Below, in pieces: positions 1 through 64,000 of a stretch of 64,000 nt of DNA. Location of the stretch: positions 5,394,001 to 5,458,000 of the forward strand of contig NZ_CP130720.1 of NCBI RefSeq assembly GCF_035984415.1. Reading direction: 5' to 3'. The translations under genes were made by a program, and so were the position numbers. Below the pieces are notes generated by a model, which saw only the letters and a program-made list of their open reading frames with translations, did not search any database and had not been told where the DNA came from. Within the stretch, counting starts at the first letter, position 1. Every line of letters begins with the position of its first letter. Source of the DNA: Streptomyces sp. NBC_01296 (lineage in GTDB: Bacteria; Actinomycetota; Actinomycetes; Streptomycetales; Streptomycetaceae).

Positions 1-115
1 TGACGGCCCCGGCAGCGGTAGCCTCGGCGGTACGGTCGGCCACGGGCCGCCCGGTCAACAGGCTCCCGATCCGCCCCTCGGCGGCGGTCGCGGCGCCCAA
101 CTCATGACCGTGTGA
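1..115 (+). CDS. C-terminal fragment of a Gly/Pro-rich protein (5' end outside window)
   Basis: An open frame enters from the left edge (codons start at base 2) and ends at a TGA at 113-115. The ~37 visible residues are rich in Gly, Pro and Gln and end in Ala-Gln-Leu-Met-Thr-Val. Codons are G/C-ended, as in a real Streptomyces gene. The composition resembles the low-complexity C-terminal tails of ESX-associated proteins, and the next genes are ESX-associated, so it is probably the end of another member of that locus. No domain can be recognised from so short a piece, and a chance open frame cannot be excluded. Confidence 0.45.
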   Translation, partial: DGPGSGSLGGTVGHGPPGQQAPDPPLGGGRGAQLMTV

Positions 116-121
116 CCCCCA

Positions 122-170
122 TTGCACGTGCAACCCCGAGCTTGGGGCTGTCGGAACCGGTCGCTAGAGT
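122..170 (+). promoter_or_regulatory. Promoter with adjacent 12-bp palindrome before the ESX accessory genes
   Basis: A -35-like TTGGGG (142-147) and a -10-like TAGAGT (165-170) are separated by exactly 17 bp, which fits a housekeeping sigma promoter and a start near 177, about 100 nt before the GTG at 277. Directly upstream is the perfect palindrome TTGCACGTGCAA (122-133), then a short inverted repeat CCCC-GAGCTT-GGGG (134-147) that overlaps the -35. The palindrome is a candidate operator; no binding protein is identified. Confidence 0.5.
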
Positions 171-276
171 GATCGGTTAAGACGTAGTACGTGCGCGTGC
201 GAACGGGTGCGAACGGGGACGGGGAGCAGCGGAAACGCTGCAACCACGGGGATTTCGGGGAGTCGGGGAGGCCATC

Positions 277-825
277 GTGGCAGAGGAGCAGGCGCCGGGC
301 GGGCTGGCGGGTCTGGGCGGCATGACTACGGGTGTGGCGGACGCGATCCGGGCGCAGGCTGCGTCGCAGGCGAAAGCGGCAGCGCTGAAGGTCGAATACG
401 ACACGCTGTCGGGGTACCAGAACATGGTGAAGGACCTGCTGGACGACCTCACCGGCTCGAACGCGGACCACAAGAAGCTGGCGAACGACACCCTGCCGGC
501 GGGCAAGCTCGGCACGGGATTCCCTGAGGCGGACGCCCTCTTCAAGTCGTACGGCACGGTCATCACGGAGCTGCAGAAGCTCTCGAAGGGCCTGGCGGAA
601 CAGATCGAGGGCCTGGGCATCGCGATCCTGACGGCGGGCAAAGGCTACGGCGGTGTGGACGATGAAACGCAGCGACGGATGGTAGCCATCGCCAAGCAGG
701 CAGAGGCACATTACGTTCGGGAGCGCGATCCGTATCCGGAGGAGCAGCGCAAGCTGGCGGCCTCGCAGCACCCTGGCCCCGCAACTCCTGGCACCGGTGG
801 CAACGCGAAGGGGGGTACCTACTGA
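277..825 (+). CDS. Helical ESX-associated hypothetical protein
   Basis: A 182-residue soluble protein without signal peptide or membrane segment. The GTG start is set by a strong GGGGAGG ribosome site at 264-271. It is Ala/Lys/Leu-rich and should be largely alpha-helical through residue ~150, with a Pro/Gly-rich tail. The stop codon overlaps the next start by one base (TGATG), so the two genes are translationally coupled. Position, size and helical character fit a partner or chaperone of the following WXG-like protein in a Streptomyces type VII secretion locus, but no named family is recognised and the role is inferred from context. Confidence 0.75.
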   Translation: MAEEQAPGGLAGLGGMTTGVADAIRAQAASQAKAAALKVEYDTLSGYQNMVKDLLDDLTGSNADHKKLANDTLPAGKLGTGFPEADALFKSYGTVITELQKLSKGLAEQIEGLGIAILTAGKGYGGVDDETQRRMVAIAKQAEAHYVRERDPYPEEQRKLAASQHPGPATPGTGGNAKGGTY

Positions 826-2249
826 TGGCAACGAGTTTTGAAGGCTACTCGCACCAGAAGCTGCGCGAGATGAGGGCCTCGCTGGACCCGACTGCGGTCA
901 AGGACCGTGCCGACCGCCTGCAGCAGGCGTCAAAGGACATCGCGAAGATCGCGGAGAAGCTGAAGAACCACCGCGTCACCGGCTGGGAGGGCGAAGCGGC
1001 CACGGTCTTCCAGGAATGGGTGGGCCGGGCCGGCAACGCGACGCTACGGCTGAGCGAATACAGCGCGACGGGCGCCCATTGGATGGGTGAGACCGTTCAG
1101 AAGATGATCGAGGCGCGGGACATGCCCGCCTACGACACGAGGTCCGCCGAGAACCTGGCAGCAGCTCTCAAGGCGCACAACGACCCGGACGCGCAGCAGA
1201 TTGCCCAGCAGGAGCGGAGCAAGCTCGACAAAGAACACAATGAGTCCATCAGGTTGATGAACAACCTGGCGCAGTCGTACGAGCTGTCGTACGGCGAGAT
1301 GAACAAGGCGGAGATCCCGACCTTCCCGCCGCCGCCGGCGCGGTTCGTGCCGCAGGATGTCTACGGCAGCGAGGACATGGAGCGGCCGGGATCCGGCGGA
1401 GGCGTTGGATCTGCCGGTTCGAACTCGTACGCGCCTCCGGCCCCTGAGTCCTCCTCGAACGAACCGGGTTGGGTGCCGGGCCATCAGCCGAAGGCGGACG
1501 GTACCCCGCCTCAGACGACTGTGCCCACGACCCTGCCCGGGATCCCGGACCGTAACGTGGACGTGGGCCTCGACCACGTTGCGACCCTGCCGCCGCCCAC
1601 GACGCTGCCCCCGACGACGGGCACACCGGTCCCCAACCTCCCCGTGGGCCCCGGACCCGGCCCTGTCGCTCCGCTCCCGCCCCTGGGGCTCCCTCCGATC
1701 ACCGGGAAGACGATTCCCGGATTCGGTCCGGGGCTCGGTCAGCTGCCGAACCTCGGTCCCGGCGGGAACGGCCTCAGCAAGGTCAACCCGATCGCTGGGC
1801 CGCCCCCGCGGGATTCCGGCATCATGGGCGGCCGCGCCGTGCCGACCAGCGGCCCCAACGCGGGTATCCCGCGCGGCACGGTCATCGGCACCGAAGGCAC
1901 GCAGACGGGCCGAGGCATGATGGGCGGTCCCCACGGTGGTGGCGGCGCCCACGCCGGCGGCGTGAGCGGTTCCCCGACGGCACGTCGGCTGGCCTCGGAG
2001 CCGGGCGGCATCGTGGGCGGCCGGCAGGCTGCGTCAGGCGGACGTCTGGCCACCGGCGGTCAGCCGTTCACCCAGGGCGGCTCGGGTCTCGTACGCAACA
2101 GCGGCAGTGCCATGGGCCACGCGGGTGCAGGCACGCATGCTCCGGGCAGGCGACGTGAGGACCAGGGCGGCGAACGCCCCGACTACCTGGTCGAGGACGA
2201 AGAGACCTGGCAGGGCGACCGTCGTGTTGCTCCGCCGGTGATCGACTGA
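825..2249 (+). CDS. WXG100-like protein with long Pro/Gly-rich C-terminal region (putative ESX substrate)
   Basis: 474 residues. The first ~170 are helical and carry a Trp-Glu-Gly turn at about residue 54, the hallmark of WXG100/PPE-type type VII secretion proteins. After residue ~170 the chain becomes low complexity: runs of Pro, Gly and Thr with repeated 'GGR', 'GPG' and 'TTLPP'-like units, ending in an acidic, Trp-containing tail. This head-plus-disordered-tail layout resembles mycobacterial PPE proteins and the large WXG proteins of streptomycetes. It overlaps the upstream gene by one base, and the mycosin follows 27 nt later, so it probably travels through or assists the ESX machine. The exact function is unknown. 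Confidence 0.7.
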   Translation: MATSFEGYSHQKLREMRASLDPTAVKDRADRLQQASKDIAKIAEKLKNHRVTGWEGEAATVFQEWVGRAGNATLRLSEYSATGAHWMGETVQKMIEARDMPAYDTRSAENLAAALKAHNDPDAQQIAQQERSKLDKEHNESIRLMNNLAQSYELSYGEMNKAEIPTFPPPPARFVPQDVYGSEDMERPGSGGGVGSAGSNSYAPPAPESSSNEPGWVPGHQPKADGTPPQTTVPTTLPGIPDRNVDVGLDHVATLPPPTTLPPTTGTPVPNLPVGPGPGPVAPLPPLGLPPITGKTIPGFGPGLGQLPNLGPGGNGLSKVNPIAGPPPRDSGIMGGRAVPTSGPNAGIPRGTVIGTEGTQTGRGMMGGPHGGGGAHAGGVSGSPTARRLASEPGGIVGGRQAASGGRLATGGQPFTQGGSGLVRNSGSAMGHAGAGTHAPGRRREDQGGERPDYLVEDEETWQGDRRVAPPVID

Positions 2250-2276
2250 GCAGAACGGACTTTGTACGAGATGCAC

Positions 2277-3446
2277 ATGCGCAAGGCGACCGCGGCCCTG
2301 GTGGGCCTGCTGCTGGCCGGGGTCGCCGCGACCCCGGCCCATGCGGAGACCATTCGCTCGAAGCAATGGCATCTCGACACCATGAAGGCTGAAGACATCT
2401 GGAAGATCAGCAACGGCAAGGGTGTCACCGTCGCAGTGATCGATACCGGTGTCGACCAGATCCCGGAGCTCGAAGGGCAGGTCCTTCCGGGCACGGCCTT
2501 TCCTGTTGGTGATGCTGCGACTGGCAGAGACAACGACTATGGCGGGCACGGAACCGGCGTCGCTTCTATGATCGCTGCCACTGGAAAGCACCCGAGCGGT
2601 GATGGGGCCTACGGGCTTGCCCCTGGGGTCAAGATCCTCCCGATCCGGGTGCCCGACATGCTGGAGGGGCTGAACACCCCCTCCTGGGTCGCAGCCATTC
2701 GGTACGCGGCCGATTCGGACGCCAAGATCATCAATATTTCCCTGGCCATTGTCGGCACGCCGAAGGACGACGAAGCTCGTCGTGAAGCGGTGAAGTATGC
2801 GCTTTCGAAGGGGAAGCTGATCTTTGCCGGTGCCGGCAATGACGGGGATACGCTCAACGAGATCAAGTACCCCGCCGCAACCCCCGGAGTAGTGGCTGTC
2901 GGCGCCGTGGACGCGAAGGGCGAGGCGACGAAGGAATCGCAGCACGGTTCGCAGATCGACATGGCTGCCCCAGGCATCGACATCGTCACCGCCTGCAAGG
3001 GCAAGACAGGGTTGTGTACCACCCACGGCACCAGCGACGCTACGGCCCTCGCCTCCGCCTCCGCCGCCCTGCTCTGGTCCGCGCATCCCGACTGGACCAA
3101 CAATCAGGTCCTCCGGGTCCTCCTGAACACCGCCGGTAAGCCGAATGACGGTGCTCCGCGCAACGACTACATCGGCTACGGCATCGTCCGGCCCCGGATC
3201 GCCGTGCCCACGCCCGGCGACCCCGGTCCGGCGGATGTCTTCCCGCTGCCCGACCTGGCGGCGGCGGACGGGAAGAATTCGCCGGCCCCGTCGGCCGACG
3301 GCAAGAAGCCCGAGTCCAGCGCACCCCAGGCAGAAGCCAAGAAGGACGGCGGCAGCAACCTCCTCTGGATCGGGCTCGGCCTGGGAGCCTGCGTCCTCAT
3401 CGGGGGAGCCGTCACCGCGGTCGTGGTCCGGCGCAAGAACTCCTGA
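2277..3446 (+). CDS. mycP: Type VII secretion serine protease, mycosin (subtilisin family S8)
   Basis: A membrane-anchored subtilase of 389 residues. Met at 2277 is chosen because it gives a compact signal peptide ending Ala-His-Ala before Glu24; Met 2271 and a TTG at 2262 are in-frame alternatives. The triad is Asp56 (VIDTG), His91 (GHGTG) and Ser253 (GTSDA), with oxyanion Asn188 (GAGND). The residues after the serine are the mycosin-like DATALAS, not the MAxP of secreted subtilisins. A Pro-rich linker leads to a C-terminal transmembrane helix (~362-384) and a short basic tail. In ESX systems mycosin sits on the outer face of the membrane, stabilises the secretion complex and cleaves substrates. 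Neighbouring WXG-like genes support this. Confidence 0.93.
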   Translation: MRKATAALVGLLLAGVAATPAHAETIRSKQWHLDTMKAEDIWKISNGKGVTVAVIDTGVDQIPELEGQVLPGTAFPVGDAATGRDNDYGGHGTGVASMIAATGKHPSGDGAYGLAPGVKILPIRVPDMLEGLNTPSWVAAIRYAADSDAKIINISLAIVGTPKDDEARREAVKYALSKGKLIFAGAGNDGDTLNEIKYPAATPGVVAVGAVDAKGEATKESQHGSQIDMAAPGIDIVTACKGKTGLCTTHGTSDATALASASAALLWSAHPDWTNNQVLRVLLNTAGKPNDGAPRNDYIGYGIVRPRIAVPTPGDPGPADVFPLPDLAAADGKNSPAPSADGKKPESSAPQAEAKKDGGSNLLWIGLGLGACVLIGGAVTAVVVRRKNS

Positions 3447-3461
3447 CGGCGCCCGACGCGG

Positions 3462-4130
3462 ATGCGAGGGACGATCTCGGCCCGGCGGTTCTCCTGCCGG
3501 CCGGGGTCGCCCCGGCCGCCCGCGCCGAGACGGTTCGGCCCCAGCAGCGGCATCTCGATGCCGTGAAGCCCATCGACACCTGGAAGACCAGCACCGGCAA
3601 GGGCGTCATGGACACCGGCCTCGGCCGGATCCCCGCACTCGAGGGCCAGTTGCTCCTGTCCGGGGACGTCTCTCACGGGTACGACGGCGACGAGCGCGGG
3701 CACCGGTAAGCGACCGGGCCCCAGGAGGCGGGAAATCCACCCGCTCCGCGTCCCCATAGGCGGCGGAAGCACCGAGGCGATCCGCTGCACGGTGGACTCC
3801 GTCGGCGGACCGGGTCAGAGCGAGGCCGTCCCGTACGCCCTGCACGAGGGCAAGCCCATCCTTCCCGCGGTCGGCGACGGGGAGACCCCCGGCGACCAGA
3901 TCCGGCGGACGTCTCCGAGACGGCGGCATCCATGCCACCCGTTTCACCGGCCCCAGGCCGACGCAACCCGGCCCCGCCTCCGCACCCCACGCACAGAACC
4001 AGACAGACACCAGCAGGCGCCTTCCCCAGGCCTTCCCCGGGCCGCCCCCGGGATGGGAGCCTGCCTGCTCATCGCCGGAGCCGGAGCCGGAGCCGTAACC
4101 ACAAGCACCGTTCAACGTGTTAGACGCTGA
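3462..4130 (+). pseudogene. Decayed second mycosin gene
   Basis: The DNA after mycP translates, in shifting frames, into recognisable mycosin pieces. Frame A (~3485-3709) reads a signal-like end (PAGVAPAARA), then ETVRPQQRHLDAV, GKGVMDTGLGRIPALEGQ and a stop at 3707. These line up with the intact protein's ETIRSKQWHLDTM and DTGVDQIPELEGQ, with the strand that carries the catalytic Asp damaged. Frame B (~3792-3905) reads SEAVPYALHEGKPILPAVGDG, matching REAVKYALSKGKLIFAGAGND. The region ends with a membrane-segment remnant (GMGACLLIAGAGAGAV). The Ser box is gone. A tandem duplicate degraded by frameshifts and deletions explains it best. Confidence 0.8.
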
Positions 4131-4155
4131 TGTGACACGAGGAGAAAAGCACGCG

Positions 4156-4569
4156 ATGTCGTTCGACGAGGAATGGTCCACCGCGCGCGCCACCGCCGCG
4201 GCCAGCGTCTCGACGCGACTCAACCACGTCCCCACCGATCCCGGCGGTGGTGATCTCGAGATCAACCAGGACCACATCGGCGCCATCGGGACCGAGGCCT
4301 ACAAGCTGCACTCCCGGCTCCTGACCGACGGCAAGCACGCCGCGGCATCCTCGGCCGAGGCGGCCGGGGCGCTCTCCAAGGAGAGCTTCGCCAGCGGTGC
4401 CGCTCTGGCCAAGGCCAACACCGCGTGGGAGGGCCAGGTGAAGACCCTGGTGGCCGCCTGCGCGAACGTCTCCAACGGACTGAACTACTCGCTCTCCTCC
4501 CATGCCAAGGACGAGCAGCAGCTCCAAGCCGACTTCACGGCCTCCGCCATCGACAAGTACCTCAAGTAG
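4156..4569 (+). CDS. Small WXG-like ESX family protein
   Basis: 137 residues. The ATG at 4156 is preferred over an upstream TTG because GAGGAGAA lies 9 nt before it. The protein is almost entirely helical, with a Trp-Glu-Gly motif near residue 93, so it looks like an ESX/EsxA-like helical hairpin shifted towards the C-terminus. It ends 7 nt before the next gene, which encodes a large DUF6571-like protein. In streptomycetes such small proteins commonly precede the large one and may be its secretion partner. The role is inferred from this arrangement. Confidence 0.7.
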   Translation: MSFDEEWSTARATAAASVSTRLNHVPTDPGGGDLEINQDHIGAIGTEAYKLHSRLLTDGKHAAASSAEAAGALSKESFASGAALAKANTAWEGQVKTLVAACANVSNGLNYSLSSHAKDEQQLQADFTASAIDKYLK

Positions 4570-4576
4570 GCCCACG

Positions 4577-6919
4577 ATGCTGACGTACGAGAACGTGCTC
4601 AACGCGCCCGTCGACAAGCTCCAGACGGCCGTCACCGACTGGAAGGCGATGGCCGGCAAGCTCGACGAACTGGCCGAGTCGGCCCGCAACGGGATGAAGG
4701 CCAAGTCGGACAAGGCCCAGTGGAGCGGTGTCACCGCCGGCGTGGCGCGTGGGTTCGTCGACAAGACGGCCAAGGAGTTCGAAGACGCGGCCAAAGAGGC
4801 CAAGGGCATCCACAAGGCCCTGACCGAGGGGCTCGCCGTCTTCAAGTCCTCCAAGGAGCAGCTGAAGAAGATCGCAGCCGAGGAGGCACCGGCAGCCGGC
4901 TTCCAGGTGGACGCGGGCGGGCGGATTTCCGCCACCCCGCTCGCCACCGAGGGGGAGCGGAACGCGGCACGCCACGATCCCGACTACCAGCAGTCCATCC
5001 GGGAGAACCGCGGGCTGTGGCAGAAGAAGATCGACGACATCATCGACAACTGCGACGACGTCGACCAGTCGCTGGCTCGCCTGCTCGCCGCCAATGTCAC
5101 CGACGGCCACGACTTCAGCGGACCCAAGTACGCCGGCCTCGACGCCGAGCAGGCCGGCCATGCCGCAGACCTGGCCAAGAAGGGCCGGGACCTGACGCAC
5201 GCCGAGCTCGTCGAGCTCAACGAACTGCTGGCGGACAACGCCAAGGCCCCCGAGTTCTCCAAGGACTTCTACGAGACACTCGGCCCCAAGGGCGCCCTCC
5301 AGTTCTTCGGGTACATGTCCACGGACACGTACGACTACTCGAAGCTCGACGAGCAGCGGCTCAAGGACGTCCAGGAGCTCCAGAAGAACCTGGGACTGAA
5401 CCTCGCCACCGCCACCAACTCCAAGAGCGAGCCCCACCTGCCCGACAGCTTCGCGCAGGACCTGCGCAAGCTGGGCACCCAGCACATCCCGCTCGCGAAG
5501 TACGACCAGCACCCGCCGTACGGGTACCAGCTGCTCGGCGGCATCATGCGGTACGGGAACTACGACCCCAAGTTCTTGGTCCCGATCGCCGAGCACGCCA
5601 CGCAGATCCACGCCAAGGATCCGGACTTCTTCAACCAGACCCGGCAGCTGAACGGCTACGGCAAGAACCTCTTCAACCCCTCAGGGGTCAACGGCGCGGG
5701 CTACGACCCGGTGGTCAGCTTCCTGGAGGCACTGGGGCACAGCCCGGAGGCGTCGGCCCAGTTCTTCGACCCCGACCGGCCCCCGCACACGTACAACCAG
5801 GACGGCACGGAGAAGTCCGGCCCCGCCGACCTGGGCAAGGGCGCGGGCAAGAAGCCGATCAAGAACTACCTCGACTTCTTCGGCAACGCGAAGTACGACT
5901 TCACCATCGACATGGAGGGCACGAACCCGGACGACCTGAAGAAAGTCCAGCAGTACATGCCGGACGCCCTCGGCCATGCCCTGGAGGCGGCAACCCTGGG
6001 CCACGCCTGGGACGACCCGAGGCCGGACCTCCACCGGACCGAGCAGGGCGCCAGGGTGATGGAGGCGGTCGTGCAGAAGTACGGAGGGGATGCCGGTCTT
6101 CTCAAGGCCCAAGAGTCACTTGCGGACAGCGTGGGCAACATGACCGCGGGCTACATCGACGACGTCAACCGGGCGATCGCGAACCAGGACGGGGAGAGCG
6201 TCTTCGAGCCCACGGCCAAGGCCGGCCACGTGGACCTCGAACTGGAGGACGCGCGGAACCTGCTGAGCGCCCTGGGCCAACACCCGGATTCCTACGCCGC
6301 CGTGTCCACGGCGGAGCGCATCTACTCGGCCAGTGTGCTGGAGACGCAAGGGTTTCACGACGGCCAGGTCGACGAGGGCCGAGCCCGTGCGTCGATCCGT
6401 ACGGGCGCCGAAATTCAGGGCATGCTCGACGAGTCCCGGGCCGAACAGGTCAAGGCCATGGGTGAGAAGCAGCACGAGGAGTACGAGAAGGCACACGAGA
6501 AGCAGTCGGCGTGGGTGGAGTTCGGCACGACCGCGGCCATCGCGGGCGGCGTGGCATTCCTGCCGGCCACGGCGGTGGCTGCCGGTGCCGCGGCGATCGT
6601 GGTTCCGCTGGCGGTGGATCTCGGCAGTGGCGCAGTGGAACAGGTCGCCTCCCAGGTGGTCGGCGAATGGTCGGACGGTGCGGTGGAAAAGCACAAGGAC
6701 GACGGCGAAGAGAAGACACACGCCACCACCAAGGCGATGTACCAGGCCGGGGAGCACAGTGCCCGAGCGCCCATGAAGGAGTTCATGGAGCGTCACGCCG
6801 TCGCTCCGACCAGTGTCCTCGGCAACGACCTGACCGAGTCGATGCTCGCCGGGTACCAGGCGGGCAACTCACGTGCGGAGCAGCAGGGGCACGCCCCCGA
6901 GACGGGCAAGAAGGAGTGA
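4577..6919 (+). CDS. Large DUF6571-like protein of Streptomyces ESX loci (possible effector)
   Basis: 780 residues, starting at ATG 4577, 7 nt after the small ESX-like gene. Residues ~1-115 are helical and begin LTYENVLNAPVDKLQ, a head typical of Streptomyces type VII-associated proteins of this size (DUF6571 in memory). A long alpha-helical domain without recognised catalytic motif follows. Near residues 655-690 is a hydrophobic Ala/Gly/Val stretch that could be one or two membrane helices, then a charged tail. A secreted membrane-active or structural effector is possible. No nuclease, ADP-ribosyltransferase or other toxin motif could be seen. The stop overlaps the next gene by 4 nt (GTGA), suggesting that the next product acts with it. 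Confidence 0.7.
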   Translation: MLTYENVLNAPVDKLQTAVTDWKAMAGKLDELAESARNGMKAKSDKAQWSGVTAGVARGFVDKTAKEFEDAAKEAKGIHKALTEGLAVFKSSKEQLKKIAAEEAPAAGFQVDAGGRISATPLATEGERNAARHDPDYQQSIRENRGLWQKKIDDIIDNCDDVDQSLARLLAANVTDGHDFSGPKYAGLDAEQAGHAADLAKKGRDLTHAELVELNELLADNAKAPEFSKDFYETLGPKGALQFFGYMSTDTYDYSKLDEQRLKDVQELQKNLGLNLATATNSKSEPHLPDSFAQDLRKLGTQHIPLAKYDQHPPYGYQLLGGIMRYGNYDPKFLVPIAEHATQIHAKDPDFFNQTRQLNGYGKNLFNPSGVNGAGYDPVVSFLEALGHSPEASAQFFDPDRPPHTYNQDGTEKSGPADLGKGAGKKPIKNYLDFFGNAKYDFTIDMEGTNPDDLKKVQQYMPDALGHALEAATLGHAWDDPRPDLHRTEQGARVMEAVVQKYGGDAGLLKAQESLADSVGNMTAGYIDDVNRAIANQDGESVFEPTAKAGHVDLELEDARNLLSALGQHPDSYAAVSTAERIYSASVLETQGFHDGQVDEGRARASIRTGAEIQGMLDESRAEQVKAMGEKQHEEYEKAHEKQSAWVEFGTTAAIAGGVAFLPATAVAAGAAAIVVPLAVDLGSGAVEQVASQVVGEWSDGAVEKHKDDGEEKTHATTKAMYQAGEHSARAPMKEFMERHAVAPTSVLGNDLTESMLAGYQAGNSRAEQQGHAPETGKKE

Positions 6920-7680
6920 CGAGCAGAAGAAGGCTGCCGTACGCGGCGTCCACCGCGGTCGGGGTGGTGGTACTCGGCCTGGCGGCCGCAGGGTGCAGTG
7001 GGTCCACGCCGGACGAAACGCCGACGCCGAGCGAGCCCGAACAGGTCTCGGCGATACAGGTCTGCGGCGGTGGTCTCGTCTCCCCGGCCGCCGGTCCGTC
7101 ATTGGAGAGGGTCCTGGAGTCCTCCCGCTTCGTGATCCGGGAGGACAAGGAGAACGCGGACGTCTCCTCGATCGCGAAGGCGCTGGAGAGCGCCTACCGC
7201 GACGGCAGGAAGGTGCGCGATACGTCCATCCCGTCGTGCGACATCTCCGGTGCTGTCAAGGATGTCGATTCCGACAGGTACTACCCGACGGCCTATCTGC
7301 GTTTCCGCGCCACCAGCAAGGACGCGGATGTCCCGGACTACATGCCGGGAGCCAAGGACGCGGGCACGAAGGGCTGGGCGGGCTTCCGCGAGTACACGGT
7401 CGCATTCGACTGCGTCAGCTCCCGCGTCGGCTCCACGAGCGGGGTCCCTCTCCGGATCACTGCCGAATTCCACAGCAAATGGGACAAGGGGCGGGCGGGC
7501 GAACCCGCTCTTGCCCCCGACTATGTGGCGCTGGCCCACTCCGCGGCGCTCGCGGTCGCCAAGGAGCTGGGTTGCGATGCCCGGGGAGGCCTGCCCGAAC
7601 GTCCCGAAGGCCTGCCGAAAGCGGAACCCGAATCGGGCGCGAGCCCGACACCCGGCGCCGGCGCCGTCCCGGCCGGGTAG
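6916..7680 (+). CDS. Lipoprotein coupled to the DUF6571-like gene
   Basis: 254 residues starting at a GTG that overlaps the previous stop (GTGA). The N-terminus is Arg-rich, followed by a hydrophobic core and a lipobox Ala-Ala-Gly-Cys (Cys27), so it is a membrane lipoprotein facing outward. The mature part has four further Cys residues (in VCGGG, PSCDI, FDCV and LGCDA), which could form two disulfides, and a Pro-rich end. Translational coupling to a putative ESX effector makes an immunity or anchoring role attractive, but no family is recognised. Confidence 0.7.
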   Translation: MTSRRRLPYAASTAVGVVVLGLAAAGCSGSTPDETPTPSEPEQVSAIQVCGGGLVSPAAGPSLERVLESSRFVIREDKENADVSSIAKALESAYRDGRKVRDTSIPSCDISGAVKDVDSDRYYPTAYLRFRATSKDADVPDYMPGAKDAGTKGWAGFREYTVAFDCVSSRVGSTSGVPLRITAEFHSKWDKGRAGEPALAPDYVALAHSAALAVAKELGCDARGGLPERPEGLPKAEPESGASPTPGAGAVPAG

Positions 7681-7858
7681 AGAACCGACAGCACTATGGC
7701 CGTACGAGGCGTGCCGGGGGGTGGGAAGGGGGCGCCGGGGGTGCAATGCGACTGCCGTGCTGCGTTCGTGGTCGGTGTGGTCCTAGGTCCCGCGGCCTAC
7801 CGGGGAATCCGCCGAATTGACAGGGGCGCAACCCAGGCTTGCGCCTTACTCTGGGGCG

Positions 7859-9346
7859 ATGAGTGCCCTTGAACCCCGCGTGCCACAGCGCAGCGTGCCG
7901 GTCCCGCCCCAGCCCCAGGGCGGGATTCTGGGGTCCGCGTACCGGACGCTCAGTATCGGGATCATCTCCGTCATCTTTCTGATCGCCTTCGAGGCGACCG
8001 CCGTGGGGACGGCCATGCCCGTCGCCGCGCGGGAGCTGGAGGGGATCGGGCTGTACGCCTTCGCCTTCTCCGCCTACTTCACCACCAGCCTCTTCGGGAT
8101 GGTGCTGTCCGGGCAGTGGGCCGACAGGGAGGGGCCGTTGCGGCCGCTGACCGTCGGGATCGGGGGCTTCGCCGCCGGGCTGGTGCTCGCGGGCACCGCC
8201 GGGGACATGTGGGTGTTCGTCCTCGGGCGGGCCGTGCAGGGGTTCGGGGGCGGGCTCGTCATCGTCGCCCTGTACGTCGTGGTGAGCCGGGCGTACGAGG
8301 AGCGGCTGCGGCCCGCGATCATGGCCGCCTTCGCCGCGAGCTGGGTGGTGCCGTCGATCGTCGGACCGCTGGCCGCGGGGACCGTGACCGAGCACCTCGG
8401 CTGGCGCTGGGTGTTCCTCGGCATACCGGCGCTGGTCGTCGTCCCGCTGGTCGTGGCCCTGCCGGCGATACGGCGGACCGCGTCCGGGCCGGTGGATCCG
8501 GACGCGCCGCCCGCCGCCCTCGACCGGCGGCGGATCCGGCTGGCGCTCGGGATCTCCGTCGGGGCGGGGCTGTTGCAGTACGCCGCCCAGGACCTGCGGT
8601 GGCTGTCGCTGCTCCCGGCCGCGGCCGGTACGGCGCTGCTGGTGCCCGCCGTACGGGGGCTGCTGCCGCGCGGGACCTACCTGGCGCGGCGGGGGCTGCC
8701 GTCGGTGGTGCTGCTGCGCGGGGTGGCCGCGGGGTCGTTCATCGCGGCGGAGAGCTTCGTGCCGCTGATGCTGGTCACCCAGCGGGGGCTGAGCCCGACG
8801 CTGGCCGGGTTCTCGCTGGCGGCGGGCGGGGTGACCTGGGCGGGCGGCTCGTGGCTGCAGTCGAAGGGACGGATGGCGCCGTACCGGGAACGGCTGATGG
8901 TCGCAGGCATGGTGCTCGTGGCCTTCGCCATCGCCGCGGCCCCGGCCGTGCTGATCGAGTCCGTGCCGGTGTGGACGCTGGCCGCCGCGTGGGCGGTGGG
9001 GTGCCTGGGGATGGGGCTGGTGATCGGCTCTACGAGCGTGCTGCTGCTGAAGCTCTCGGCGCCGGAGGAGGCGGGGGCCAATTCCGCTGCGCTGCAGATC
9101 TCGGACGCGCTGGCCAATGTGGTGCTGCTGGCGGCGGGGGGCGCGGCGTTCGCCGCGCTGGGCGGGGGAGCGGTGGGGGCCGCACATGCCGTGACCGGTG
9201 ATGCGGCGTCGGGTTCGCACCCGGGGGCGTTCGTCGTGGTGTTCCTGCCGATGGCCGCGGTGGCGCTGGTGGGGGCCTGGGTTGCGACCCGCCTCCACGC
9301 CGATGGGTCCCGACCCGGGCCGGTGCCTGCGCAGGCGCAGGCGTAG
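7859..9346 (+). CDS. MFS transporter (drug/metabolite exporter)
   Basis: 495 residues from ATG 7859, chosen because the frame before it lacks hydrophobic content and the next residues lead straight into helix 1. There are about 12-14 hydrophobic helices. The loop after helix 2 carries the MFS motif A-like GQWADREGPLRPL. The sequence FEATAVGTAMPVAARELEG in helix 1 and GFGGGLVIVALYVVVSRAYE in helix 4 resemble the drug:H+ antiporter families. The gene is monocistronic, with ~180 nt of non-coding sequence upstream and a GC-rich intergenic repeat downstream. The substrate is unknown. Confidence 0.85.
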   Translation: MSALEPRVPQRSVPVPPQPQGGILGSAYRTLSIGIISVIFLIAFEATAVGTAMPVAARELEGIGLYAFAFSAYFTTSLFGMVLSGQWADREGPLRPLTVGIGGFAAGLVLAGTAGDMWVFVLGRAVQGFGGGLVIVALYVVVSRAYEERLRPAIMAAFAASWVVPSIVGPLAAGTVTEHLGWRWVFLGIPALVVVPLVVALPAIRRTASGPVDPDAPPAALDRRRIRLALGISVGAGLLQYAAQDLRWLSLLPAAAGTALLVPAVRGLLPRGTYLARRGLPSVVLLRGVAAGSFIAAESFVPLMLVTQRGLSPTLAGFSLAAGGVTWAGGSWLQSKGRMAPYRERLMVAGMVLVAFAIAAAPAVLIESVPVWTLAAAWAVGCLGMGLVIGSTSVLLLKLSAPEEAGANSAALQISDALANVVLLAAGGAAFAALGGGAVGAAHAVTGDAASGSHPGAFVVVFLPMAAVALVGAWVATRLHADGSRPGPVPAQAQA

Positions 9347-9384
9347 GCGGACCCTGCCGCGGGCCGCTGGGGGCTCCGCCCCCG

Positions 9385-9421
9385 GACCCCCGCGCCTCGA
9401 ACGCCGGCGGGGCTGGATCGG
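9385..9421. repeat. 37-nt intergenic repeat, copy 1
   Basis: A GC-rich 37-nt block just downstream of the MFS stop codon. It matches the block at 17625-17661, downstream of hppD, with two differences. The shared core contains CGCGCCTCGA and CGCCGGCGGGGC. Such elements are common after genes in streptomycetes and probably form hairpins that help end transcription. Confidence 0.65.
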
Positions 9422-9434
9422 CCCGGCGGGCCGG

Positions 9435-9494
9435 ATGACCGTGACCGTGACCGTGACCGTGACCGTGACCGGGATCGGGATCGGGATCGGGATC
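9435..9494. repeat. Two back-to-back hexamer microsatellites
   Basis: Five perfect GTGACC units (9441-9470), preceded by a variant ATGACC, are followed without a gap by four perfect GGGATC units (9471-9494). Immediately after come short GCGGCAT/GCGGCGT repeats (~9497-9527). The tracts lie in the non-coding interval between the MFS and helicase genes. They read as Thr-Val and Ile-Pro dipeptide repeats on the minus strand, but no gene is likely there. Confidence 0.9.
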
Positions 9495-9589
9495 GGCGTG
9501 CGGCATGCGGCATGCGGCGTGCGGCGTCTGATCCACGCCGAGGTGCCGGATCCGGCCCGGGGCGCTGTCTCGCCGGCGCTCAGAGCGTC

Positions 9590-9738
9590 GCGCTGCGCGC
9601 ATCCCGTCTGCTGGAGTCCGCCGTGCACCGGCCGCGGGCCCGGATGTCCGGTACGCCGCGTACGGCCTGGTCATCGACGGCGCGGCCGGCGGCGAGGCCG
9701 ATGTGGCCCGTATCGCCGAGCGGTTGCGCCGGATGTGA
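9590..9738 (+). other. Possible gene remnant in the 9347-9865 gap
   Basis: Between the repeats and the helicase gene, one frame reads VALRASRLLESAVHR (~9588-9632) and a second frame reads YAAYGLVIDGAAGGEADVAR and ends at TGA 9736-9738. Both pieces look protein-like (helical, G/C-ended codons), but no single frame joins them. A frameshifted remnant of a short gene is possible; chance open reading is equally possible. The rest of the 9347-9865 interval shows only repeats. Confidence 0.25.
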
Positions 9739-9865
9739 CGCTCACCGCACCCGCCGAGGTCACGGGCCTGTCCCTCCGCGAGGGGCCGGCCGGCCCCGGT
9801 AGGGTGGCCCGGTTGTCCTACGTACGACCGCCGCCGCCAGCCGCCGAGAGCCCGAACCGGAGACC

Positions 9866-11650
9866 GTGACTACTACCGCCTCCCACCACCTCTCACCCGC
9901 CTTCCCGGGCCGTGCCCCCTGGGGTACCGCCAGCAAGCTGCGCGCCTGGCAGCAGGGTGCGCTGGACCGGTACATCCAGACCCAGCCCCGCGACTTCCTC
10001 GCGGTCGCGACGCCCGGCGCAGGCAAGACGACCTTCGCGCTGACGCTCGCCTCCTGGCTGCTGCACCACCATGTCGTGCAGCAGGTGACCGTCGTCGCGC
10101 CGACCGAGCACCTGAAGAAGCAGTGGGCCGAGGCCGCCGCCCGGATAGGCATCCGGCTGGACCCGGAGTACTCCGCCGGGCCGCTGAGCAAGGACTACCA
10201 CGGGGTCGCCGTCACGTACGCGGGTGTGGGCGTGCGGCCGATGCTGCACCGCAACCGCTGCGAGCAGCGCAAGACCCTCGTCATCCTCGACGAGATCCAC
10301 CACGCCGGTGACTCGAAGTCCTGGGGCGAGGCCTGCCTCGAGGCCTTCGACCCGGCGACCCGGCGCCTCGCGCTGACCGGTACGCCCTTCCGGTCCGACA
10401 CCAACCCCATCCCCTTCGTCACGTACGAGGAAGGGAACGACGGGATCCGGCGGTCTTCCGCCGACTACACCTACGGGTACGGGAACGCCCTCGGCGACGG
10501 CGTCGTCCGGCCCGTGATCTTCCTGTCCTACAGCGGCAACATGCGCTGGCGCACCAAGGCCGGCGACGAGATCGCCGCCCGGCTCGGCGAGCCGATGACC
10601 AAGGACGCCATCTCCCAGGCCTGGCGCACCGCGCTGGACGCGCGCGGCGACTGGATGCCGAACGTGCTGCGCGCCGCCGACCAGCGGCTGACCGAGGTCC
10701 GCAAGGGCATCCCGGACGCGGGCGGGCTGGTCATCGCCTCCGACCAGGACTCGGCGCGCGCGTACGCCAAGCTGATCCGCGAGATCACCGGGACGAAGGC
10801 CACCCTCGTCCTGTCCGACGACACCGGCGCCTCGAAGAACATCGACACCTTCAGCGCCAACGACGACCGCTGGATGGTCGCCGTCCGCATGGTGTCCGAG
10901 GGCGTCGACGTACCGCGCCTCGCGGTCGGCGTGTACGCGACGACTATCTCGACCCCGCTGTTCTTCGCCCAGGCCGTCGGGCGTTTCGTGCGGTCGCGCA
11001 GGCGCGGCGAGACGGCTTCCGTGTTCCTCCCGACCATTCCCTATCTCCTCGGCTTCGCCAACGAGATGGAGGTCGAACGCGACCACGTCCTCGACAAGCC
11101 CAAGAAGAAGGGCGAGGACGACCCGTACGCCGAGTCCGAGAAGGAGATGGACGAGGCGAACCGGCAGGAGGACGAGGACACCGGCGAGGACGAGCAGATG
11201 TCTTTCGAGGCACTCGAGTCCGACGCCGTCTTCGACCGGGTGCTCTACGACGGCGCCGAGTTCGGCATGCAGGCGCACCCGGGCAGCGAGGAGGAGCAGG
11301 ACTACCTCGGCATCCCGGGTCTGCTGGAGCCGGACCAGGTGCAGATGCTGCTGCAGAAGCGGCAGTCGCGGCAGATCGCGCACAGCCGGCGCAAGCCGGA
11401 CGCGGAGGCGGACCTGCTGGAGCTGCCGGCCGACCGCCGGCCGGTGGTCTCGCACAAGGAGCTGCTGGAGCTGCGGAAGTCGCTGAACACGATGGTGGGG
11501 GCGTACGTCCACCAGAGCGGCAAGCCGCACGGCGTGATCCACACCGAGCTGCGGCGGGTGTGCGGCGGGCCGCCGAGCGCGGAGGCGACGGCGGGGCAGC
11601 TGCGGGAGCGGATCAAGAAGGTGCAGGAGTGGGCCACGCGGATGCGGTGA
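9866..11650 (+). CDS. DEAD/DEAH-box superfamily 2 helicase
   Basis: 594 residues from a GTG. Motif I (ATPGAGKTT), motif II (LDEIHH), motif III (LTGTPFRSD) and motif VI (QAVGRFVRSRR) of SF2 helicases are all present, with a UvrB/XPB-like two-domain layout. After residue ~415 comes a highly acidic Asp/Glu-rich insert, then a basic helical C-terminus. It is a stand-alone gene with a strong terminator 58 nt downstream. An XPB-like DNA helicase in repair or nucleoid maintenance is likely; the substrate is not evident. It is not next to restriction genes, so a housekeeping role is more likely than a defence role. Confidence 0.85.
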   Translation: MTTTASHHLSPAFPGRAPWGTASKLRAWQQGALDRYIQTQPRDFLAVATPGAGKTTFALTLASWLLHHHVVQQVTVVAPTEHLKKQWAEAAARIGIRLDPEYSAGPLSKDYHGVAVTYAGVGVRPMLHRNRCEQRKTLVILDEIHHAGDSKSWGEACLEAFDPATRRLALTGTPFRSDTNPIPFVTYEEGNDGIRRSSADYTYGYGNALGDGVVRPVIFLSYSGNMRWRTKAGDEIAARLGEPMTKDAISQAWRTALDARGDWMPNVLRAADQRLTEVRKGIPDAGGLVIASDQDSARAYAKLIREITGTKATLVLSDDTGASKNIDTFSANDDRWMVAVRMVSEGVDVPRLAVGVYATTISTPLFFAQAVGRFVRSRRRGETASVFLPTIPYLLGFANEMEVERDHVLDKPKKKGEDDPYAESEKEMDEANRQEDEDTGEDEQMSFEALESDAVFDRVLYDGAEFGMQAHPGSEEEQDYLGIPGLLEPDQVQMLLQKRQSRQIAHSRRKPDAEADLLELPADRRPVVSHKELLELRKSLNTMVGAYVHQSGKPHGVIHTELRRVCGGPPSAEATAGQLRERIKKVQEWATRMR

Positions 11651-11707
11651 GCCCGTCGTCCCCTTCTTCCCGTCCTTCCGTCCTTCCGTCCTCTGTTCGT
11701 ACGGACT

Positions 11708-11750
11708 GTGACCCGGGGTCCGTGCGGAGGTTCGCACGGACCCCGGTCAC
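11708..11750 (+). terminator. Strong hairpin terminator after the helicase gene
   Basis: The arms 11708-11726 and 11733-11750 pair over 18 bp with a single bulged C and a 6-nt loop (GAGGTT). No clear U-tract follows, as is usual in Streptomyces. The rest of 11751-12099 holds no gene; a -10-like TACTGT lies at 11946-11951. Confidence 0.8.
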
Positions 11751-12099
11751 GTTACGTGTCCGCCGGCGGGTCCGCGTACGGCGCTGCGGGGGTCGCGGAC
11801 TCGGGACCGGCGTCGGGGGGATCGCACAGGCACCGCCGGCGGGCCGAGGTCACGAATCGTCTCCGCGGGCGATCCTGAACCGGCACAAAGGGGTAGTTGG
11901 CGCCCGGATTCTGGACGAGGCCTTCCGCTGAGCGGACCCGCTCGCTACTGTCCCCGCATCGAACGCCCCGTGGCAGCGCCGCCGCGGGAGCGCAGCCGGT
12001 GCCATGGCCGCTACCGGCGGCCTCTCCGTGCGTCGCCGTGGGACCGGCGTCGTTCCATCCCGAGAGTCACCGCCGCTCACCGAGAGAGGGAGAGGCGTC

Positions 12100-12741
12100 G
12101 TGACCGCGGAAACCTCCCAGACTCTGGACCGAGGGCTCAGAGTCCTCAAACTGCTCGCCGACACCGACCACGGTCTGACCGTCACCGAGCTCTCCAACCG
12201 CCTCGGTGTGAACCGCACCGTGGTCTACCGCCTGCTGGCCACCCTCGAGCAGCACGCCCTGGTCCGCCGCGACCTCGGCGGCCGGGCCCGCGTCGGGCTC
12301 GGGGTGCTGCGGCTCGGGCGGCAGGTGCATCCGCTCGTGCGCGAGGCGGCCCTGCCGGCGCTGCGGTCCCTCGCCGAGGACATAGGCGCCACCGCGCACC
12401 TGACCCTCGTCGACGGCACCGAGGCGCTCGCCGTGGCCGTCGTCGAGCCGACCTGGACCGACTACCACGTGGCCTACCGGCCCGGATTCCGTCACCCGCT
12501 GGACCGCGGGGCAGCCGGGCGGGCCATTCTGGCGGCCCGTCAGGGCACGCTCACCGAGCCCGGCTACACGCTCACCCACGGGGAGCTCGAAGCGGGCGCC
12601 AGCGGCGCGGCAGCGCCCCTCGTGGGCATCACGGGACTGGAGGGCAGCGTGGGCGTCGTGATGCTGGCCGACGCCGTGCCCGAGCGGGTCGGCCCGCGCG
12701 TCGTGGACGCAGCCCGCGAGGTCGCCGACGCCCTGCGCTGA
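12100..12741 (+). CDS. hpdR: IclR-family transcriptional regulator, likely HpdR-type repressor of tyrosine degradation
   Basis: 213 residues from the GTG preceded by GAGAGGGAGAGG. Residues ~5-60 form the IclR winged helix (LDRGLRVLKLLADTDHGLTV, then SNRLGVNRTVVYRLLATLE). The remainder is the GAF-like effector domain (AHLTLVDGTEALAV). In S. coelicolor, hppD is reported to be repressed by the IclR protein HpdR and activated by the AsnC protein HpdA. Here an IclR gene lies 4.3 kb from hppD, an hpdA-like gene is next to hppD, and the locus is otherwise like that of S. coelicolor. The family call is firm; the HpdR identity rests on position. Confidence 0.7.
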   Translation: MTAETSQTLDRGLRVLKLLADTDHGLTVTELSNRLGVNRTVVYRLLATLEQHALVRRDLGGRARVGLGVLRLGRQVHPLVREAALPALRSLAEDIGATAHLTLVDGTEALAVAVVEPTWTDYHVAYRPGFRHPLDRGAAGRAILAARQGTLTEPGYTLTHGELEAGASGAAAPLVGITGLEGSVGVVMLADAVPERVGPRVVDAAREVADALR

Positions 12742-12810
12742 CGCCCTGCGCCGGGGGGTGGCGGGATGGCGGGGCGTGGGCGCGTCGGGGACGCCCGATA
12801 GATTGGGCGG

Positions 12811-13608
12811 GTGCTCTCTCGCCTCACACGTCTGCCGCGTCCCGCCGCCCTGGCCGTCTGCGCCGTGCCCGTGCTCGGGCTGTTCGCCGCCGCGGCCTTC
12901 GCGCCGCTGCCCTTCGTGATCGCCCAGCCGGGCCTCACGGCCGACGTGCTCGGCGCCCGCGACGGCAAGCCCGTGATCACCGTGACGGGCGCCCCGACCC
13001 GGCAGACCACGGGCCAGCTCCGGATGACCACCATCCAGGCCACCGGTCCCTCCACCACCGTGACCCTGCCCGAGCTCGTCGACGACTGGTTCGACAGCAG
13101 CCGGGCGGTCATGCCCAAGGAGGCGGTCTACCCCTCGGGCGGAAGCGACAAGGAGATCGAGGCGCACAACCTGGAGGAAATGGCCACGTCGCAGTCGGCG
13201 GCCACCCAGGCCGCCCTCGGCTACCTCCACAAGGACCCGAAGGACGTGAAGGTCCAGCTCAACCTCGCCGATGTGGGCGGCCCGAGCGCCGGCCTGCTCT
13301 TCTCCCTCGGCATCGTGAACAAGCTCGACGGCGACGGCAGCGGCGGCGATCTGACCGGCGGCCGCACCATCGCCGGTACGGGCACCATCAGTGCGGACGG
13401 CAAGGTCGGCGCGGTCGGCGGCGTGGCCCTGAAGACCCAGGCCGCGCAGCGCGACGGGGCGAGCGTGTTCCTCGTACCGGAGGCCGAGTGCGCCGACGCG
13501 CAGACCGAACTCCCCGAGGGGCTCCGGCTGGTCCCCGTCCGTACGCTGACGGACGCGGTGCAGGCGCTGCGTGCGCTCAGCCGGGGAGAGCCGGTTCCGT
13601 CCTGCTGA
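12811..13608 (+). CDS. Secreted/membrane-anchored Lon-fold serine protease (family S16)
   Basis: 265 residues from a GTG that is probably leaderless: a TAGATT -10 lies at 12799-12804. An N-terminal hydrophobic segment (~12-37) acts as signal or anchor. The C-terminal half is the Lon proteolytic domain with catalytic Ser159 (GGPSAG) and Lys208 (GGVALKTQAA), but there is no AAA ATPase. The layout resembles YlbL/YlbL-like S16 proteases, although an obvious PDZ domain is not seen. It would cleave or process proteins outside the membrane without ATP. Its 3' end overlaps the convergent MFS gene by 32 nt. Confidence 0.85.
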   Translation: MLSRLTRLPRPAALAVCAVPVLGLFAAAAFAPLPFVIAQPGLTADVLGARDGKPVITVTGAPTRQTTGQLRMTTIQATGPSTTVTLPELVDDWFDSSRAVMPKEAVYPSGGSDKEIEAHNLEEMATSQSAATQAALGYLHKDPKDVKVQLNLADVGGPSAGLLFSLGIVNKLDGDGSGGDLTGGRTIAGTGTISADGKVGAVGGVALKTQAAQRDGASVFLVPEAECADAQTELPEGLRLVPVRTLTDAVQALRALSRGEPVPSC

Positions 13609-14860
13609 CCTCGGTGGCGGCGGCGGAGCCGACCGGCTCCGGTGCGCGCTCCATCGTGCGCCAGGCCGGGAAGACCAGCGGCGCGAGCGTGGTCAGCAGA
13701 TAGACGCCGCCGAACAGCAGCAGGGCCGGCGTCGCCCCGAGCCCGTCGACGAGCAGGCCCGCCGCGAGCCCGCCCAGCGGCATGGTCAGCTCGCAGCCCG
13801 CGGTGGTCACGCCCGAGACGCGGCTGCGCAGCTCGTCCGGGACCCTCTCGTACAGCACGGTGGTCAGGATCGGGTTGAGCATGCCCGCACCGAACCCGGA
13901 CAGCGCCATCGTCACCGCGAGCGGCAGCGGGGTGTCGGTGAAGGCGGCCACCGCGTACCGGGGCGCACCGCACAGCAGGAAGGCCGTCGTGTACACGGTC
14001 CGGCGGGAGAACCGCTCGCCCCACACCCCGTAGAGCAGGGCGCCCAGCAGCGCGAAGCCGCCGAAGAGGGACACGAGCAGGCCGACCGCGGCGGCGCCGC
14101 CGAGGGCCTCGCGGCCGTGCACGGGCAGCAGGACCGCGGACCAGCCCTGGTCCAGGCCGTTGGTCATCATCACCATCACGGTGATGCCGGCCAGCAGCCG
14201 CGAGCGGGTGAGGAAGCTCCAGCCCTCGGCCAGTTCGGCCCGGTAGCCGGCGAAGGAGATCTTCCCGGTGGCCCGCTGCGGCTCCGCGGCCGGGACCCCG
14301 CGCAGGAACGCGGTGACCAGCAGCGCCGACACGGCGAAGGTGGCCGCGTCCAGCAGCAGGGCGGACTCGGCCCCGAACACCGCGATCAGTACGCCGGCCA
14401 GCGCGGCCCCGATCATCCGGGCTCCGCGGGAGACGGCGTCGTACAGGCTCGCCGCCCGGGCCACGGTGGTGCCGGCGTGCTCGGCGAGGTCCGGCAGCAG
14501 GACGCCGCGGGCGGTCAGGCCGGGCGTGTGGACGAGGCCCCCGACGGCCATCAGCGCGCACAGCATCCAGAACTCCAGCGCGCCCGCGTAGTGCAGCAGC
14601 GGGATCGCGCCGACCGAGACGGCGCAGATGAGGTCGGAGGCCGCCGAGACCCGGCGGCGGCCGATCCGGTCGATGACGGGGCCGCCGACGAGCGCGGCGA
14701 CGACGACGGGCAGGGTGGCGCAGAAGGCGACGACCCCGGCCCGGCCGGCGCTGCCCGTGGTCTGGAGCACGAACCACGGGACGCCGATCAGGGTGAGTGA
14801 ACTCCCGGCTATCGAAACGGTGTTGGCGGCGAGGACGGCCGCGAACGGGCGACGGCTCAT
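13577..14860 (-). CDS. MFS transporter in an ArsR-controlled operon
   Basis: 427 residues with about 12 transmembrane helices. The motif A-like GGPVIDRIGRRRVSAASD follows helix 2, and a half-repeat (LLYGVWGERFSRRTVY) follows helix 8. The family is the macrolide/enterobactin-exporter-like MFS with short loops. The start overlaps the stop of the small upstream gene by 4 nt (ATGA), so it belongs to an operon arsR-like gene / small gene / transporter. Efflux of a compound sensed by the ArsR-type regulator is the likely job. The 3' end overlaps the S16 protease gene on the other strand. Confidence 0.85.
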   Translation of the reverse strand: MSRRPFAAVLAANTVSIAGSSLTLIGVPWFVLQTTGSAGRAGVVAFCATLPVVVAALVGGPVIDRIGRRRVSAASDLICAVSVGAIPLLHYAGALEFWMLCALMAVGGLVHTPGLTARGVLLPDLAEHAGTTVARAASLYDAVSRGARMIGAALAGVLIAVFGAESALLLDAATFAVSALLVTAFLRGVPAAEPQRATGKISFAGYRAELAEGWSFLTRSRLLAGITVMVMMTNGLDQGWSAVLLPVHGREALGGAAAVGLLVSLFGGFALLGALLYGVWGERFSRRTVYTTAFLLCGAPRYAVAAFTDTPLPLAVTMALSGFGAGMLNPILTTVLYERVPDELRSRVSGVTTAGCELTMPLGGLAAGLLVDGLGATPALLLFGGVYLLTTLAPLVFPAWRTMERAPEPVGSAAATEVSRTEPALPG

Positions 14861-15069
14861 GCGGCGTGCGGGATGCGGGCGTGGAGGTGGGCAGGCTGGA
14901 TCAGCCGGGTCCCGGCGCTGACGAGGGCCTCGCCGAGCAGGTTGCGCAGGGAGGGGGCGGCCGGGGCGGTCTCGCGGGCGAGGTGCCAGGCGGCGGCCGC
15001 GGCGGCGAGTTCGGCGGTACGGGCGGCGTGCGTCTCGGCGTGGATCTCGGCGGGCGGGAAGGCGTGCAC
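14857..15069 (-). CDS. Small hypothetical protein between the ArsR and MFS genes
   Basis: 70 residues starting at GTG 15069 with AAGGAG about 8 nt upstream, overlapping the MFS start (ATGA). It is Ala- and His-rich, begins with MHAFPPAEIHAETHAAR and is predicted helical and soluble. Three His residues near each N- and C-terminal end could bind metal, but this is speculation. The strong ribosome site and tight coupling on both sides make it a real gene. Confidence 0.7.
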   Translation of the reverse strand: MHAFPPAEIHAETHAARTAELAAAAAAWHLARETAPAAPSLRNLLGEALVSAGTRLIQPAHLHARIPHAA

Positions 15070-15130
15070 GGCAGGACTCCTTCTGCGGGAACGGGAGGAA
15101 AGCGGGGGCGAGGCGGGGGCGAGGTTGCGG

Positions 15131-17556
<2,426 letters not shown>

Positions 17557-17624
17557 GTCGCGGGTCCCGGGCCCCTGGCGCTGCCTTCGGCGCCGGGGGC
17601 TCTGCCGTTGCCGGGGGCTTCCCA

Positions 17625-17661
17625 GACCCCCGCGCCTCGAGCGCCGGCGGGGCCGGATCGG
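17625..17661. repeat. 37-nt intergenic repeat, copy 2
   Basis: This is the second copy of the block at 9385-9421 (two mismatches), between the convergent ends of hppD and the TPR gene. It is placed like a transcription-ending element. Confidence 0.65.
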
Positions 17662-17670
17662 CCGGCTGCC

Positions 17671-19215
17671 TCAGGCTTTGGCTGGGCTGGGTTTGCCGGG
17701 CGACGGGCTCGGCTTCGGTTTCGGTTTGGCCGCCGGGGCCGGGGGCTTGGATTTGGCCGCCTTCGGGAGGTCCGGGGCCACCCATGGTTTGGTCGGCTGC
17801 ATGTTCTCCGGGCCGCCCGCCGGCGGCTGGCCGATCGAGGCGAGTGCCTCCTTCGCCAGCGGGACCCGGACGGGGGAGAACCGCGGGTTCGTGCGCAGCG
17901 CCTCCTGCAGGTGGCGCCGGGCCCCCGCGTCGTCGCCCAGACCCCGCTCGATCATCGCGCGGTGGTAGGCGAAGTCCGCGCTCCGCGCCCCCCGCTCCGT
18001 CGACTTCTTCGCGTACTCCAGCGCCCCCGCGTCGTCGCCCGTCTTGTGCAGCGCCCACGCCAGCGCATCCGCCACCTGCATGTTCTTGTGCCGCGACCAC
18101 TCCTGCGTCAGCCGCCGCACGGCCACCCCCGGATCCCCGTGGTCCGCCTCGAACAGGCCGAGGACCACCGCCTCGTTCACCCCGTCCGCCGCGCCCCGCC
18201 CGGCCGCAGCACGCAGCATCTCGTACGGCGCCTTCGCCTCCTCGCCGCGCCCCAGCGCATCCAGCAGCTCGCCCAGCTCCAGCGCCAGCCGCGGCTCCTG
18301 CGCCCGGCCCAGCGCCATCCGGTAGTCCCGGACCGCTTCCCCGCCCCGGCCCAGCCCGGCCAGCGCCCTGCCCCGGCCGCCCAGCGCCTGCGCCTGCGCC
18401 GGGTCCGCCCGCAGCGCACCCTCGTACTGGCGCAGCGCCTCCGCGGCGTCCCCCCGCTCCCAGGCCAGCTCCCCGAGCCGGAACAGCACGTACGCCTTCT
18501 CCGCCGGCGATTTCGCCGCGCCTCCCGCGTGCTCCATCGCCATCGTCGCGTCCTCGCGCCAGCCGCGGTCCCGGTACACCTGGGAGGCCCGGATGAACGC
18601 CGCCAGCCCCGGCCGCAGGTCCACCAGCCGCTCCATCGACCGCTCGGCGGCCTTGTAGTCGCCGAGGCCCGTGTACGCGTCCACCAGCACCGGGTACGCC
18701 GTCCACCGCTTCGGCGCCTGCGCCCGTACGAGCTCGCCCCACTTCTTCCCGGTCCCGAAGTCGCCCCGGGCGTTGGCCAGCGTGCCCATGCCCGTCATCG
18801 CGTCGAAGTTGCCCTTCTCGGCCGGGCGGATCTCCAGCGACCGCTTCAGCGCCTTCTCCGCCTTCGGGTACCAGGCCGGCTCCGCCGTCCGGCGCGCCTG
18901 CTCGAGGTACGCCGCCCCGAGCACCGCCCAGGACGCGTCGTCCTTCTCGTGCCCCGCGACCCACTTCTCCCGGTCCGCGACCAGCGCCGTCAGGTCCACC
19001 GCCGCCGCCGGCGCACCCATGCCGACCGCCGAGGCGGCCCGCTCGGTGGGCCCGGGCGGGCGCGCGTCGTCGCCCTGGCGGGCCGGCCGGATCAGCAGGG
19101 CCCCGGCGATCAGGACCACCGCGACCCCGGCCGCCACGAGCGTCTTGCGGCCGGTGAAGGTCACGGGTGGCGCGGGCTGCTGCGCTTCCTCGTCGATTCG
19201 GTCGATACGGTCCAT
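17671..19215 (-). CDS. Membrane-anchored tetratricopeptide-repeat protein
   Basis: 514 residues. ATG 19215 is preferred; an in-frame TTG lies 18 nt upstream. Residues ~25-45 are a transmembrane anchor (LVAAGVAVVLIAGALLI). From ~75 to ~450 there are about ten TPR-like helical pairs with the usual Ala/Gly/Leu/Tyr spacing, for example ALEYAKKSTERGARSADFAY. The C-terminal ~50 residues are Lys/Pro-rich and disordered. The bulk of the protein probably faces outside and acts as a scaffold. It is divergent from the oxidase gene, with 96 nt between starts. Confidence 0.85.
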   Translation of the reverse strand: MDRIDRIDEEAQQPAPPVTFTGRKTLVAAGVAVVLIAGALLIRPARQGDDARPPGPTERAASAVGMGAPAAAVDLTALVADREKWVAGHEKDDASWAVLGAAYLEQARRTAEPAWYPKAEKALKRSLEIRPAEKGNFDAMTGMGTLANARGDFGTGKKWGELVRAQAPKRWTAYPVLVDAYTGLGDYKAAERSMERLVDLRPGLAAFIRASQVYRDRGWREDATMAMEHAGGAAKSPAEKAYVLFRLGELAWERGDAAEALRQYEGALRADPAQAQALGGRGRALAGLGRGGEAVRDYRMALGRAQEPRLALELGELLDALGRGEEAKAPYEMLRAAAGRGAADGVNEAVVLGLFEADHGDPGVAVRRLTQEWSRHKNMQVADALAWALHKTGDDAGALEYAKKSTERGARSADFAYHRAMIERGLGDDAGARRHLQEALRTNPRFSPVRVPLAKEALASIGQPPAGGPENMQPTKPWVAPDLPKAAKSKPPAPAAKPKPKPSPSPGKPSPAKA

Positions 19216-19311
19216 GGGGTCACTGTGCGTCAATATGATGAGTTAGCCGAGGTGTCCGAAGCCCGTCGCGGCCGTGTTCACACCGATGGCCCCCGGTGTC
19301 ACGCTGGGCCC

Positions 19312-20703
19312 ATGGATGTCATGGACGACGATCTCTCCGTACGTCTGCGCGCGAGCCTCCTGGAGGGGCTCCCCGCCGAGGCCCTCCTCACCGATCCCGA
19401 GGTGACCGCCTCCTACGCCACCGACATGGCCAACTTCTGCGCCGCCGGCACCCCGGCGGCCGTGGTCCTGCCCCGCACCGTCGAACAGGTGCAGCACGTG
19501 CTGCGCACCGCCACCGCCCTACGGGTCCCCGTCGTCCCGCAGGGCGCCCGCACGGGTCTGTCGGGCGCCGCCAACGCCTCCGACGGCTGCATCCTGCTCT
19601 CCCTCGTCAAGATGGACCGGATCCTCGAGATCAACACCGTCGACCGCATCGCCGTCGTCGAACCCGGCGTCGTGAACGCGGTGCTCTCACGGGCCGTCGC
19701 CGCGCAGGGCCTGTACTACCCGCCCGATCCCTCCAGCTGGGAGCAGTGCACGATCGGCGGCAACATCGGCACCGCGTCCGGCGGCCTGTGCTGCGTCAAG
19801 TACGGGGTCACCGCCGAGTACGTGCTCGGCCTCGACGTGGTCCTCGCCGACGGGCGGCTGCTGCGCACGGGCCGGCGTACCGCCAAGGGCGTCGCCGGGT
19901 ACGACCTCACCCGGCTCTTCGTCGGCTCCGAGGGCAGCCTCGGCGTCGTCGTCCAGGCCGTCCTCGCGCTGCGCCCTGCGCCGCCCCGGCAGCTCGCGCT
20001 GGCCGCCGAGTTCCCCTCGGCCGCGGCCGCCTGCGCGGCCGTCTGCGCCGTCATGGAGGCCGGGCTCACGCCCTCGCTGCTGGAACTGATGGACCGCACG
20101 ACCGTCCGCGCCGTCAACGCCCTCGGCCACATGGGCCTGCCGGACACCACCGAGGCCCTGCTCCTGGCCGCCTTCGACACCCCGCACGCGCCCGACGACC
20201 TCGCGGCCGTGGGGAAGCTGTGCACGGCCGCCGGAGCCACCGCCGTCGTCCCCGCCGAGGACGAGGCGGAGTCCGAACTGCTGCTCCAGGCCCGCCGGAT
20301 GTCGCTGACCGCCCTGGACACCCTGCGGCCGGCGACGATGATCGACGACGTCTGCGTACCGCGCTCGCGGCTCGCCGAGATGCTCGACGGCACGGCCGCC
20401 ATCGCCCACAGGTACGACCTGCTCATCGGGGTCTGCGCGCACGCCGGCGACGGCAACACCCACCCGGTGGTCTGCTTCGACCCGGCCGACGAGGACGAGA
20501 CACGCCGGGCCCGCGAGTCCTTCGACGAGATCATGGCGCTGGGACTGGCGCTCGGCGGGACCATCACCGGCGAGCACGGGGTCGGGGTCCTGAAGAAGGA
20601 GTGGCTCGCGAGGGAACTGGGGCCGGTGGGACTCGAGATGCAGCGAGCGGTCAAGCAGGCCTTCGATCCACTCGGCCTGCTCAACCCCGGCAAGCTCTTC
20701 TGA
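19312..20703 (+). CDS. FAD-linked oxidase, GlcD/D-lactate dehydrogenase-like
   Basis: 463 residues from ATG 19312 (ATG 19321 is also possible). The N-terminal PCMH-type FAD-binding domain shows VPVVPQGARTGLSGAA and CTIGGNIGTASGG. The C-terminal cap domain shows HAGDGNTHP and TGEHGVGVLKKEW, and the protein ends in the typical FDPLGLLNPGKLF. Such enzymes oxidise 2-hydroxy acids (glycolate, D-lactate, 2-hydroxyglutarate) and pass electrons to quinones. No iron-sulfur partner (GlcF-like) is nearby, so it may work alone like a D-lactate dehydrogenase. The substrate is not determinable here. Confidence 0.9.
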   Translation: MDVMDDDLSVRLRASLLEGLPAEALLTDPEVTASYATDMANFCAAGTPAAVVLPRTVEQVQHVLRTATALRVPVVPQGARTGLSGAANASDGCILLSLVKMDRILEINTVDRIAVVEPGVVNAVLSRAVAAQGLYYPPDPSSWEQCTIGGNIGTASGGLCCVKYGVTAEYVLGLDVVLADGRLLRTGRRTAKGVAGYDLTRLFVGSEGSLGVVVQAVLALRPAPPRQLALAAEFPSAAAACAAVCAVMEAGLTPSLLELMDRTTVRAVNALGHMGLPDTTEALLLAAFDTPHAPDDLAAVGKLCTAAGATAVVPAEDEAESELLLQARRMSLTALDTLRPATMIDDVCVPRSRLAEMLDGTAAIAHRYDLLIGVCAHAGDGNTHPVVCFDPADEDETRRARESFDEIMALGLALGGTITGEHGVGVLKKEWLARELGPVGLEMQRAVKQAFDPLGLLNPGKLF

Positions 20704-20750
20704 CCGTACGCCGGGTATGGAACGCACGAGGCTGAGATGGCGGATCCGCA

Positions 20751-21230
20751 TCACAGGTCGCCGTCCGCCGACTCGTCCGACGGCCACGGGTCCCGCATCC
20801 ACAGGTCGTCGGCCGGGGTCGGCGTGAGCAGCTCCGCCAGCGCGTCGTCCAGGCCCAGCCGGTCCGCCTCGGTGCCGGGCGGGACCACGCGCAGCGTGCG
20901 CTCCAGCCAGGCCGACACCGAGCCGGCCGGGGCCTCCAGCAGCGCGTCGCCGTCGGGGGAGGTCAGGGCCATGCAGAGGACGGCCTTGTTGTCGACCTTC
21001 GTGGGCCAGATCCGGACGTCTCCGTGGCCGCACGGACGGAACACCCCCTCGACCAGCAGCTCGCGGGCGAAGGTCCAGTTGACCGGGGTGCTGGAGCCGG
21101 TGTGGAAGGTGACGTGCACGGCGTACGGGTCGTCCGTCAGGTAGACCAGCCGGGCGGGGACGGCGACGCTGCGCTCAGGGGACAGGACCAGCTTCAGTTC
21201 CAGCTCGCGCTCGATGACGGGGTGGTGCAT
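20751..21230 (-). CDS. ssgG: SsgA-like sporulation/cell-division protein, probably SsgG
   Basis: 159 residues from ATG 21230. It carries the SALP core: LELKLVLSPERSVAVPARLV, DPYAVHVTFHTG, WTFARELLVEGVFRP, GDVRIWP and PDGDALLEAP. SALPs are specific to sporulating actinomycetes and place septa or direct peptidoglycan remodelling. In S. coelicolor the SALP near hppD is SsgG (SCO2924), whose loss causes skipped septa and oversized spores. This gene is likewise close to hppD and has a longer acidic C-terminal extension than SsgB. It is monocistronic, with 260 nt of non-coding DNA upstream. Confidence 0.85.
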   Translation of the reverse strand: MHHPVIERELELKLVLSPERSVAVPARLVYLTDDPYAVHVTFHTGSSTPVNWTFARELLVEGVFRPCGHGDVRIWPTKVDNKAVLCMALTSPDGDALLEAPAGSVSAWLERTLRVVPPGTEADRLGLDDALAELLTPTPADDLWMRDPWPSDESADGDL

Positions 21231-21499
21231 GGCGGCCTCACTTCGGGATCTCCGGTTCGTGTCGCAGGGCCGGGTTCGCGCCCCACACCCGGTGAGAGCG
21301 CCGATGTGCCCGGGTATGACGCGACTTCGCGCACCGAATCGGGGATTGGCCGGATCCTGTTGGGTGACCGAAAACAGCCGTATGGGGCGGCGTTCGCTCA
21401 AAGGCTTGGTTTCTCCCGTTACCGGACCTGTCGGGGCACGGTTCTTGGCTATGGTCCTCCCCTTGCACAAGCCTCAAGCCACGATCGGAGTTGGGGACA

Positions 21500-23092
21500 T
21501 TGACGGCCTCCCCTGGTGACGGCGAGCACGCGGCCCGCGAGGGCTACTACCCCGATCCGTCCATCCCCGGGTTCGTCCGGTACTGGAACGGCCTCAACTG
21601 GGTCCCGGGTACGAGCCGCCCTGCCGCCCGGTCCGACGAGACGGGCCCGGTGTTCCTGGACGAGACCGGCGTGACCGAGGCGCTGCCCGAACCCGAGCTC
21701 GAACCCGAGCCCGCACCCGTCGCCCGGCCCGCCGTACCCGCACCCGCGGCGACGCCCGCCTGGCAGGCCGACCCGCTGCACCAGTCCGGCTTCGGCGGGC
21801 CCCGCGACCACCGGGTGTCCTGGGGCAGCCCGCCGCTGCCGGAGCCCGACCCGGGGCACGCGCCGGCCCGTTCGGCGGGGGTCTCGCTGGGCCGCGGGCC
21901 GCGCCCGGAGCCCCTGGACGCGGCCGAACGGCCGGAGCGCGGGCCGGGGGTGTCCTTCGCCCGTACGCCGTCCGCCGCGGCGGCGGCCACCGCGGAGCGG
22001 TTCCCCGCGCAGGCCGCGGCGCGGGGCTCCGCCGAGGGCGTGGGAATCCTGTCCGCGCGCTCCCCGGCCGCCCAGGCCCCGGCGCCTGCTCCGGCTCCCG
22101 CACCTGCTCCGGCCCCGGCCCCGGCGCCTGCTCCCGCTCCCGTCGAGCCCGAGTGGCCCGCCGCCCCCGGCGCCGGCGCCGGGCCGTCCGGGCTCACCTC
22201 CTCGTGGCCGCAGACCCCGCTGCGGCGCGACCCGGCACCGCGGCGCGACCCGGTGGCGCCCCGGCCCGAGCCCGAGGCCCCGGCGGCCTGGGACGCGCGG
22301 CCTGAGCCAGAGGCCCCGATGCTCCGCGACCCGGTGGCGCGCCCCGAGCCCGAGACGCCGGTCCGGCGCGACCCGGCTGCCGCCGCCTCGGCAGCGGCCC
22401 GGTCCGTGCATGCGCCGTCGTCGCCGTCGCCGTCGCCGTCTGCGCAGGCCCCGGCGGTCCGTCGGCCCGCCGCAGGGTCCGCCCCGGCTTCGGCCCCCGC
22501 CCCCCGGCAGGCGGCCGCCCCCGCCGAGGCGGATCACGACCTCGAGGCGCCGGCGGCACCGGAAGCCGGCCGCACGGCCCCCCGGCCCACCGAGCGGGCC
22601 GTCTTCGAGCGGATGGCGGAGCGGGCCGTCCGCCCCGCCGGGCTGGTGCGCCGGGCCCTCGCCCGCACGCTGGACACCCTCGTACTCGGCGCGGTCGCGG
22701 TGGGGACCGCCTGGCCCCTCGTACCCGCGGCCACCGCCCATCTCGAGGCCAAGGTCGACGCCGCGAAGGGCAGCGGCCGGACCACCACCGTGTGGCTGTT
22801 CGACAGCACCATGGCCGGATACCTCGGCCTCGTCCTGGGCGCCGTACTGCTCTTCGGGGTGTTCTACGAGGCGCTGCCCACCGCCCGCTGGGGCCGCACC
22901 CCCGGCAAGAAGCTCCTCGGGATCCGGGTGCTGTCCGCCGCCACGCTCCGCCCGCCCACGTTCGGCGCGGCCCTGCGCCGCTGGCTGGTGTACGCGTTCC
23001 TCGGGCTCCCCGGCAGCCTCTGGTGCCTGGTGGACCGGCCCCGCCGCCGGGGCTGGCACGACCGGGCGGCCAGGACGTACGTGGCCCGCTGA
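21500..23092 (+). CDS. RDD-family membrane protein with DUF2510 head and long Pro/Ala linker
   Basis: 530 residues. TTG 21500 is chosen over TTG 21491 because CGGAG sits 9 nt before it. The N-terminus has a DUF2510-like motif (GYYPDPSIPGFVRYWNGLNW). Residues ~45-360 are a low-complexity Pro/Ala/Arg linker with repeated EP, AP and RRDP units. The C-terminal ~160 residues are an RDD domain with membrane helices, the RTPGKKLLGIRV signature and the closing GWHDRAART. RDD proteins are small membrane proteins linked to transport or Na+/H+ exchange; the function here is unknown. A second RDD gene follows 111 nt later. Confidence 0.85.
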   Translation: MTASPGDGEHAAREGYYPDPSIPGFVRYWNGLNWVPGTSRPAARSDETGPVFLDETGVTEALPEPELEPEPAPVARPAVPAPAATPAWQADPLHQSGFGGPRDHRVSWGSPPLPEPDPGHAPARSAGVSLGRGPRPEPLDAAERPERGPGVSFARTPSAAAAATAERFPAQAAARGSAEGVGILSARSPAAQAPAPAPAPAPAPAPAPAPAPAPVEPEWPAAPGAGAGPSGLTSSWPQTPLRRDPAPRRDPVAPRPEPEAPAAWDARPEPEAPMLRDPVARPEPETPVRRDPAAAASAAARSVHAPSSPSPSPSAQAPAVRRPAAGSAPASAPAPRQAAAPAEADHDLEAPAAPEAGRTAPRPTERAVFERMAERAVRPAGLVRRALARTLDTLVLGAVAVGTAWPLVPAATAHLEAKVDAAKGSGRTTTVWLFDSTMAGYLGLVLGAVLLFGVFYEALPTARWGRTPGKKLLGIRVLSAATLRPPTFGAALRRWLVYAFLGLPGSLWCLVDRPRRRGWHDRAARTYVAR

Positions 23093-23203
23093 GGCCCGGC
23101 AGGGGGCCGCGGGGGGACGCCGGGGGCGGCCGCCGGGGGGCGCCTTCCCCCGAACGGACGCCGTCCCGTTGCAGGGTTCGCGGGGCCGGGTTCGACTCGG
23201 GCC

Positions 23204-23956
23204 ATGAGTACCGATCAGCCGCCGCCGGGCCAGCCGCCCGAGGACGACCCGTTCCTCAAGAAGCCCCAGGAACCGACGCCTCCGTCGGGCGGTTCGCCGT
23301 ACGGCCCGCCGCCGGGAGGCCCGACCCCGCCCCCGGGCGGCGCCCCTCCGCCGCCGGGAGGCCCCTACGGCGGCGCGGGCGGCGGCGGATACCCGCCCCC
23401 GCCGCCCCCGCACGGCGGCGGCCCGGGTGACCCGTACGGCGGGGGCGGCGGCTACGGCATGCCCGATCCGCTCGCGGGGATGCCCCCGCTGGCCGACTTC
23501 GGCAAGCGGCTCGGGGCCCGCATCATCGACGTGGTCATCGTGCTCGTGCCGCTGTTCCTGATCCAGCTGGCGTTCGGCACCAACCGCTACGCGGTCGAGA
23601 CGAACAAGGGGGAGGACGTCAGCCAGGTCTTCACCAAGTCGTACAGCGGCAGCGGTCTGGCCATGACGCTGATCTCGATCGTCCTGTTCGTCGGCTACGA
23701 CTGGTGGTTCGCCAAGAAGGACGGCAGGACCATCGGCAAGAAGGCCCTCGGGCTGCGCGTCGCGATGCTCAACGACGGCAGCGTCCCGCAGTCCGGCGCG
23801 GCCCTCGGGCGGGCCGCCATGCTCTGGCTGCCGGCGCTCCTGTGCTGCCCCTGCCTGTGGCAGATCGTGCTGATCGTGTCGATCCTCGTGGACAAACCGT
23901 ACAAGCAGGGCCTGCACGACAAGGTGGGCAAGACCGTGGTGGTGAGTGCGGCGTAG
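23204..23956 (+). CDS. RDD-family membrane protein with Pro/Gly-rich N-terminus
   Basis: 250 residues. The first ~90 are a Pro/Gly/Tyr-rich cytoplasmic tail. The RDD domain follows: FGKRLGARIIDVVIVLVPLF (helix 1 with the RDD Arg and Asp), a second helix around MTLISIVLFVGYDWWF, the signature RTIGKKALGLRVA and a third helix LWLPALLCCPCLWQIVL. The end (QGLHDKVGKTVVV) matches other RDD proteins. Together with the upstream gene it forms a pair of divergent paralogues. The transport substrate is unknown. Confidence 0.85.
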   Translation: MSTDQPPPGQPPEDDPFLKKPQEPTPPSGGSPYGPPPGGPTPPPGGAPPPPGGPYGGAGGGGYPPPPPPHGGGPGDPYGGGGGYGMPDPLAGMPPLADFGKRLGARIIDVVIVLVPLFLIQLAFGTNRYAVETNKGEDVSQVFTKSYSGSGLAMTLISIVLFVGYDWWFAKKDGRTIGKKALGLRVAMLNDGSVPQSGAALGRAAMLWLPALLCCPCLWQIVLIVSILVDKPYKQGLHDKVGKTVVVSAA

Positions 23957-23995
23957 CGACGAGGAGGACCGGCGTGCGGCTGGGCGTCCTGCGGC

Positions 23996-24337
23996 TCAGT
24001 GGTGCACCGGCTGTTCGACGGCGGCCGCCCGGGGCTCAGGCACCCGGGCGGCCGCCGCGTCCGCGGGGCCCACGGGGACCGGTTCGGGCGTGATTTCGGC
24101 AACACCGGGGGAAACGGCAGGGGTACGGGCGGGGGCTCCGGCGGGGGCGGCGTGCCGGCCGCGGCGGCGGGGGCTCGCGGCGGTGAGCGCGACGAGCAGT
24201 CCGAGGGCCAGTGCGGCGGTGGTGATGACGGCGATCCCGCGCCCCGTGCCCGTCTGCGAGAGCAGCAGCATGGCGATCGTCGACACGACGACGGTGGCGG
24301 ACCCGTAGAACAACTGGGCGGCAGTCGGACGCGGCAT
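23996..24337 (-). CDS. Small hypothetical membrane protein
   Basis: 113 residues from ATG 24337, with GAGGA ~11 nt upstream. Two transmembrane helices are seen (SATVVVSTIAMLLLSQ and IAVITTAALALGLLVALTA). The rest is an Ala/Pro-rich hydrophilic tail ending in two His residues. It is convergent with the second RDD gene, 39 nt apart. No family is recognised. Confidence 0.6.
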   Translation of the reverse strand: MPRPTAAQLFYGSATVVVSTIAMLLLSQTGTGRGIAVITTAALALGLLVALTAASPRRRGRHAAPAGAPARTPAVSPGVAEITPEPVPVGPADAAAARVPEPRAAAVEQPVHH

Positions 24338-24721
24338 GGCGGTATCCGTCCTCAAGGCGGGGAGGGGGAGTCTGCTCAACTAGGTCGCGCGTCAAGCGAC
24401 TCTACGTCGGGGGATTCCCGAGCGGAACCGCCAGTAAGCGTGACCTAACCCACGGTGCCCGGAGCACGGGGGGCGCACGGGTTCACCCACCCGTCCCACA
24501 GTGTGGTCAGGACGCGCCCTTCGTCCTATATGGCAGAGGAACGTCCGGATACCGGAACTCCCTGACCGCATAGTGCAGTTGTAAGGAAGAAGTCAAGGTC
24601 TGTCTTTTCTTTAGACTCTCCGGTCAAATGTCGTCACTTGAGACGCGCGCCGCGCGGAACCCCCCACTCCTTTGGAGACGTTCCGACCTGTGTCGCGGCC
24701 GCGGGAGGGGAACGACATCAA
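24338..24721 (+). other. 384-nt non-coding interval upstream of the M6 protease gene
   Basis: No convincing gene lies here. It is AT-richer than its surroundings, which fits a promoter region: a -10-like TAGACT is at 24612-24617, about 105 nt before the protease start, but no good -35 is seen at the right distance. The GGAGGGG near 24705 is the ribosome site of the protease. Confidence 0.4.
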
Positions 24722-27133
24722 GTGACCAGCAATTCCAGCCGTCGACGAGCGCTGCGTGCCGCAGCCGTCGGTGTGACCCTGGCCGCGACTGCGGCTTCCG
24801 GCGCCTTCCTCGTCACTGCCCAGGCCTCCGACAAGCCGTCGACCGCGGCCACCGTGGAGCGCCAGGACCCGGCCGCCCCCGCGAAGGAGCAGGTCCAGCA
24901 CAACCTGAAGGGCCCGTTCAGCGACCAGCAGGCCCAGGCCCGCGAAGCCGCCCTTGACCAGGTGCTGTCGGGCAAGAAGACCGTCGAGCAGCGGGGCGCC
25001 TCCAAGGTCGTCAAGCTCGACGACAAGAAGTACGTCGAGCTCGGCCGCGAGAAGACCGACAAGATCTTCACGATCCTCGTCGAGTTCGGCGACCAGGTCG
25101 ACAGCACGACCATGTTCGACCCGGACGGTCCGGACGGCCCGAAGCCGGCCGTCCCGAAGTACGGCGGCACCCCCGGTCCGCTGCACAACACCATCGCGCA
25201 GCCCGACCGTGCCAACAACAACAGCACGGCCTGGCGCAAGGACTTCAGCCGCGACTACTTCCAGGACCTGTACTTCGGTACCGGTCAGGGCAAGGACTCG
25301 CTGAAGACCTACTACGAGAAGACCTCCTCGGGTCGCTACTCGGTCGACGGCCAGGTCGCCGACTGGGTCAAGATCCCGAACAACGAGGCCCGTTACGGCT
25401 CGAACTACTGCGGTCAGACCAACTGCGCCAACGTGTGGGACACCGTCCGTGACGGTGTCAACGCGTGGGTCGCCGGCCAGAAGAAGGCCGGCAAGACCGA
25501 CGCCGAGATCAAGGCCACGCTGGCGCAGTACGACCAGTGGGACCGCAACGACTTCGACGGCGACGGCAACTTCAACGAGCCCGACGGCTACATCGACCAC
25601 TTCCAGATCGTCCACGCGGGCGAGGACGAGTCGGCCGGCGGCGGTGTCCAGGGCACCAACGCGCTGTGGGCGCACCGCTGGTACGCCTACGGCACCGACG
25701 CGGGCAAGACCGGCCCGGCCGGCAACAAGGCCGGCGGCACCCAGATCGGCGACACCGGCATCTGGGTCGGCGACTACACGATGCAGCCGGAGAACGGCGG
25801 CCTCGGCGTCTTCGCGCACGAGTACGGCCACGACCTCGGTCTGCCGGACCTCTACGACACCTCCGGTGGCGGCGAGAACTCGGTCGGCTTCTGGTCCCTG
25901 ATGTCCGCCGGCTCCTGGCTCGGCGAGGGCAAGGACTCCATAGGCGACATGCCGGGCGACATGACCGCCTGGGACAAGCTCCAGCTGGGCTGGCTGAACT
26001 ACGACACGGCCAAGGCCGCGACGAAGTCCACCCACAAGCTGGGTGTTTCGGAGTTCAACACCAAGGACAAGCAGGCGCTGGTCGTCGAGCTGCCGAAGAA
26101 GCAGGTCAAGACCGACATCGTCGCTCCCGCCGAGGGCTCCTCGCAGTGGTGGAGCAACATGGGTGACGACCTCAAGAACACCCTCACCCGCTCGGTCGAC
26201 CTGACCGGCAAGTCCTCCGCCGCACTGGGCCTCAAGGGCTGGTGGGACATCGAGAAGGACTACGACTACCTCTACACCGAGGTGTCCACCGACGGGGGCG
26301 CCACCTGGACCGTCCTGAACGGCACCGCCAATGGCAAGGCCATCCCGGCCGACGCCGCGGGCAACGCCGGTCTGACCGACGTCTCGGGCGGCTGGCAGGA
26401 CCTGAAGTTCCCGCTCGACGCCTACGCCGGCAAGAAGATCGACCTCCGCTTCCGCTACCAGACGGACGGCGGCGCGGGCGGCAAGGGCTTCACCGCCGAC
26501 GCCCTCGCGATCACCGCGGACGGCCAGACCCTGTTCACCGACGGCGCCGAGAACGGCGACAACGGCTGGACCGGCAAGGGCTTCTCCCGCGTCGGTTCCG
26601 GGTTCACCAAGGAGTACCCGCAGTACTACATCGCGGAGAACCGGCGCTACGTCTCGTACGACTCCACCCTCAAGGTGGGCCCGTACAACTTCGGCTGGGC
26701 CAACTCCAAGCCGGGCTGGGTCGAGCACTACCCGTACCAGGACGGCCTGCTGATCTGGCTGTGGGACAAGTCCCAGAAGGACAACAACACCAGCCAGCAC
26801 CCGGGCTCGGGTCTGATCCTCCCGATCGACGCCAACGCCAAGCCGATGAAGTGGGCGGACGGCACCCTGCTGCGCAACAAGATCCAGCCGTACGACGCGA
26901 CGTTCAGCGCGTACTCGACGGACGCGTTCACCCTGCACAAGAACGGTGAGTCGCTGTTCCTGAAGCCGAAGCCCACGAACCTGGTCTTCGACGACCACAA
27001 GGGCAAGTACTACTACGACGAGAACCCGACCGGTTCGGTGAAGGTCGCTGACACCAACACCAAGATCAAGATCGTGAAGGAGCCGTACGACGGTCTCCAG
27101 ATGACGGTCGAGGTCGGCCCCGCCGCCAAGTAA
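24722..27133 (+). CDS. Secreted M6-family metalloprotease (immune inhibitor A-like)
   Basis: 803 residues from GTG 24722. A signal peptide with twin Arg-rich start (SSRRRALRAAAVGVTLAAT...) ends near VTAQA-S. A ~100-residue propeptide follows, then the M6 catalytic domain with the zinc site HEYGHDLGLPDLYD at about residue 365 and the downstream SLMSAGSW Met-turn. Calcium-like acidic stretches (NDFDGDGNFNEPDG) precede the site. The C-terminal ~400 residues are beta-sandwich-like domains. It is a broad extracellular protease of growth on protein or developmental recycling. Codon use is strongly G/C-ended and highly regular, suggesting high expression. It ends at a clear terminator. Confidence 0.93.
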   Translation: MTSNSSRRRALRAAAVGVTLAATAASGAFLVTAQASDKPSTAATVERQDPAAPAKEQVQHNLKGPFSDQQAQAREAALDQVLSGKKTVEQRGASKVVKLDDKKYVELGREKTDKIFTILVEFGDQVDSTTMFDPDGPDGPKPAVPKYGGTPGPLHNTIAQPDRANNNSTAWRKDFSRDYFQDLYFGTGQGKDSLKTYYEKTSSGRYSVDGQVADWVKIPNNEARYGSNYCGQTNCANVWDTVRDGVNAWVAGQKKAGKTDAEIKATLAQYDQWDRNDFDGDGNFNEPDGYIDHFQIVHAGEDESAGGGVQGTNALWAHRWYAYGTDAGKTGPAGNKAGGTQIGDTGIWVGDYTMQPENGGLGVFAHEYGHDLGLPDLYDTSGGGENSVGFWSLMSAGSWLGEGKDSIGDMPGDMTAWDKLQLGWLNYDTAKAATKSTHKLGVSEFNTKDKQALVVELPKKQVKTDIVAPAEGSSQWWSNMGDDLKNTLTRSVDLTGKSSAALGLKGWWDIEKDYDYLYTEVSTDGGATWTVLNGTANGKAIPADAAGNAGLTDVSGGWQDLKFPLDAYAGKKIDLRFRYQTDGGAGGKGFTADALAITADGQTLFTDGAENGDNGWTGKGFSRVGSGFTKEYPQYYIAENRRYVSYDSTLKVGPYNFGWANSKPGWVEHYPYQDGLLIWLWDKSQKDNNTSQHPGSGLILPIDANAKPMKWADGTLLRNKIQPYDATFSAYSTDAFTLHKNGESLFLKPKPTNLVFDDHKGKYYYDENPTGSVKVADTNTKIKIVKEPYDGLQMTVEVGPAAK

Positions 27134-27159
27134 TTCGGTAAACCTGCAGGTCAAAGCAT

Positions 27160-27195
27160 GATCGGCCGTCGCCCTCTAGCGGGCGGCGGCCGATC
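27160..27195 (+). terminator. Hairpin terminator after the M6 protease gene
   Basis: Arms 27160-27174 (GATCGGCCGTCGCCC) and 27181-27195 (GGGCGGCGGCCGATC) pair over 15 bp with one G-U wobble and a 6-nt loop. Confidence 0.8.
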
Positions 27196-27245
27196 GCGTT
27201 TAGATGCGGGTGCGAGTTTTCTTATTGACGGGGGAGCTGAAGATC

Positions 27246-27548
27246 ATGCCAGGTGGAGGTTTCGTCAGATTGCCGGGCGGCAGCGTGGTGGTCGCGCTCA
27301 CGCTGCCGAGGCCGTGCGGCGAGGGCGGAAACGTCCGTGTGCTGGTACACGCCGCGAACCGGGCCCGCGCCCTGACCAGGCTGCGGAACCTCGGGATGCG
27401 GGCCGTGTACCTGCGCGGCAACGCGCAGCCGCCGACCCCCGACGAGGTCACGGCCGTCCTGCACCACCCGGACGGGCTGCTGTGGCGCGGAGCCCCGGAC
27501 CGGGCCCAGGAGCTCTGGCACCCGATCCGCGCCCTGCTGGGCGGCTAG
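27246..27548 (+). CDS. Small hypothetical protein
   Basis: 100 residues from ATG 27246, which has GGGGGAG ~9 nt upstream. An in-frame ATG at 27204 is less likely because it would place the start 9 nt after the terminator. The protein is compact, alpha/beta-like and basic (ARALTRLRNLGMRAVYLRGN), then ends with VTAVLHHPDGLLWRGAPDR. No signal peptide, no membrane segment, no known family. It is convergent with pncA, 4 nt apart. Confidence 0.65.
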   Translation: MPGGGFVRLPGGSVVVALTLPRPCGEGGNVRVLVHAANRARALTRLRNLGMRAVYLRGNAQPPTPDEVTAVLHHPDGLLWRGAPDRAQELWHPIRALLGG

Positions 27549-27552
27549 GCCG

Positions 27553-28155
27553 TCACGGGCTCTGGCGGGGGCTCTCGCCGACGAGCCCGACCCCGGCCGT
27601 CCGGAGCTCCTCGACCGCCCGCGCGGCGGTGTGGGGGGCCACGGCGGCCGTCAGGTCCAGCAGCACGCGGGTGGCGAAGCCCTCGCGGGCGGCGTCGAGG
27701 GCCGTGGCGCGCACGCAGTGGTCGGTGGCGATCCCGACGACGTCGACTTCGGTGACCTGGCGGTCGCGCAGCCACCGGGCGAGCGGGGTGCCGTTCTCGT
27801 CGGCGCCCTCGAACCCGCTGTACGCGGCCTCGTGCGCCCCCTTGTCGAAGACGGCGGCGACGGCCCCGGAGGCGACCGCGGGCGCGAAGTTCGGGTGGAA
27901 CCCGACGCCCTCGGTGCCGGCGACGCAGTGCACCGGCCAGGAGGTCTCGAAGTCCGGCTCGGCCGGGGGGTGCGCGAAGTGCGGACCGGGGTCGACGTGG
28001 TGGTCGCGGGTGGCGACGACGTGCCGGTAGCCGGCCGTGGCCTGGCCGATCAGCTCGGTGATCGCGGCGGCGACGTCGGCCCCTCCGGTGACCGCGAGGC
28101 TGCCGCCTTCGCAGAAGTCGTTCTGTACGTCGACGACGATCAGTGCGCGGTGCAT
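27553..28155 (-). CDS. pncA: Nicotinamidase (isochorismatase-fold)
   Basis: 200 residues. It hydrolyses nicotinamide to nicotinate for NAD salvage. The catalytic triad is visible: Asp10 (VDVQNDF), a Lys in AVFDKG, and the nucleophile Cys in [10 protein letters not shown]. Metal ligands lie in the [13 protein letters not shown] region (Asp, His, His). It precedes no gene on its strand but lies 103 nt downstream of pncB on the same strand. The two enzymes act in sequence, nicotinamide to nicotinate to nicotinate mononucleotide. A hairpin between them suggests at least partial separate transcription. Confidence 0.95.
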
Positions 28156-28223
28156 GTCGCGTGTCCTTCGGTTGTCGTATGTGCCGCTGCGCGGGCTCTT
28201 CCCCCGCCCCGCCCCTCCCCGAA

Positions 28224-28244
28224 ACCGGGGGCGCCGCCCCCGGT
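28224..28244 (-). terminator. Hairpin between pncB and pncA
   Basis: A perfect 9-bp stem ACCGGGGGC / GCCCCCGGT with a 3-nt loop lies 15 nt past the pncB stop codon. It could end or attenuate pncB transcripts before pncA. Confidence 0.55.
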
Positions 28245-28258
28245 CCCCGGGCGGGCCG

Positions 28259-29587
28259 CTACGCGTACTCGGTGGGGATCACGGCCTCGCCCCGCGACAG
28301 CTGCGTCGCGGAGAGCGGGAGGCTCGCGAGGGCCTCGCGGTGCCGCTCGCGCACGGCCTCCAGGGACTCCCGCGCCACCACCTCACCGCCCTTGACCAGC
28401 TGGACCAGCAGCTGCGTGTCCGCCAGCGCCGTCGGCACCTGCCCGGTCCCGACGACCTCCGCCTCCGCGACCCCCTCCGCGTCCGCCCGCCGCGCAGCCC
28501 ACTTGCGGCCGCCGATCGAGGTCTTCCCGCCCGTGGACTTCTTCGCCACCGGCACCAGCGGAGCCTTGGGGTCCGCCGACGCGGCCCGCGCCACCAGCTT
28601 GTAGACCATCGAGCACGTCGGGTGCCCGCTGCCCGTCACCAGCTGCGTGCCGACCCCGTACGCGTCCACCGGGGCCGCCGCCAGCGAGGCGATGGCGTAC
28701 TCGTCGAGGTCGGAGGTGACCACGATCTTCGTCGCCGTCGCCCCCAGCTCGTCCAGCTGCTGCCGCACCCGGTGCGCGACCAGCAGCAGGTCGCCGGAGT
28801 CGATCCGGACCGCCCCCAGCCCCGTACCGGCGACCTCGACGGCCGTCCGCACGGCCTCCGCCACGTCGTACGTGTCCACCAGCAGGGTCGTCCCGCTGCC
28901 CAGCGAGGCCACCTGGGCCTGGAAGGCGTCCCGCTCGGTGTCGTGCACCAGCGTGAAGGCGTGCGCCGAGGTCCCGACCGTCGGGATCCCGTACCGGAAG
29001 CCGGCCGCCAGGTCCGAGGTGGAGGTGAAGCCGCCGACGTACGCGGCGCGCGAGGCCGCCACCGCCGCCAGCTCGTGGGTGCGCCGCGCGCCCATCTCGA
29101 TCAGCGGCCGGTCGCCGGCCGCCGAGGCCATCCGCGAGGCCGCGGCCGCGATGGCCGAGTCGTGGTTGAGGATCGACAGGATGACCGTCTCCAGCAGCAC
29201 GCACTCGGCGAAGCTGCCCTCGACGCGCAGGACCGGCGACCCGGGGAAGTAGACCTCGCCCTCCGGGTAGCCCCAGATGTCTCCCGAGAAGCGGTACGAG
29301 GACAGCCAGTCCAGGGTCCGCATGTCGACGACGGCCCGCTCGCGCAGGAACTCCAGCACCGCGCTGTCGAACCGGAAGTTCTCCACCGCGTCCAGGACGC
29401 GGCCGGTGCCGGCCACCACCCCGTAGCGCCGCCCCTCGGGCAGCCGCCGGGTGAAGACCTCGAAGACCGACCGGCGGTCGGCGGTGCCGTTCGCCAGGGC
29501 GGCCTGCAGCATCGTGAGCTCGTAATGATCCGTGAAGAGCGCTGTCGACGGCACGTCCACCGGCAGGCCCAGGTCCGCAGGGTTCAT
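28259..29587 (-). CDS. pncB: Nicotinate phosphoribosyltransferase
   Basis: 442 residues from ATG 29587. It makes nicotinate mononucleotide from nicotinate and PRPP with ATP. Typical NAPRT segments are present: the N-terminal [13 protein letters not shown], the phosphate-binding region [19 protein letters not shown], and [16 protein letters not shown]. Length fits the shorter actinobacterial enzymes. It is divergent from clpS, the same arrangement as pncB1-clpS in M. tuberculosis. It works with pncA downstream. Confidence 0.93.
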
Positions 29588-29668
29588 GTCACGGATGCTA
29601 GCGCACATTTCGTCAAAGTGACGAGATCTCGGGACCCGTTTGTGCGACCGGCCGGTCGCAGTGGCAGC

Positions 29669-29983
29669 ATGGGACAAGTGAGTGTTGCTCCCATTGAGAT
29701 CGAACGCACCGAGTCGGCCGAAGAGACCTTCGCGGTCCCCGAACCCGACGTTCCCTGGGTGACCCTGGTGCACAACGACCCGGTCAACCTCATGAGCTAC
29801 GTGACGTACGTGTTCCAGGCGTACTTCGGCTATTCCAAGGACAAGGCGCACAAGCTGATGCTCGACGTCCACCACAAGGGGCGGGCGATCGTGTCCAGCG
29901 GCACCCGCGAGGAAATGGAGCGCGACGTGCAGGCCATGCACGGCTACGGCCTGTGGGCGACCCTCTCCCAGGACCGCATCTGA
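29669..29983 (+). CDS. clpS: ATP-dependent Clp protease adaptor ClpS
   Basis: 104 residues if ATG 29669 is used (GTG 29678 is an alternative that fits a leaderless transcript). The ClpS core is clear: [20 protein letters not shown], then [17 protein letters not shown] with the His-containing face that binds N-end-rule substrates, and [18 protein letters not shown]. It delivers N-degron proteins to ClpAP/ClpCP. It overlaps the next gene by one base (TGATG). Confidence 0.95.
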
Positions 29984-30600
29984 TGGGGCGGTCCGCAGGG
30001 ATGTTCGAAGCCCTCGAGGGCGGCGGCGCCACCGTCGCGCTGGACGAGATCGAGATCTCCATCCTGCGCTCCCTCGCCGTCCAGCTGCTGGAGCTCATCG
30101 GTCCGGGCGCGCCCGAGCCCGACGAGGACGCCGACCCGCTGGCCGTGCTGTTCGCCGAAGGCAACGAGGGGCCCACCGAGCGCCCCTCCGACCCCGCCCT
30201 GATCCGGCTCTTCCCCGACGCCTACGGCGGCCCCGGCCCCGAGGACCGGAAGGTGGACCCGGAGGAGCTCGCCGCCCGGTCGGCGGAATTCCGCCGGTTC
30301 ACCGAGAACGACCTGCGCAGCCGCAAGCGGGAGGACGCGCTGGCCGTCGTGCGCAGCCTGGACGCGCTCACCCCCGGCGGTGACGGGGCGGCCGTGCTCG
30401 AGCTCACCGGGGAGCTCCCGCTGCGCTGGCTGGGGGCGCTCAACGACCTGCGCCTGACCATCGCGGCCCGCCTGGACATCACCGAGGACGACGAGGGCGC
30501 GATGCTCTTCCGGCTGCCGGACGACGACCCCCGCAAGCCGATGGTGATGGCCTACCTGTGGCTCGGCGGCCTCCAGGAAACGCTCATCGAAACCCTCTGA
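29983..30600 (+). CDS. DUF2017 family protein
   Basis: 205 residues, coupled to clpS by a TGATG overlap; the same pair occurs in mycobacteria. It is acidic and helical, with IEISILRSLAVQLLELIG near the N-terminus, a conserved DPALIRLFPDAY box, then FRRFTENDLRSRKRED and a C-terminal MVMAYLWLGGLQETLIE. The function is unknown; strict linkage to clpS suggests an accessory role in Clp-dependent turnover. Confidence 0.88.
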   Translation: MGRSAGMFEALEGGGATVALDEIEISILRSLAVQLLELIGPGAPEPDEDADPLAVLFAEGNEGPTERPSDPALIRLFPDAYGGPGPEDRKVDPEELAARSAEFRRFTENDLRSRKREDALAVVRSLDALTPGGDGAAVLELTGELPLRWLGALNDLRLTIAARLDITEDDEGAMLFRLPDDDPRKPMVMAYLWLGGLQETLIETL

Positions 30601-30632
30601 GAACCCTCGGAACCCTCAGGAAAGCCTCAAAT

Positions 30633-30658
30633 GCGAACACTGTTCGCGCAGTGTTCGC
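30633..30658 (+). terminator. First hairpin after the clpS operon
   Basis: A perfect 10-bp stem GCGAACACTG / CAGTGTTCGC with a 6-nt loop (TTCGCG) starts 32 nt past the DUF2017 stop. It has no U-tract. It may be the first of two terminators, or an operator. Confidence 0.55.
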
Positions 30659-30685
30659 TCAGCGGACGCTCAAATCCGGATAACG

Positions 30686-30722
30686 ATCAGATCACCGCGA
30701 TGCGGTGATCTGATTCTTTTTT
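30686..30722 (+). terminator. Intrinsic terminator with U-tract after the clpS operon
   Basis: A perfect 13-bp stem ATCAGATCACCGC / GCGGTGATCTGAT (30686-30698 and 30702-30714) with a 3-nt loop is followed by TCTTTTTT. It is one of the few textbook rho-independent terminators in the window. Confidence 0.9.
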
Positions 30723-30797
30723 GGATCTTTGTCCTGAATTCGATGTGCCTCAGGTCACTTTTCCGCGCCGCGGCCACCCGTAAGCCCGTGATAAATC

Positions 30798-30932
30798 TTC
30801 ACGACCGCCGACGGGGCGCCACCCATGTCCCCCGGCCGCTTGAACCGGCTGACCGCCGGGTGCAACTCCATCCGTATCCGGGGGGATCGAGGACCCGATC
30901 CGCTGCCTTCGAAGGCGCGGGTCGGCGTGGAG
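30798..30932 (+). promoter_or_regulatory. Structured leader of the amino-acid permease; candidate c-di-AMP (ydaO-type) riboswitch
   Basis: The ~200-nt leader folds on paper into a closed domain. A perfect 7-bp stem CGCCGAC (30806-30812) / GTCGGCG (30921-30927) closes it. Inside are GGATCG/CGATCC and GCC-TTCGAA-GGC hairpins and a CGGGTGCAACTCC segment, and the closing stem ends next to the GGAG ribosome site (30929-30932). The order of GGGGCGCCACC, GGGTGCAACTCC and CCCGATCCG...AAGGCG elements resembles the ydaO/c-di-AMP consensus as remembered. That match was judged by eye only. Confidence 0.4.
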
Positions 30933-30948
30933 AAAGGCGCACCAAGAC

Positions 30949-32409
30949 ATGACCTCTGTGCAGGTCGAGCAGCACGACAGGACGCCCGGCGAGGACGCCG
31001 CGGCCGAGGGCGGCGAGGGTTACCACCGCGCACTCGGAGCCCGCCAGATCCAGATGATCGCGATCGGCGGAGCCATCGGCACCGGCCTCTTCCTGGGCGC
31101 CGGCAAGGCCATCTCGAAGGCCGGCCCGAGCCTGATCCTGGCCTACGCCATCGCGGGCCTGGTCATCTTCTTCATCATGCGCGCCCTGGGCGAGCTGCTG
31201 ATGTACCGCCCGGTCTCGGGCTCCTTCTCGGACTACGCCCGAGAGTTCCTCGGCCCCTTCTGGGGGTACGCGACCGGCTGGACGTACTGGCTCTTCTGGG
31301 TGGTCACCGGTATCACCGAGGTGACCGCGGCGGCCAAGTACATGTCGTACTGGACCCACGACAGCTTCCCGCAGTGGGCCTACGCGCTGATCTTCACGGT
31401 CATCCTCTACGCCGCCAACCTGATCTCGGTGAAGCTCTTCGGCGAGCTCGAGTTCTGGTTCTCGATGGTCAAGGTCACCGCCATCGTCGGCATGATCCTG
31501 ATCTGCGCCGGCATCCTCACCGTCGGCTTCTCCGACGCGGCCGCGACCGCCTCCGTCTCCAACCTGTGGAGCGACCGCGGCTTCTTCCCCAACGGCATCG
31601 GCGAGACGCTGATGACGCTGCAGATCGTCATGTTCGCCTTCCTCGCGGTCGAGCTGGTCGGCGTCACCGCCGGCGAGTCCAAGGACCCCGAGAAGACCCT
31701 GCCCAAGGCCATCAACACCGTGCCGTGGCGCATCGCCGTCTTCTACGTCGGCGCCCTCATCATGATCATGTCGGTCATCCCGTGGTCCAACTTCAAGGCG
31801 GGCGAGAGCCCGTTCGTGCTGGCCTTCGAGAAGATGGGCCTCGGCGTCGGCGCCGCGATCGTCAACTTCGTCGTCCTGACCGCCGCGCTGTCCTCCTGCA
31901 ACTCGGGCATGTACTCCACCGGCCGCATGCTGCGCGACCTCGCCCTCAACGGCCAGGGCCCGAAGTTCTTCACCAAGCTCACCAGGAGCGGCACCCCGCT
32001 CGTGGGCACCACCTTCTCCGCCGCGCTGATGCTGGTGGGCGTCTGGATCAACTACGTCGCCCCGGGCAAGGCCTTCGACTACGTCGTCTCCTTCGCCACC
32101 ATCTCCGGCATGTGGGCCTGGATCATGATCCTCGTCTGCCAGATCCGCTACCGCGCCAAGGCCGACCGCGGCGAGCTGCCGCAGTCCCCGTTCCGGGCGC
32201 CCGGCGCCCCGTGGAGCAGCTGGTTCGCCCTGCTGTTCATCGGCATGGTCATCGTGATGATGGGCATCGACAAGGACTCCCGCGTCTCGCTGTACTGCGC
32301 GCCGCTGTGGGGCCTGATCCTGGGCGTCTCCTACCTGGTGCTCAAGAAGCGCAACCCGGCCGGAGCCGCCTTCAACAAGGCCGACAGGGCCTCGGAGCCG
32401 GTCGCCTGA
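30949..32409 (+). CDS. Amino-acid permease (APC superfamily, AAT family)
   Basis: 486 residues from ATG 30949, with 12 hydrophobic helices. The AAT signature is seen in QIQMIAIGGAIGTGLFLGAG (helix 1, substrate-binding Gly-rich break) and FIMRALGELLMYRPVSGSFS. EFWFSMVKVTAIVGMI, FAFLAVELVGVTAGESKDP and SSCNSGMYSTGRMLRDLA are typical of the proline, GABA, D-serine/alanine/glycine and asparagine permeases. It imports an amino acid with protons; which one is not clear. It is a monocistronic unit bounded by terminators and preceded by a structured leader. Confidence 0.92.
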   Translation: MTSVQVEQHDRTPGEDAAAEGGEGYHRALGARQIQMIAIGGAIGTGLFLGAGKAISKAGPSLILAYAIAGLVIFFIMRALGELLMYRPVSGSFSDYAREFLGPFWGYATGWTYWLFWVVTGITEVTAAAKYMSYWTHDSFPQWAYALIFTVILYAANLISVKLFGELEFWFSMVKVTAIVGMILICAGILTVGFSDAAATASVSNLWSDRGFFPNGIGETLMTLQIVMFAFLAVELVGVTAGESKDPEKTLPKAINTVPWRIAVFYVGALIMIMSVIPWSNFKAGESPFVLAFEKMGLGVGAAIVNFVVLTAALSSCNSGMYSTGRMLRDLALNGQGPKFFTKLTRSGTPLVGTTFSAALMLVGVWINYVAPGKAFDYVVSFATISGMWAWIMILVCQIRYRAKADRGELPQSPFRAPGAPWSSWFALLFIGMVIVMMGIDKDSRVSLYCAPLWGLILGVSYLVLKKRNPAGAAFNKADRASEPVA

Positions 32410-32428
32410 CCGATCCTGTCCAGCATCC

Positions 32429-32465
32429 GGGCCCTCCCGTACCACGCCTCGGTACGGGAGGGCCC
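32429..32465 (+). terminator. Hairpin terminator after the permease gene
   Basis: A perfect 15-bp stem (32429-32443 GGGCCCTCCCGTACC, 32451-32465 GGTACGGGAGGGCCC) with a 7-nt loop lies between the permease and mec. Confidence 0.9.
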
Positions 32466-32485
32466 GTCTGCTTATCCTGTCGCTC

Positions 32486-32908
32486 ATGCTGACCCTCACC
32501 CAGGCGCTGTACGACCAGATCGTCGAGCACGCCCGCAAGGACCACCCGGACGAGGCGTGCGGTGTCGTGGCCGGACCGGCGGGCACCGACCGCCCCGAGC
32601 GGTTCGTCCCGATGCTCAATGCGGCCCGCTCGCCCACGTTCTACGAGTTCGACTCGAAGGATCTGCTGAAGCTGTACCGCGAGCTCGACGACCGGGACGA
32701 GGAGCCCGTGATCGTCTACCACTCGCACACCGCGACCGAGGCCTACCCCTCCCGTACGGACATCACGTACGCGAACGAGCCGGGCGCCCACTACGTCCTG
32801 GTCTCCACGCGGGACACCGACGGCCTCGGGGAGTTCCAGTTCCGCTCGTACCGGATCGTCGAAGGGGTCATCACGGAGGAGGAAGTGCAGGTCGTAGAGG
32901 CCTACTGA
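32486..32908 (+). CDS. mec: Mec-type JAMM metallopeptidase (family M67) of the CysO pathway
   Basis: 140 residues. The JAMM zinc site is complete: Glu23 (DEACG), His79-Ser-His81, Ser89 and Asp92 in YHSHTATEAYPSRTD. In M. tuberculosis Mec releases cysteine from the CysO-cysteine adduct. A TATCCT -10 at 32473-32478 lies 7 nt before the ATG, so the mRNA is probably leaderless. The order mec, cysO, cysM is the same as in mycobacteria. Because CysO here carries residues after its Gly-Gly, Mec may also trim it. Confidence 0.93.
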   Translation: MLTLTQALYDQIVEHARKDHPDEACGVVAGPAGTDRPERFVPMLNAARSPTFYEFDSKDLLKLYRELDDRDEEPVIVYHSHTATEAYPSRTDITYANEPGAHYVLVSTRDTDGLGEFQFRSYRIVEGVITEEEVQVVEAY

Positions 32909-32985
32909 CCACGATGTGAGCGGTTTGCGTCCACGATGCGGGATCACACTCCAAACGGGGGACCGGGAATCGTTAACATGACCGC

Positions 32986-33093
32986 ATGGTTCCCCACGAC
33001 GTGAGCATCGAGACGCCCAGCAGGCTGCTGCTTGTGGCGCGGCTGCACGTCGACCTGTGCCGCCTCGCCAGCAGCATCTGTCCTGCCGCCTGA
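32986..33093 (+). CDS. 35-residue leader peptide with Cys codons upstream of cysO-cysM
   Basis: A short gene starting at ATG 32986. A TAACAT -10 (32974-32979) ends 6 nt before the start, so it is probably leaderless. The peptide contains RLLLVARLHVDLCRLASS and then ICPAA, which fits the 'LVxRLHVDLxR...C' pattern of actinobacterial leader peptides found upstream of sulfur-assimilation genes. Two cysteine codons (TGC, TGT) near the end allow the ribosome to sense Cys-tRNA. A hairpin at 33102-33119 follows directly. Confidence 0.75.
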   Translation: MVPHDVSIETPSRLLLVARLHVDLCRLASSICPAA

Positions 33094-33101
33094 GCACCAC
33101 A

Positions 33102-33119
33102 GGCCCTCGCGCGGGGGCC
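33102..33119 (+). promoter_or_regulatory. Attenuator-like hairpin after the leader peptide
   Basis: GGCCCTC / GGGGGCC pair over 7 bp (one G-U) around a GCGC loop, 8 nt after the leader stop codon and 54 nt before the cysO start. The position fits ribosome-controlled attenuation of cysO-cysM. Confidence 0.45.
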
Positions 33120-33172
33120 ATGCGCCGCGCGCCCTTAGCCCCTCCCGCTTTACTTCACAACTGGAGCCTGCC

Positions 33173-34401
<1,229 letters not shown>

Positions 34402-34433
34402 CCCCTGGTCCTGCAGGCCCCCCTCGCACCGCC

Positions 34434-34560
34434 GGGCCGGCCCCCGCGCCTCACACGCAAGGGGCCCCGGCCCCGGGATCCCCCGCCTCGTGGAACCCGG
34501 CCCCGCCGGTGTGTGAGGCGCGGGGTTCGGGGCCGGCCCCCGCGCCTCACACGCAAGGGG
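34434..34560. repeat. Duplicated 31-nt intergenic repeat with inverted partner
   Basis: Two identical 31-nt blocks lie at 34434-34464 and 34530-34560 (core CCCGCGCCTCACACGCAA). Between them, 34511-34525 (GTGTGAGGCGCGGGG) is the inverse complement of the core and can pair with 34538-34552 as a perfect 15-bp hairpin. The element separates the convergent cysM and DUF488 genes and probably ends transcription in both directions. Confidence 0.8.
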
Positions 34561-34596
34561 GTCCGGACGGCCCGGCCGGGATACCTGTGCCGGGAA

Positions 34597-34965
34597 TCAG
34601 CCGGACAAGAGGTCCGACAGGATGGCGGCGTGGCTCGACGCGGGGTCCTTGACCGCCGTCAGGAGGGTGATCGGGCCATCCGCGGCCAGCGCGCGCAGTC
34701 GGTCCAGCTCCGCCACCGCCTCCGGCGCCGCCAGCTCCGCCTCGTAGCGGGCCCGGAACTCCTGCGCCGTGCCCCCGCCCCCGTGGTACCACTTGCGCAG
34801 TTCCCCGGACGGCGTCACCGCCTTGGGCCATTCGTCCACGCCCGCCACCGCCTTCGCCAGGCCCCGCGGCCACAGCCGGTCCACGAGGACCCGTACGCCG
34901 TCCTCCTCCGGCGCCGGAGGGTCGTACACCCGCCGCACTCGCACCACCCGCCGCACCCGCCCCAT
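34597..34965 (-). CDS. DUF488 family protein
   Basis: 122 residues from ATG 34965, with GGAGG 8 nt upstream. DUF488 hallmarks are seen: RRVYDPPAPEEDGVRVLVDRLWPRGL, WPKAVTPSGELRKWYHG and the C-terminal ITLLTAVKDP. The fold is small alpha/beta and the biochemical function is unknown. The start overlaps the upstream stop by one base. Confidence 0.9.
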   Translation of the reverse strand: MGRVRRVVRVRRVYDPPAPEEDGVRVLVDRLWPRGLAKAVAGVDEWPKAVTPSGELRKWYHGGGGTAQEFRARYEAELAAPEAVAELDRLRALAADGPITLLTAVKDPASSHAAILSDLLSG

Positions 34966-35384
34966 CAGCCGCCACCTCCGAGCCCCTTGACCTCGTCCCA
35001 CACCGCAGGGTCCAGCACCCCCAGCCGGCTCCGGAACTCCCACACCCACACCTCCGCCGGCCGGTCCGCCTCCAGGAAGCTCGCCCGGCCCTGCGCACCC
35101 ACCGTCCCCGGCGGCAGCGGGATCACCCCGGCCCGCCGGTCGTCGTACTTCCCGGTGATCCACGCGACCCGCGCCCGGTGGGCCCGTACGGACGACACCG
35201 CCAGCACCAGGCACAGCCGCCCGTCCGCCAGACACCACAGCTCACCCGCCCGCGGCCGCGGCGGCGCACCCGGCCCGTGCGGCGGCGGGGCCCGCCGGGG
35301 CATCCCCGGCCGACGCCCCGCGACCAGCACCACCAGCACCACGGCCACCACCGCGGCCGCCGCGGGCCACCAGGACGTGTCCAT
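34965..35384 (-). CDS. Membrane-anchored PemK/MazF-like protein
   Basis: 139 residues from ATG 35384. One N-terminal transmembrane helix (PAAAAVVAVVLVVLVAG) and a basic Pro-rich linker lead to a beta-barrel-like domain: PRAGELWCLA, LCLVLAVSSVRAHRARVAWI, then GVIPLPPGTVGAQGRASFLE and DPAVWDEVKGL. This pattern is that of the membrane-bound PemK/MazF-like family common in streptomycetes. The usual RPxLVL motif is weak and no antitoxin gene is adjacent, so RNase toxicity is doubtful. It is translationally coupled to the DUF488 gene. Confidence 0.55.
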   Translation of the reverse strand: MDTSWWPAAAAVVAVVLVVLVAGRRPGMPRRAPPPHGPGAPPRPRAGELWCLADGRLCLVLAVSSVRAHRARVAWITGKYDDRRAGVIPLPPGTVGAQGRASFLEADRPAEVWVWEFRSRLGVLDPAVWDEVKGLGGGG

Positions 35385-35588
35385 ATTCCGAAGGTAGCCG
35401 CGCCCGGACCCCTCAGCACGGCAGGTACCGGCACGCCCGTGCCCACCGTCGCTCCCCCGGGTGACAGCACAGGTGATTCCCCCCACAACGGCCTGCCGCG
35501 GAGGAGCGACCTGACGTTTCGCGCCTTACGCTCGACCCACGCACGGCCCGCATTCCGTCCACGGACCGTCCCCGGAGGTTCTCGCTCC

Positions 35589-36341
35589 ATGAAGCTCACC
35601 GTCGTCGGCTGCTCGGGGTCGTTCCCGTCCGCGGAATCGGCCTGTTCGAGCTACCTCGTCGAGGCCGACGGCTTCCGGCTGCTCCTCGACATGGGCAACG
35701 GCGCCCTGGGCGAGCTGCAGCGCCACGTCGGTCTCTACGACCTCGACGCGATCTTCCTGAGCCATCTGCACGCCGACCACTGCATCGACATGTGCGCCTA
35801 CTTCGTCGCCCGCTACTACCGGCACGAGGGCGGCCGCTGCGGCACCATCCCCGTCTACGGCCCCGAAGGCACCGAGAAGCGCCTGACGACCGCTTACGAG
35901 GACGTCCCCGACGAGCGCTCCATGAGCGAGGTCTTCGACTTCCGGACCCTGAAGTCCGGCAGCTTCGAGATCGGACCTTTCACCGTCCGCACCGAGCGGG
36001 TCGCCCACCCCGTCGAGGCCTACGGCATCCGCGTCGAGCACGGCGGCCGCTCCCTCGCGTACTCGGGCGACACGGGCGCCTGCCCCGAGCTGGGGATGCT
36101 CGCCGAGGGCGCGGACCTGTTCCTGTGCGAGGCCTCCTTCACGCACGGCAAGGAGGACATCCCGGGCCTCCACCTCAACGGCCGCGAGGCCGGGGAGTTC
36201 GCGCGCGGCGGCAAGGTCGGCCGGCTCGTCCTGACGCACATCCCGCCGTGGACGGACGCCCGCCAGAACCTCGCCGACGCCCGCGCGGTCCACGACGGCC
36301 CGGTCGACCTCGCGTACGCGGGCGCCGTCTACGAGGTCTGA
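35589..36341 (+). CDS. Metallo-beta-lactamase-fold hydrolase (Rv1339/CpdA-like phosphodiesterase)
   Basis: 250 residues from ATG 35589 with GGAGG 10 nt upstream. The metal site is complete: His59-Leu-His61-Ala-Asp63-His64 (SHLHADH), His in VAHPVEA, Asp in YSGDTGACPE, and a late His in LTHIPPW. In M. tuberculosis the gene in the same position between cysM and rphA, Rv1339, has been shown to degrade cyclic nucleotides. Similarity and synteny suggest a cAMP phosphodiesterase here; RNase Z-like activity is the alternative. Confidence 0.85.
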   Translation: MKLTVVGCSGSFPSAESACSSYLVEADGFRLLLDMGNGALGELQRHVGLYDLDAIFLSHLHADHCIDMCAYFVARYYRHEGGRCGTIPVYGPEGTEKRLTTAYEDVPDERSMSEVFDFRTLKSGSFEIGPFTVRTERVAHPVEAYGIRVEHGGRSLAYSGDTGACPELGMLAEGADLFLCEASFTHGKEDIPGLHLNGREAGEFARGGKVGRLVLTHIPPWTDARQNLADARAVHDGPVDLAYAGAVYEV

Positions 36342-36343
36342 GC

Positions 36344-36391
36344 ACCGCCGTACCGCCGTACCGCCGTACCGCCGTACCGCCGTACCGCCGT
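36344..36391. repeat. Six perfect tandem copies of an 8-bp unit
   Basis: Six uninterrupted copies of ACCGCCGT begin 3 nt after the stop codon of the metallo-beta-lactamase-fold gene and run into the terminator stem. An 8-bp period is out of phase with codons and lies in non-coding DNA. Confidence 0.95.
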
Positions 36392-36441
36392 ACGACGAAG
36401 CCCCCGTCCTCCCTTCCGGGAGAGCGGGGGCTTCGTCGTAC
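36390..36441. terminator. Bidirectional hairpin between convergent genes
   Basis: A perfect 17-bp stem, GTACGACGAAGCCCCCG (36390-36406) with its exact complement at 36425-36441 and an 18-nt loop, lies between the metallo-hydrolase and nagE2 stop codons. Confidence 0.9.
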
Positions 36442-36456
36442 GTACGGCCGGTCTGC

Positions 36457-37713
<1,257 letters not shown>

Positions 37714-37808
37714 GAGGTTCCTCCAGAAGGCAAGGCGCCGCCCAGGGAGTACAAACGGGGGATGGCGGCGTCTCAAAATGGGGGTACGCGAGCTCCGAAC
37801 CGGGCCTG

Positions 37809-37897
37809 CGTGGTCTACACCAATCCGTGGTGTAGACCAGTTGTAGCATGGTCGGGGATAGATAAGGAACCTTCGATTTCCTGTGGTCTACGCCACA
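37809..37897 (-). promoter_or_regulatory. Three DasR-type (dre) operators upstream of nagE2
   Basis: TGGTCTACACCA (37811-37822), TGGTGTAGACCA (37828-37839) and TGGTCTACGCCA (37884-37895) each match the DasR core TGGTCTAGACCA with one or two changes. The first two are 17 bp apart centre to centre, the third 55 bp further. All lie 95-185 nt upstream of the nagE2 start. Confidence 0.85.
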
Positions 37898-37936
37898 CTT
37901 GACCCACGGGGGCGACCGGGAGTCCGGGACAAGCGG

Positions 37937-37968
37937 AAGGCCCCCGGATCCGTGGATCCGAGGGCCTT
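37937..37968 (-). terminator. Hairpin terminator after nagE1
   Basis: AAGGCCCCCGGATCC and GGATCCGAGGGCCTT pair over 14 of 15 positions with a 2-nt loop, 33 nt past the nagE1 stop. It separates nagE1 from the nagE2 promoter. Confidence 0.75.
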
Positions 37969-38000
37969 GCGCGGCGCGGGGTTCGTTACCCCTTCGTGCC

Positions 38001-39302
38001 CTACGCCTTGGTGTTGTCCGCCTCCATCGCGGCGATCTCCTCGTCCGATTCCCGGCCCGGGGTCGGGATGTCGAACTTCGTGATCGCGAAGCGGAATACG
38101 GCGTAGTACACCACCGCGAAGCACAGGCCGATCGGAATGATTAGCAAGGGCTTCGTCGCCAGGCCGAAGTTGATGAGGTAGTCGATCAGGCCCGCCGAGA
38201 AGCTGAACCCGTCGTGGACGCCCAGCGCCCACGTCACCGCCATCGACACGCCCGTCAGCACCGCATGGATCGCGTACAGCACCGGCGCGACGAAGAGGAA
38301 CGAGTACTCGATCGGCTCCGTGATGCCCGTGACGAACGAGGTCAGGCCGACCGACAGCATCAGGCCGGCGACCTCCTTGCGCCGCTGCGGCTTCGCGCAA
38401 TGGGTGATCGCCAGCGCCGCCGCCGGGAGCGCGAACATCATGATCGGAAAGAAGCCGGTCAGGAACTGCCCGGCGTTCGGGTCGCCCGCCAGGAACATGT
38501 TGATGTCACCGTGCACCGTCGTCCCGTCCGGCTTGGTGTAGCTGCCGAACTGGAACCACACCGGCACGTTCAGGAACTGGTGCAAGCCGATCACCAGCAG
38601 CGCGCGGTTGGCCACACCGAAGATGCCGGCGCCCCAGGAGCTCAGCCCCACCAGCCAGTCGGAGAAGCTCTCCAGCGCGCTGCCGACCGGCGGCCAGATC
38701 CACAGGCAGAGCGCGGCGAACCCGATCGCCACGAACGACATGATGATCGGCACCAGCCGGCGGCCGTTGAAGAAGCCCAGCCAGTCGACCAGCTTCACCC
38801 GGTGGAAGCGCTGCCAGAACCAGGCGGCCAGCAGGCCCATGATGATGCCGCCGAACACGCCGGGGTTCTGGTACGTGAACTCCACGAAGGTGTTGTTCGG
38901 TCCCAGACAGCCGCCGCCGATGTCCGTGGTGCCGACCGGGCAGATGTTGGGGAAGGCGTGCAGCACGCCCCGGTAGACGAGGAAGCCCGCCACCGCCGCG
39001 AGGGCCGTCGAACCGTCCGCCTTCTTGGCCATGCCGATCGCGACACCGATGCAGAAGAGCAGCGGCAGCCCGATGTCCGCGTTCAGCAGGGCGCCGCCCG
39101 CGGCCACCATCACCTTGGCCACGATCGTCCAGTTCAGGCCGTCCTCGCCCAAGACGCCGGGCTGCCCCAGCCCGTTGAGGAGCCCGGCCGCGGGCAGCAC
39201 CGCGATCGGCAGCTGGAGGCTCCGCCCCATCTTCTGCAGCCCGGGGTACAAGCCGCTCCACCACTTCGGCTGCGGTGCTGCTGCGGCGCTGCTCGCGCTC
39301 AT
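38001..39302 (-). CDS. nagE1: PTS EIIC permease, second GlcNAc-type paralogue (NagE1-type)
   Basis: 433 residues. It is clearly paralogous to the neighbouring nagE2 product (RSLQLPIAVLPAAGLLNGLG, FGVANRALLVIGLHQFLN, SFVTGITEPIEYSFLFVAP) but has a longer loop near residues 115-140 containing two Cys (NICPVG, GGCLGPN). In S. coelicolor the corresponding NagE1 is not essential for GlcNAc uptake, so it may have another sugar or conditional role. A dre site lies 51 nt upstream of its start in the region shared with nagF. Confidence 0.85.
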   Translation of the reverse strand: MSASSAAAAPQPKWWSGLYPGLQKMGRSLQLPIAVLPAAGLLNGLGQPGVLGEDGLNWTIVAKVMVAAGGALLNADIGLPLLFCIGVAIGMAKKADGSTALAAVAGFLVYRGVLHAFPNICPVGTTDIGGGCLGPNNTFVEFTYQNPGVFGGIIMGLLAAWFWQRFHRVKLVDWLGFFNGRRLVPIIMSFVAIGFAALCLWIWPPVGSALESFSDWLVGLSSWGAGIFGVANRALLVIGLHQFLNVPVWFQFGSYTKPDGTTVHGDINMFLAGDPNAGQFLTGFFPIMMFALPAAALAITHCAKPQRRKEVAGLMLSVGLTSFVTGITEPIEYSFLFVAPVLYAIHAVLTGVSMAVTWALGVHDGFSFSAGLIDYLINFGLATKPLLIIPIGLCFAVVYYAVFRFAITKFDIPTPGRESDEEIAAMEADNTKA

Positions 39303-39352
39303 CGGCGTCCTCCCTGGCAGGCCCGTTTGGGCACGTGCGTCCGGTGCGGCAC

Positions 39353-39368
39353 ACTGGTGTAGACCACT
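39353..39368. promoter_or_regulatory. DasR (dre) operator between nagE1 and nagF
   Basis: ACTGGTGTAGACCACT matches the 16-bp DasR consensus ACTGGTCTAGACCACT at 15 positions. It lies between the divergent nagE1 (start 39302) and nagF (start 39549) genes and may control both. Confidence 0.9.
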
Positions 39369-39548
39369 TATGATGCGGTCGCATTCACCCGCCCGGAGGG
39401 CAGGTTGCTGCTGATCGTCATCATTCGACAGAAGCGGGACCCGCGCTCGCGTAGCTGGGCCAACAGTGGGCTACCGTGACAAAGCGGACCGCGCTGGCTG
39501 GAACAGGGCCGCCGAGACTCGTTCTTCGTAGAACTCAGGGAGAAACAC

Positions 39549-39782
39549 ATGGCCACCAAGGCTGAGAAGATCGTCGCCGGGCTCGGCGGCATCGACAACA
39601 TCGAAGAGGTCGAGGGCTGCATCACCCGCCTGCGCACCGAGGTCATCGACCCCAGCAAGGTCGACGAGGCCGCCCTGAAGGCCGCCGGCGCCCACGGCGT
39701 CGTGAAGATGGGCACCGCGATCCAGGTCGTCATCGGCACCGACGCCGACCCGATCGCCGCCGACATCGAAGACATGATGTGA
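39549..39782 (+). CDS. nagF: PTS EIIB phosphotransfer protein for GlcNAc
   Basis: 77 residues with GGGAG upstream. The phosphorylated cysteine is Cys24 in EVEGCITRLR, the standard EIIB-glucose-family motif, and the rest (DEAALKAAGAHGVVKMGTAIQVV) fits that domain. It takes phosphate from Crr (EIIA) and gives it to the sugar carried by NagE2/NagE1. Stand-alone EIIB plus EIIC genes are the Streptomyces arrangement. Confidence 0.95.
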   Translation: MATKAEKIVAGLGGIDNIEEVEGCITRLRTEVIDPSKVDEAALKAAGAHGVVKMGTAIQVVIGTDADPIAADIEDMM

Positions 39783-39833
39783 GCACGGTATGAGCACGGT
39801 GTGAGCCGAGTTCCCGCTCGCACACCCCTCCAC

Positions 39834-39868
39834 GAGGCCCCGTCCCGCACGTACCCGGACGGGGTCTT
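39834..39868 (+). terminator. Hairpin terminator after nagF
   Basis: GAGGCCCCGTCC (39834-39845) pairs with GGACGGGGTCTT (39857-39868) over about 12 bp including G-U pairs, with an 11-nt loop. Confidence 0.65.
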
Positions 39869-39900
39869 CGCGTATCCGCGTACCGACTAGGCTCGGACGC

Positions 39901-40626
<726 letters not shown>

Positions 40627-40663
40627 ACAGAACCACAGGGGCCGCTGCTGCGTCCCCCTGGTT

Positions 40664-40695
40664 ACGGGCGCACGGTGTCAAAGCCGTGCGCCCGT
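40664..40695 (+). terminator. Hairpin terminator after rph
   Basis: A perfect 12-bp stem ACGGGCGCACGG / CCGTGCGCCCGT with an 8-nt loop. Confidence 0.8.
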
Positions 40696-40731
40696 CCTCG
40701 CATCCGTGTCGATCCCCGGGAGACCCGAACC

Positions 40732-41118
40732 ATGAACCCGAAGCACCGCATAGCGGCGGTCGTGCTCGCCGCGGCTCTCGCCGTCCCGGCGCTGACGTCC
40801 TGTGACGCGATCTCGACGGCCATGGACTGCGCGAACACGGCGGTGGCCATCACGGACGGCGCGAACGACCTCCAGCAGGCGGTCTCCCAGGCCGGCAACA
40901 GCCCGCAGGACGCCCAGAACGCGCTGAACCAGATCGAGACGAACCTCAAGAAGGTCGGCGACCAGACGGACAACGCCGACCTGAGCAAGGCCGTCTCCTC
41001 CATGACCACGGCGGTGAAGAACGTCCGCACGGCCATCGAGAACGGCAACGCCACCCCGGACATCCAGCCGGTCGCCGACGCGGCGAAGGAACTGTCGAAG
41101 GTCTGCACCCCGGGCTGA
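40732..41118 (+). CDS. Small helical lipoprotein
   Basis: 128 residues from ATG 40732. A signal peptide ends in a lipobox Leu-Thr-Ser-Cys (ALAVPALTSC). The mature part is Asn/Gln/Ala-rich, helical, with heptad-like spacing (NDLQQAVSQAGNSPQDAQNA, then LNQIETNLKKVGDQTDNADL), so a coiled coil or helical bundle is likely. Three Cys remain: the lipidated one, one in MDCANT, and one at KVCTPG. Similar small lipoproteins follow rph in other streptomycetes; the function is unknown. Confidence 0.75.
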   Translation: MNPKHRIAAVVLAAALAVPALTSCDAISTAMDCANTAVAITDGANDLQQAVSQAGNSPQDAQNALNQIETNLKKVGDQTDNADLSKAVSSMTTAVKNVRTAIENGNATPDIQPVADAAKELSKVCTPG

Positions 41119-41158
41119 GCCGCCACCCCCGCTCGAAGGGGGCCGGATAATGGGCGGC

Positions 41159-41764
41159 ATGACCAGCCGCCTGATCCTCGCCACCCGCAACGCGGGCAAA
41201 ATCGCCGAGCTCCACGCCATCCTGTCCGACGCCGGCCTGCCGCACGAGCTGGTCGGCGCGGACGCGTACCCGCAGATCCCGGACGTCAAGGAAACGGGCG
41301 TCACCTTCGCGGAGAACGCCCTCCTCAAGGCCCACGCCCTGGCCCAGGCCACCGGCCTGCCCGCGATCGCCGACGACTCCGGCCTCTGCGTGGACGTCCT
41401 GAACGGCGCCCCCGGCATCTTCTCGGCGCGGTGGGCGGGCGCGCACGGCGACGACAAGGCGAACCTGGACCTGCTGCTGGCCCAGCTCGGGGACATCGCC
41501 GACGAACACCGCGGAGCCCACTTCGCGTGCGCGGCGGCCCTGGCCCTCCCGGACGGCACCGAACGCGTGGTCGAAGGCCGCCTTCTGGGCACCCTCCGCC
41601 ACGCCCCCTCAGGCACCGGCGGCTTCGGCTACGACCCGATCCTCCAGCCCGAGGGCGACACCCGCACCTGCGCGGAACTCACCCCGGCGGAGAAGAACGC
41701 CATCTCCCACCGGGGCAAGGCCTTCCGCGCCCTGGTCCCGTTCATCCGCGCCCTGCTGGGCTGA
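41159..41764 (+). CDS. rdgB: Non-canonical purine NTP pyrophosphatase (RdgB/HAM1)
   Basis: 201 residues. It removes dITP, XTP and similar nucleotides. Family motifs: LILATRNAGKIAEL for substrate binding, GVTFAENALLKAHALAQATG, ADDSGLCVDVLNGAPGIFSARW, and the late GTGGFGYDPIL and HRGKAFRAL. ATG 41159 is chosen over ATG 41150 because the upstream ATG lies inside a GATAAT -10 (41146-41151), leaving 41159 as a leaderless start. Confidence 0.95.
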   Translation: MTSRLILATRNAGKIAELHAILSDAGLPHELVGADAYPQIPDVKETGVTFAENALLKAHALAQATGLPAIADDSGLCVDVLNGAPGIFSARWAGAHGDDKANLDLLLAQLGDIADEHRGAHFACAAALALPDGTERVVEGRLLGTLRHAPSGTGGFGYDPILQPEGDTRTCAELTPAEKNAISHRGKAFRALVPFIRALLG

Positions 41765-41784
41765 GCCCGTCCCCCGAACACGCC

Positions 41785-41821
41785 GAAGGCCCCGCACGCG
41801 GTACTCGCGCACGGGGCCTTC
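41785..41821 (+). terminator. Hairpin terminator between rdgB and the convergent tRNA gene
   Basis: GAAGGCCCCG...CGCG pairs with CGCG...CGGGGCCTTC (arms 41785-41800 and 41806-41821, small internal CA/CA loop, 5-nt loop). It lies 20 nt past the rdgB stop and 9 nt from the tRNA 3' end, so it can serve both. Confidence 0.85.
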
Positions 41822-41829
41822 GTTCAGGG

Positions 41830-41913
41830 TGCGGCCGGAGGGACTCGAACCCTCAAGGGATTTCTCCCACAACTACCTAAAAGTTGCGTGTAGGCCAATT
41901 CCACCACGGCCGC
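41830..41913 (-). tRNA. tRNA-Leu (anticodon UAG)
   Basis: Read on the minus strand, the acceptor arms GCGGCCG / CGGCCGC pair perfectly with discriminator A. The anticodon arm CAACT-TTTAGGT-AGTTG has a 7-nt loop with UAG at positions 34-36. A long class II variable arm (TGGGAGAAATCCC) and the T arm GAGGG-TTCGAGT-CCCTC are present. CCA is not encoded. It should read CUA and probably CUG codons. Confidence 0.95.
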
Positions 41914-41955
41914 CAATATCTGACCAATTCGGACATTGGGTCAGACTGGCTGCGC

Positions 41956-42639
41956 TCAGTCTACGACTGCGGAGGTCTGGCGGTCGACATCATTGCGCCG
42001 CCGGCCTCCCCGGCACCATGTGGTGGTGATGGCGTGGCAGTTGGGGCAGAGTAGTCGCAGGTTCTCGCGACGGTCGTCCCTCCAGTCGCCGTTGATGTGG
42101 TCCACCTCCAGCGTCATGGGGCGCCCCCGCCATTCCGGAGCCGTACCGCAGCGGTCGCACCCCTCAGGGACGCCGGTCTCGTGGAGGGCCCGGCGCAGCA
42201 GTCGCGTCTTTGTGCGCTGCTTGCCCTCATGCCTGACGAGAATGGCTTCCGCCGTTTTGACCGGTGTGGGGCCGGGCTTTCCGCGCTGGTGCGCCTGCCC
42301 CAGGAAGTGCGACGTGTCCAGGCCGTCGTCCATGACCCAACCGTGCAGGCGTGCGCGTTGTCGGCTGGTGTCCGGCCAGTCAAGTCGTCGAAGAGTTCCG
42401 GCGATGCTGAGGGACTCGGCTATCGCCTGTCGGAGCAGCTCCTTGGAAGGGCGGTCGCGACCACCCGACGGCCGAAAATGGGAGACGTCTATGCCGAAGT
42501 GGGCGAAGCGCTTCATCAGGTATCGCCCGAGGTACCCGTACGGCGGTGTGCCGAGGTGCGCGATCACCTCGTCGATGCCGCCGCATCGCGCGGCGGCATC
42601 GGCCGGCACGTCCCGCGTGTAGCCATTGCTGCGGCTCAT
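41956..42639 (-). CDS. HNH endonuclease (second of a tandem pair)
   Basis: 227 residues from ATG 42639, overlapping the upstream HNH gene by 4 nt (ATGA). The N-terminal part carries phage-homing-type repeats ending in Asp-x-Ser-His-Phe (GIDVSHF, GLDTSHF). The C-terminal HNH domain has a zinc pair CDRCG, the catalytic LEVDHINGDWRDDRRENLRL and a second pair CPNCH. It lies 42 nt upstream of the tRNA-Leu gene on the same strand. It could be a homing-type nuclease left by a mobile element or a conserved chromosomal HNH. Confidence 0.88.
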   Translation of the reverse strand: MSRSNGYTRDVPADAAARCGGIDEVIAHLGTPPYGYLGRYLMKRFAHFGIDVSHFRPSGGRDRPSKELLRQAIAESLSIAGTLRRLDWPDTSRQRARLHGWVMDDGLDTSHFLGQAHQRGKPGPTPVKTAEAILVRHEGKQRTKTRLLRRALHETGVPEGCDRCGTAPEWRGRPMTLEVDHINGDWRDDRRENLRLLCPNCHAITTTWCRGGRRRNDVDRQTSAVVD

Positions 42640-43274
42640 CGGCCGACCTTCCCGCGCCCTCGGTACGAGTCCGTCGTGGAGTGGCAGTTGGGGCACGGGA
42701 GGCGCAGGTTTTCCGGGCGGTTGTCGCGCCAGTCGCCGTTGATGTGGTCCACCTCCAGTGGGAGCGGCTCGCCCAGCCAGACGGGCTCGGTGCCGCAATC
42801 GGCGCAGCGCTCCTCGGCGCCGAGCGCGACCATGGCCCGCTTGAGCCGTTCGCCGGGGACCCGGCGAGCCCGCTCGGGTGTCTGTTCCGCGAGGAGCGAC
42901 TCCGGCGTCCTGCGGGGGTGGTACCGGCCTGCACCGGAAGCCGTCGTGAAGTGCGAGGTGTCTAGCGCCAGGGCTTTCACCTTGCGGCTGATGTGCGTGT
43001 GGTGGCCGCCCACGTTCTCCAGCCCCAGGCGCCGCAGTACTTCGCACATGTTCGTCGAAGCGGATACCGCCTCCTGGAGGACCTCCTTCGTCCACTTCGC
43101 GCCCTCCTGCTCGAAGTGCGAGACGTCCACCCCCAGTCGCCGCATCCGATCGTGGAGGTAGCGGCGCGAGCCGCTCTTCGGGTCCACCCCCAGTTTTTCC
43201 AGCGCTTCCGTCAGCGTCCGCGACGTCCTCGCCGCCTCCGCCAGGCGTTCCTCCGTGTACGGGCTGATCGGCAT
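42636..43274 (-). CDS. HNH endonuclease (first of a tandem pair)
   Basis: 212 residues. It has the same layout as its neighbour: two Asp-x-Ser-His-Phe units (GVDVSHFEQ, ALDTSHFTT), then the HNH domain with CADCG, PLEVDHINGDWRDNRPENLRL and CPNCHSTTDSY. The two HNH domains are nearly alike while the N-terminal parts have diverged, so the pair arose by duplication and may recognise different sites. The promoter should lie in the ~145-nt gap before the peroxiredoxin gene. Confidence 0.88.
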   Translation of the reverse strand: MPISPYTEERLAEAARTSRTLTEALEKLGVDPKSGSRRYLHDRMRRLGVDVSHFEQEGAKWTKEVLQEAVSASTNMCEVLRRLGLENVGGHHTHISRKVKALALDTSHFTTASGAGRYHPRRTPESLLAEQTPERARRVPGERLKRAMVALGAEERCADCGTEPVWLGEPLPLEVDHINGDWRDNRPENLRLPCPNCHSTTDSYRGRGKVGR

Positions 43275-43420
43275 CCCGGCCCCCTCCGTTCCCGGCCACG
43301 TGTGCGGCTCTCGTACGGAGTAGCGGGGCGATAGTCGGACAGTTACGGGTTGTTTCGTCCGATAAGCGGAGCGACCCGTACCGGGTGGGTGCGGGCCGCT
43401 GCCGGGGAGGGTGAGTGTCG

Positions 43421-43888
43421 TCAGATGCCGAGGTCCTTGATGATCTTGGCTACGTGGCCCGTGGCCTTGACGTTGTAGAGGGCGCGTTCGACCTTGCCCT
43501 CCTCGTCGACGATCACCGTGGAGCGGATGACCCCGGTCACCGTCTTGCCGTACAGCTTCTTCTCGCCGAACGCGCCGTAGGTCTCGAGGACCTTCTTCTC
43601 GGGGTCGCCGACCAGGGTGACCTTCAGGTGCTCCTTCTCGCGGAACTTCGCCAGCTTCTCCGGGTTGTCCGGGGACACCCCGATCACGTCGTAGCCGGCC
43701 TCGGCCAGCACCGCCAGGTTGTCCGTGAAATCGCAGGCCTGCTTCGTGCAGCCCGGCGTCAGCGCCGCGGGGTAGAAGTACACGATCACCTTGCGGCCCT
43801 TGTGGTCGGCGAGCGAGACCTCGTTGCCGTCCGCGTCGGGCAGGGTGAAGGCGGGGGCGGTGTCGCCCGGCTGGAGTCGCTCGCTCAT
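43421..43888 (-). CDS. bcp: Thioredoxin-dependent thiol peroxidase (Bcp/PrxQ)
   Basis: 155 residues. It reduces peroxides. Peroxidatic Cys47 (TPGC) and resolving Cys52 (KQAC) have the 5-residue spacing of PrxQ alpha-type enzymes, and the catalytic context YPAALTPGCTKQACDF is standard. The thioredoxin fold continues through GVSPDNPEKLAKFREKEHL. It is monocistronic and divergent from the DUF3618 gene. Confidence 0.95.
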   Translation of the reverse strand: MSERLQPGDTAPAFTLPDADGNEVSLADHKGRKVIVYFYPAALTPGCTKQACDFTDNLAVLAEAGYDVIGVSPDNPEKLAKFREKEHLKVTLVGDPEKKVLETYGAFGEKKLYGKTVTGVIRSTVIVDEEGKVERALYNVKATGHVAKIIKDLGI

Positions 43889-43997
43889 GTCAACAGTCTC
43901 CTCGGGAGGGGATCGGTACGGTCCGAGACTAAGCTGACAGACTGTTCATGGTGGGCTACGCCCCCTATTCGAACCCGACGACGACGGAGGCAGCGCG

Positions 43998-44321
43998 GTG
44001 CCCGTGCCCGAAGCCAGGACCCCCGCACAGATCGAGGCGGACATCGTCCGCCGCCGCGAGCAGCTCGCCGAGACGCTCGACGAGATCGGCGTGCGCCTCC
44101 ACCCGAAGACGATCATCGGGGACGCGAAGGCCAGGGTCGCCTCGACCGTGGACCACACCGCCGGGCGTGCCGTCGTCGCCGTGAACCGCCTCCTGACGGA
44201 CGTACGGGACAGCCTGCGCCACGAGGACGGCGCCCCGCGCTTCGAGCGGATCGCGCCCATCGCGCTGGTCGCGGTCGGTGTGGTCGGCCTGCTCGTGGCG
44301 TCGGCGCGGCGCAAGCGCTGA
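43998..44321 (+). CDS. DUF3618 family membrane protein
   Basis: 107 residues from GTG 43998 with GGAGG upstream. The N-terminal TPAQIEADIVRRREQLAETL is the DUF3618 signature, continuing with DEIGVRLHPKTIIGDAKAR. A single C-terminal transmembrane helix (IAPIALVAVGVVGLLVA) and a basic end follow. The family is common in actinobacteria and the function is unknown. Confidence 0.85.
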   Translation: MPVPEARTPAQIEADIVRRREQLAETLDEIGVRLHPKTIIGDAKARVASTVDHTAGRAVVAVNRLLTDVRDSLRHEDGAPRFERIAPIALVAVGVVGLLVASARRKR

Positions 44322-44367
44322 TGACCCTGCGGCGCACGGACCGGGCGCGGACGGGTAGGTTCGTGGC

Positions 44368-44712
44368 GTGAGCGACAACACCACCACCCACGACAAGCTG
44401 CCCATCCGCATGCTGCACGACCGTGTGCTCGTGAAGTCCGACTTGCCGGAGGGTGAGCGGCGCTCGGGCGGCGGCATCCTGATTCCGGCGACCGCTGCCG
44501 TGGGCAAGCGGCTGGCCTGGGCCGAGGTGGTCGCGGTCGGGCAGAACGTACGCAGCGTGGAGCCGGGGGACCGGGTGCTGTACGACCCCGAGGACCGGGC
44601 CGAGGTCGAGGTGCGGGGTGCGACGTACGTGCTGATGCGCGAGCGGGATCTGCACGCCGTGGCCGCGGAGAGGCTGGAGGGGTCCAAGGACTCCACCGGG
44701 CTGTACCTGTAG
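44368..44712 (+). CDS. GroES-fold co-chaperonin homologue without adjacent GroEL
   Basis: 114 residues from GTG 44368. The chaperonin-10 beta-barrel is visible: PIRMLHDRVLVKSDLPEGER, SGGGILIPATAA (mobile-loop region), then VVAVGQNVRSVEPGDRVLYD. It differs from the true groES in its longer ends and in lacking a neighbouring groEL. It may be a specialised co-chaperonin or a stand-alone barrel. It is followed by a strong terminator. Confidence 0.85.
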   Translation: MSDNTTTHDKLPIRMLHDRVLVKSDLPEGERRSGGGILIPATAAVGKRLAWAEVVAVGQNVRSVEPGDRVLYDPEDRAEVEVRGATYVLMRERDLHAVAAERLEGSKDSTGLYL

Positions 44713-44726
44713 TGGATCGATCGTCG

Positions 44727-44758
44727 AAGGGCCGGTGACCGGGGTCACCGGCCCTTTT
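44727..44758 (+). terminator. Intrinsic terminator after the GroES-like gene
   Basis: AAGGGCCGGTGACC / GGTCACCGGCCCTT form a perfect 14-bp stem around GG, followed by a short T-run (TTTT at 44755-44758). Confidence 0.88.
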
Positions 44759-44786
44759 GCCTGCGCTTTGCTACGGTGGTGGGGAA

Positions 44787-44840
44787 CCCCCGACGAGACG
44801 CGCCGTACCGGGTAGCCGTGGCTGTACGACAAGACGACGC
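44787..44840 (+). promoter_or_regulatory. Guanidine-III (ykkC-III) riboswitch
   Basis: The segment contains, in order, CCCCGACGAG, CGCGCCGTACCGGGT and GACAAGACGACGC. These match the ykkC-III consensus elements (ACGAGGUGCGCCGUACCCGGU ... GACAAGACGGCGC as known from the Thermobifida fusca RNA). CCCG/CGGG forms P1. It ends 20 nt before the GGAGG of the following SMR-family gene, so ligand binding can free the ribosome site. Confidence 0.85.
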
Positions 44841-44873
44841 ACCCCGTTCGCTCTCGTTCCGGAGGTGCCTGTC

Positions 44874-45194
44874 ATGGCCTGGGTTCTGCTTCTCGTCGCC
44901 GGCCTGCTCGAAGTCGGCTGGTCGATCGGCATGAAGTTCACGGAGGGGTTCACCCGGCTGTGGCCGAGCGTGTTCACAGGTGCCGGGATCGTCGCCAGCA
45001 TGGTGCTGCTCTCGTACGCCGCCAAGACCCTGCCGATCGGTACCGCGTACGGCGTGTGGGTGGGCATCGGTGCGGCCGGTGCCGCGGTGCTGGGCATGGC
45101 GGTGCTGGGTGAGCCCGTCACCGCCGCCCGGATCTTCTTCATCTGCCTGCTGCTGGTCGCCGTGGTGGGGCTGAAGGCGACCTCCGGTCACTGA
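44874..45194 (+). CDS. gdx: Guanidinium exporter Gdx (SugE-type SMR protein)
   Basis: 106 residues from ATG 44874, GGAGG 8 nt upstream. It has four transmembrane helices of the small multidrug resistance family with the essential Glu in GLLEVGWSIGMKFT and the Gdx-type helix LPIGTAYGVWVGIGAAGAAV. Gdx proteins exchange guanidinium for protons as dual-topology dimers. The guanidine-III riboswitch directly upstream fixes the function better than the family alone. Confidence 0.92.
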   Translation: MAWVLLLVAGLLEVGWSIGMKFTEGFTRLWPSVFTGAGIVASMVLLSYAAKTLPIGTAYGVWVGIGAAGAAVLGMAVLGEPVTAARIFFICLLLVAVVGLKATSGH

Positions 45195-45250
45195 TCCGTC
45201 GCCCCCCGTTCGGGGTACTTCCGGGATTTTGGCTGCTGCGGCTGTTGCGG

Positions 45251-47698
45251 CTATTCCAGGTATTCCGACGGGGGGCGGCTGCGCAGGCGGCCGCCGGTGA
45301 CGCCGCCCAGGGCGCCGGCGGCGGCGCCGGTCGTGGTGCCCGATGTCGTGGCGCCGGTGGTCCCGGTGGTCCCGGTGGTCGTCCCGGTGGTGGTGCCCTC
45401 GTTGCTCTGGCCTCCGGTCGTGTCGCCTTCCGTGGTCCCGCCCTCGGTGTCCTGCCCCTGGTTCCGGCCGCCCTGGTCCTGTTCGCCGTCCGGCGGTGTC
45501 GGCCGGTTCGGGCGGTTCGGGCGGTTCGGCCGGCTCGGCGGTGCCGGGGACTCCGGGGCGCTCTCGTCCGGCGTCGGTTCCGGGCTGCTCGGGATGAACG
45601 GCGGCGGGGACGGGGCGGCGCCCGGCTGGAGTTCGAGGTCGAAGTCCAGCGGGTCGCTGCCCTCCAGGGCGGTCTTCGTGTACTGCGCCCAGATCCGGGC
45701 CGGGTAGCCGCCGCCCCCGATCCGGGCCTCGTCGAGCGCCCCGTACAGGGATTCCAGGGCGCCGGTGTCGGGGTCCTGGCCCATCATCGAGACGACCGTG
45801 ACCAGGTCCGGGGTGTACGCCGCGAACCAGGCGGAGCGGTCCAGTTCGCCGGTGCCCGTCTTGCCGGCGGACGGGTGTCCGGCGGCGAGGGCGGCCGTAC
45901 CGGTGCCGTTGTCGACGACGCTGACCAGCATGGACGTGGTGGTGTCGGCGGCTTCGCGGCTGACGGCCTGCTTCGGGGTGCGGTCGGGCAGGCGGATGCT
46001 GTCGCTGCCCTTGGTGACCTTCTCGACGAGGGTGTACGGGGTGTAGCGGCCGTGGTCGGCGAGGGTCGCGTAGGCCTGGGTCATGTCCAGGACGCTGGCC
46101 TGCATGGTGCCGAGGGCCATGGCGGGACTCGCCACGAAGTTCGGTGTGTTCTCGGGGATGCCGAGGTCGATGGCGGTCTTCTTGACCTTGGCGGTGCCGA
46201 CGTCGACGACCATCTGGGCGAACACGGCGTTGACGGAGAGGTCGGTGGCGGTGGTGACGGGGATGTTCCCGTACGACAACTGGCCCTCGTTCTCGGGGGC
46301 GTACGGGGTCCGGGTGCCGACGACGCGGCGCTTGTTGTCGCCGTTGTAGAGGGTGTTGGGGGTGATCAGGCGACCGTCCTGGGTGCGCGAGTCGTTCTCG
46401 ACAGCGGCGGCGAACACGAACGGCTTGAAGGTGGAGGCCACTTGGTAGTCGTGCCGGGTCGCGTTGTTGACGTACTGCTTGGTGTAGTCGATGCCGCCGT
46501 ACATGGCGACGACCTTGCCGGTCGCCGGGTCGATGGAGACCCCGCCGGCCCGTACGACGCGGTCGGCCTTGCGGGCTTCCGGGTCGAGTTTGCTGACCAT
46601 CTTCTCGTCGACGGCGTCGACGAAGGCGTTCTGGCGGCGCTTGTCGATGGTGGTGGTGATGCGGTAGCCGCCCTCGGCGAGGGTCTTCTCGTCGAGGATC
46701 TTGTGTTCGACGATGTAGTCCTTGACGGCCTCGACGAGGTAGCCGCGCTGTCCGGAGAGGCCGGCGGCGGGGCGGACCTTGCCGGGTTCGGGGAACTGCG
46801 TCGCGGTCCGCTCGCCCGCGGGCAGCCACTGCTTTTTGACCATGCCGTCGAGTACGTAGTTCCAGCGGGCGAGCGCGCGGGTGCGGCTCTGGGGGTGCGC
46901 GACGACGTCGAAGGCGCTGGGGGAGTTGAGGAGCGTGGCGAGGTACGCGCCTTCGGCGGTGGTGAGTTTGCCGACGTCCTTGCCGTAGTAGGCCTGGGCG
47001 GCGGCCTGGATGCCGTAGGCGTTGCGGCCGAAGTAGCTGGTGTTGAGGTAGCCCTCGAGGATGTAGTCCTTCGATTTTTCGCGGCCGAGTTTGATCGCGA
47101 TGAAGAACTCTTTGACCTTGCGCGTGATCGTCTGTTCCTGGCCCAGGTAGTAGTTCTTGACGTACTGCTGGGTGATGGTCGAGCCGGACTGGGTGCCCTT
47201 GCCGGTCGCCGTGTTCCAGGCGGCGCGGATCATCGCCTTGGGGTCCACCGCCCGTTCGGAGTAGAAGTCCCGGTCCTCCGCGGCCAGTACGGCCTCCTGG
47301 ACCGTGCGGGGGATCTGCGAGAGCGGGACGTTGACGCGGTTGACCTCGCCGTCGCGGGCGAGCTGGGAGCCGTCGGCGTAGAGGTAGAGGTTGGACTGAG
47401 CGGTGGCGGCTGCGTTGGCGGGCGGGATGCGGACCAGCAGGTAGCCGGCGATGAGGGCGCCGATGACCAGCAGGGCGAGCAGCAGGACGGCGCCGAGGAC
47501 CATGCGCCAGGTGGGGACGAGGCGGCGCCAGCCGGTCCGCTTCCGTTTCCGCTCGGCCTTCTCGGCGGCTCTGCGCGACTGCTTCTCGCCGGACGGCCGC
47601 TGCGGCTTCCTCGGCTGCTGCGACTCCTGCGCGGGAGGTCCTGCGGGGGTGTCCGGGTCACGAGGGGTCCAGCCCGGTGGTGGTGACTGGTCGCTCAT
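45251..47698 (-). CDS. Class A penicillin-binding protein (bifunctional PG synthase)
   Basis: 815 residues from ATG 47698, AGGAG 8 nt upstream. A basic cytoplasmic tail and a membrane anchor (MVLGAVLLLALLVIGALIAG) lead to the GT51 glycosyltransferase domain (EAVLAAEDRDFYSE, GSTITQQYVKN, EGYLNTSYFGRNAYGI). The transpeptidase domain follows with SxxK in ASTFKPF, SxN in SVNAVF and KTG in GKTGTG. The last ~120 residues are a disordered Pro/Thr/Gly tail with PNRPNRP and TTTGTT repeats. It polymerises and cross-links cell wall outside the membrane. The gene is monocistronic. Confidence 0.95.
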   Translation of the reverse strand: MSDQSPPPGWTPRDPDTPAGPPAQESQQPRKPQRPSGEKQSRRAAEKAERKRKRTGWRRLVPTWRMVLGAVLLLALLVIGALIAGYLLVRIPPANAAATAQSNLYLYADGSQLARDGEVNRVNVPLSQIPRTVQEAVLAAEDRDFYSERAVDPKAMIRAAWNTATGKGTQSGSTITQQYVKNYYLGQEQTITRKVKEFFIAIKLGREKSKDYILEGYLNTSYFGRNAYGIQAAAQAYYGKDVGKLTTAEGAYLATLLNSPSAFDVVAHPQSRTRALARWNYVLDGMVKKQWLPAGERTATQFPEPGKVRPAAGLSGQRGYLVEAVKDYIVEHKILDEKTLAEGGYRITTTIDKRRQNAFVDAVDEKMVSKLDPEARKADRVVRAGGVSIDPATGKVVAMYGGIDYTKQYVNNATRHDYQVASTFKPFVFAAAVENDSRTQDGRLITPNTLYNGDNKRRVVGTRTPYAPENEGQLSYGNIPVTTATDLSVNAVFAQMVVDVGTAKVKKTAIDLGIPENTPNFVASPAMALGTMQASVLDMTQAYATLADHGRYTPYTLVEKVTKGSDSIRLPDRTPKQAVSREAADTTTSMLVSVVDNGTGTAALAAGHPSAGKTGTGELDRSAWFAAYTPDLVTVVSMMGQDPDTGALESLYGALDEARIGGGGYPARIWAQYTKTALEGSDPLDFDLELQPGAAPSPPPFIPSSPEPTPDESAPESPAPPSRPNRPNRPNRPTPPDGEQDQGGRNQGQDTEGGTTEGDTTGGQSNEGTTTGTTTGTTGTTGATTSGTTTGAAAGALGGVTGGRLRSRPPSEYLE

Positions 47699-47873
47699 CG
47701 CCAGGACTCCTCGACGCCGTACGAAATATCCACATCTGTACTCCGTGTTGTCTACCTGATGACCGCTCATTCCGCTTCGGACGGGCGTAAATCGGTCGCG
47801 TGGATCGCCCCTCCGCACTAAGCTCGCGCGCTTTGGCCGACGTAGGAACGACCGGGGAAAACGGAGGGATACG

Positions 47874-48701
47874 GTGCGCCAGGCAATGGCTCGCAGAGCG
47901 TGGCTCTATCCGGCCGTCGCGGCCGGCGGGTTCAGGCGCTACGCCACGTACGGGACGGCGACGGCGGCAGGGGTGTTCACCAACACCGTCTTCGGCTTCA
48001 TCCTCGCGTACACGTACATCGCGCTGTGGGACGAGCGGCCCGGACTCGGCGGCTACGACCAGGCGCAGGCGCTGACGTTCGTCTGGGTGAGCCAGTCGCT
48101 GCTCGCCGCGGGCGCGCTCATCGGCGGCGGCTTCCAGGAAGAGATGCAGGAGCGCATCCGTACGGGTGACATCGCCGTCGACCTGTACCGGCCGGCCGAT
48201 CTGCAGATGTGGTGGCTCGCGGCCGATCTGGGGCGCGCGGGCTTCCAGTTGCTCGGGCGCGGGGTGGTGCCGCTGCTCGCGGGGGCGCTGGCGTTCGAGC
48301 TGGCACTGCCCGTCGATCCGGTGCGCTGGCTGCTGTTCCTGGTGTCCGTCCTGCTCGCGCTGGTCGTCAGCTTCGGGATCCGGTACCTGCTGGGGCTGGC
48401 CGCGTTCTGGCTGATGGACGGGACCGGGATCAACCTGATGGCCGTCGTCGTCACGATCTTCTGCTCCGGGATGCTGCTGCCGCTGACGGTGTTCCCGGGC
48501 GGCTTCGGCGAGATCGTCCGCGTCCTGCCGTGGGCGGCGATGATCCAGGTGCCGCTGGACGTGCTGATGGGCGTGCACTTTGGCGCCGGGGGCGCGGTGC
48601 GGGCGCTGGGCTTCCAGGCGGGATGGGCGTTCGTACTGCTGGGCACGGGACGGCTGTTGCAGTCGGCGGCGACGCGGAAGGTGGTGGTCCAGGGTGGCTG
48701 A
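47874..48701 (+). CDS. ABC-2 type transporter permease (first subunit)
   Basis: 275 residues from GTG 47874 with GGAGGG upstream. Six hydrophobic helices and a cytoplasmic loop (QEEMQERIRTGDIAVDLYRP) mark the DUF990/ABC-2 permease type that pairs with a second permease and an ATPase. It is the first gene of a three-gene operon; a TAAGCT -10-like box is at 47819-47824. The 3' end overlaps the next gene by 8 nt. Confidence 0.88.
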   Translation: MRQAMARRAWLYPAVAAGGFRRYATYGTATAAGVFTNTVFGFILAYTYIALWDERPGLGGYDQAQALTFVWVSQSLLAAGALIGGGFQEEMQERIRTGDIAVDLYRPADLQMWWLAADLGRAGFQLLGRGVVPLLAGALAFELALPVDPVRWLLFLVSVLLALVVSFGIRYLLGLAAFWLMDGTGINLMAVVVTIFCSGMLLPLTVFPGGFGEIVRVLPWAAMIQVPLDVLMGVHFGAGGAVRALGFQAGWAFVLLGTGRLLQSAATRKVVVQGG

Positions 48702-49566
48702 GGCGGTGGTGGCCGCGGCGCGGCGGCCCGGGGAACTCGCGGACGTACCGCCGCGGAACCGGACCGTGGAGGGGCTGCGCGGCTACGGGCTGATCGTGGC
48801 GATGTGGGTCCGGTCGACGATGACGTACCGGACGTCCTTCCTGCTCTCCACGTTCGGGAACGCGGCGATCACGCTCCTCGACTTCGTCGCGATCTGGATC
48901 ATGTTCTCGCACGTGGACGTGCTCGGCGGCTTCGCGCTGCCCGAGATCGCCCTGCTGTACGGCTCCGCCTCGGCCTCCTTGGGCCTCGCGGACCTGCTCC
49001 TCGGCAATACGGACCGCATCGGCGTCCGGATCCGCGACGGCTCGCTCGACACCATGCTGGTGCGCCCGGTCCCGGTGCTCGCGCAGGTCGCGGCGGACCG
49101 CTTCGCGCTGCGGCGGGTGGGGCGGATCGCGCAGGGCCTGGCGGTGCTGGTCTGGGCGGTCTCCGAGCTGGACGTGGACTGGACGGCCGGGAAGGTGTGG
49201 CTGATGCCGGTGATGGTCGTGGCCGGGGCGGCGATCTTCGGGGCGGTGATGGTGGCCGGGGCGGCGTTCCAGTTCGTCGCCGGGGACGCCGCGGAGGTGC
49301 AGAACTCCTTCACGTACGGCGGGAACACGATGCTCCAGTACCCGCCGACGGTGTTCGGGAAGGACCTGCTGCGCGGGGTCACCTTCGTCGTGCCGCTGGC
49401 CTTCGTGAACTGGCTGCCCGCCCTGTACGTGCTGGGGCGGCCCGATCCGCTGGGGCTGCCGGGGTGGGTGGCGTTCCTGAGCCCGCTGGTGGCGGTGGTG
49501 GTGTTCGTACCCGCGTCGCTGGTGTGGCGTGCGGGTCTTCGTTCGTACCGGAGTACGGGGAGCTGA
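48694..49566 (+). CDS. ABC-2 type transporter permease (second subunit)
   Basis: 290 residues from GTG 48694, overlapping the first permease by 8 nt. Six helices are seen, and the loop GNTDRIGVRIRDGSLDTMLVRPV parallels the first subunit's RIRTGDIAVDLYRP. The two permeases form a heterodimer. The substrate is unknown. Some related exporters move lipids or polyketide-type drugs. Confidence 0.85.
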   Translation: MAEAVVAAARRPGELADVPPRNRTVEGLRGYGLIVAMWVRSTMTYRTSFLLSTFGNAAITLLDFVAIWIMFSHVDVLGGFALPEIALLYGSASASLGLADLLLGNTDRIGVRIRDGSLDTMLVRPVPVLAQVAADRFALRRVGRIAQGLAVLVWAVSELDVDWTAGKVWLMPVMVVAGAAIFGAVMVAGAAFQFVAGDAAEVQNSFTYGGNTMLQYPPTVFGKDLLRGVTFVVPLAFVNWLPALYVLGRPDPLGLPGWVAFLSPLVAVVVFVPASLVWRAGLRSYRSTGS

Positions 49567-49572
49567 GCGGCT

Positions 49573-50541
49573 GTGGGCACGGATGTGCTGATCGAGCTGG
49601 ACGGGGTCGAGAAGGTCTTCGACGTACGGCGCCGGGTGGGCCTGATGCGGCGGGAGAAACGGCAGGTCAGGGCGGTTGACGGGATCAGCTTCGAGGTGGC
49701 GCGGGGGGAGGTGGTCGGCTACATCGGGCCCAACGGCGCCGGGAAGTCGACCACGATCAAGATGCTGACCGGCATCCTCACCCCCAGCGGCGGCCGGCTG
49801 CGCGTCGCGGGGATCGACCCGGCGCGGGAGCGGATGCGGCTGGCGCACCGGATCGGGGTGGTGTTCGGGCAGCGGACCACGCTGTGGTGGGACCTGCCGC
49901 TGAAGGACTCGTACGGGCTGATGCGGCGGATGTACCGGATCCCGGCGGCGCGGTTCAAGGAGAACCTGGAGCGCTGCGTGGACCGCCTCGACCTGGCCGA
50001 GCTGCTCGACGTACCGGTGCGGCAGCTGTCGCTGGGCCAGCGGATGCGCGGGGACATCGCGGCGGCGCTGCTGCACGATCCGGACGTGCTGTACCTGGAC
50101 GAGCCGACGATCGGGCTCGACGTGGTGAGCAAGGCGAAGGTACGGGGCTTCCTGCGGCAGTTGAACGCGGAGCTCGGCACGACCGTGCTGCTCACGACCC
50201 ATGACCTGCAGGACATCGAGCAGCTGTGCGAGCGGGTGATGGTGATCGACCACGGGCGGCTGATGTACGACGGGGCGCTGGGCGGTCTGCACTCGATGGG
50301 GGAGGGCGGCGGCGAGCGGACGCTGGTGGTGGACCTGGAGCGGGAGCTTCCGGAGATCAGCGTGCCGGGGGCGCGGGTGGTGAAGGTGGACGGCCCGCGG
50401 CAGTGGCTGGCGTTCCCGGCGGGGACCTCGGCGGCGCCCCTGGTGGCGGAGGTGGCGGCGCGGTACCCGCTGCTGGACCTGTCGGTCCGGGAGCCGGACA
50501 TCGAGGACGTGATCGCGCGGATGTACGCGGGGCGGGGGTGA
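49573..50541 (+). CDS. ABC transporter ATPase of the ABC-2 exporter
   Basis: 322 residues from GTG 49573, 6 nt after the second permease. Walker A GPNGAGKST, signature LSLGQRMR (Q in place of the usual G-G), Walker B VLYLDEPTIGLD and switch His in LLTTHD are all intact. The C-terminal ~80 residues are the extra domain of exporter ATPases of the NatA type. It powers the two-permease exporter encoded upstream. Confidence 0.93.
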   Translation: MGTDVLIELDGVEKVFDVRRRVGLMRREKRQVRAVDGISFEVARGEVVGYIGPNGAGKSTTIKMLTGILTPSGGRLRVAGIDPARERMRLAHRIGVVFGQRTTLWWDLPLKDSYGLMRRMYRIPAARFKENLERCVDRLDLAELLDVPVRQLSLGQRMRGDIAAALLHDPDVLYLDEPTIGLDVVSKAKVRGFLRQLNAELGTTVLLTTHDLQDIEQLCERVMVIDHGRLMYDGALGGLHSMGEGGGERTLVVDLERELPEISVPGARVVKVDGPRQWLAFPAGTSAAPLVAEVAARYPLLDLSVREPDIEDVIARMYAGRG

Positions 50542-50583
50542 GGGGGCGGGAGCGGTCCGGGTGGCCCGGGGGGCCGGTGGCCC

Positions 50584-50632
50584 GGGCTGAGGGCTAAGGG
50601 CTAAGGGCTGAGGGCTAAGGGATAAGGGATAA
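50584..50632. repeat. Seven tandem copies of a 7-bp unit
   Basis: GGGCTGA, GGGCTAA (x2), GGGCTGA, GGGCTAA and GGGATAA (x2) run without interruption in the 166-nt gap after the ABC operon. The 7-bp period is not codon-related. Nothing else is evident in the gap except a TAGGCT -10 (50695-50700) for the next gene. Confidence 0.92.
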
Positions 50633-50707
50633 ATCAGGGGCGAGCGGGGGTCGGAGCCAGGGCTGGGGCCATACAACTCCCTTGCGTGGCTGCATAGGCT
50701 GTTCCCC

Positions 50708-51400
50708 ATGACTGACGAGCGGCCGGAGAAGCCGTTGCCGGAGCTGAGGGCGTCGGACGCCGACCGTGACCGGGTGGTGGAGCGTCTGCGGGACGCCGTC
50801 GCCGAGGGCCGGATCGACATGGAGGAGTTCGAGGAGCGGCTGGAGGCTGCGTACAAGTCGAAGACGTACGCCGAACTGGAACCGCTGACCAGCGACTTGC
50901 CGGCACCGGGCGCACCCTCGATGGCGATTGCTGCGTCGGGCCCGGCCCCGGTGCCTGCTTCGGGGGACGGCTCGTGGACGTCCAGGATCGGGGGCGCCGG
51001 TCTGCCGGCGGGATCGTCGCCGGCCGTCGCGGTCATGTCGTCGTTCCAGCGCAAGGGCAACTGGACGGTGCCCGCCCGCCTGGACGCGGTGGCGTTCTGG
51101 GGCGGCGGCGAGCTCGACCTGCGCGAGGCGAACTTCGCGCAGCGGGAGGTGGTCATCAACTGCGTCGCGATCATGGGCGGGATCCAGATCACCGTCCCGC
51201 CGGGCGTGGACGTCGACGTCCGGGGCTTCGGCTTCATGGGCGCCTTCGATCAGCGCGACACCCCGGGCCCGGTCGCCCCGGGTGCCCCGCGGGTGGTCGT
51301 GACGGGCTTCGCCTTCTGGGGCGGCGTCGAGATCAAAACCAAATCCCCCAAGCGCCCCAAACCCCTGCCCGGCGGCCCGAACCTCCGCAAGGAGCTGTAG
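50708..51400 (+). CDS. DUF1707 protein with LiaF-like C-terminal domain
   Basis: 230 residues from ATG 50708, probably leaderless (TAGGCT 7 nt upstream). The N-terminal DUF1707 module reads LRASDADRDRVVERLRDAVA and RIDMEEFEERLEAAYKSKTY. After a Pro/Ser linker the C-terminal beta-helix repeats (VAFWGGGELDLREANF, INCVAIMGGIQITVPPGVDV, GFAFWGGVEIK) resemble the LiaF/DUF2154 domain. No membrane helix is visible. A cell-envelope stress sensing role is the general guess for the family. Confidence 0.85.
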   Translation: MTDERPEKPLPELRASDADRDRVVERLRDAVAEGRIDMEEFEERLEAAYKSKTYAELEPLTSDLPAPGAPSMAIAASGPAPVPASGDGSWTSRIGGAGLPAGSSPAVAVMSSFQRKGNWTVPARLDAVAFWGGGELDLREANFAQREVVINCVAIMGGIQITVPPGVDVDVRGFGFMGAFDQRDTPGPVAPGAPRVVVTGFAFWGGVEIKTKSPKRPKPLPGGPNLRKEL

Positions 51401-51558
51401 CGGGGATCGGGGCGGGGGCGTGTGTCGCCGAGCCCGGTCGGGCCGTACGGGCCGCCCGGCCCCTCGCGGGCGGTGAAATCGGCGTGCCGGGAACTCCTCG
51501 GACCTCCGGGGAGTCGGATGCTATGCAGACACCGGCGCCCGGGGGAAGGGAGGAGCAC

Positions 51559-52866
51559 ATGGACAACCGCACCAACGCCGTAGGCACTGGCACTGGAACC
51601 GGCGGCTTCGTGTTCAGCGAGGCCGACGAGGAGCGCCGGCGCGGCGTCCGCCGGATGAAGACCACCGCCACCGGTCTGCTGATCCTGGTCGCGCTGGTCT
51701 ACGTACTGACCACCTGGGCAGAGCACTCCGGAGCCGGCGGCTGGGCCGGCTACGTCCGGGCCGCCGCCGAGGCCGGCATGGTCGGCGCGCTCGCGGACTG
51801 GTTCGCCGTCACCGCGCTGTTCCGGCGCCCGCTCGGCCTGCCCATCCCGCACACCGCGATCATCCCGACCAAGAAGGACCAGCTCGGCGTCTCCCTCGGA
51901 GAGTTCGTCGGCGAGAACTTCCTCTCCCCGGACGTGGTCCGCGCCCGCCTGCACGCCCTCCGGATCGGCAGCCGGCTCGGAGCCTGGCTGGCCGAGCCCG
52001 CGCACGCGGACCGGGTCACGGCCGAGCTGGCCACCGCGCTGCGCGGAGCCCTGACCGTACTGCGCGATTCCGATGTGCAGGCCGTCGTGGGCGAGGCCAT
52101 CACCCGGCGGGCCGAGACCGCCGAGATCGCGCCGGGGATCGGCAAGACGCTGGAGAAGGTCGTCGCGGACGGCGGGCACCGCCGCGTCGTCGACCTCGTC
52201 TGCGTCAAGGCCCACGACTGGCTGGTGACGCACGGGGAGTCGGTGATGGGCGCGGTCCAGGGCGGCGCGCCCGGCTGGACCCCGCGGTTCGTGGACCGCA
52301 AGGTCGGCGAGCGCGTGTACAAGGAACTGCTCCGCTTCCTGACCGAGATGCGGGACATGCCGGAGCACCCGGCGCGCGGGGCGGTGGACCGGTTCCTGAC
52401 GGACTTCGCGGCCGACCTCCAGTCGGACAGGGACACCCGGGCCCGGGTGGAGCGCCTGAAGTCCGAGATCCTGCAGCGCGAGGAGGTCCAGGACGTGATC
52501 GCCTCCGCCTGGACCGCGATCCGGTCGATGATCATCTCGGCGGCGGAGGACGAGCAGAGCGAGCTGCGGCTGCGGGTCCGCTCCTCGCTGCTGTCGCTGG
52601 GGGCGCGGCTGGCGACGGACGGCCGGCTCCAGGACAAGGTGGAGGGCTGGATCGAGGGCGCGGTGGTGTACGTGGTGACGAACTACCGGGCCGAGATCAC
52701 CTCGCTGATCACGGACACGGTGGCCGGGTGGGACGCCGAGCACACATCGCGGAAGATCGAGGCCCACATCGGCCGGGACCTGCAGTTCATCCGCATCAAC
52801 GGCACGGTGGTCGGCGCCCTGGCCGGACTGCTGATCTACGCGGTGTCGCAGGCGTTCGGCGCGTAG
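51559..52866 (+). CDS. DUF445 family membrane protein
   Basis: 435 residues from ATG 51559; a second in-frame ATG at 51523 is possible. A first transmembrane helix (TGLLILVALVYVLTTWAE) is followed by the DUF445 signature WFAVTALFRRPLGLPIPHTAIIPTKKD in part, a long helical middle, and a C-terminal helix (INGTVVGALAGLLIYAVSQ). The fold places a helical domain on one side of the membrane between two anchors. The function is unknown. It is an isolated gene. Confidence 0.9.
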   Translation: MDNRTNAVGTGTGTGGFVFSEADEERRRGVRRMKTTATGLLILVALVYVLTTWAEHSGAGGWAGYVRAAAEAGMVGALADWFAVTALFRRPLGLPIPHTAIIPTKKDQLGVSLGEFVGENFLSPDVVRARLHALRIGSRLGAWLAEPAHADRVTAELATALRGALTVLRDSDVQAVVGEAITRRAETAEIAPGIGKTLEKVVADGGHRRVVDLVCVKAHDWLVTHGESVMGAVQGGAPGWTPRFVDRKVGERVYKELLRFLTEMRDMPEHPARGAVDRFLTDFAADLQSDRDTRARVERLKSEILQREEVQDVIASAWTAIRSMIISAAEDEQSELRLRVRSSLLSLGARLATDGRLQDKVEGWIEGAVVYVVTNYRAEITSLITDTVAGWDAEHTSRKIEAHIGRDLQFIRINGTVVGALAGLLIYAVSQAFGA

Positions 52867-52899
52867 CCGGGCAGCCGCCGCCCACCCGGCCCGGCTGCC

Positions 52900-53199
52900 T
52901 CAGCCGCGGTCGGCGACGGCCCAGGACGCGGTCGCCACGACGGCCGCGGCCCCGAGGACGGCCGGCCAGGCCCCGACCTTCTTGGCCAGCGGGTGCGCGC
53001 CCGCGAAGCCGGCGAGGTACAGCGCGCCGAGCCCGGCCGCCGCGGGGGTGCCGCCGCGCCGGTGCCATTCCCGCCCGGCGGCGAGCCCGGCGGCGCCGAG
53101 CACGACACCGCCCAGCGGACGCTTCTTGGTCCACCGGGCGACGGCGTACCCGCCGACCAGTCCGGCGGCCGCCACTGCGGAACTCGGTACGCGCGCCAT
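52900..53199 (-). CDS. Small hypothetical Ala/Gly-rich membrane protein
   Basis: 99 residues from ATG 53199. Two or three weakly hydrophobic Ala/Gly helices (AVAAAGLVGGYAVARW, LGGVVLGAAGLAAG, AVLGAAAVVATASWAVAD) alternate with basic turns. The ribosome site is modest. It is convergent with the DUF445 gene. No family is recognised. Confidence 0.6.
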   Translation of the reverse strand: MARVPSSAVAAAGLVGGYAVARWTKKRPLGGVVLGAAGLAAGREWHRRGGTPAAAGLGALYLAGFAGAHPLAKKVGAWPAVLGAAAVVATASWAVADRG

Positions 53200-53272
53200 G
53201 CCCACTTGCCCACTCCTCAAGTCGTCTGATCTGACGGATCTCACTTGTACTGCTCCTGCGAGTGCTACGAGG

Positions 53273-53458
53273 CTAACGCGGGGGCTTGACCACCCGGCGG
53301 GCCCCCAGCGCCCCCAGCACGAGCACGGCCCCGCCGATCACACCGTCCGGCACGGCGTCCTTGACGGCGCGCGGCAGCAGTGCCACCACGCCCAGGACGA
53401 GAAGGAAGGCGAGCACGCACCGGCCGGTGGCCCGAAGCAGTCTGTCGAGTCCGTACAC
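53273..53458 (-). CDS. Possible 61-residue membrane peptide
   Basis: From GTG 53458 the frame encodes VYGLDRLLRATGRCVLAFLL, continuing hydrophobic to ALLPRAV, then a second helix GVIGGAVLVLGALG and a basic end. Two membrane helices with positive ends look real, but the ribosome site is weak. The frame stays open upstream to 53611 with a sequence that does not look coding, because it crosses the divergent promoter. Confidence 0.4.
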   Translation of the reverse strand: MYGLDRLLRATGRCVLAFLLVLGVVALLPRAVKDAVPDGVIGGAVLVLGALGARRVVKPPR

Positions 53459-53612
53459 GGGTTGCTCAACGCGCCGCGGGTCCCCCCGACACGGAGTGCG
53501 GGGAGGGGATTTGTCGCACACTCGCCGGATCCGTGCGATACGTGCTCCAGGAACCGGTCCGGCATAGATTGACTCTCCCATCCCAAACGGGAAAAAGAGG
53601 AGCTCGGACATC

Positions 53613-54149
53613 GTGATCTGCTACGGACAGGCCGTCCTCGACCTCGCGGACGAACTGGTCGACGCCTATGCCGACGTCTTCTCCGCTCCGCCGTGGAACG
53701 AGGACGAAGAAACCATTCGCCAGTTCGCGGTCCGCCTCCAGGCCGACGCCCGGCGCCGCGGTTTCCGTACGGCTCTCGCCCAGTCGACGGCCGGCATCGA
53801 CGGCTTCGCCACGGGCTGGCTCACCCCGGCGTCCTTCCCCAAGGCCCGCGGGTACACCCAGGTCGCGGCGCAGCTGGGCCCGGAGCGGGTGCGGGAACTC
53901 CTGACGGGTGCGCTGGAGATAGGCGAGCTCGCCGTACGCCCCTACGCGCGCGGCCACGGCACGGGCCGGGCCCTGCTCACCGAGATCACCGCCGACGCCC
54001 CGGACCGGCGGGCCTGGCTGCTGACCTCCCGCCTGGCGACCGACACGGTGGCCACGTACCGGCGCCTGGGCTGGCACGAGGTCACGGCCCGGCCGGGCAC
54101 GCAGACAGGGGTGATCGTCTTCCTGTCCCCGGACCACCCGGGCCGCTAG
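53613..54149 (+). CDS. GNAT-family N-acetyltransferase
   Basis: 178 residues from GTG 53613 with AGAGGAG upstream. The acetyl-CoA-binding motif A is GELAVRPYARGHGTGRALLTEI (R-x-x-G-x-G type) near residue 105, and a motif B-like segment YRRLGWHEVT follows. The substrate is unknown; small-molecule acetylation is most common for such stand-alone members. Confidence 0.85.
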   Translation: MICYGQAVLDLADELVDAYADVFSAPPWNEDEETIRQFAVRLQADARRRGFRTALAQSTAGIDGFATGWLTPASFPKARGYTQVAAQLGPERVRELLTGALEIGELAVRPYARGHGTGRALLTEITADAPDRRAWLLTSRLATDTVATYRRLGWHEVTARPGTQTGVIVFLSPDHPGR

Positions 54150-54310
54150 GGAGGTGTCTTCGGCCCGACGCGACACACCTCGCGCCGTTGTGCCGTCGTC
54201 GAAGCGCGCCGATACGAGCACCGAACGACCAGGGCTGATCCGGCGTGACCGGGCGTGACCGGAAGGCCGGCCCGGGGGTGTCGGCGGCTCACGCCGGGCA
54301 TACCCGCGGC

Positions 54311-55300
54311 ATGATCACACCGAAGCCGCTGCTGCGCAGGCAACTCAACCTGGCCACCCGCCACCAGCTCGCCGCGTCCGGGATCCCGGACGGCACGATC
54401 ACCTCCCGCACCCGCCCGGGCGGGCCCTGGCAACGCTTACTGCCGCGGGTCTACTTGCTCCAGACCGGGCCCCCGGACCACCGCCAACGCGCCCTCGCCG
54501 CCGTCCTGTACGCCGCCGAGCCCGCCGCGGACCCGCTGTCCGGCGAGACGGCCGTCCTCACCGGCGCCGCCGCCCTGGCCCTCCTCGGCATCCGCGACGT
54601 CCCGCACACACCGGCCGACGTCCTGGTCCGCGCCCCGCGCCGGCTCACCGGCATCCCGGAGGTCCGCCCGCTGGCCACCGCGCGCTGGCCGCGCACCATC
54701 GCGGTGTCCGGCGTCCCGAGCACCCGCCCGGTGCGGGCGGCGGCCGACTTCGCCTCCCGGGCCGGGGATCCGGCGCGCATCCGCTCGACCCTGGCCCATG
54801 TCGTCCAGGCCGGCTGGTGCCACCCGCAGGACCTGCACGCCGAGCTCCGCGCGGCCCGCCTCCTCACCCGCCCGGCGATCCGCGCCGCCGCGTCGGAACT
54901 CGTCGCCGGGGTCCGCTCGATCGCCGAGGCCCTGGCCCGGGACACCCTCACGGCTACGGACCTCCCGACCCCGCTGTGGAACGCCCGCCTGTACACCCCG
55001 GACGGCACCTTCCTGGCCAGCCCGGACGCGTACTGGCCCGACGAGGGCGTAGCCCTGGAGATCGACTCGGCGGAGTACCACTACACCCGCGACGCCTGGC
55101 ACGCCACCCTCCTGCGCCGCCTGTGCCTGGAGTCCCACGGCATCCTGGTGATCAGCGCAACCCCGTCGATGATCCGCGACACCCCCACCGAGGTCATCGC
55201 AGCCCTCCGCACCCTCCTCACCCTGGCCACCACCCGCCCCACCCCACCCACAGCCCAAGCCCGCGGCCACCAACAGCTGGCCTTTCCCCTCGGGTGGTGA
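54311..55300 (+). CDS. AbiEi-like winged helix / DUF559-type nuclease-fold protein
   Basis: 329 residues from ATG 54311. The N-terminus (TRHQLAASGIPDGTITSRTR, then LLPRVYLL) looks like the AbiEi antitoxin-type winged helix. The C-terminus (VALEIDSAEYHYTRDAWHA, then LCLESHGILVISATPSMIRD) has the Glu-x-Asp...core of Vsr/DUF559-type PD-(D/E)XK folds, though the catalytic set is incomplete to the eye. Such proteins are frequent in actinobacteria. It ends 31 nt before the Vsr gene, so the two may be co-transcribed, but it may also be ordinary chromosomal background. Confidence 0.65.
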   Translation: MITPKPLLRRQLNLATRHQLAASGIPDGTITSRTRPGGPWQRLLPRVYLLQTGPPDHRQRALAAVLYAAEPAADPLSGETAVLTGAAALALLGIRDVPHTPADVLVRAPRRLTGIPEVRPLATARWPRTIAVSGVPSTRPVRAAADFASRAGDPARIRSTLAHVVQAGWCHPQDLHAELRAARLLTRPAIRAAASELVAGVRSIAEALARDTLTATDLPTPLWNARLYTPDGTFLASPDAYWPDEGVALEIDSAEYHYTRDAWHATLLRRLCLESHGILVISATPSMIRDTPTEVIAALRTLLTLATTRPTPPTAQARGHQQLAFPLGW

Positions 55301-55331
55301 TCAAGCGGTTCGGGGCGGCGACAATGGATGT

Positions 55332-55790
55332 GTGGAGACACTCGAGACGACGGCCGTGGTGCGTCGGCGCATGAGCCGCCAGAAGAGCCGCAACACCGGG
55401 GTCGAGGTTGCCCTGCGCAAGCTGTTGCATGGCTCCGGGCTGCGTTACAGGATTCACCGGCGCCCCGTGAAGGGCGTTCGCCGGGAGGCGGACATCGTGT
55501 TCGGGCCCGCGCGTGTGGCGGTCTTCGTCGACGGTTGCTTTTGGCACGGCTGCCCGGAGCATGCGACCTGGCCTCGGAACAACGCAGACTTCTGGCGGAA
55601 GAAGATCGAAGGCAACCGGAGCCGGGACCTCGACACGGACGCCCGCCTTTCCGATGCCGGCTGGCTTTCCGTGCGGATCTGGGAGCACGACGACCCGGCC
55701 GAGGCGGCGGAGCGGGTCATCGCCACGGTTGCGGAACGTCGTGAGGCGCTCGGTGCCCCTGTGAGAAATGGCCGCAGCGAAGTTATTTGA
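55332..55790 (+). CDS. vsr: Very-short-patch-repair (Vsr) endonuclease
   Basis: 152 residues from GTG 55332; a GACAAT -10-like box lies 8 nt upstream. Vsr features: RRRMSRQKSRNTGVEVALRK (the usual SRNMSxIxxKDTKPE region), catalytic Asp54 in READIVF, and the aromatic VFVDGCFWHGCPEH (metal/intercalating region). It ends with WRKKIEGNRSRDLDTDARLS and the typical WLSVRIWEHD. Vsr nicks at T:G mismatches left by deamination of 5-methylcytosine, so it should serve the cytosine methyltransferase encoded at 59.9-61.2 kb. A restriction role is the alternative in this island. Confidence 0.92.
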   Translation: METLETTAVVRRRMSRQKSRNTGVEVALRKLLHGSGLRYRIHRRPVKGVRREADIVFGPARVAVFVDGCFWHGCPEHATWPRNNADFWRKKIEGNRSRDLDTDARLSDAGWLSVRIWEHDDPAEAAERVIATVAERREALGAPVRNGRSEVI

Positions 55791-55823
55791 CAGAGAGAGA
55801 ATGTCAAATACCGCTGTTAGGCT
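55785..55823 (+). promoter_or_regulatory. Perfect 8-bp palindrome and -10 box upstream of the HTH-ATPase gene
   Basis: ATTTGACA (55785-55792) and TGTCAAAT (55802-55809) form a perfect inverted repeat with a 9-bp spacer (GAGAGAGAA). A -10-like TAGGCT lies at 55818-55823, so the palindrome covers the -35 region of the promoter for the ATPase operon. The first encoded protein begins with an HTH, so it may bind here itself. Confidence 0.65.
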
Positions 55824-55875
55824 GCGCATTGCCGATCGTCTTGCATGGCGGTGACGGGGGAGGGGATCCGTTCGA

Positions 55876-57957
55876 GTGGGCGGTGAGGAGTTCGGGCCTT
55901 GGCTGGCACGTCAGTTGAGTCGGATGGACATATCCCAGGACGAACTGGCCGACCGTGTGGGCCTCACGCGCGCGGCGGTTTCTGCTTGGGTGAACGGCCG
56001 TTCGGAACCCAGGGATGACACGAAACGGCTCCTCGCCGAGGTATTCGGAACGGATGCGGCATCCTTGGAGGCTCGCGTGAGTGACGTCGTCACCACTTTG
56101 CCCCTGCGTTGGCACCACCGACGGGCGCATGCCGACGGCGGCCGCGAGTACGGAAACGCCGCCGCATTCGCCTTCGACGCAGACATGGCGGTCCTCACCC
56201 GCGAGGCCACCCAGAACTCGCTCGACGAACGACTGGACACAGGGGCTCCGGTCCGGGTCGCGTACACGCTCCACGAGCTCACCGGCAGCCGCCTGAAGAA
56301 ATTCCTCGACGCGCTGCACTGGGACGAGCTCCTCCCGCACTACGAGCAGGCTGCGGGCGCGCCGCAGAAGGTGTCCCGCAGCCTCCGCGCGGCGCTGGAC
56401 GACCTAGCGACCGGGGATTCCCTCCTCCTGCTTCGGGTGGACGACTGCAACGCGACCGGCCTCACCGGCCCGGAGTACGCGGACGGCCGCTTCGCGGCAG
56501 TCGTCCGTCGACAGCTGGACAGCCACAAGACATCCGGCAGTCGGGCGGGCGGCTCGTACGGCCTGGGCAAGGCCACCCTGTGGGCGACCAGCCGTTTCGG
56601 TCTCGTTCTGGTCAACTCCACTCTGTCCGAGGCTCACGAGGGTCGGACCGAGCGACGGGTGATCGGTCGACTCGACCTTCCGTGGCACGAGGTCGACGGT
56701 GCCGCCTATGCCGGGCCCGCCTGGTTCGGCGAGCCCGACACCGCCCCGGATCACAGAAACGTGGCCCGTTCGTGGTGGGCCGCCGAAGACACCGTGCGGG
56801 ACCTGCATCTCGAACGCAGCGGCGCCGCCCCAGGCACGTCGTTCCTCATCGTCGGCGCCCATGACGCGTCGGGGGATGCCGAGGATCTTCGCGATATCCA
56901 CGACAAAATCGTCAGGTCCCTGGCGGACGGGTTCTGGGCCGCCATGGTCGGCGGCCGGCGCGCCGGTCCGTTGCTGGAGGCGACCGTGCGGACCCTGAGG
57001 GACGGCCAAGTGGTTGTTCCCGAGGAGCGGGTCGATCCCTTCGCGAGGCACCCCGCCCTGTGTCGGGCGCTCCGGGCGTACCTCGACGAGGAGACGGTCG
57101 ACGCTCTCACCTCCGAGGAACAGGTGGCCGCGGTCGAGGTCCCGATCGTGGTGTCGCCGCGCAAGGGGCAGGTTGGGGAGAAGGGGATCCGGCATGCTGC
57201 GGTGCTGCTGCTGACGCCCGCTGCCGACGGGGACGAGAAGCACAGCCGGGTCGTGTGCATGCGGGGCAACCGCATGACGATCACCGAGCACCGCCCGCGT
57301 GAGCTGCCTCCGGGCTCCATTCCCTTCCAAGCGGTACTCCTCGCCGGATACGCGACCGAGCGGGACGGACAGGACGTTGCTCTCGCCGAGGCGTTCCTCC
57401 GGGCGTCGGAACCGCCGGAACACGATCGATGGGATCGAACCGAAGAGCTCACCTCGCTGTACGTGCGGGGGGCGCTCACGCGGCTGAAGGAGTTTCGGGC
57501 CGAGATCGACAAGGCCGCACGAGGCCTGGTTCAGCGGGAGACGGCTCCGCGTGCGGAGGGCCCGGCGGGTTTGCGGGAACTGCTGCGCCTGGACTACAGC
57601 GGACCCACGCAGCGCCGTTCCGCGCCTTTCCCGATCGTGGACCGGCTCAACGCCACGCTGGAGCCGTCCGGAGCGTGGAGCGTGGCCGTGACGGTGAAGC
57701 TTCCCCATGCCGACGACCCTTGGCTGCTGACGCCGGTCGCGAAGTTCGACGTGCGCTCGGGTGGGAGGCCGGTGGTCGACTGGGCGAGCTTGGCCGCCAC
57801 GGACAACTGCCGCCTCGAGCGCGGCAATCTCGCTGTCGATGCCGGAGTGCGGCGGGCGGTGTTCCACGGTGTCACCGACCCGGCCACACACCCTGTGCGC
57901 GGGGCTTTGGCCCGTCTCGTCATCGAGGTCCAGAAGGCTCGTGGAGGTGTCGCGTGA
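55876..57957 (+). CDS. HTH-fused GHKL ATPase of the MORC/MutL-like (paraMORC) class
   Basis: 693 residues from GTG 55876. Residues ~7-58 are an XRE-type helix-turn-helix (ISQDELADRVGLTRAAVSAW). The GHKL ATPase follows: N-box Glu110-x3-Asn114-x2-Asp117 (REATQNSLDER), the ATP-lid Asp in RVDDCNATGLTG (~188-198) and the Gly-rich AGGSYGLGKATLW (224-236). The C-terminal half is S5-like plus beta-rich (~590-690). Such ATPases were described by Iyer and colleagues in restriction-modification loci with Z1 helicases and Vsr-type nucleases, and are thought to remodel DNA like MutL or MORC. The fused HTH suggests self-regulation or DNA targeting. It overlaps the next gene by 4 nt. Confidence 0.88.
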   Translation: MGGEEFGPWLARQLSRMDISQDELADRVGLTRAAVSAWVNGRSEPRDDTKRLLAEVFGTDAASLEARVSDVVTTLPLRWHHRRAHADGGREYGNAAAFAFDADMAVLTREATQNSLDERLDTGAPVRVAYTLHELTGSRLKKFLDALHWDELLPHYEQAAGAPQKVSRSLRAALDDLATGDSLLLLRVDDCNATGLTGPEYADGRFAAVVRRQLDSHKTSGSRAGGSYGLGKATLWATSRFGLVLVNSTLSEAHEGRTERRVIGRLDLPWHEVDGAAYAGPAWFGEPDTAPDHRNVARSWWAAEDTVRDLHLERSGAAPGTSFLIVGAHDASGDAEDLRDIHDKIVRSLADGFWAAMVGGRRAGPLLEATVRTLRDGQVVVPEERVDPFARHPALCRALRAYLDEETVDALTSEEQVAAVEVPIVVSPRKGQVGEKGIRHAAVLLLTPAADGDEKHSRVVCMRGNRMTITEHRPRELPPGSIPFQAVLLAGYATERDGQDVALAEAFLRASEPPEHDRWDRTEELTSLYVRGALTRLKEFRAEIDKAARGLVQRETAPRAEGPAGLRELLRLDYSGPTQRRSAPFPIVDRLNATLEPSGAWSVAVTVKLPHADDPWLLTPVAKFDVRSGGRPVVDWASLAATDNCRLERGNLAVDAGVRRAVFHGVTDPATHPVRGALARLVIEVQKARGGVA

Positions 57958-58937
57958 CCGTTGCCTTCCCCTACACCGTGCTCTTCGGCGACGTCACCGT
58001 CAGAGTCCTGTCCGTGAGGGTCGACGGCGATGAGCTCCCTTACACGATGATCTCCGCGTCGGACAGGACCGTCGCCCTGCACAGGGCAGGGCGCGAGTCC
58101 TGGGAACGGGCCCGGCTCCGGGTCGCAGTCGACTTTCCGCAGGGCGAGTTGGCCGAGGGTCCCTGGTCGGATGTCGTTTTCCTCGCGGTCCTGTCCGAGA
58201 AGTCCACCAATGCCCGGACGACCGCCGTACTGAGGCGGACGGACGACGGGACCGTCGAGGGCACCGTCGAACTGGCCCGGGCGCGGCACCACGACCGGGT
58301 CACGCTGGCCGTATCCGTGGTCGCGACCGTCGGCGACGTTCCGGGACGTCTGATCGGCTCCGCCAAGGACTCCTGGTACGTCGATCTTCGGGCGTCGGCG
58401 CCGGAGCGGCGTCAGGAGATCGAGATCGTCGAGGCCGACTTCCGTGAGGGTGCCCACGAGTGGCTGCGCGCCTACCAGGACTCGGCCTGGGTCGTCGATA
58501 CGACCGGTGACATGCCCACGATCTACCTGAACACCGGTTCCGTGGAGGGGTTGATGGCGCTCCTCCACAGCCGTGGGGGGATGCCGTCTGAGCGCGCACT
58601 CCGGGACATGACCCACAGCATGATTGCCCAGGACGCCTGGATCGCCATGTTCCACAGCGCGGCGGGCGATCTGGATACGGACGAGGACGGGACGCCGATC
58701 ATGCCGAGCGGCTGGCGGGAGGCCGTTCTGCGGTCCATGCTGCCGGACGTGCTGCCGGGGCAGCAGCCCACCGACGCCCTGCACGAAATTCTGCAGCGCC
58801 GGGAGAAGGGCTACGGCTGGGCGGAGCTTCAGACAAGCGTGCAATTCGCGGCGGGTCGGCGCAGCCGAAACAGCCGGCATCTGACGACCGCGGTCCGCTC
58901 GTTGGGCGCCGCAGGCGAGGCAGGAGAGCCCCGGTGA
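57954..58937 (+). CDS. Uncharacterised beta-rich protein coupled to the GHKL ATPase
   Basis: 327 residues from GTG 57954, overlapping the ATPase stop (GTGA) and the next start (GTGA). The N-terminal ~150 residues alternate strands (FPYTVLFGDVTVRVLSVRVD, TVALHRAGRESWERARLRVA). The C-terminal ~180 are helical: a basic-acidic EIVEADFREGAHEWLRAYQD, then LLHSRGGMPSERALRDMTHS and a basic tail. No PD-(D/E)XK, HNH or ATP motif could be found. It should be a subunit or nuclease partner of the ATPase. It does not match any family I can name. Confidence 0.75.
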   Translation: MTVAFPYTVLFGDVTVRVLSVRVDGDELPYTMISASDRTVALHRAGRESWERARLRVAVDFPQGELAEGPWSDVVFLAVLSEKSTNARTTAVLRRTDDGTVEGTVELARARHHDRVTLAVSVVATVGDVPGRLIGSAKDSWYVDLRASAPERRQEIEIVEADFREGAHEWLRAYQDSAWVVDTTGDMPTIYLNTGSVEGLMALLHSRGGMPSERALRDMTHSMIAQDAWIAMFHSAAGDLDTDEDGTPIMPSGWREAVLRSMLPDVLPGQQPTDALHEILQRREKGYGWAELQTSVQFAAGRRSRNSRHLTTAVRSLGAAGEAGEPR

Positions 58938-59878
58938 GCCGGAGGAACCACGATATTCCGCCGACTCTCGGGTTGCTTCCCGACATGGCGGCTGCCCGGC
59001 ACCTGTCCCTGGTGGTGCAGACCGGGGAACAGAGACCTCCGCAGGTCGCGCTCCGCCGGGCATCGGAGGTGCTCGGAAGCGCCCGACGGTGGCAGGCAGA
59101 GCCCGTGCGAGAGCTGGTCGACAAGGCCATGGAGCGTTTCGACGTGCGGCGAACAGAGGCCGACGGCTGGCTGGCCCCGCGCCTGCACGCGACTTTGCGC
59201 ATGACGCGCGCGGAGGCCGCCGACAGCCGCCTGTGGAACTTCCTCGCGATGGTCGTGGCCCCCGACTACGTGGTCTGGCGCCATCGGGGTGCAGACTCGG
59301 AAGAAGATCGGGGAACAGTGCCGGCGGCTCGCTTCCGAGGAGCGCACTACACGCAGGCGTTCTCGCGTCTGTGGTGGGCGGCGGAGCTGTTCCGCAACGG
59401 TTCCGACTACGGCCCGGTGGAGGGCGTGTGCCGGGTTCAGGACTTCCTCCAGACCACGATGCGCATGGACGTGGTCGACCACAGGCCGACGGCCCAGGCG
59501 ATGGTGAGGGTCATAGAAGGCCGCCTTGCGAAGGGCGCCGCGCGCCCCGGGGATCAGGTCAACGCCCTTTCCGCAGCCGTCAATGCGGCGGGGAGCACCC
59601 TGGTGTACGACGTGTTGGCGCCTGACGAGGCACCGGACACGGATGCCCTGCGGGACTGGATCGACGACTCGGAGGACGCTCCACCGGTGCCCTGGGACAC
59701 CCTGCCCGACGGCCCGGACGACGGACGGGTGCTGAGCCGCTCGATCGACGATCTGATCCCGATTTTCGAGCGGCTCCTCGACGAGGCGCCGCTGCGCGAC
59801 CGGTCGAGGCGGCGGAGTGTCCCGGCGGCGCGCCTTCCCGAAGGAGTGTCGCTGGTGAAGGCGACCGACGGACACTGA
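58934..59878 (+). CDS. DUF6339-like protein of the defence island
   Basis: 314 residues from GTG 58934 (GTGA overlap). Helical; the box LWNFLAMVVAPDYVVWR with ARFRGAHYTQAFSRLWWAAE is the pattern of the DUF6339 family as I remember it, found in actinobacterial defence loci. The central VCRVQDFLQTTMRMDVVDHR continues it. The function is unknown. It ends 18 nt from the convergent methyltransferase stop. Confidence 0.7.
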   Translation: MSRRNHDIPPTLGLLPDMAAARHLSLVVQTGEQRPPQVALRRASEVLGSARRWQAEPVRELVDKAMERFDVRRTEADGWLAPRLHATLRMTRAEAADSRLWNFLAMVVAPDYVVWRHRGADSEEDRGTVPAARFRGAHYTQAFSRLWWAAELFRNGSDYGPVEGVCRVQDFLQTTMRMDVVDHRPTAQAMVRVIEGRLAKGAARPGDQVNALSAAVNAAGSTLVYDVLAPDEAPDTDALRDWIDDSEDAPPVPWDTLPDGPDDGRVLSRSIDDLIPIFERLLDEAPLRDRSRRRSVPAARLPEGVSLVKATDGH

Positions 59879-59896
59879 CTGCCGGGACCCGGAAGA

Positions 59897-61186
59897 TCAG
59901 TCCTGGTCCGCGAGGAATCGGTGGATGGACTCGGCCAGTGCCCGGCCGAGTCCGACGGGCACGGCGTTGCCGATCTGCCGCGCGATGTCCGTCTTCGTCC
60001 CGAACCACTTGAACCTCTCGGGGAAGCCCTGAATCAGCGCCGCCTCGTAGTGCGTGATGGGACGGGGTTCCCGGGGGTGCAAATAGCGCCCCTTCTCCGG
60101 CTTGTAGAACTCGGTGCGAATGGTGACCGAGGGTGAGTTCACTCGAAGACGTCCCATCACATCGCCCGAACCGGAATTGTGATTGTCCCAGCTTTCCGTG
60201 GAAAGATAGTGCTCCTGGCTCTTCAGGCGTCGATATCCGGGATCGGTGGAGAGTACGATTTCGTTCTTTCCGTTGAGTCGGTAGTGGATTCCTCGGAGAT
60301 TCTTTCGATTCCCACCCGGAGGGATCGCCGCGTACCGGGCCCTGGAGAGTTCGACCGGGTTGCGTCCGAAATGGAGATCGGTCGTGAGGTAGTGGCCCGG
60401 TACGCCGTGCGAGAGCGGGGCCTCCCCCTCGCGAGGTTCGCGGAGACCGGTCTCGACCTGAAGCTTTTCGGACCTCTGGAAGATCCCCTTCACCGAAACC
60501 CACCGGGGCTTGCGAGATCCGTCGCCGTCGGGCCGGAAGAGCGCAGCCTGCGCGTCGGCGGCGGCCTCGGACTCGTATCCGTTCTTGTCGTGGGTCGTCT
60601 CGGGGTGGTGGAGCGGCGTCTTGAAGTCCTTGTGCGTGCAGATGACTATGACCCGCTTGCGGGCCTGCGGAACACCGTAATCGGCGGCATTCAGCAGGGC
60701 CGGGATCACGGTGTAGTCGTGCAACGGGTGTCCGGGGGTGTTCGACGCGGCACACAGATCCCGGTACTGGGCGGATTTCAGGAACCGGTCGACGTTCTCG
60801 ATGACGAACAGCTTGGGGTGGACCTTGGAAACGACACGGACGTACTCCTGCCAGAGATCGTTGCGCGGATCGTCGGGATCCTCCTTGCCGAGACCGGAGA
60901 AGCCCTGGCAGGGCGGACCGCCCATGATCACGTCGACCTGCCCCTTGAAGGGCGTGGGATCGAACCGCGCGATGTCGCCGGGGTAGACGTGGGCCCCGCC
61001 GAAGTTGGCCGCGTAGGTCGATGCGGCGGCCGCATCGAACTCGACGGCCGCGACGGAGGTGAACGGATTCTCTCCCACTTCCGGCGCATACGCTCCAAAA
61101 CCGGCAGAAAATCCGCCAGCCCCGGCGAACAGATCCATCACCTTGATCTGTCCGGATTGTGATGTGGGGGGCTGCGTGCTGGTCAT
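59897..61186 (-). CDS. DNA (cytosine-5) methyltransferase, catalytically intact
   Basis: 429 residues from ATG 61186 (a TTG lies 9 nt further upstream). All key m5C motifs are present: I (MDLFAGAGGFSAGF), IV with catalytic Cys93 (GGPPCQGFSGLG), VI (ENVDRF), VIII (PQARKRV) and X (QIGNAVPVGLGRAL). A ~100-residue variable region between VIII and IX should recognise DNA. It is the last gene of the leftward block, 65 nt after the inactive homologue. Its product gives host protection, and its deaminated sites are what the Vsr nuclease repairs. Confidence 0.95.
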   Translation of the reverse strand: MTSTQPPTSQSGQIKVMDLFAGAGGFSAGFGAYAPEVGENPFTSVAAVEFDAAAASTYAANFGGAHVYPGDIARFDPTPFKGQVDVIMGGPPCQGFSGLGKEDPDDPRNDLWQEYVRVVSKVHPKLFVIENVDRFLKSAQYRDLCAASNTPGHPLHDYTVIPALLNAADYGVPQARKRVIVICTHKDFKTPLHHPETTHDKNGYESEAAADAQAALFRPDGDGSRKPRWVSVKGIFQRSEKLQVETGLREPREGEAPLSHGVPGHYLTTDLHFGRNPVELSRARYAAIPPGGNRKNLRGIHYRLNGKNEIVLSTDPGYRRLKSQEHYLSTESWDNHNSGSGDVMGRLRVNSPSVTIRTEFYKPEKGRYLHPREPRPITHYEAALIQGFPERFKWFGTKTDIARQIGNAVPVGLGRALAESIHRFLADQD

Positions 61187-61251
61187 GAGGGCCAAGTGTA
61201 GTCACCGCCAACGGCTGTGATCGTGGGCTCGTCGGAGCTCGGGACGAACAC

Positions 61252-62238
61252 TCAGGCGCGGAGTGCCGCGGCGATCGCCGCTCCCAGGGCGTGCCCGACA
61301 GGCGGAGGTGACGCGTGTCCGATTTGGCGATACCGGGCCGTCTTGCGTCCGGCGAACGTCCAGTCCGCGGGGAACGACTGCAAAATGGCCGCCTGTTCCA
61401 CGGTGAGCGCCGGCATGCCCTTTCGTCCCAGGGCGGGGTCCCACACGAAGGACGCGTCCGGCACGGCGTCGGCCACGGTGCCGCCGTCGATGCCCATGCG
61501 GGCCCATGCCGCCTTCGTTCCCTTCGGGCCGAGGTCGCCACCACCGCGGTTCCACGACCCTCCGACGAGGGTGCGGGCCGGCTCGTTCGCCTGTCGGGCC
61601 CATCGATCGGCCTCCGGCCAGCCGCGGGCCTGCATCGAGGAGCCAAGCGCCTCTCCGACCGTTCGATGGTGCTCCACGGTCGGCGCAGGTTCCAGGAACG
61701 CGTCCAGTGCATCGCCCTTGAACGCGACCATGATTCCCTGGAGGCGAACCTGAGGCACCCCGAAATCGGCGGCGTTGAGCACGAACCACCGGTGCCGGTA
61801 CCCGAGGTGGTCCAGCTCCTCGGCAATGTGATCGCGAAGGGGCTGGTACTCCGGCCTGGTCACCAGGTGCGGAACGTTCTCGAGGAGCACCGCTCGCGGC
61901 TGTACGCCGTGCAGCAGCAGCATGGTCGCCTCGAGCAGTCTGGTCTCGGCGTCACTGTCCCTCCGGTTGACGGAGGCCGTCGCCTTGACCCGGGGGAGCC
62001 CGGCAGACAACAGGTCGACGTCATACGTCTGGGTGTGCTCGCACGGATCGAAGGACAGCAGATCCGTCTCGTGCACGTCCCACTGCGGCCGGTTCAGCCG
62101 CAGTGTCTCGCACGCGACGTCCCGGTTGTCGAGAACGATCACCGGATCGAATCCGGCTCGCTCCAGCCCGAGTGTCAGGCCCCCCGCCCCGGAGCACACG
62201 TCCAGGGAGCGCAAGCGTTCCCCTCCCGACTCGTTCAT
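61252..62238 (-). CDS. DNA cytosine methyltransferase homologue lacking the catalytic cysteine
   Basis: 328 residues. Motif I (LDVCSGAGGLTLGLERAGF) and motif VI (LLENVPHL) are good. Motif IV reads SAGLPRVKATAS where active enzymes have GGxPCxxFS: Cys is replaced by Arg83. Motif VIII is PQVRLQG instead of QxRxR and motif X is QIGHASPPPVGHAL with Asn to His. The frame is intact and codons normal, so it is a maintained pseudo-enzyme, not a decaying gene. SAM binding is probably kept. A regulatory or DNA-targeting partner for the active enzyme downstream is the likely role. Confidence 0.9.
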   Translation of the reverse strand: MNESGGERLRSLDVCSGAGGLTLGLERAGFDPVIVLDNRDVACETLRLNRPQWDVHETDLLSFDPCEHTQTYDVDLLSAGLPRVKATASVNRRDSDAETRLLEATMLLLHGVQPRAVLLENVPHLVTRPEYQPLRDHIAEELDHLGYRHRWFVLNAADFGVPQVRLQGIMVAFKGDALDAFLEPAPTVEHHRTVGEALGSSMQARGWPEADRWARQANEPARTLVGGSWNRGGGDLGPKGTKAAWARMGIDGGTVADAVPDASFVWDPALGRKGMPALTVEQAAILQSFPADWTFAGRKTARYRQIGHASPPPVGHALGAAIAAALRA

Positions 62239-62277
62239 CCCGCCCCCGGTGATCTCCGCCGAACCCCCACGTGGAGA

Positions 62278-64000
62278 TCAACCGTGGTCGATCTCCGTGA
62301 CGTCGATGATCGCATCGGCGGTCGGGGAGATCGTCGTGAATTGGACAACCTGGCCGTTTGCACCGCGGGCGGCGGCAGGTGCCACGAACGAGAAGGCCAA
62401 CACGACCTTGCCCGGATCGATGCGCTCGCCGTCGAACGCATCTCGGTGGAGGCGCTCCACGATCGGATAGAGGACCAGTGCCCCCCTCCGCTCCGCGACC
62501 AGGGACTCCGTTGTCGGGTCACCGGAGTGGCCCGGTGCACCGGCGATGCGGTGCGCCACCCCGCGGTGCTTCTTGTCGCTGATCGCGCCGAAGAGGCCGT
62601 GGCGGTCCCGTCGGCGGTCCCGCTCGAACCAGGAGTACCGACGCCCCTCCGAGCCGAGCCTCAGGGCCTTCCCGTGGGCACCTGCGTGCTGGGGCGCGAG
62701 CACCACCCAGTCCTCGACGAGACCGTTCTTCGTGATCTCCTCGATGTAGCGCAGATGGGGGGAGAAGTGATCAGGATGCTCCCATTCCAGGCGGCCGAGG
62801 ATCGACAGCAGGCCGTCGGCAGCGAGCGTTCCGGTCAGCGCGCGGTAGCGGTGGACCGTGTTCTCCTCCGCGAAGTGGTAGGCGTATGCGCTCGCGTCCC
62901 GGTCGAGGGACTCGAGCACGGGCACCCACAGTTCGGTGTTGCGAACGAGGGACGCCTTCTTCTGCGGGTAGGCCGTCGGCTCCTCCCATCGCCCGGCGGA
63001 TCGCACCAGCTTCAGGCGCGCGTTGTACATTTTGTTGGGGCTCGTCGGCTTCAGCCACGGAAGGTGTTGCGACACCAACGGCGGAACCTGTGCCGGTGTG
63101 ATCTGCGGGTATCCGTCCACCAGCACCGCGTAGCGTTCCAGTTCGCCGCGGAACGACTCCTCGTCCAGGCACAGCGCGTGGAACGCGGCGTACAGGTCGA
63201 TCTCCTTGTCGCCCATGGCCTCGCTGCGTCCCAGGTAGAGACGGACCAGGTCACGGTAGCCGCGCCGGAAGCCGAACCAGCGACCCATCTGCATCAACGA
63301 CGACGCGTTTCCGGCCCGACGCCGGAAGTAGGAGATGGTGAGCCCTTCCACGGTGAAGCCGCGGGCGAGCAGTTGACCGCCGATGAGGATCTTCCAGATC
63401 GGCCGCTTGTCGAAGTCGGCGTCGCCGGTCTCCAGATCCTTGTCACCGTTGACGACGATGACCGGTTTGCCGTCCCTGCCGATGCGCATGGCCGCGACAC
63501 CGACGAAGGGCATCAGCTCCTCGTACGTCTCGGGCACGGCATGGCCGTCTGCGCGTACGGCGGACACCGGCGCGATGTCGGTCTCGAACAGCTTGCGGAG
63601 GCGGCCGTGACCGCGGGGCCCGGTGTACCCGGCATTGTCCCAAAGGCCGAGGATCCTGTCGTGCAGCTCTCTGTGGTCGTTCGTGCGCACGGACTCGTGG
63701 ACCAGCATGGTGTGGTGCTCGAAGTGGCCGTCCTGGAGCCCGTCCACACGTTCCCGGTACAGCTTCACGGCGGCCGTGAGGACGAACATGTCCATGGCCT
63801 CCTGAAGACACGTGTCGTCGTCATCGGCGCCGGCGCCGATGACACGGACGTGCGCCTTCTCGTTGGAGTTGGCGAACGTGGCCTCGCCCGGTTCCAGCGC
63901 GGAGTCCAGGTCGTGGAAGTCACGGGCGCCCATGTACCCGGCCGGGCGCGGCAGAGAGAGGATGAAATCCTTGGGGAAGATGTCCTCAGTGTCGCTCGGA
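62278..64000 (-). CDS. Z1-domain helicase-like protein (N-terminal part outside window)
   Basis: The frame is open to the right edge; ~574 C-terminal residues are visible. The visible part opens SDTEDIFPKDFILSLPRPAGY, then the C-terminal SF2-helicase-like region IGGQLLARGFTVEGLTISYF and the motif VI equivalent LMQMGRWFGFRRGYRDLVRL. This is the arrangement of Z1-domain proteins, which couple an SF2 helicase core to the Z1 domain in paraMORC-type restriction systems. Motif I and II must lie beyond base 64000. It is first in a leftward block with the two methyltransferases (39 and 65 nt gaps). Confidence 0.88.
   Translation of the reverse strand, partial: PSDTEDIFPKDFILSLPRPAGYMGARDFHDLDSALEPGEATFANSNEKAHVRVIGAGADDDDTCLQEAMDMFVLTAAVKLYRERVDGLQDGHFEHHTMLVHESVRTNDHRELHDRILGLWDNAGYTGPRGHGRLRKLFETDIAPVSAVRADGHAVPETYEELMPFVGVAAMRIGRDGKPVIVVNGDKDLETGDADFDKRPIWKILIGGQLLARGFTVEGLTISYFRRRAGNASSLMQMGRWFGFRRGYRDLVRLYLGRSEAMGDKEIDLYAAFHALCLDEESFRGELERYAVLVDGYPQITPAQVPPLVSQHLPWLKPTSPNKMYNARLKLVRSAGRWEEPTAYPQKKASLVRNTELWVPVLESLDRDASAYAYHFAEENTVHRYRALTGTLAADGLLSILGRLEWEHPDHFSPHLRYIEEITKNGLVEDWVVLAPQHAGAHGKALRLGSEGRRYSWFERDRRRDRHGLFGAISDKKHRGVAHRIAGAPGHSGDPTTESLVAERRGALVLYPIVERLHRDAFDGERIDPGKVVLAFSFVAPAAARGANGQVVQFTTISPTADAIIDVTEIDHG

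What the first reader, a model, noticed from the sequence alone, without database searches (positions are those of the whole stretch)
55332..64000. Convergent Vsr / HTH-GHKL ATPase / Z1 helicase / double methyltransferase island: likely unusual DNA-modification defence system
Seven genes form two facing blocks whose stops are 18 bp apart: Vsr, HTH-GHKL ATPase, unknown and DUF6339-like to the right; Z1 protein, dead methyltransferase and live methyltransferase to the left. Iyer and colleagues described GHKL (paraMORC) ATPases with Z1 helicases, Vsr-like nucleases and methylases as restriction-modification systems. The HTH fusion, the paired methyltransferases and the two unknown subunits make this a variant I cannot match to a named system. 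A model: the live methylase marks host DNA, the Z1 helicase and GHKL ATPase detect and remodel unmarked DNA, and one of the unknown proteins or Vsr cuts it.
Basis: partly seen in the sequence, partly recalled or inferred. Interest (0 to 1): 0.92.

Follow-up and report, generated by a model that had tools for sequence, protein, structure and literature searches.

The report
Modular methylation-defence island with dead methyltransferase
This is a bacterial DNA-defence island built from a DNA-marking enzyme, a conserved 'dead' copy of such an enzyme and interchangeable DNA motors; it belongs to a predicted but untested class, and in related bacteria the same core is attached to a different known defence machine (DISARM).

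Summary
In detail: seven intact genes in two convergent blocks, stops 18 bp apart. The window edge hid three facts: Z1 is a full 992-aa protein, followed by a DUF4420 PD-(D/E)XK nuclease with its E-D-ExK motif, and a second GHKL ATPase with the MORC signature. The left block is therefore a MORC/Z1/nuclease/C5-methylase operon of the kind Iyer 2008 described; Miller 2022 predicted it as a defence system, and it resembles MZA. The right block (HTH-paraMORC2, unknown protein, DUF6339; PADLOC candidate PDC-M33) is an inseparable triad in 41 of 41 sampled Streptomycetaceae genomes that carry it. About 200 actinobacterial relatives were found. In most of those mapped, the triad and methylase pair sit beside DISARM DrmA. 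DrmA and DUF4420 are near-exclusive (p=5e-8), with at least 8-10 switches on the tree. A sister operon fuses DUF6339 to the dead methylase, tying both blocks together. The dead methylase is a conserved pseudoenzyme: catalytic Cys in 0 of 79, motif VIII Arg in 0 of 80, dN/dS about 0.1-0.3. Verdict: an R-M-like defence system, new variant of a known kind. Defence activity and the dead methylase's role are inferred, not shown.

The parts
55332..55790 (+). Vsr-type mismatch endonuclease (152 aa); position varies among relatives, so probably an accessory of the C5-MTase
   Evidence: Pfam Vsr 1.1e-18; present in 42/69 full-flank relatives, at different places; D54 and the C69-F-W-H-G-C74 core conserved in 46 sequences
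55876..57957 (+). HTH (Xre-type) fused to GHKL ATPase of the paraMORC2 type, 'GHKL1'
   Evidence: HTH_3 7e-10; N box REATQNSLDE, G1 box, G2 box GGSYGLGKA and C-terminal EPPEH (ExxxH) conserved; PDC-M33A 8e-20
57954..58937 (+). Unknown subunit 'UNK' (327 aa): beta-rich N-terminal part plus helical C-terminal part
   Evidence: No family or PDB hit; AlphaFold pLDDT 89; fold search inconclusive; found in exactly the 41 of 298 genomes that carry GHKL1
58934..59878 (+). DUF6339 protein (314 aa, all-helical)
   Evidence: Pfam DUF6339 2.4e-15; PDC-M33C 5e-11; AlphaFold pLDDT 91, no PDB fold match; fused to the pseudo-MTase in a sister operon
59897..61195 (-). Live C5-cytosine DNA methyltransferase (PPCQ, ENV, QARKR, GNA all present)
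   Evidence: Pfam DNA_methylase 3.6e-62; catalytic Cys in 66/66 counterparts
61252..62238 (-). Pseudo-C5-methyltransferase: catalytic Cys replaced by Arg, motif VIII second Arg and motif X Asn lost; motif I, ENV and target-recognition block kept
   Evidence: catalytic Cys 0/79, motif VIII Arg 0/80 in the clade; dN/dS 0.10-0.30
62278..64000 (-). Z1-domain SF2 ATPase, C-terminal 573 aa (whole protein 992 aa, continues to L002:13256, about 1.26 kb beyond the window; DUF4420 and the MORC ATPase follow at L002:13253-14233 and 14226-15866, minus strand)
   Evidence: Pfam Z1 5e-46; Walker A GYVQSGKT, IIDDESD and QMGRWFGFR conserved; MzaC 2e-62 for the whole protein; PF14390 8e-37 and HATPase_c_3 5e-22 for the two following genes

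Best explanation
One multi-subunit, ATP-driven restriction-modification-like defence system. (1) The live C5-MTase marks host DNA with 5-methylcytosine (catalytic motifs shown, activity inferred). (2) The MORC GHKL ATPase, the Z1 translocase and the DUF4420 nuclease form the effector that tracks along and cuts unmarked DNA (motifs shown, activity inferred from family knowledge). (3) The HTH-paraMORC2 ATPase, UNK, DUF6339 and the pseudo-MTase form a recognition/licensing module: the pseudo-MTase is held to DNA by its retained target-recognition region without modifying it, and DUF6339 couples it to the ATP-driven clamp (physical link supported by the fusion; role inferred). In relatives the same licensing module sits with DISARM DrmA/DrmB instead of MORC-Z1-DUF4420. 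(4) Vsr repairs T:G mismatches left when 5mC deaminates (inferred).
For: Triad GHKL1-UNK-DUF6339 in the 41 family genomes. Pseudo-MTase in 37 of those 41 genomes, against 16-17 of the 257 others; eight of those others that were mapped carry a single co-directional operon Z1-DUF4420-paraMORC-298aa-[DUF6339::pseudo-MTase]-live MTase, which places components of both blocks in one transcription unit. Loss of catalytic residues is complete and the gene is under purifying selection. Intact nuclease and motor motifs. DrmA versus DUF4420 near-exclusive, p=5e-8 before allowing for relatedness, with at least 10 and 8 changes on the GHKL1 tree. DrmB confirmed next to DrmA in four loci tested.
Against: No phage or methylation data. 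14 of 69 loci have both DrmA and a Z1 gene, so the modules are not strictly exclusive. The live MTase changes family (MT1 or MT2) while the pseudo-MTase's target-recognition block stays constant, which fits poorly with the pseudo-MTase reading the live enzyme's own site. Four GHKL1 genomes lack the pseudo-MTase, so it is not always needed. UNK and the 298-aa protein of the sister operon could not be shown to be homologous.
Confidence: 0.55

Rival explanations
1. Two independent neighbouring systems in a defence island: an MZA/Miller-type R-M operon (left) and a separate PDC-M33 candidate system (right).
For: PADLOC names the two blocks as different systems; the left block can occur without the triad (L158); the triad co-evolves tightly within itself and less with the MTases.
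Against: DUF6339 fused to the pseudo-MTase and all components in one operon in the sister loci; the convergent arrangement of triad and MTase pair recurs in dozens of loci from many genera.
Confidence: 0.15
2. The pseudo-MTase is an activator or regulator of the live MTase (as DNMT3L is for DNMT3A), not part of the restriction machinery.
For: Usually next to a live C5-MTase (both present in 53 of 69 full-flank loci); weak but significant covariation with it (partial Mantel 0.21, p=0.001); SAM motif and ENV retained.
Against: The fusion is to DUF6339, not to the live MTase; live partners of two different families pair with it; covariation drops to 0.12 (p=0.035) within one family.
Confidence: 0.22
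3. Modification-dependent (type IV-like) or regulatory system: the HTH-GHKL protein senses foreign modification and the pseudo-MTase binds modified DNA.
For: An HTH, and in 6 of 69 full-flank loci a sigma-70 module, is fused to GHKL1, which suggests transcriptional control.
Against: A live C5-MTase with intact catalytic motifs is nearly always present, as expected for self-marking rather than attack on modified DNA.
Confidence: 0.08

Closest known systems
MORC/paraMORC R-M operons (Iyer, Abhiman & Aravind 2008, PMC2292703)
   Same: MORC with the S5 signature, SF2 helicase with QXuRhFG (Z1), RE-fold nuclease with E-D-ExK, DCM methylase, Vsr; GHKL1 has the paraMORC2 ExxxH motif
   Different: Here a MORC and an HTH-paraMORC2 in two convergent blocks, plus UNK, DUF6339 and a pseudo-MTase; none of these three is mentioned in the sections read
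Putative defence system of Miller et al. 2022 (PMC9523054), Type I
   Same: Core of Z1 protein (~925 aa), PD-(D/E)XK DUF protein and cytosine methyltransferase; six genes; strongly associated with DNA repair endonucleases
   Different: Their three extra genes are not named in the text; convergent layout, extra MORC and the conserved dead methylase are not mentioned there
MZA (MzaABCDE)
   Same: MzaB (GHKL), MzaC (Z1), MzaD (DUF4420) homologues detected by PADLOC models
   Different: No AIPR (MzaE) found and no sigma factor (MzaA) in the window's locus; two C5-MTases
DISARM (DrmA/DrmB)
   Same: Most relatives of the triad and MTase pair sit beside DrmA, with DrmB confirmed in four
   Different: The window's locus has no DrmA/DrmB; DISARM loci of this type add UvrD-like and sacsin-SF2 helicases and the GHKL triad
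PADLOC candidate PDC-M33
   Same: PDC-M33A and PDC-M33C models hit GHKL1 and DUF6339
   Different: Hits partial; no model hit for UNK; a candidate without a published test that I could find

Membership tests
Iyer 2008 MORC / SF2 (Z1) R-M operon | MORC GHKL with GhXhhpXXRhl motif | tested here: met
   GFYFYRHNRLV in the GHKL gene past the window edge (motif)
Iyer 2008 MORC / SF2 (Z1) R-M operon | SF2 helicase with C-terminal DThhQXuRhFG motif | tested here: met
   SLMQMGRWFGFR, Q to FGF conserved in 40 sequences; the leading D-T of the published motif is S-S here
Iyer 2008 MORC / SF2 (Z1) R-M operon | RE-fold nuclease with E-D-ExK | tested here: met
   DUF4420: E145, D174, E183-x-K185 conserved 18/18
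Miller 2022 Type I | Z1 + PD-(D/E)XK DUF protein + cytosine MTase core, repair endonuclease associated | tested here: met
Miller 2022 Type I | The three additional genes are the same as here | not testable with these tools
   Figure 5c and supplementary tables are not held
MZA | MzaB, MzaC, MzaD homologues | tested here: met
   6e-32, 2e-62, 2e-10
MZA | AIPR protein (MzaE) | tested here: not met
   No AIPR hit among the genes of the locus and the neighbours scanned
MZA | Sigma factor (MzaA) | tested here: not met
   GHKL1 of the window carries only an HTH; a sigma fusion exists only in some relatives
DISARM | DrmA helicase and DrmB (DUF1998) at the locus | tested here: not met
   No DrmA at the window's locus; the genome's DrmA lies 3 Mb away. 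DrmA is present in 56/69 relatives
PDC-M33 (PADLOC) | Subunits A and C | tested here: met
   8e-20 and 5e-11, both partial matches
PDC-M33 (PADLOC) | Remaining subunit between A and C | tested here: inconclusive
   UNK lies at that position but hits no PADLOC model
Active C5-MTase (second copy) | PCQ cysteine and motif VIII arginine | tested here: not met
   Cys 0/79, Arg 0/80 in the clade; 8/8 in the live sister clade

The most novel reading that the evidence does not exclude
A portable self/non-self licensing module (HTH-paraMORC2 + UNK + DUF6339 + pseudo-C5-methyltransferase + live C5-methyltransferase) is shared by two otherwise distinct antiphage machines, DISARM (DrmAB) and MORC-Z1-DUF4420, with the dead methylase acting as a non-modifying DNA reader that controls the attached motor.
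Probability: 0.4. Interest if true: 0.8.

Novelty: new variant of a known kind. Interest (0 to 1): 0.62.

Why it matters
How DISARM and MORC/Z1 systems tell self from foreign DNA is open. A constant core that is found with either machine, and that contains a conserved dead methyltransferase, gives a concrete, testable candidate for the shared recognition part, and suggests that systems now named separately (DISARM variants, MZA-like, PDC-M33) are combinations of exchangeable modules.

Tried and rejected
Vsr as the restriction nuclease: rejected as less likely, because its position and presence vary (42/69) while DUF4420 has an intact active site. Dead methylase as a decaying pseudogene: rejected (residue loss shared by the whole clade, dN/dS 0.1-0.3). 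UNK and DUF6339 identity: no PDB sequence hits; fold searches gave only low TM-scores. UNK versus the sister operon's 298-aa protein: hhalign probability 11%, inconclusive. Plasmids: no UNK homologue. A phylum-wide sample found the GHKL1 profile in only 2 of 396 genomes, so it is rare outside the family although present in many other actinobacterial genera. Pseudo-MTase as partner-specific reader: the recognition block does not track the live partner's family. Literature: no paper found on DUF6339 or PDC-M33; the YprA/ARMADA paper has no mention of GHKL or MORC in its text. My first search for Mza gene names returned only unrelated papers.

Full report
What is there. Family searches confirm Vsr, HTH + GHKL, DUF6339, two C5-MTases and Z1; the 327-aa protein has no family hit. 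The window ends inside Z1. The genome (window = G000:C1:5394001-5458000) shows the left block continuing: Z1 is 992 aa, followed by DUF4420 (326 aa) and a second GHKL ATPase (up to 546 aa), then a SEC-C/TPR gene. PADLOC models call these MzaC, MzaD and MzaB.

Active sites. Z1 keeps Walker A (GYVQSGKT), Walker B-like IIDDESD and QMGRWFGFR. The second GHKL has GFYFYRHNRLV, the MORC signature of Iyer 2008 (motif). DUF4420 keeps E, D and ExK in 18/18 sequences. GHKL1 has intact N, G1 and G2 boxes and the C-terminal ExxxH of paraMORC2.

Conservation. GHKL1 occurs full-length in 41 of 298 family genomes and UNK in exactly the same 41. In all 40 relatives examined the triad GHKL1-UNK-DUF6339 is adjacent. 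A scan of one genome for each of 84,980 species found 200 relatives; the best 80 cover Streptomyces, Amycolatopsis, Lentzea, Rhodococcus, Nocardia, Actinomadura, Nonomuraea and others. Of 69 loci with full flanks, UNK is in 69, DUF6339 in 66, the pseudo-MTase in 59, a live MTase in 57, Vsr in 42, DrmA in 56, Z1 in 24 and DUF4420 in 12. Gene calls were made by a simple codon-usage caller of my own, so start sites and small genes are approximate.

Exchange of effectors. The upstream genes of most loci are DrmA (E down to 1e-248), a UvrD-like helicase and a sacsin-like/SF2 helicase; DrmB was confirmed in L148, L166, L167 and L168. DrmA and DUF4420 co-occur in only 2 of 69 loci (Fisher p=5e-8, not corrected for relatedness), and on a GHKL1 tree DISARM presence changes at least 10 times and DUF4420 presence at least 8 times. 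DrmA and Z1 overlap more (14 loci), 12 of them Z1 without DUF4420. The window's nearest relatives (L074, L075, L077) are Z1-type. The strain has a DrmA of its own about 3 Mb away, without the triad.

One system, not two. About 17 family genomes without GHKL1 proper carry the pseudo-MTase. The eight mapped loci of type L154 have one co-directional operon: Z1, DUF4420, a paraMORC homologous to GHKL1 (hhalign 98%, 3e-14), a ~298-aa protein, a DUF6339::pseudo-MTase fusion, and a live MTase. The fusion joins a right-block protein to a left-block protein.

The dead methylase. An alignment of 80 clade members shows Arg (73) or Ser (6) at the catalytic Cys (one gap) and no Arg at the second motif VIII position, while Glu of ENV, Q and the first Arg of motif VIII are almost always kept. 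Eight members of the nearest live clade keep everything, and 66/66 neighbouring live MTases keep the Cys. dN/dS between close pairs is 0.10-0.30, like the live gene. The target-recognition block (VGGS..RGGADLGPTG) stays similar whichever live family is the partner. So it is a conserved pseudoenzyme. What it does is not shown.

Mechanism. Most likely an R-M-like system: live MTase marks self; MORC-Z1-DUF4420 restricts; the triad plus pseudo-MTase licenses the effector; Vsr repairs deaminated 5mC. Only the motifs, the gene associations and the fusion are shown; marking, cutting and licensing are inferred. For DISARM itself, DrmAB is known to be less active on 5mC-methylated DNA (PMC9142583), which fits a shared methylation-based licence but does not show it here. 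The regulator reading of the pseudo-MTase remains a serious rival.

Comparison. The left block is the Iyer 2008 MORC/SF2 R-M type, and its core matches the predicted system of Miller 2022. It is not MZA by definition (no AIPR, no sigma factor), nor DISARM (no DrmA/B at the locus). I found no published description of the shared core between DISARM and Z1 systems or of the conserved dead methylase, but the paper library is partial and supplements were not readable.

Noticed in passing
L054:4019-7633, L148:8519-12133; likewise L057, L061, L064, L068, L069, L143, L146, L151-L153: In some relatives a full sigma-70 module (regions 2, 3, 4) is fused in frame to the N-terminus of the HTH-GHKL ATPase, giving 1100-1220 aa proteins; most of these loci carry a NERD-UvrD gene in place of the sacsin-SF2 gene.
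   Followed up: partly
L113, L122, L137, L139, L142, L144: In six Streptosporangiaceae-type relatives the pseudo-MTase has Ser rather than Arg at the catalytic Cys, so the catalytic residue took two different replacements in the clade.
   Followed up: partly
L079:4837-9600 (one of 53 of 79 loci): A ~1590-aa protein with a sacsin-like GHKL N-terminus (PADLOC TmtA) and a C-terminal SF2 helicase is a regular companion of DrmA in these loci.
   Followed up: partly
L176:12047-19825 (G000:C1 about 2.447-2.455 Mb): The window's genome holds a second, separate DrmA locus, with a 611-aa gene at the usual DrmB position and a gene that by eye resembles a protein kinase nearby, without the triad.
   Followed up: partly
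L002:15867-19847: A SEC-C/TPR gene, a sortase, a 60KD_IMP-type membrane protein and an FAA hydrolase flank the island; the same genes flank many relatives, suggesting a defence-island hotspot.
   Followed up: no
L119 versus L121: Two loci with 96% identical GHKL1 have pseudo-MTases only 61% identical, suggesting exchange of the methylase block.
   Followed up: no

What the first reader, a model, noticed from the sequence alone, without database searches (positions are those of the whole stretch)
61252..62238. Maintained pseudo-methyltransferase with Cys-to-Arg change in motif IV
Motif IV PC is PR (Arg83), motif VIII RxR is RLQ and motif X Asn is His, yet the frame, motif I and motif VI are intact, with an active paralogue 65 bp downstream. 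This is reminiscent of DNMT3L helping DNMT3A, or of split and two-subunit bacterial methylases, but with a nearly full-length dead partner. It may read methylation state for the Z1 or GHKL proteins.
Basis: partly seen in the sequence, partly recalled or inferred. Interest (0 to 1): 0.82.

Follow-up and report, generated by a model that had tools for sequence, protein, structure and literature searches.

The report
Conserved dead methyltransferase in bacterial defence cassettes
Streptomyces and related soil bacteria carry an ancient, strictly conserved protein that looks like a DNA-methylating enzyme but has lost its catalytic cysteine; it accompanies a working methylase and a multi-gene DNA-defence machine, and probably reads the sites that the working enzyme marks.

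Summary
Observation confirmed: P0001 (61252-62238, -) has Arg83 for the catalytic Cys, RLQ for RxR and His for the motif X Asn, with ENV intact. It is not a recent loss. All 93 orthologues aligned carry Arg there, using all six Arg codons, and dN/dS is 0.12 against the closest orthologue. Non-Cys copies form one clade (95/86): all Arg except one basal Ser. In 393 Streptomyces genomes there are 103 dead-copy loci. They travel with an active C5 methylase, usually Vsr, and effector modules: MORC-P5-DUF6339 and/or an MZA-like GHKL/DUF4420/Z1 set or DISARM-like helicases. 81 of 84 P5 loci have the dead copy; ten solitary partner-type methylases examined have neither dead copy nor effectors. Three divergent loci fuse DUF6339 to the dead methylase. 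Its closest live relatives sit beside NaeI/NgoMIV endonucleases (GCCGGC), as do some relatives of both partner families; no such endonuclease lies in 101 dead-copy loci. Its most conserved 20-residue stretch is the target-recognition region; the catalytic loop is relaxed. Best reading: a methylase recast as a non-catalytic reader of GCCGGC-type sites, guiding effectors while the live partner marks self. Conservation and association are shown; binding, specificity and recruitment are inferred. The DNMT3L-like accessory model stays a live rival.

The parts
61252..62238 (-). pseudoM: catalytically dead C5-methyltransferase of the M.NaeI/M.NgoMIV family, 328 aa
   Evidence: AF2 model pLDDT 91, pTM 0.90
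61990..61992 (-). Arg83 codon (CGG) at the catalytic Cys position of motif IV
   Evidence: Arg in 93/93 orthologues, all six Arg codons used
61873..61881 (-). intact motif VI E120-N121-V122
   Evidence: E and N invariant in 93/93
61738..61752 (-). motif VIII Q163-V-R165-L-Q167: first Arg of RxR kept, second lost
   Evidence: R165 93/93; position 167 is Q in 81/93
61519..61578 (-). target-recognition core, residues 221-240, the most conserved 20-residue stretch of the family
61315..61317 (-). motif X His308 in place of Asn
   Evidence: His in 85/93
59897..61186 (-). actM (P0002): live C5-methylase partner, PPCQ, ENV, RKR and GNA intact
62278..64000 (-). Z1-domain ATPase, MzaC-like; the gene runs on past the window end (to about 65235 in window numbering)
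55332..55790 (+). Vsr-family very short patch endonuclease
55876..57957 (+). HTH plus MORC/GHKL-like ATPase (PADLOC PDC-M33A-like)
57954..58937 (+). P5, protein of unknown family that marks the MORC module; overlaps its neighbours by 4 bp
58934..59878 (+). DUF6339 protein (PADLOC PDC-M33C-like); fused to pseudoM in a divergent branch

Best explanation
pseudoM is a GCCGGC-family cytosine-5 methyltransferase that lost catalysis once, long ago, and was kept as a non-catalytic DNA reader. Proposed working: the live partner (actM or actM_b) methylates GCCGGC-type sites in the host. pseudoM uses its conserved target-recognition region to bind the same or a closely related site and, when the site is unmodified, recruits or licenses the cassette's ATPase effectors (MORC-P5-DUF6339 with Z1/GHKL/DUF4420, or DISARM-like helicases). 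It thus fills the recognition role that R.NaeI or R.NgoMIV fills in the simple ancestral systems. Shown: single-origin, purifying-selected, Arg-fixed loss of the nucleophile; loss of the second motif VIII Arg; preferential conservation of the recognition region; obligate-looking association with live methylase and effectors; fusion to DUF6339; GCCGGC-type neighbours of all three methylase families. Inferred: DNA binding, its specificity, methylation sensitivity and effector recruitment.
For: Arg83 in 93/93, E120 N121 R165 invariant, second Arg of RxR lost; six Arg codons; dN/dS 0.12-0.27. Dead copies are one clade, 95/86, one change. Residues 221-240 of the recognition region are the most conserved 20-residue window (entropy 0.42), the catalytic loop 86-100 is relaxed (1.71). 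In 393 Streptomyces genomes 81 of 84 P5 loci have pseudoM within 25 kb; ten solitary actM_b loci examined show no MORC, P5, DUF6339, Z1 or Drm gene and no pseudoM. DUF6339 and the dead methylase are one polypeptide in L041-L043. Live relatives lie beside R.NgoMIV itself, an NgoMIV relative and NaeI relatives; relatives of actM beside NgoMIV relatives 58% and 54% identical to R.NgoMIV; two solitary actM_b beside NaeI-like enzymes. NaeI/NgoMIV hits in 0 of 101 pseudoM loci against 9 of 15 live-relative loci. Literature: removing the second motif VIII Arg in M.HhaI (R165A) raised DNA binding fourfold and cut catalysis about 1e5-fold (PMC4802922); in the Z1 system CglI a separate protein reads the site and triggers the Z1 ATPase, and methylated sites do not (PMC4267653).
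Against: No binding, methylation or restriction data. Two recognition-region positions are fixed differently from the live family (H231 to R, R240 to G), so the target may have shifted. NaeI/NgoMIV-like neighbours do not prove GCCGGC for every methylase; only 2 of 10 solitary actM_b loci have one, and those at 31-34% identity. Distances of pseudoM correlate as well with actM_b (0.69) as with MORC (0.70), which fits the accessory model too. One cassette (G025, L179) has lost all but a 35-aa remnant of pseudoM while the other genes still read, and L171 has Z1 and GHKL genes with two Cys-bearing relatives and no dead copy.
Confidence: 0.5

Rival explanations
1. DNMT3L/METTL14-like accessory subunit: pseudoM forms a heterodimer with the live methylase, stabilising it or steering it to its sites, and has no direct part in restriction.
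For: A live C5-methylase lies beside pseudoM or in the same island in nearly every locus with enough flank, usually directly downstream on the same strand. The pseudoM and actM_b distances correlate at 0.69. Both partner families and the live ancestors of pseudoM appear to share a GCCGGC-type target.
Against: The partner comes from two unrelated families. Solitary actM_b members have no pseudoM, so that family does not need it. pseudoM is fused to DUF6339, not to the methylase, and in DISARM-type islands (G051, G380) the two methylases lie about 17 kb apart at opposite ends.
Confidence: 0.3
2. Regulator or site occupant: pseudoM binds its sites to repress the cassette's own promoters or to shield host sites, without taking part in methylation or restriction.
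For: Specific binding without catalysis would suffice; the recognition region is conserved. The MORC protein also carries an HTH, so control within the cassette is plausible.
Against: GCCGGC is frequent and not depleted in the window (133 sites, 0.91 of expectation), so one protein could not shield all sites. A repressor role does not predict the DUF6339 fusion.
Confidence: 0.12
3. A decaying or selfish relic with no present function.
For: Catalytic residues are lost; one cassette has a remnant only (G025) and one island looks decayed (G176).
Against: dN/dS 0.12-0.27, one fixed Arg through six codons in 93 orthologues, strict association with the cassette across several actinomycete families.
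Confidence: 0.02

Closest known systems
M.NaeI / M.NgoMIV-type C5-methylases of Type II systems (GCCGGC)
   Same: Same family: 42% identity over the whole length to the methylase beside R.NgoMIV; same recognition-region core VGGS..GGADLGP.
   Different: Catalytic Cys is Arg, second RxR Arg and motif X Asn lost, catalytic loop relaxed; no NaeI/NgoMIV endonuclease at the locus; DNA target untested.
MORC/paraMORC restriction-modification loci (Iyer et al. 2008, PMC2292703)
   Same: GHKL ATPases, cytosine methylase and Vsr together in a predicted restriction system.
   Different: The word 'inactive' does not occur in that paper's text; a conserved dead methylase beside a live one is not described there.
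MZA defence system (MzaB, MzaC, MzaD)
   Same: The operon upstream encodes proteins with weak but significant matches to MzaB, MzaC and MzaD.
   Different: NCBIfam MzaC scores 81.7 against a cut-off of 1500; methylase pair, Vsr and MORC-P5-DUF6339 are added.
DISARM (DrmA, DrmB, DrmMII)
   Same: In many relatives the same methylase pair sits with DrmA and DrmB homologues.
   Different: No DrmA or DrmB homologue was found at the window's own locus.
CglI / NgoAVII Z1 restriction systems (PMC4267653)
   Same: Z1-domain ATPase together with a methylase; a separate protein reads the site and triggers the ATPase.
DNMT3L with DNMT3A, METTL14 with METTL3
   Same: A dead methylase homologue next to a live one (general knowledge).
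   Different: Here dead and live members are from different families and the dead one is tied to defence ATPases; complex formation untested.

Membership tests
C5-cytosine DNA methyltransferase (fold and sequence family) | PF00145 match and methylase fold | tested here: met
   PF00145 E 4e-39; AF2 model aligns to M.HaeIII Z 29.5 over 272 residues, rmsd 2.9, and M.HhaI Z 28
C5-cytosine DNA methyltransferase (active enzyme) | Motif IV Pro-Cys nucleophile | tested here: not met
   Arg83; Arg in 93/93 orthologues
C5-cytosine DNA methyltransferase (active enzyme) | Motif VIII second Arg of QxRxR | tested here: not met
   Gln167; Gln in 81/93
C5-cytosine DNA methyltransferase (active enzyme) | SAM binding | not testable with these tools
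   G17 and G19 of motif I and most of D59 kept, motif II Glu changed to Asp; binding unknown
MZA system | MzaC equivalog score above cut-off | tested here: not met
   81.7 bits against 1500
MORC/paraMORC restriction-modification locus | GHKL ATPase with cytosine methylase and Vsr in one neighbourhood | tested here: met
DISARM | DrmA and DrmB at the locus | tested here: not met
   no DrmA or DrmB hit in the 20 kb around the window gene; present in other pseudoM loci
Druantia type II (PADLOC names P0001 DruM2) | DruE helicase at the locus | tested here: not met
   no DruE match among the island proteins scanned
Two-subunit methylase by complementary loss | partner lacks the motifs that the dead copy keeps, and the reverse | tested here: not met
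   partners keep PPCQ, a motif VI Glu (ENV or EQV), RxR and GNA
DNMT3L-like accessory methylase | stimulates or stabilises the live partner in a complex | not testable with these tools
   only single-chain folding was available

The most novel reading that the evidence does not exclude
A dead methyltransferase has replaced the restriction endonuclease as the sequence reader of a modular defence system: live methylases of unrelated families write GCCGGC, one conserved dead methylase reads it, and it can be plugged into either MORC/Z1 or DISARM-type ATPase machines.
Probability: 0.35. Interest if true: 0.88.

Novelty: new variant of a known kind. Interest (0 to 1): 0.74.

Why it matters
How MORC/Z1 and DISARM-type systems pick their targets is open; DISARM in particular shows little sequence dependence in the literature read here. 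A conserved non-catalytic methylase beside a live one gives a concrete, testable reader candidate and a predicted site class (GCCGGC). It would be a prokaryotic counterpart, for cytosine-5, of dead-partner methylases such as DNMT3L or METTL14, though with a different job. It also has a practical side: Pfam and NCBIfam dcm (107.7 bits against a cut-off of 100.65) call it a methylase, so about a quarter of the Streptomyces genomes sampled would be credited with one methylase too many.

Tried and rejected
Recent loss or sequencing error: rejected. Complementary split methylase: a first pattern search seemed to show that actM_b lacks ENV, but alignment shows EQV with the Glu kept, so there is no complementary loss. 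Apparent pseudoM loci without a live methylase (L034 and similar): in G051 and G380 the partner lies about 17 kb away at the other end of a DISARM-type island; L053, L058, L060 and L099 were not followed that far. First alignment used unturned minus-strand loci and was discarded; redone. Fusion-protein model (L043) had pLDDT 72, pTM 0.55 and gave no usable interface. GCCGGC avoidance in the window: none (0.91). Viral contigs and phage records: only distant or live relatives, none examined in detail. Papers: no description of a conserved dead C5-methylase in bacterial defence found in the open-licence library searched, which misses most subscription papers. Co-occurrence counts are not corrected for shared ancestry; the Fisher value (6.6e-10) is therefore only descriptive, and the endonuclease test used two query enzymes only.

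Full report
WHAT IS THERE. The gene at 61252-62238 (minus strand) encodes a 328-aa C5-methyltransferase homologue. Motif IV reads GLPRVK, so Arg83 stands where the catalytic Cys should be; motif VIII is QVRLQ instead of QxRxR; motif X is GHA instead of GNA; motif I glycines and motif VI ENV are intact. The gene lies in a minus-strand operon, GHKL ATPase - DUF4420 PD-(D/E)XK - Z1 - pseudoM - actM; the first two and part of Z1 lie beyond the window end. It converges on a plus-strand set Vsr - HTH/MORC - P5 - DUF6339 with 18 bp between the two. Window = G000:C1:5394001-5458000; all its close orthologues are in Streptomyces and other actinomycetes.

THE DEAD STATE IS OLD AND SELECTED. All 13 of the closest homologues in 100 relatives carry Arg. 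Of 93 aligned orthologues, 93 carry Arg83, Pro82, Glu120, Asn121 and Arg165; the second motif VIII Arg is replaced, by Gln in 81; His308 is present in 85. Because 80 of these loci came from a scan whose patterns favoured such proteins, the unbiased check is the transitional set from the whole-genome search: members only 39-42% identical (L164, L166) still have Arg, in CGLPRSPYTIAGKQ, where the rest of the live loop is kept; one (L014/L044) has Ser; all have lost the Cys if they sit in the cassette. The Arg is spelled with all six codons and dN/dS is 0.12 to 0.27. A maximum-likelihood tree puts the 31 non-Cys rows on one side of one branch (95/86).

WHAT CHANGED AND WHAT DID NOT. Comparing dead and live families, the fixed shifts include E37D (motif II: live Glu to Asp), C83R, Q92R, H231R and R240G; the catalytic loop 86-100 is relaxed (entropy 1.71). 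The most conserved 20-residue window of the whole protein is 221-240, in the target-recognition region (0.42), ahead of motif I. The AlphaFold2 model is confident (pLDDT 91, pTM 0.90) with only the N-terminus and loop 86-94 disordered, and matches M.HaeIII, M.HhaI and DNMT1. From the literature, removing the second motif VIII Arg of M.HhaI raises DNA binding fourfold and cuts catalysis about 1e5-fold, and the ENV Asn holds the motif IV Pro (PMC4802922). The pattern fits a protein that still binds a specific site and does not methylate it. That binding was not tested.

COMPANY IT KEEPS. In 93 loci and in 393 Streptomyces genomes the dead copy travels with a live C5-methylase of one of two unrelated families (actM, as in the window; or actM_b, which has EQV at motif VI), usually with Vsr, and with effector genes. 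The effectors are MORC-P5-DUF6339 and/or an MZA-like GHKL/DUF4420/Z1 set, or DISARM-like DrmA/DrmB plus an SF2 helicase. The 393 genomes hold 103 dead-copy loci, 84 P5 loci and 95 actM_b loci. 81 of 84 P5 loci have the dead copy within 25 kb; the exceptions are G025 (a 35-aa remnant between intact-looking genes), G176 (fragments, and the actM_b frame has a stop) and G362 (78% complete genome, none found). 79 of 95 actM_b loci have the dead copy; ten solitary ones were read and have no MORC, P5, DUF6339, Z1 or Drm gene. Of 22 dead-copy loci without P5, most are a divergent type whose own MORC- and P5-like genes are present and in which DUF6339 is fused to the dead methylase; the fusion was confirmed by Pfam in three and is suggested by open-frame length in others. 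These counts are not corrected for common descent.

WHICH SITE. The closest live relatives outside the cassette stand beside GCCGGC endonucleases: the Neisseria gonorrhoeae one beside R.NgoMIV itself (1fiu, E 1e-188), an Azonexus one beside an NgoMIV relative, a Rhodococcus one beside a NaeI relative (1ev7), and Streptomyces ones with Vsr beside NaeI relatives. NgoMIV's GCCGGC is stated in PMC4081073; NaeI's GCCGGC is general knowledge (that review prints it differently, apparently a misprint). Relatives of the window's live partner actM stand beside NgoMIV relatives 58% and 54% identical to R.NgoMIV, and two of ten solitary actM_b stand beside NaeI-like enzymes at 34% and 31%. NaeI or NgoMIV homologues were found in 0 of 101 dead-copy loci and 9 of 15 loci of live relatives. 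So the dead reader and its alternative live partners plausibly share a GCCGGC-type target, and the dead copy is found where the endonuclease is not.

HOW IT MOST LIKELY WORKS. A precedent for the division of labour is CglI/NgoAVII, where a separate protein binds the site and triggers the Z1 ATPase, and methylated sites do not (PMC4267653). The DNMT3L-like accessory model gets 0.3; regulator or site occupant 0.12. Against the accessory model stand the two unrelated partner families, the solitary actM_b genes and the DUF6339 fusion; for it stands the near-constant presence of a live methylase, and a distance correlation equal to that with MORC (0.69 and 0.70). The choice needs an experiment.

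NOVELTY. MORC/paraMORC loci with cytosine methylases and Vsr are known (PMC2292703), as are MZA and DISARM. A conserved, Arg-fixed dead C5-methylase as a constant member of such cassettes was not found in the papers searched. I rate it a new variant of a known kind.

Noticed in passing
L179:11023-11127 (G025): An otherwise intact-looking cassette keeps only a 35-aa remnant of the dead methylase between actM_b and Z1: a natural deletion strain.
   Followed up: partly
L172, L173 (G280, G343): A dead copy in a full cassette and a Cys-bearing live relative lie in the same island, a few kb apart.
   Followed up: no
L014/L044 (G067): The basal non-Cys relative has Ser in place of Cys and sits with MORC, P5 and DUF6339.
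   Followed up: partly
L161, L162 (G216, G143): A Cys-bearing relative, an actM homologue (58% to P0002) and Vsr occur together without the cassette; a 653-aa unknown protein is shared by both loci.
   Followed up: no
L171 (G387): Two Cys-bearing relatives with Vsr, Z1 and GHKL genes but no dead copy: an exception to the rule that Z1 cassettes carry a dead methylase.
   Followed up: no
L035:1276-2790 and relatives (alignment A2): The second partner family has EQV instead of ENV at motif VI, invariant in 17 aligned members.
   Followed up: partly
window 55876-57957: The MORC/GHKL-like protein begins with a helix-turn-helix domain, so it may also regulate the locus.
   Followed up: no
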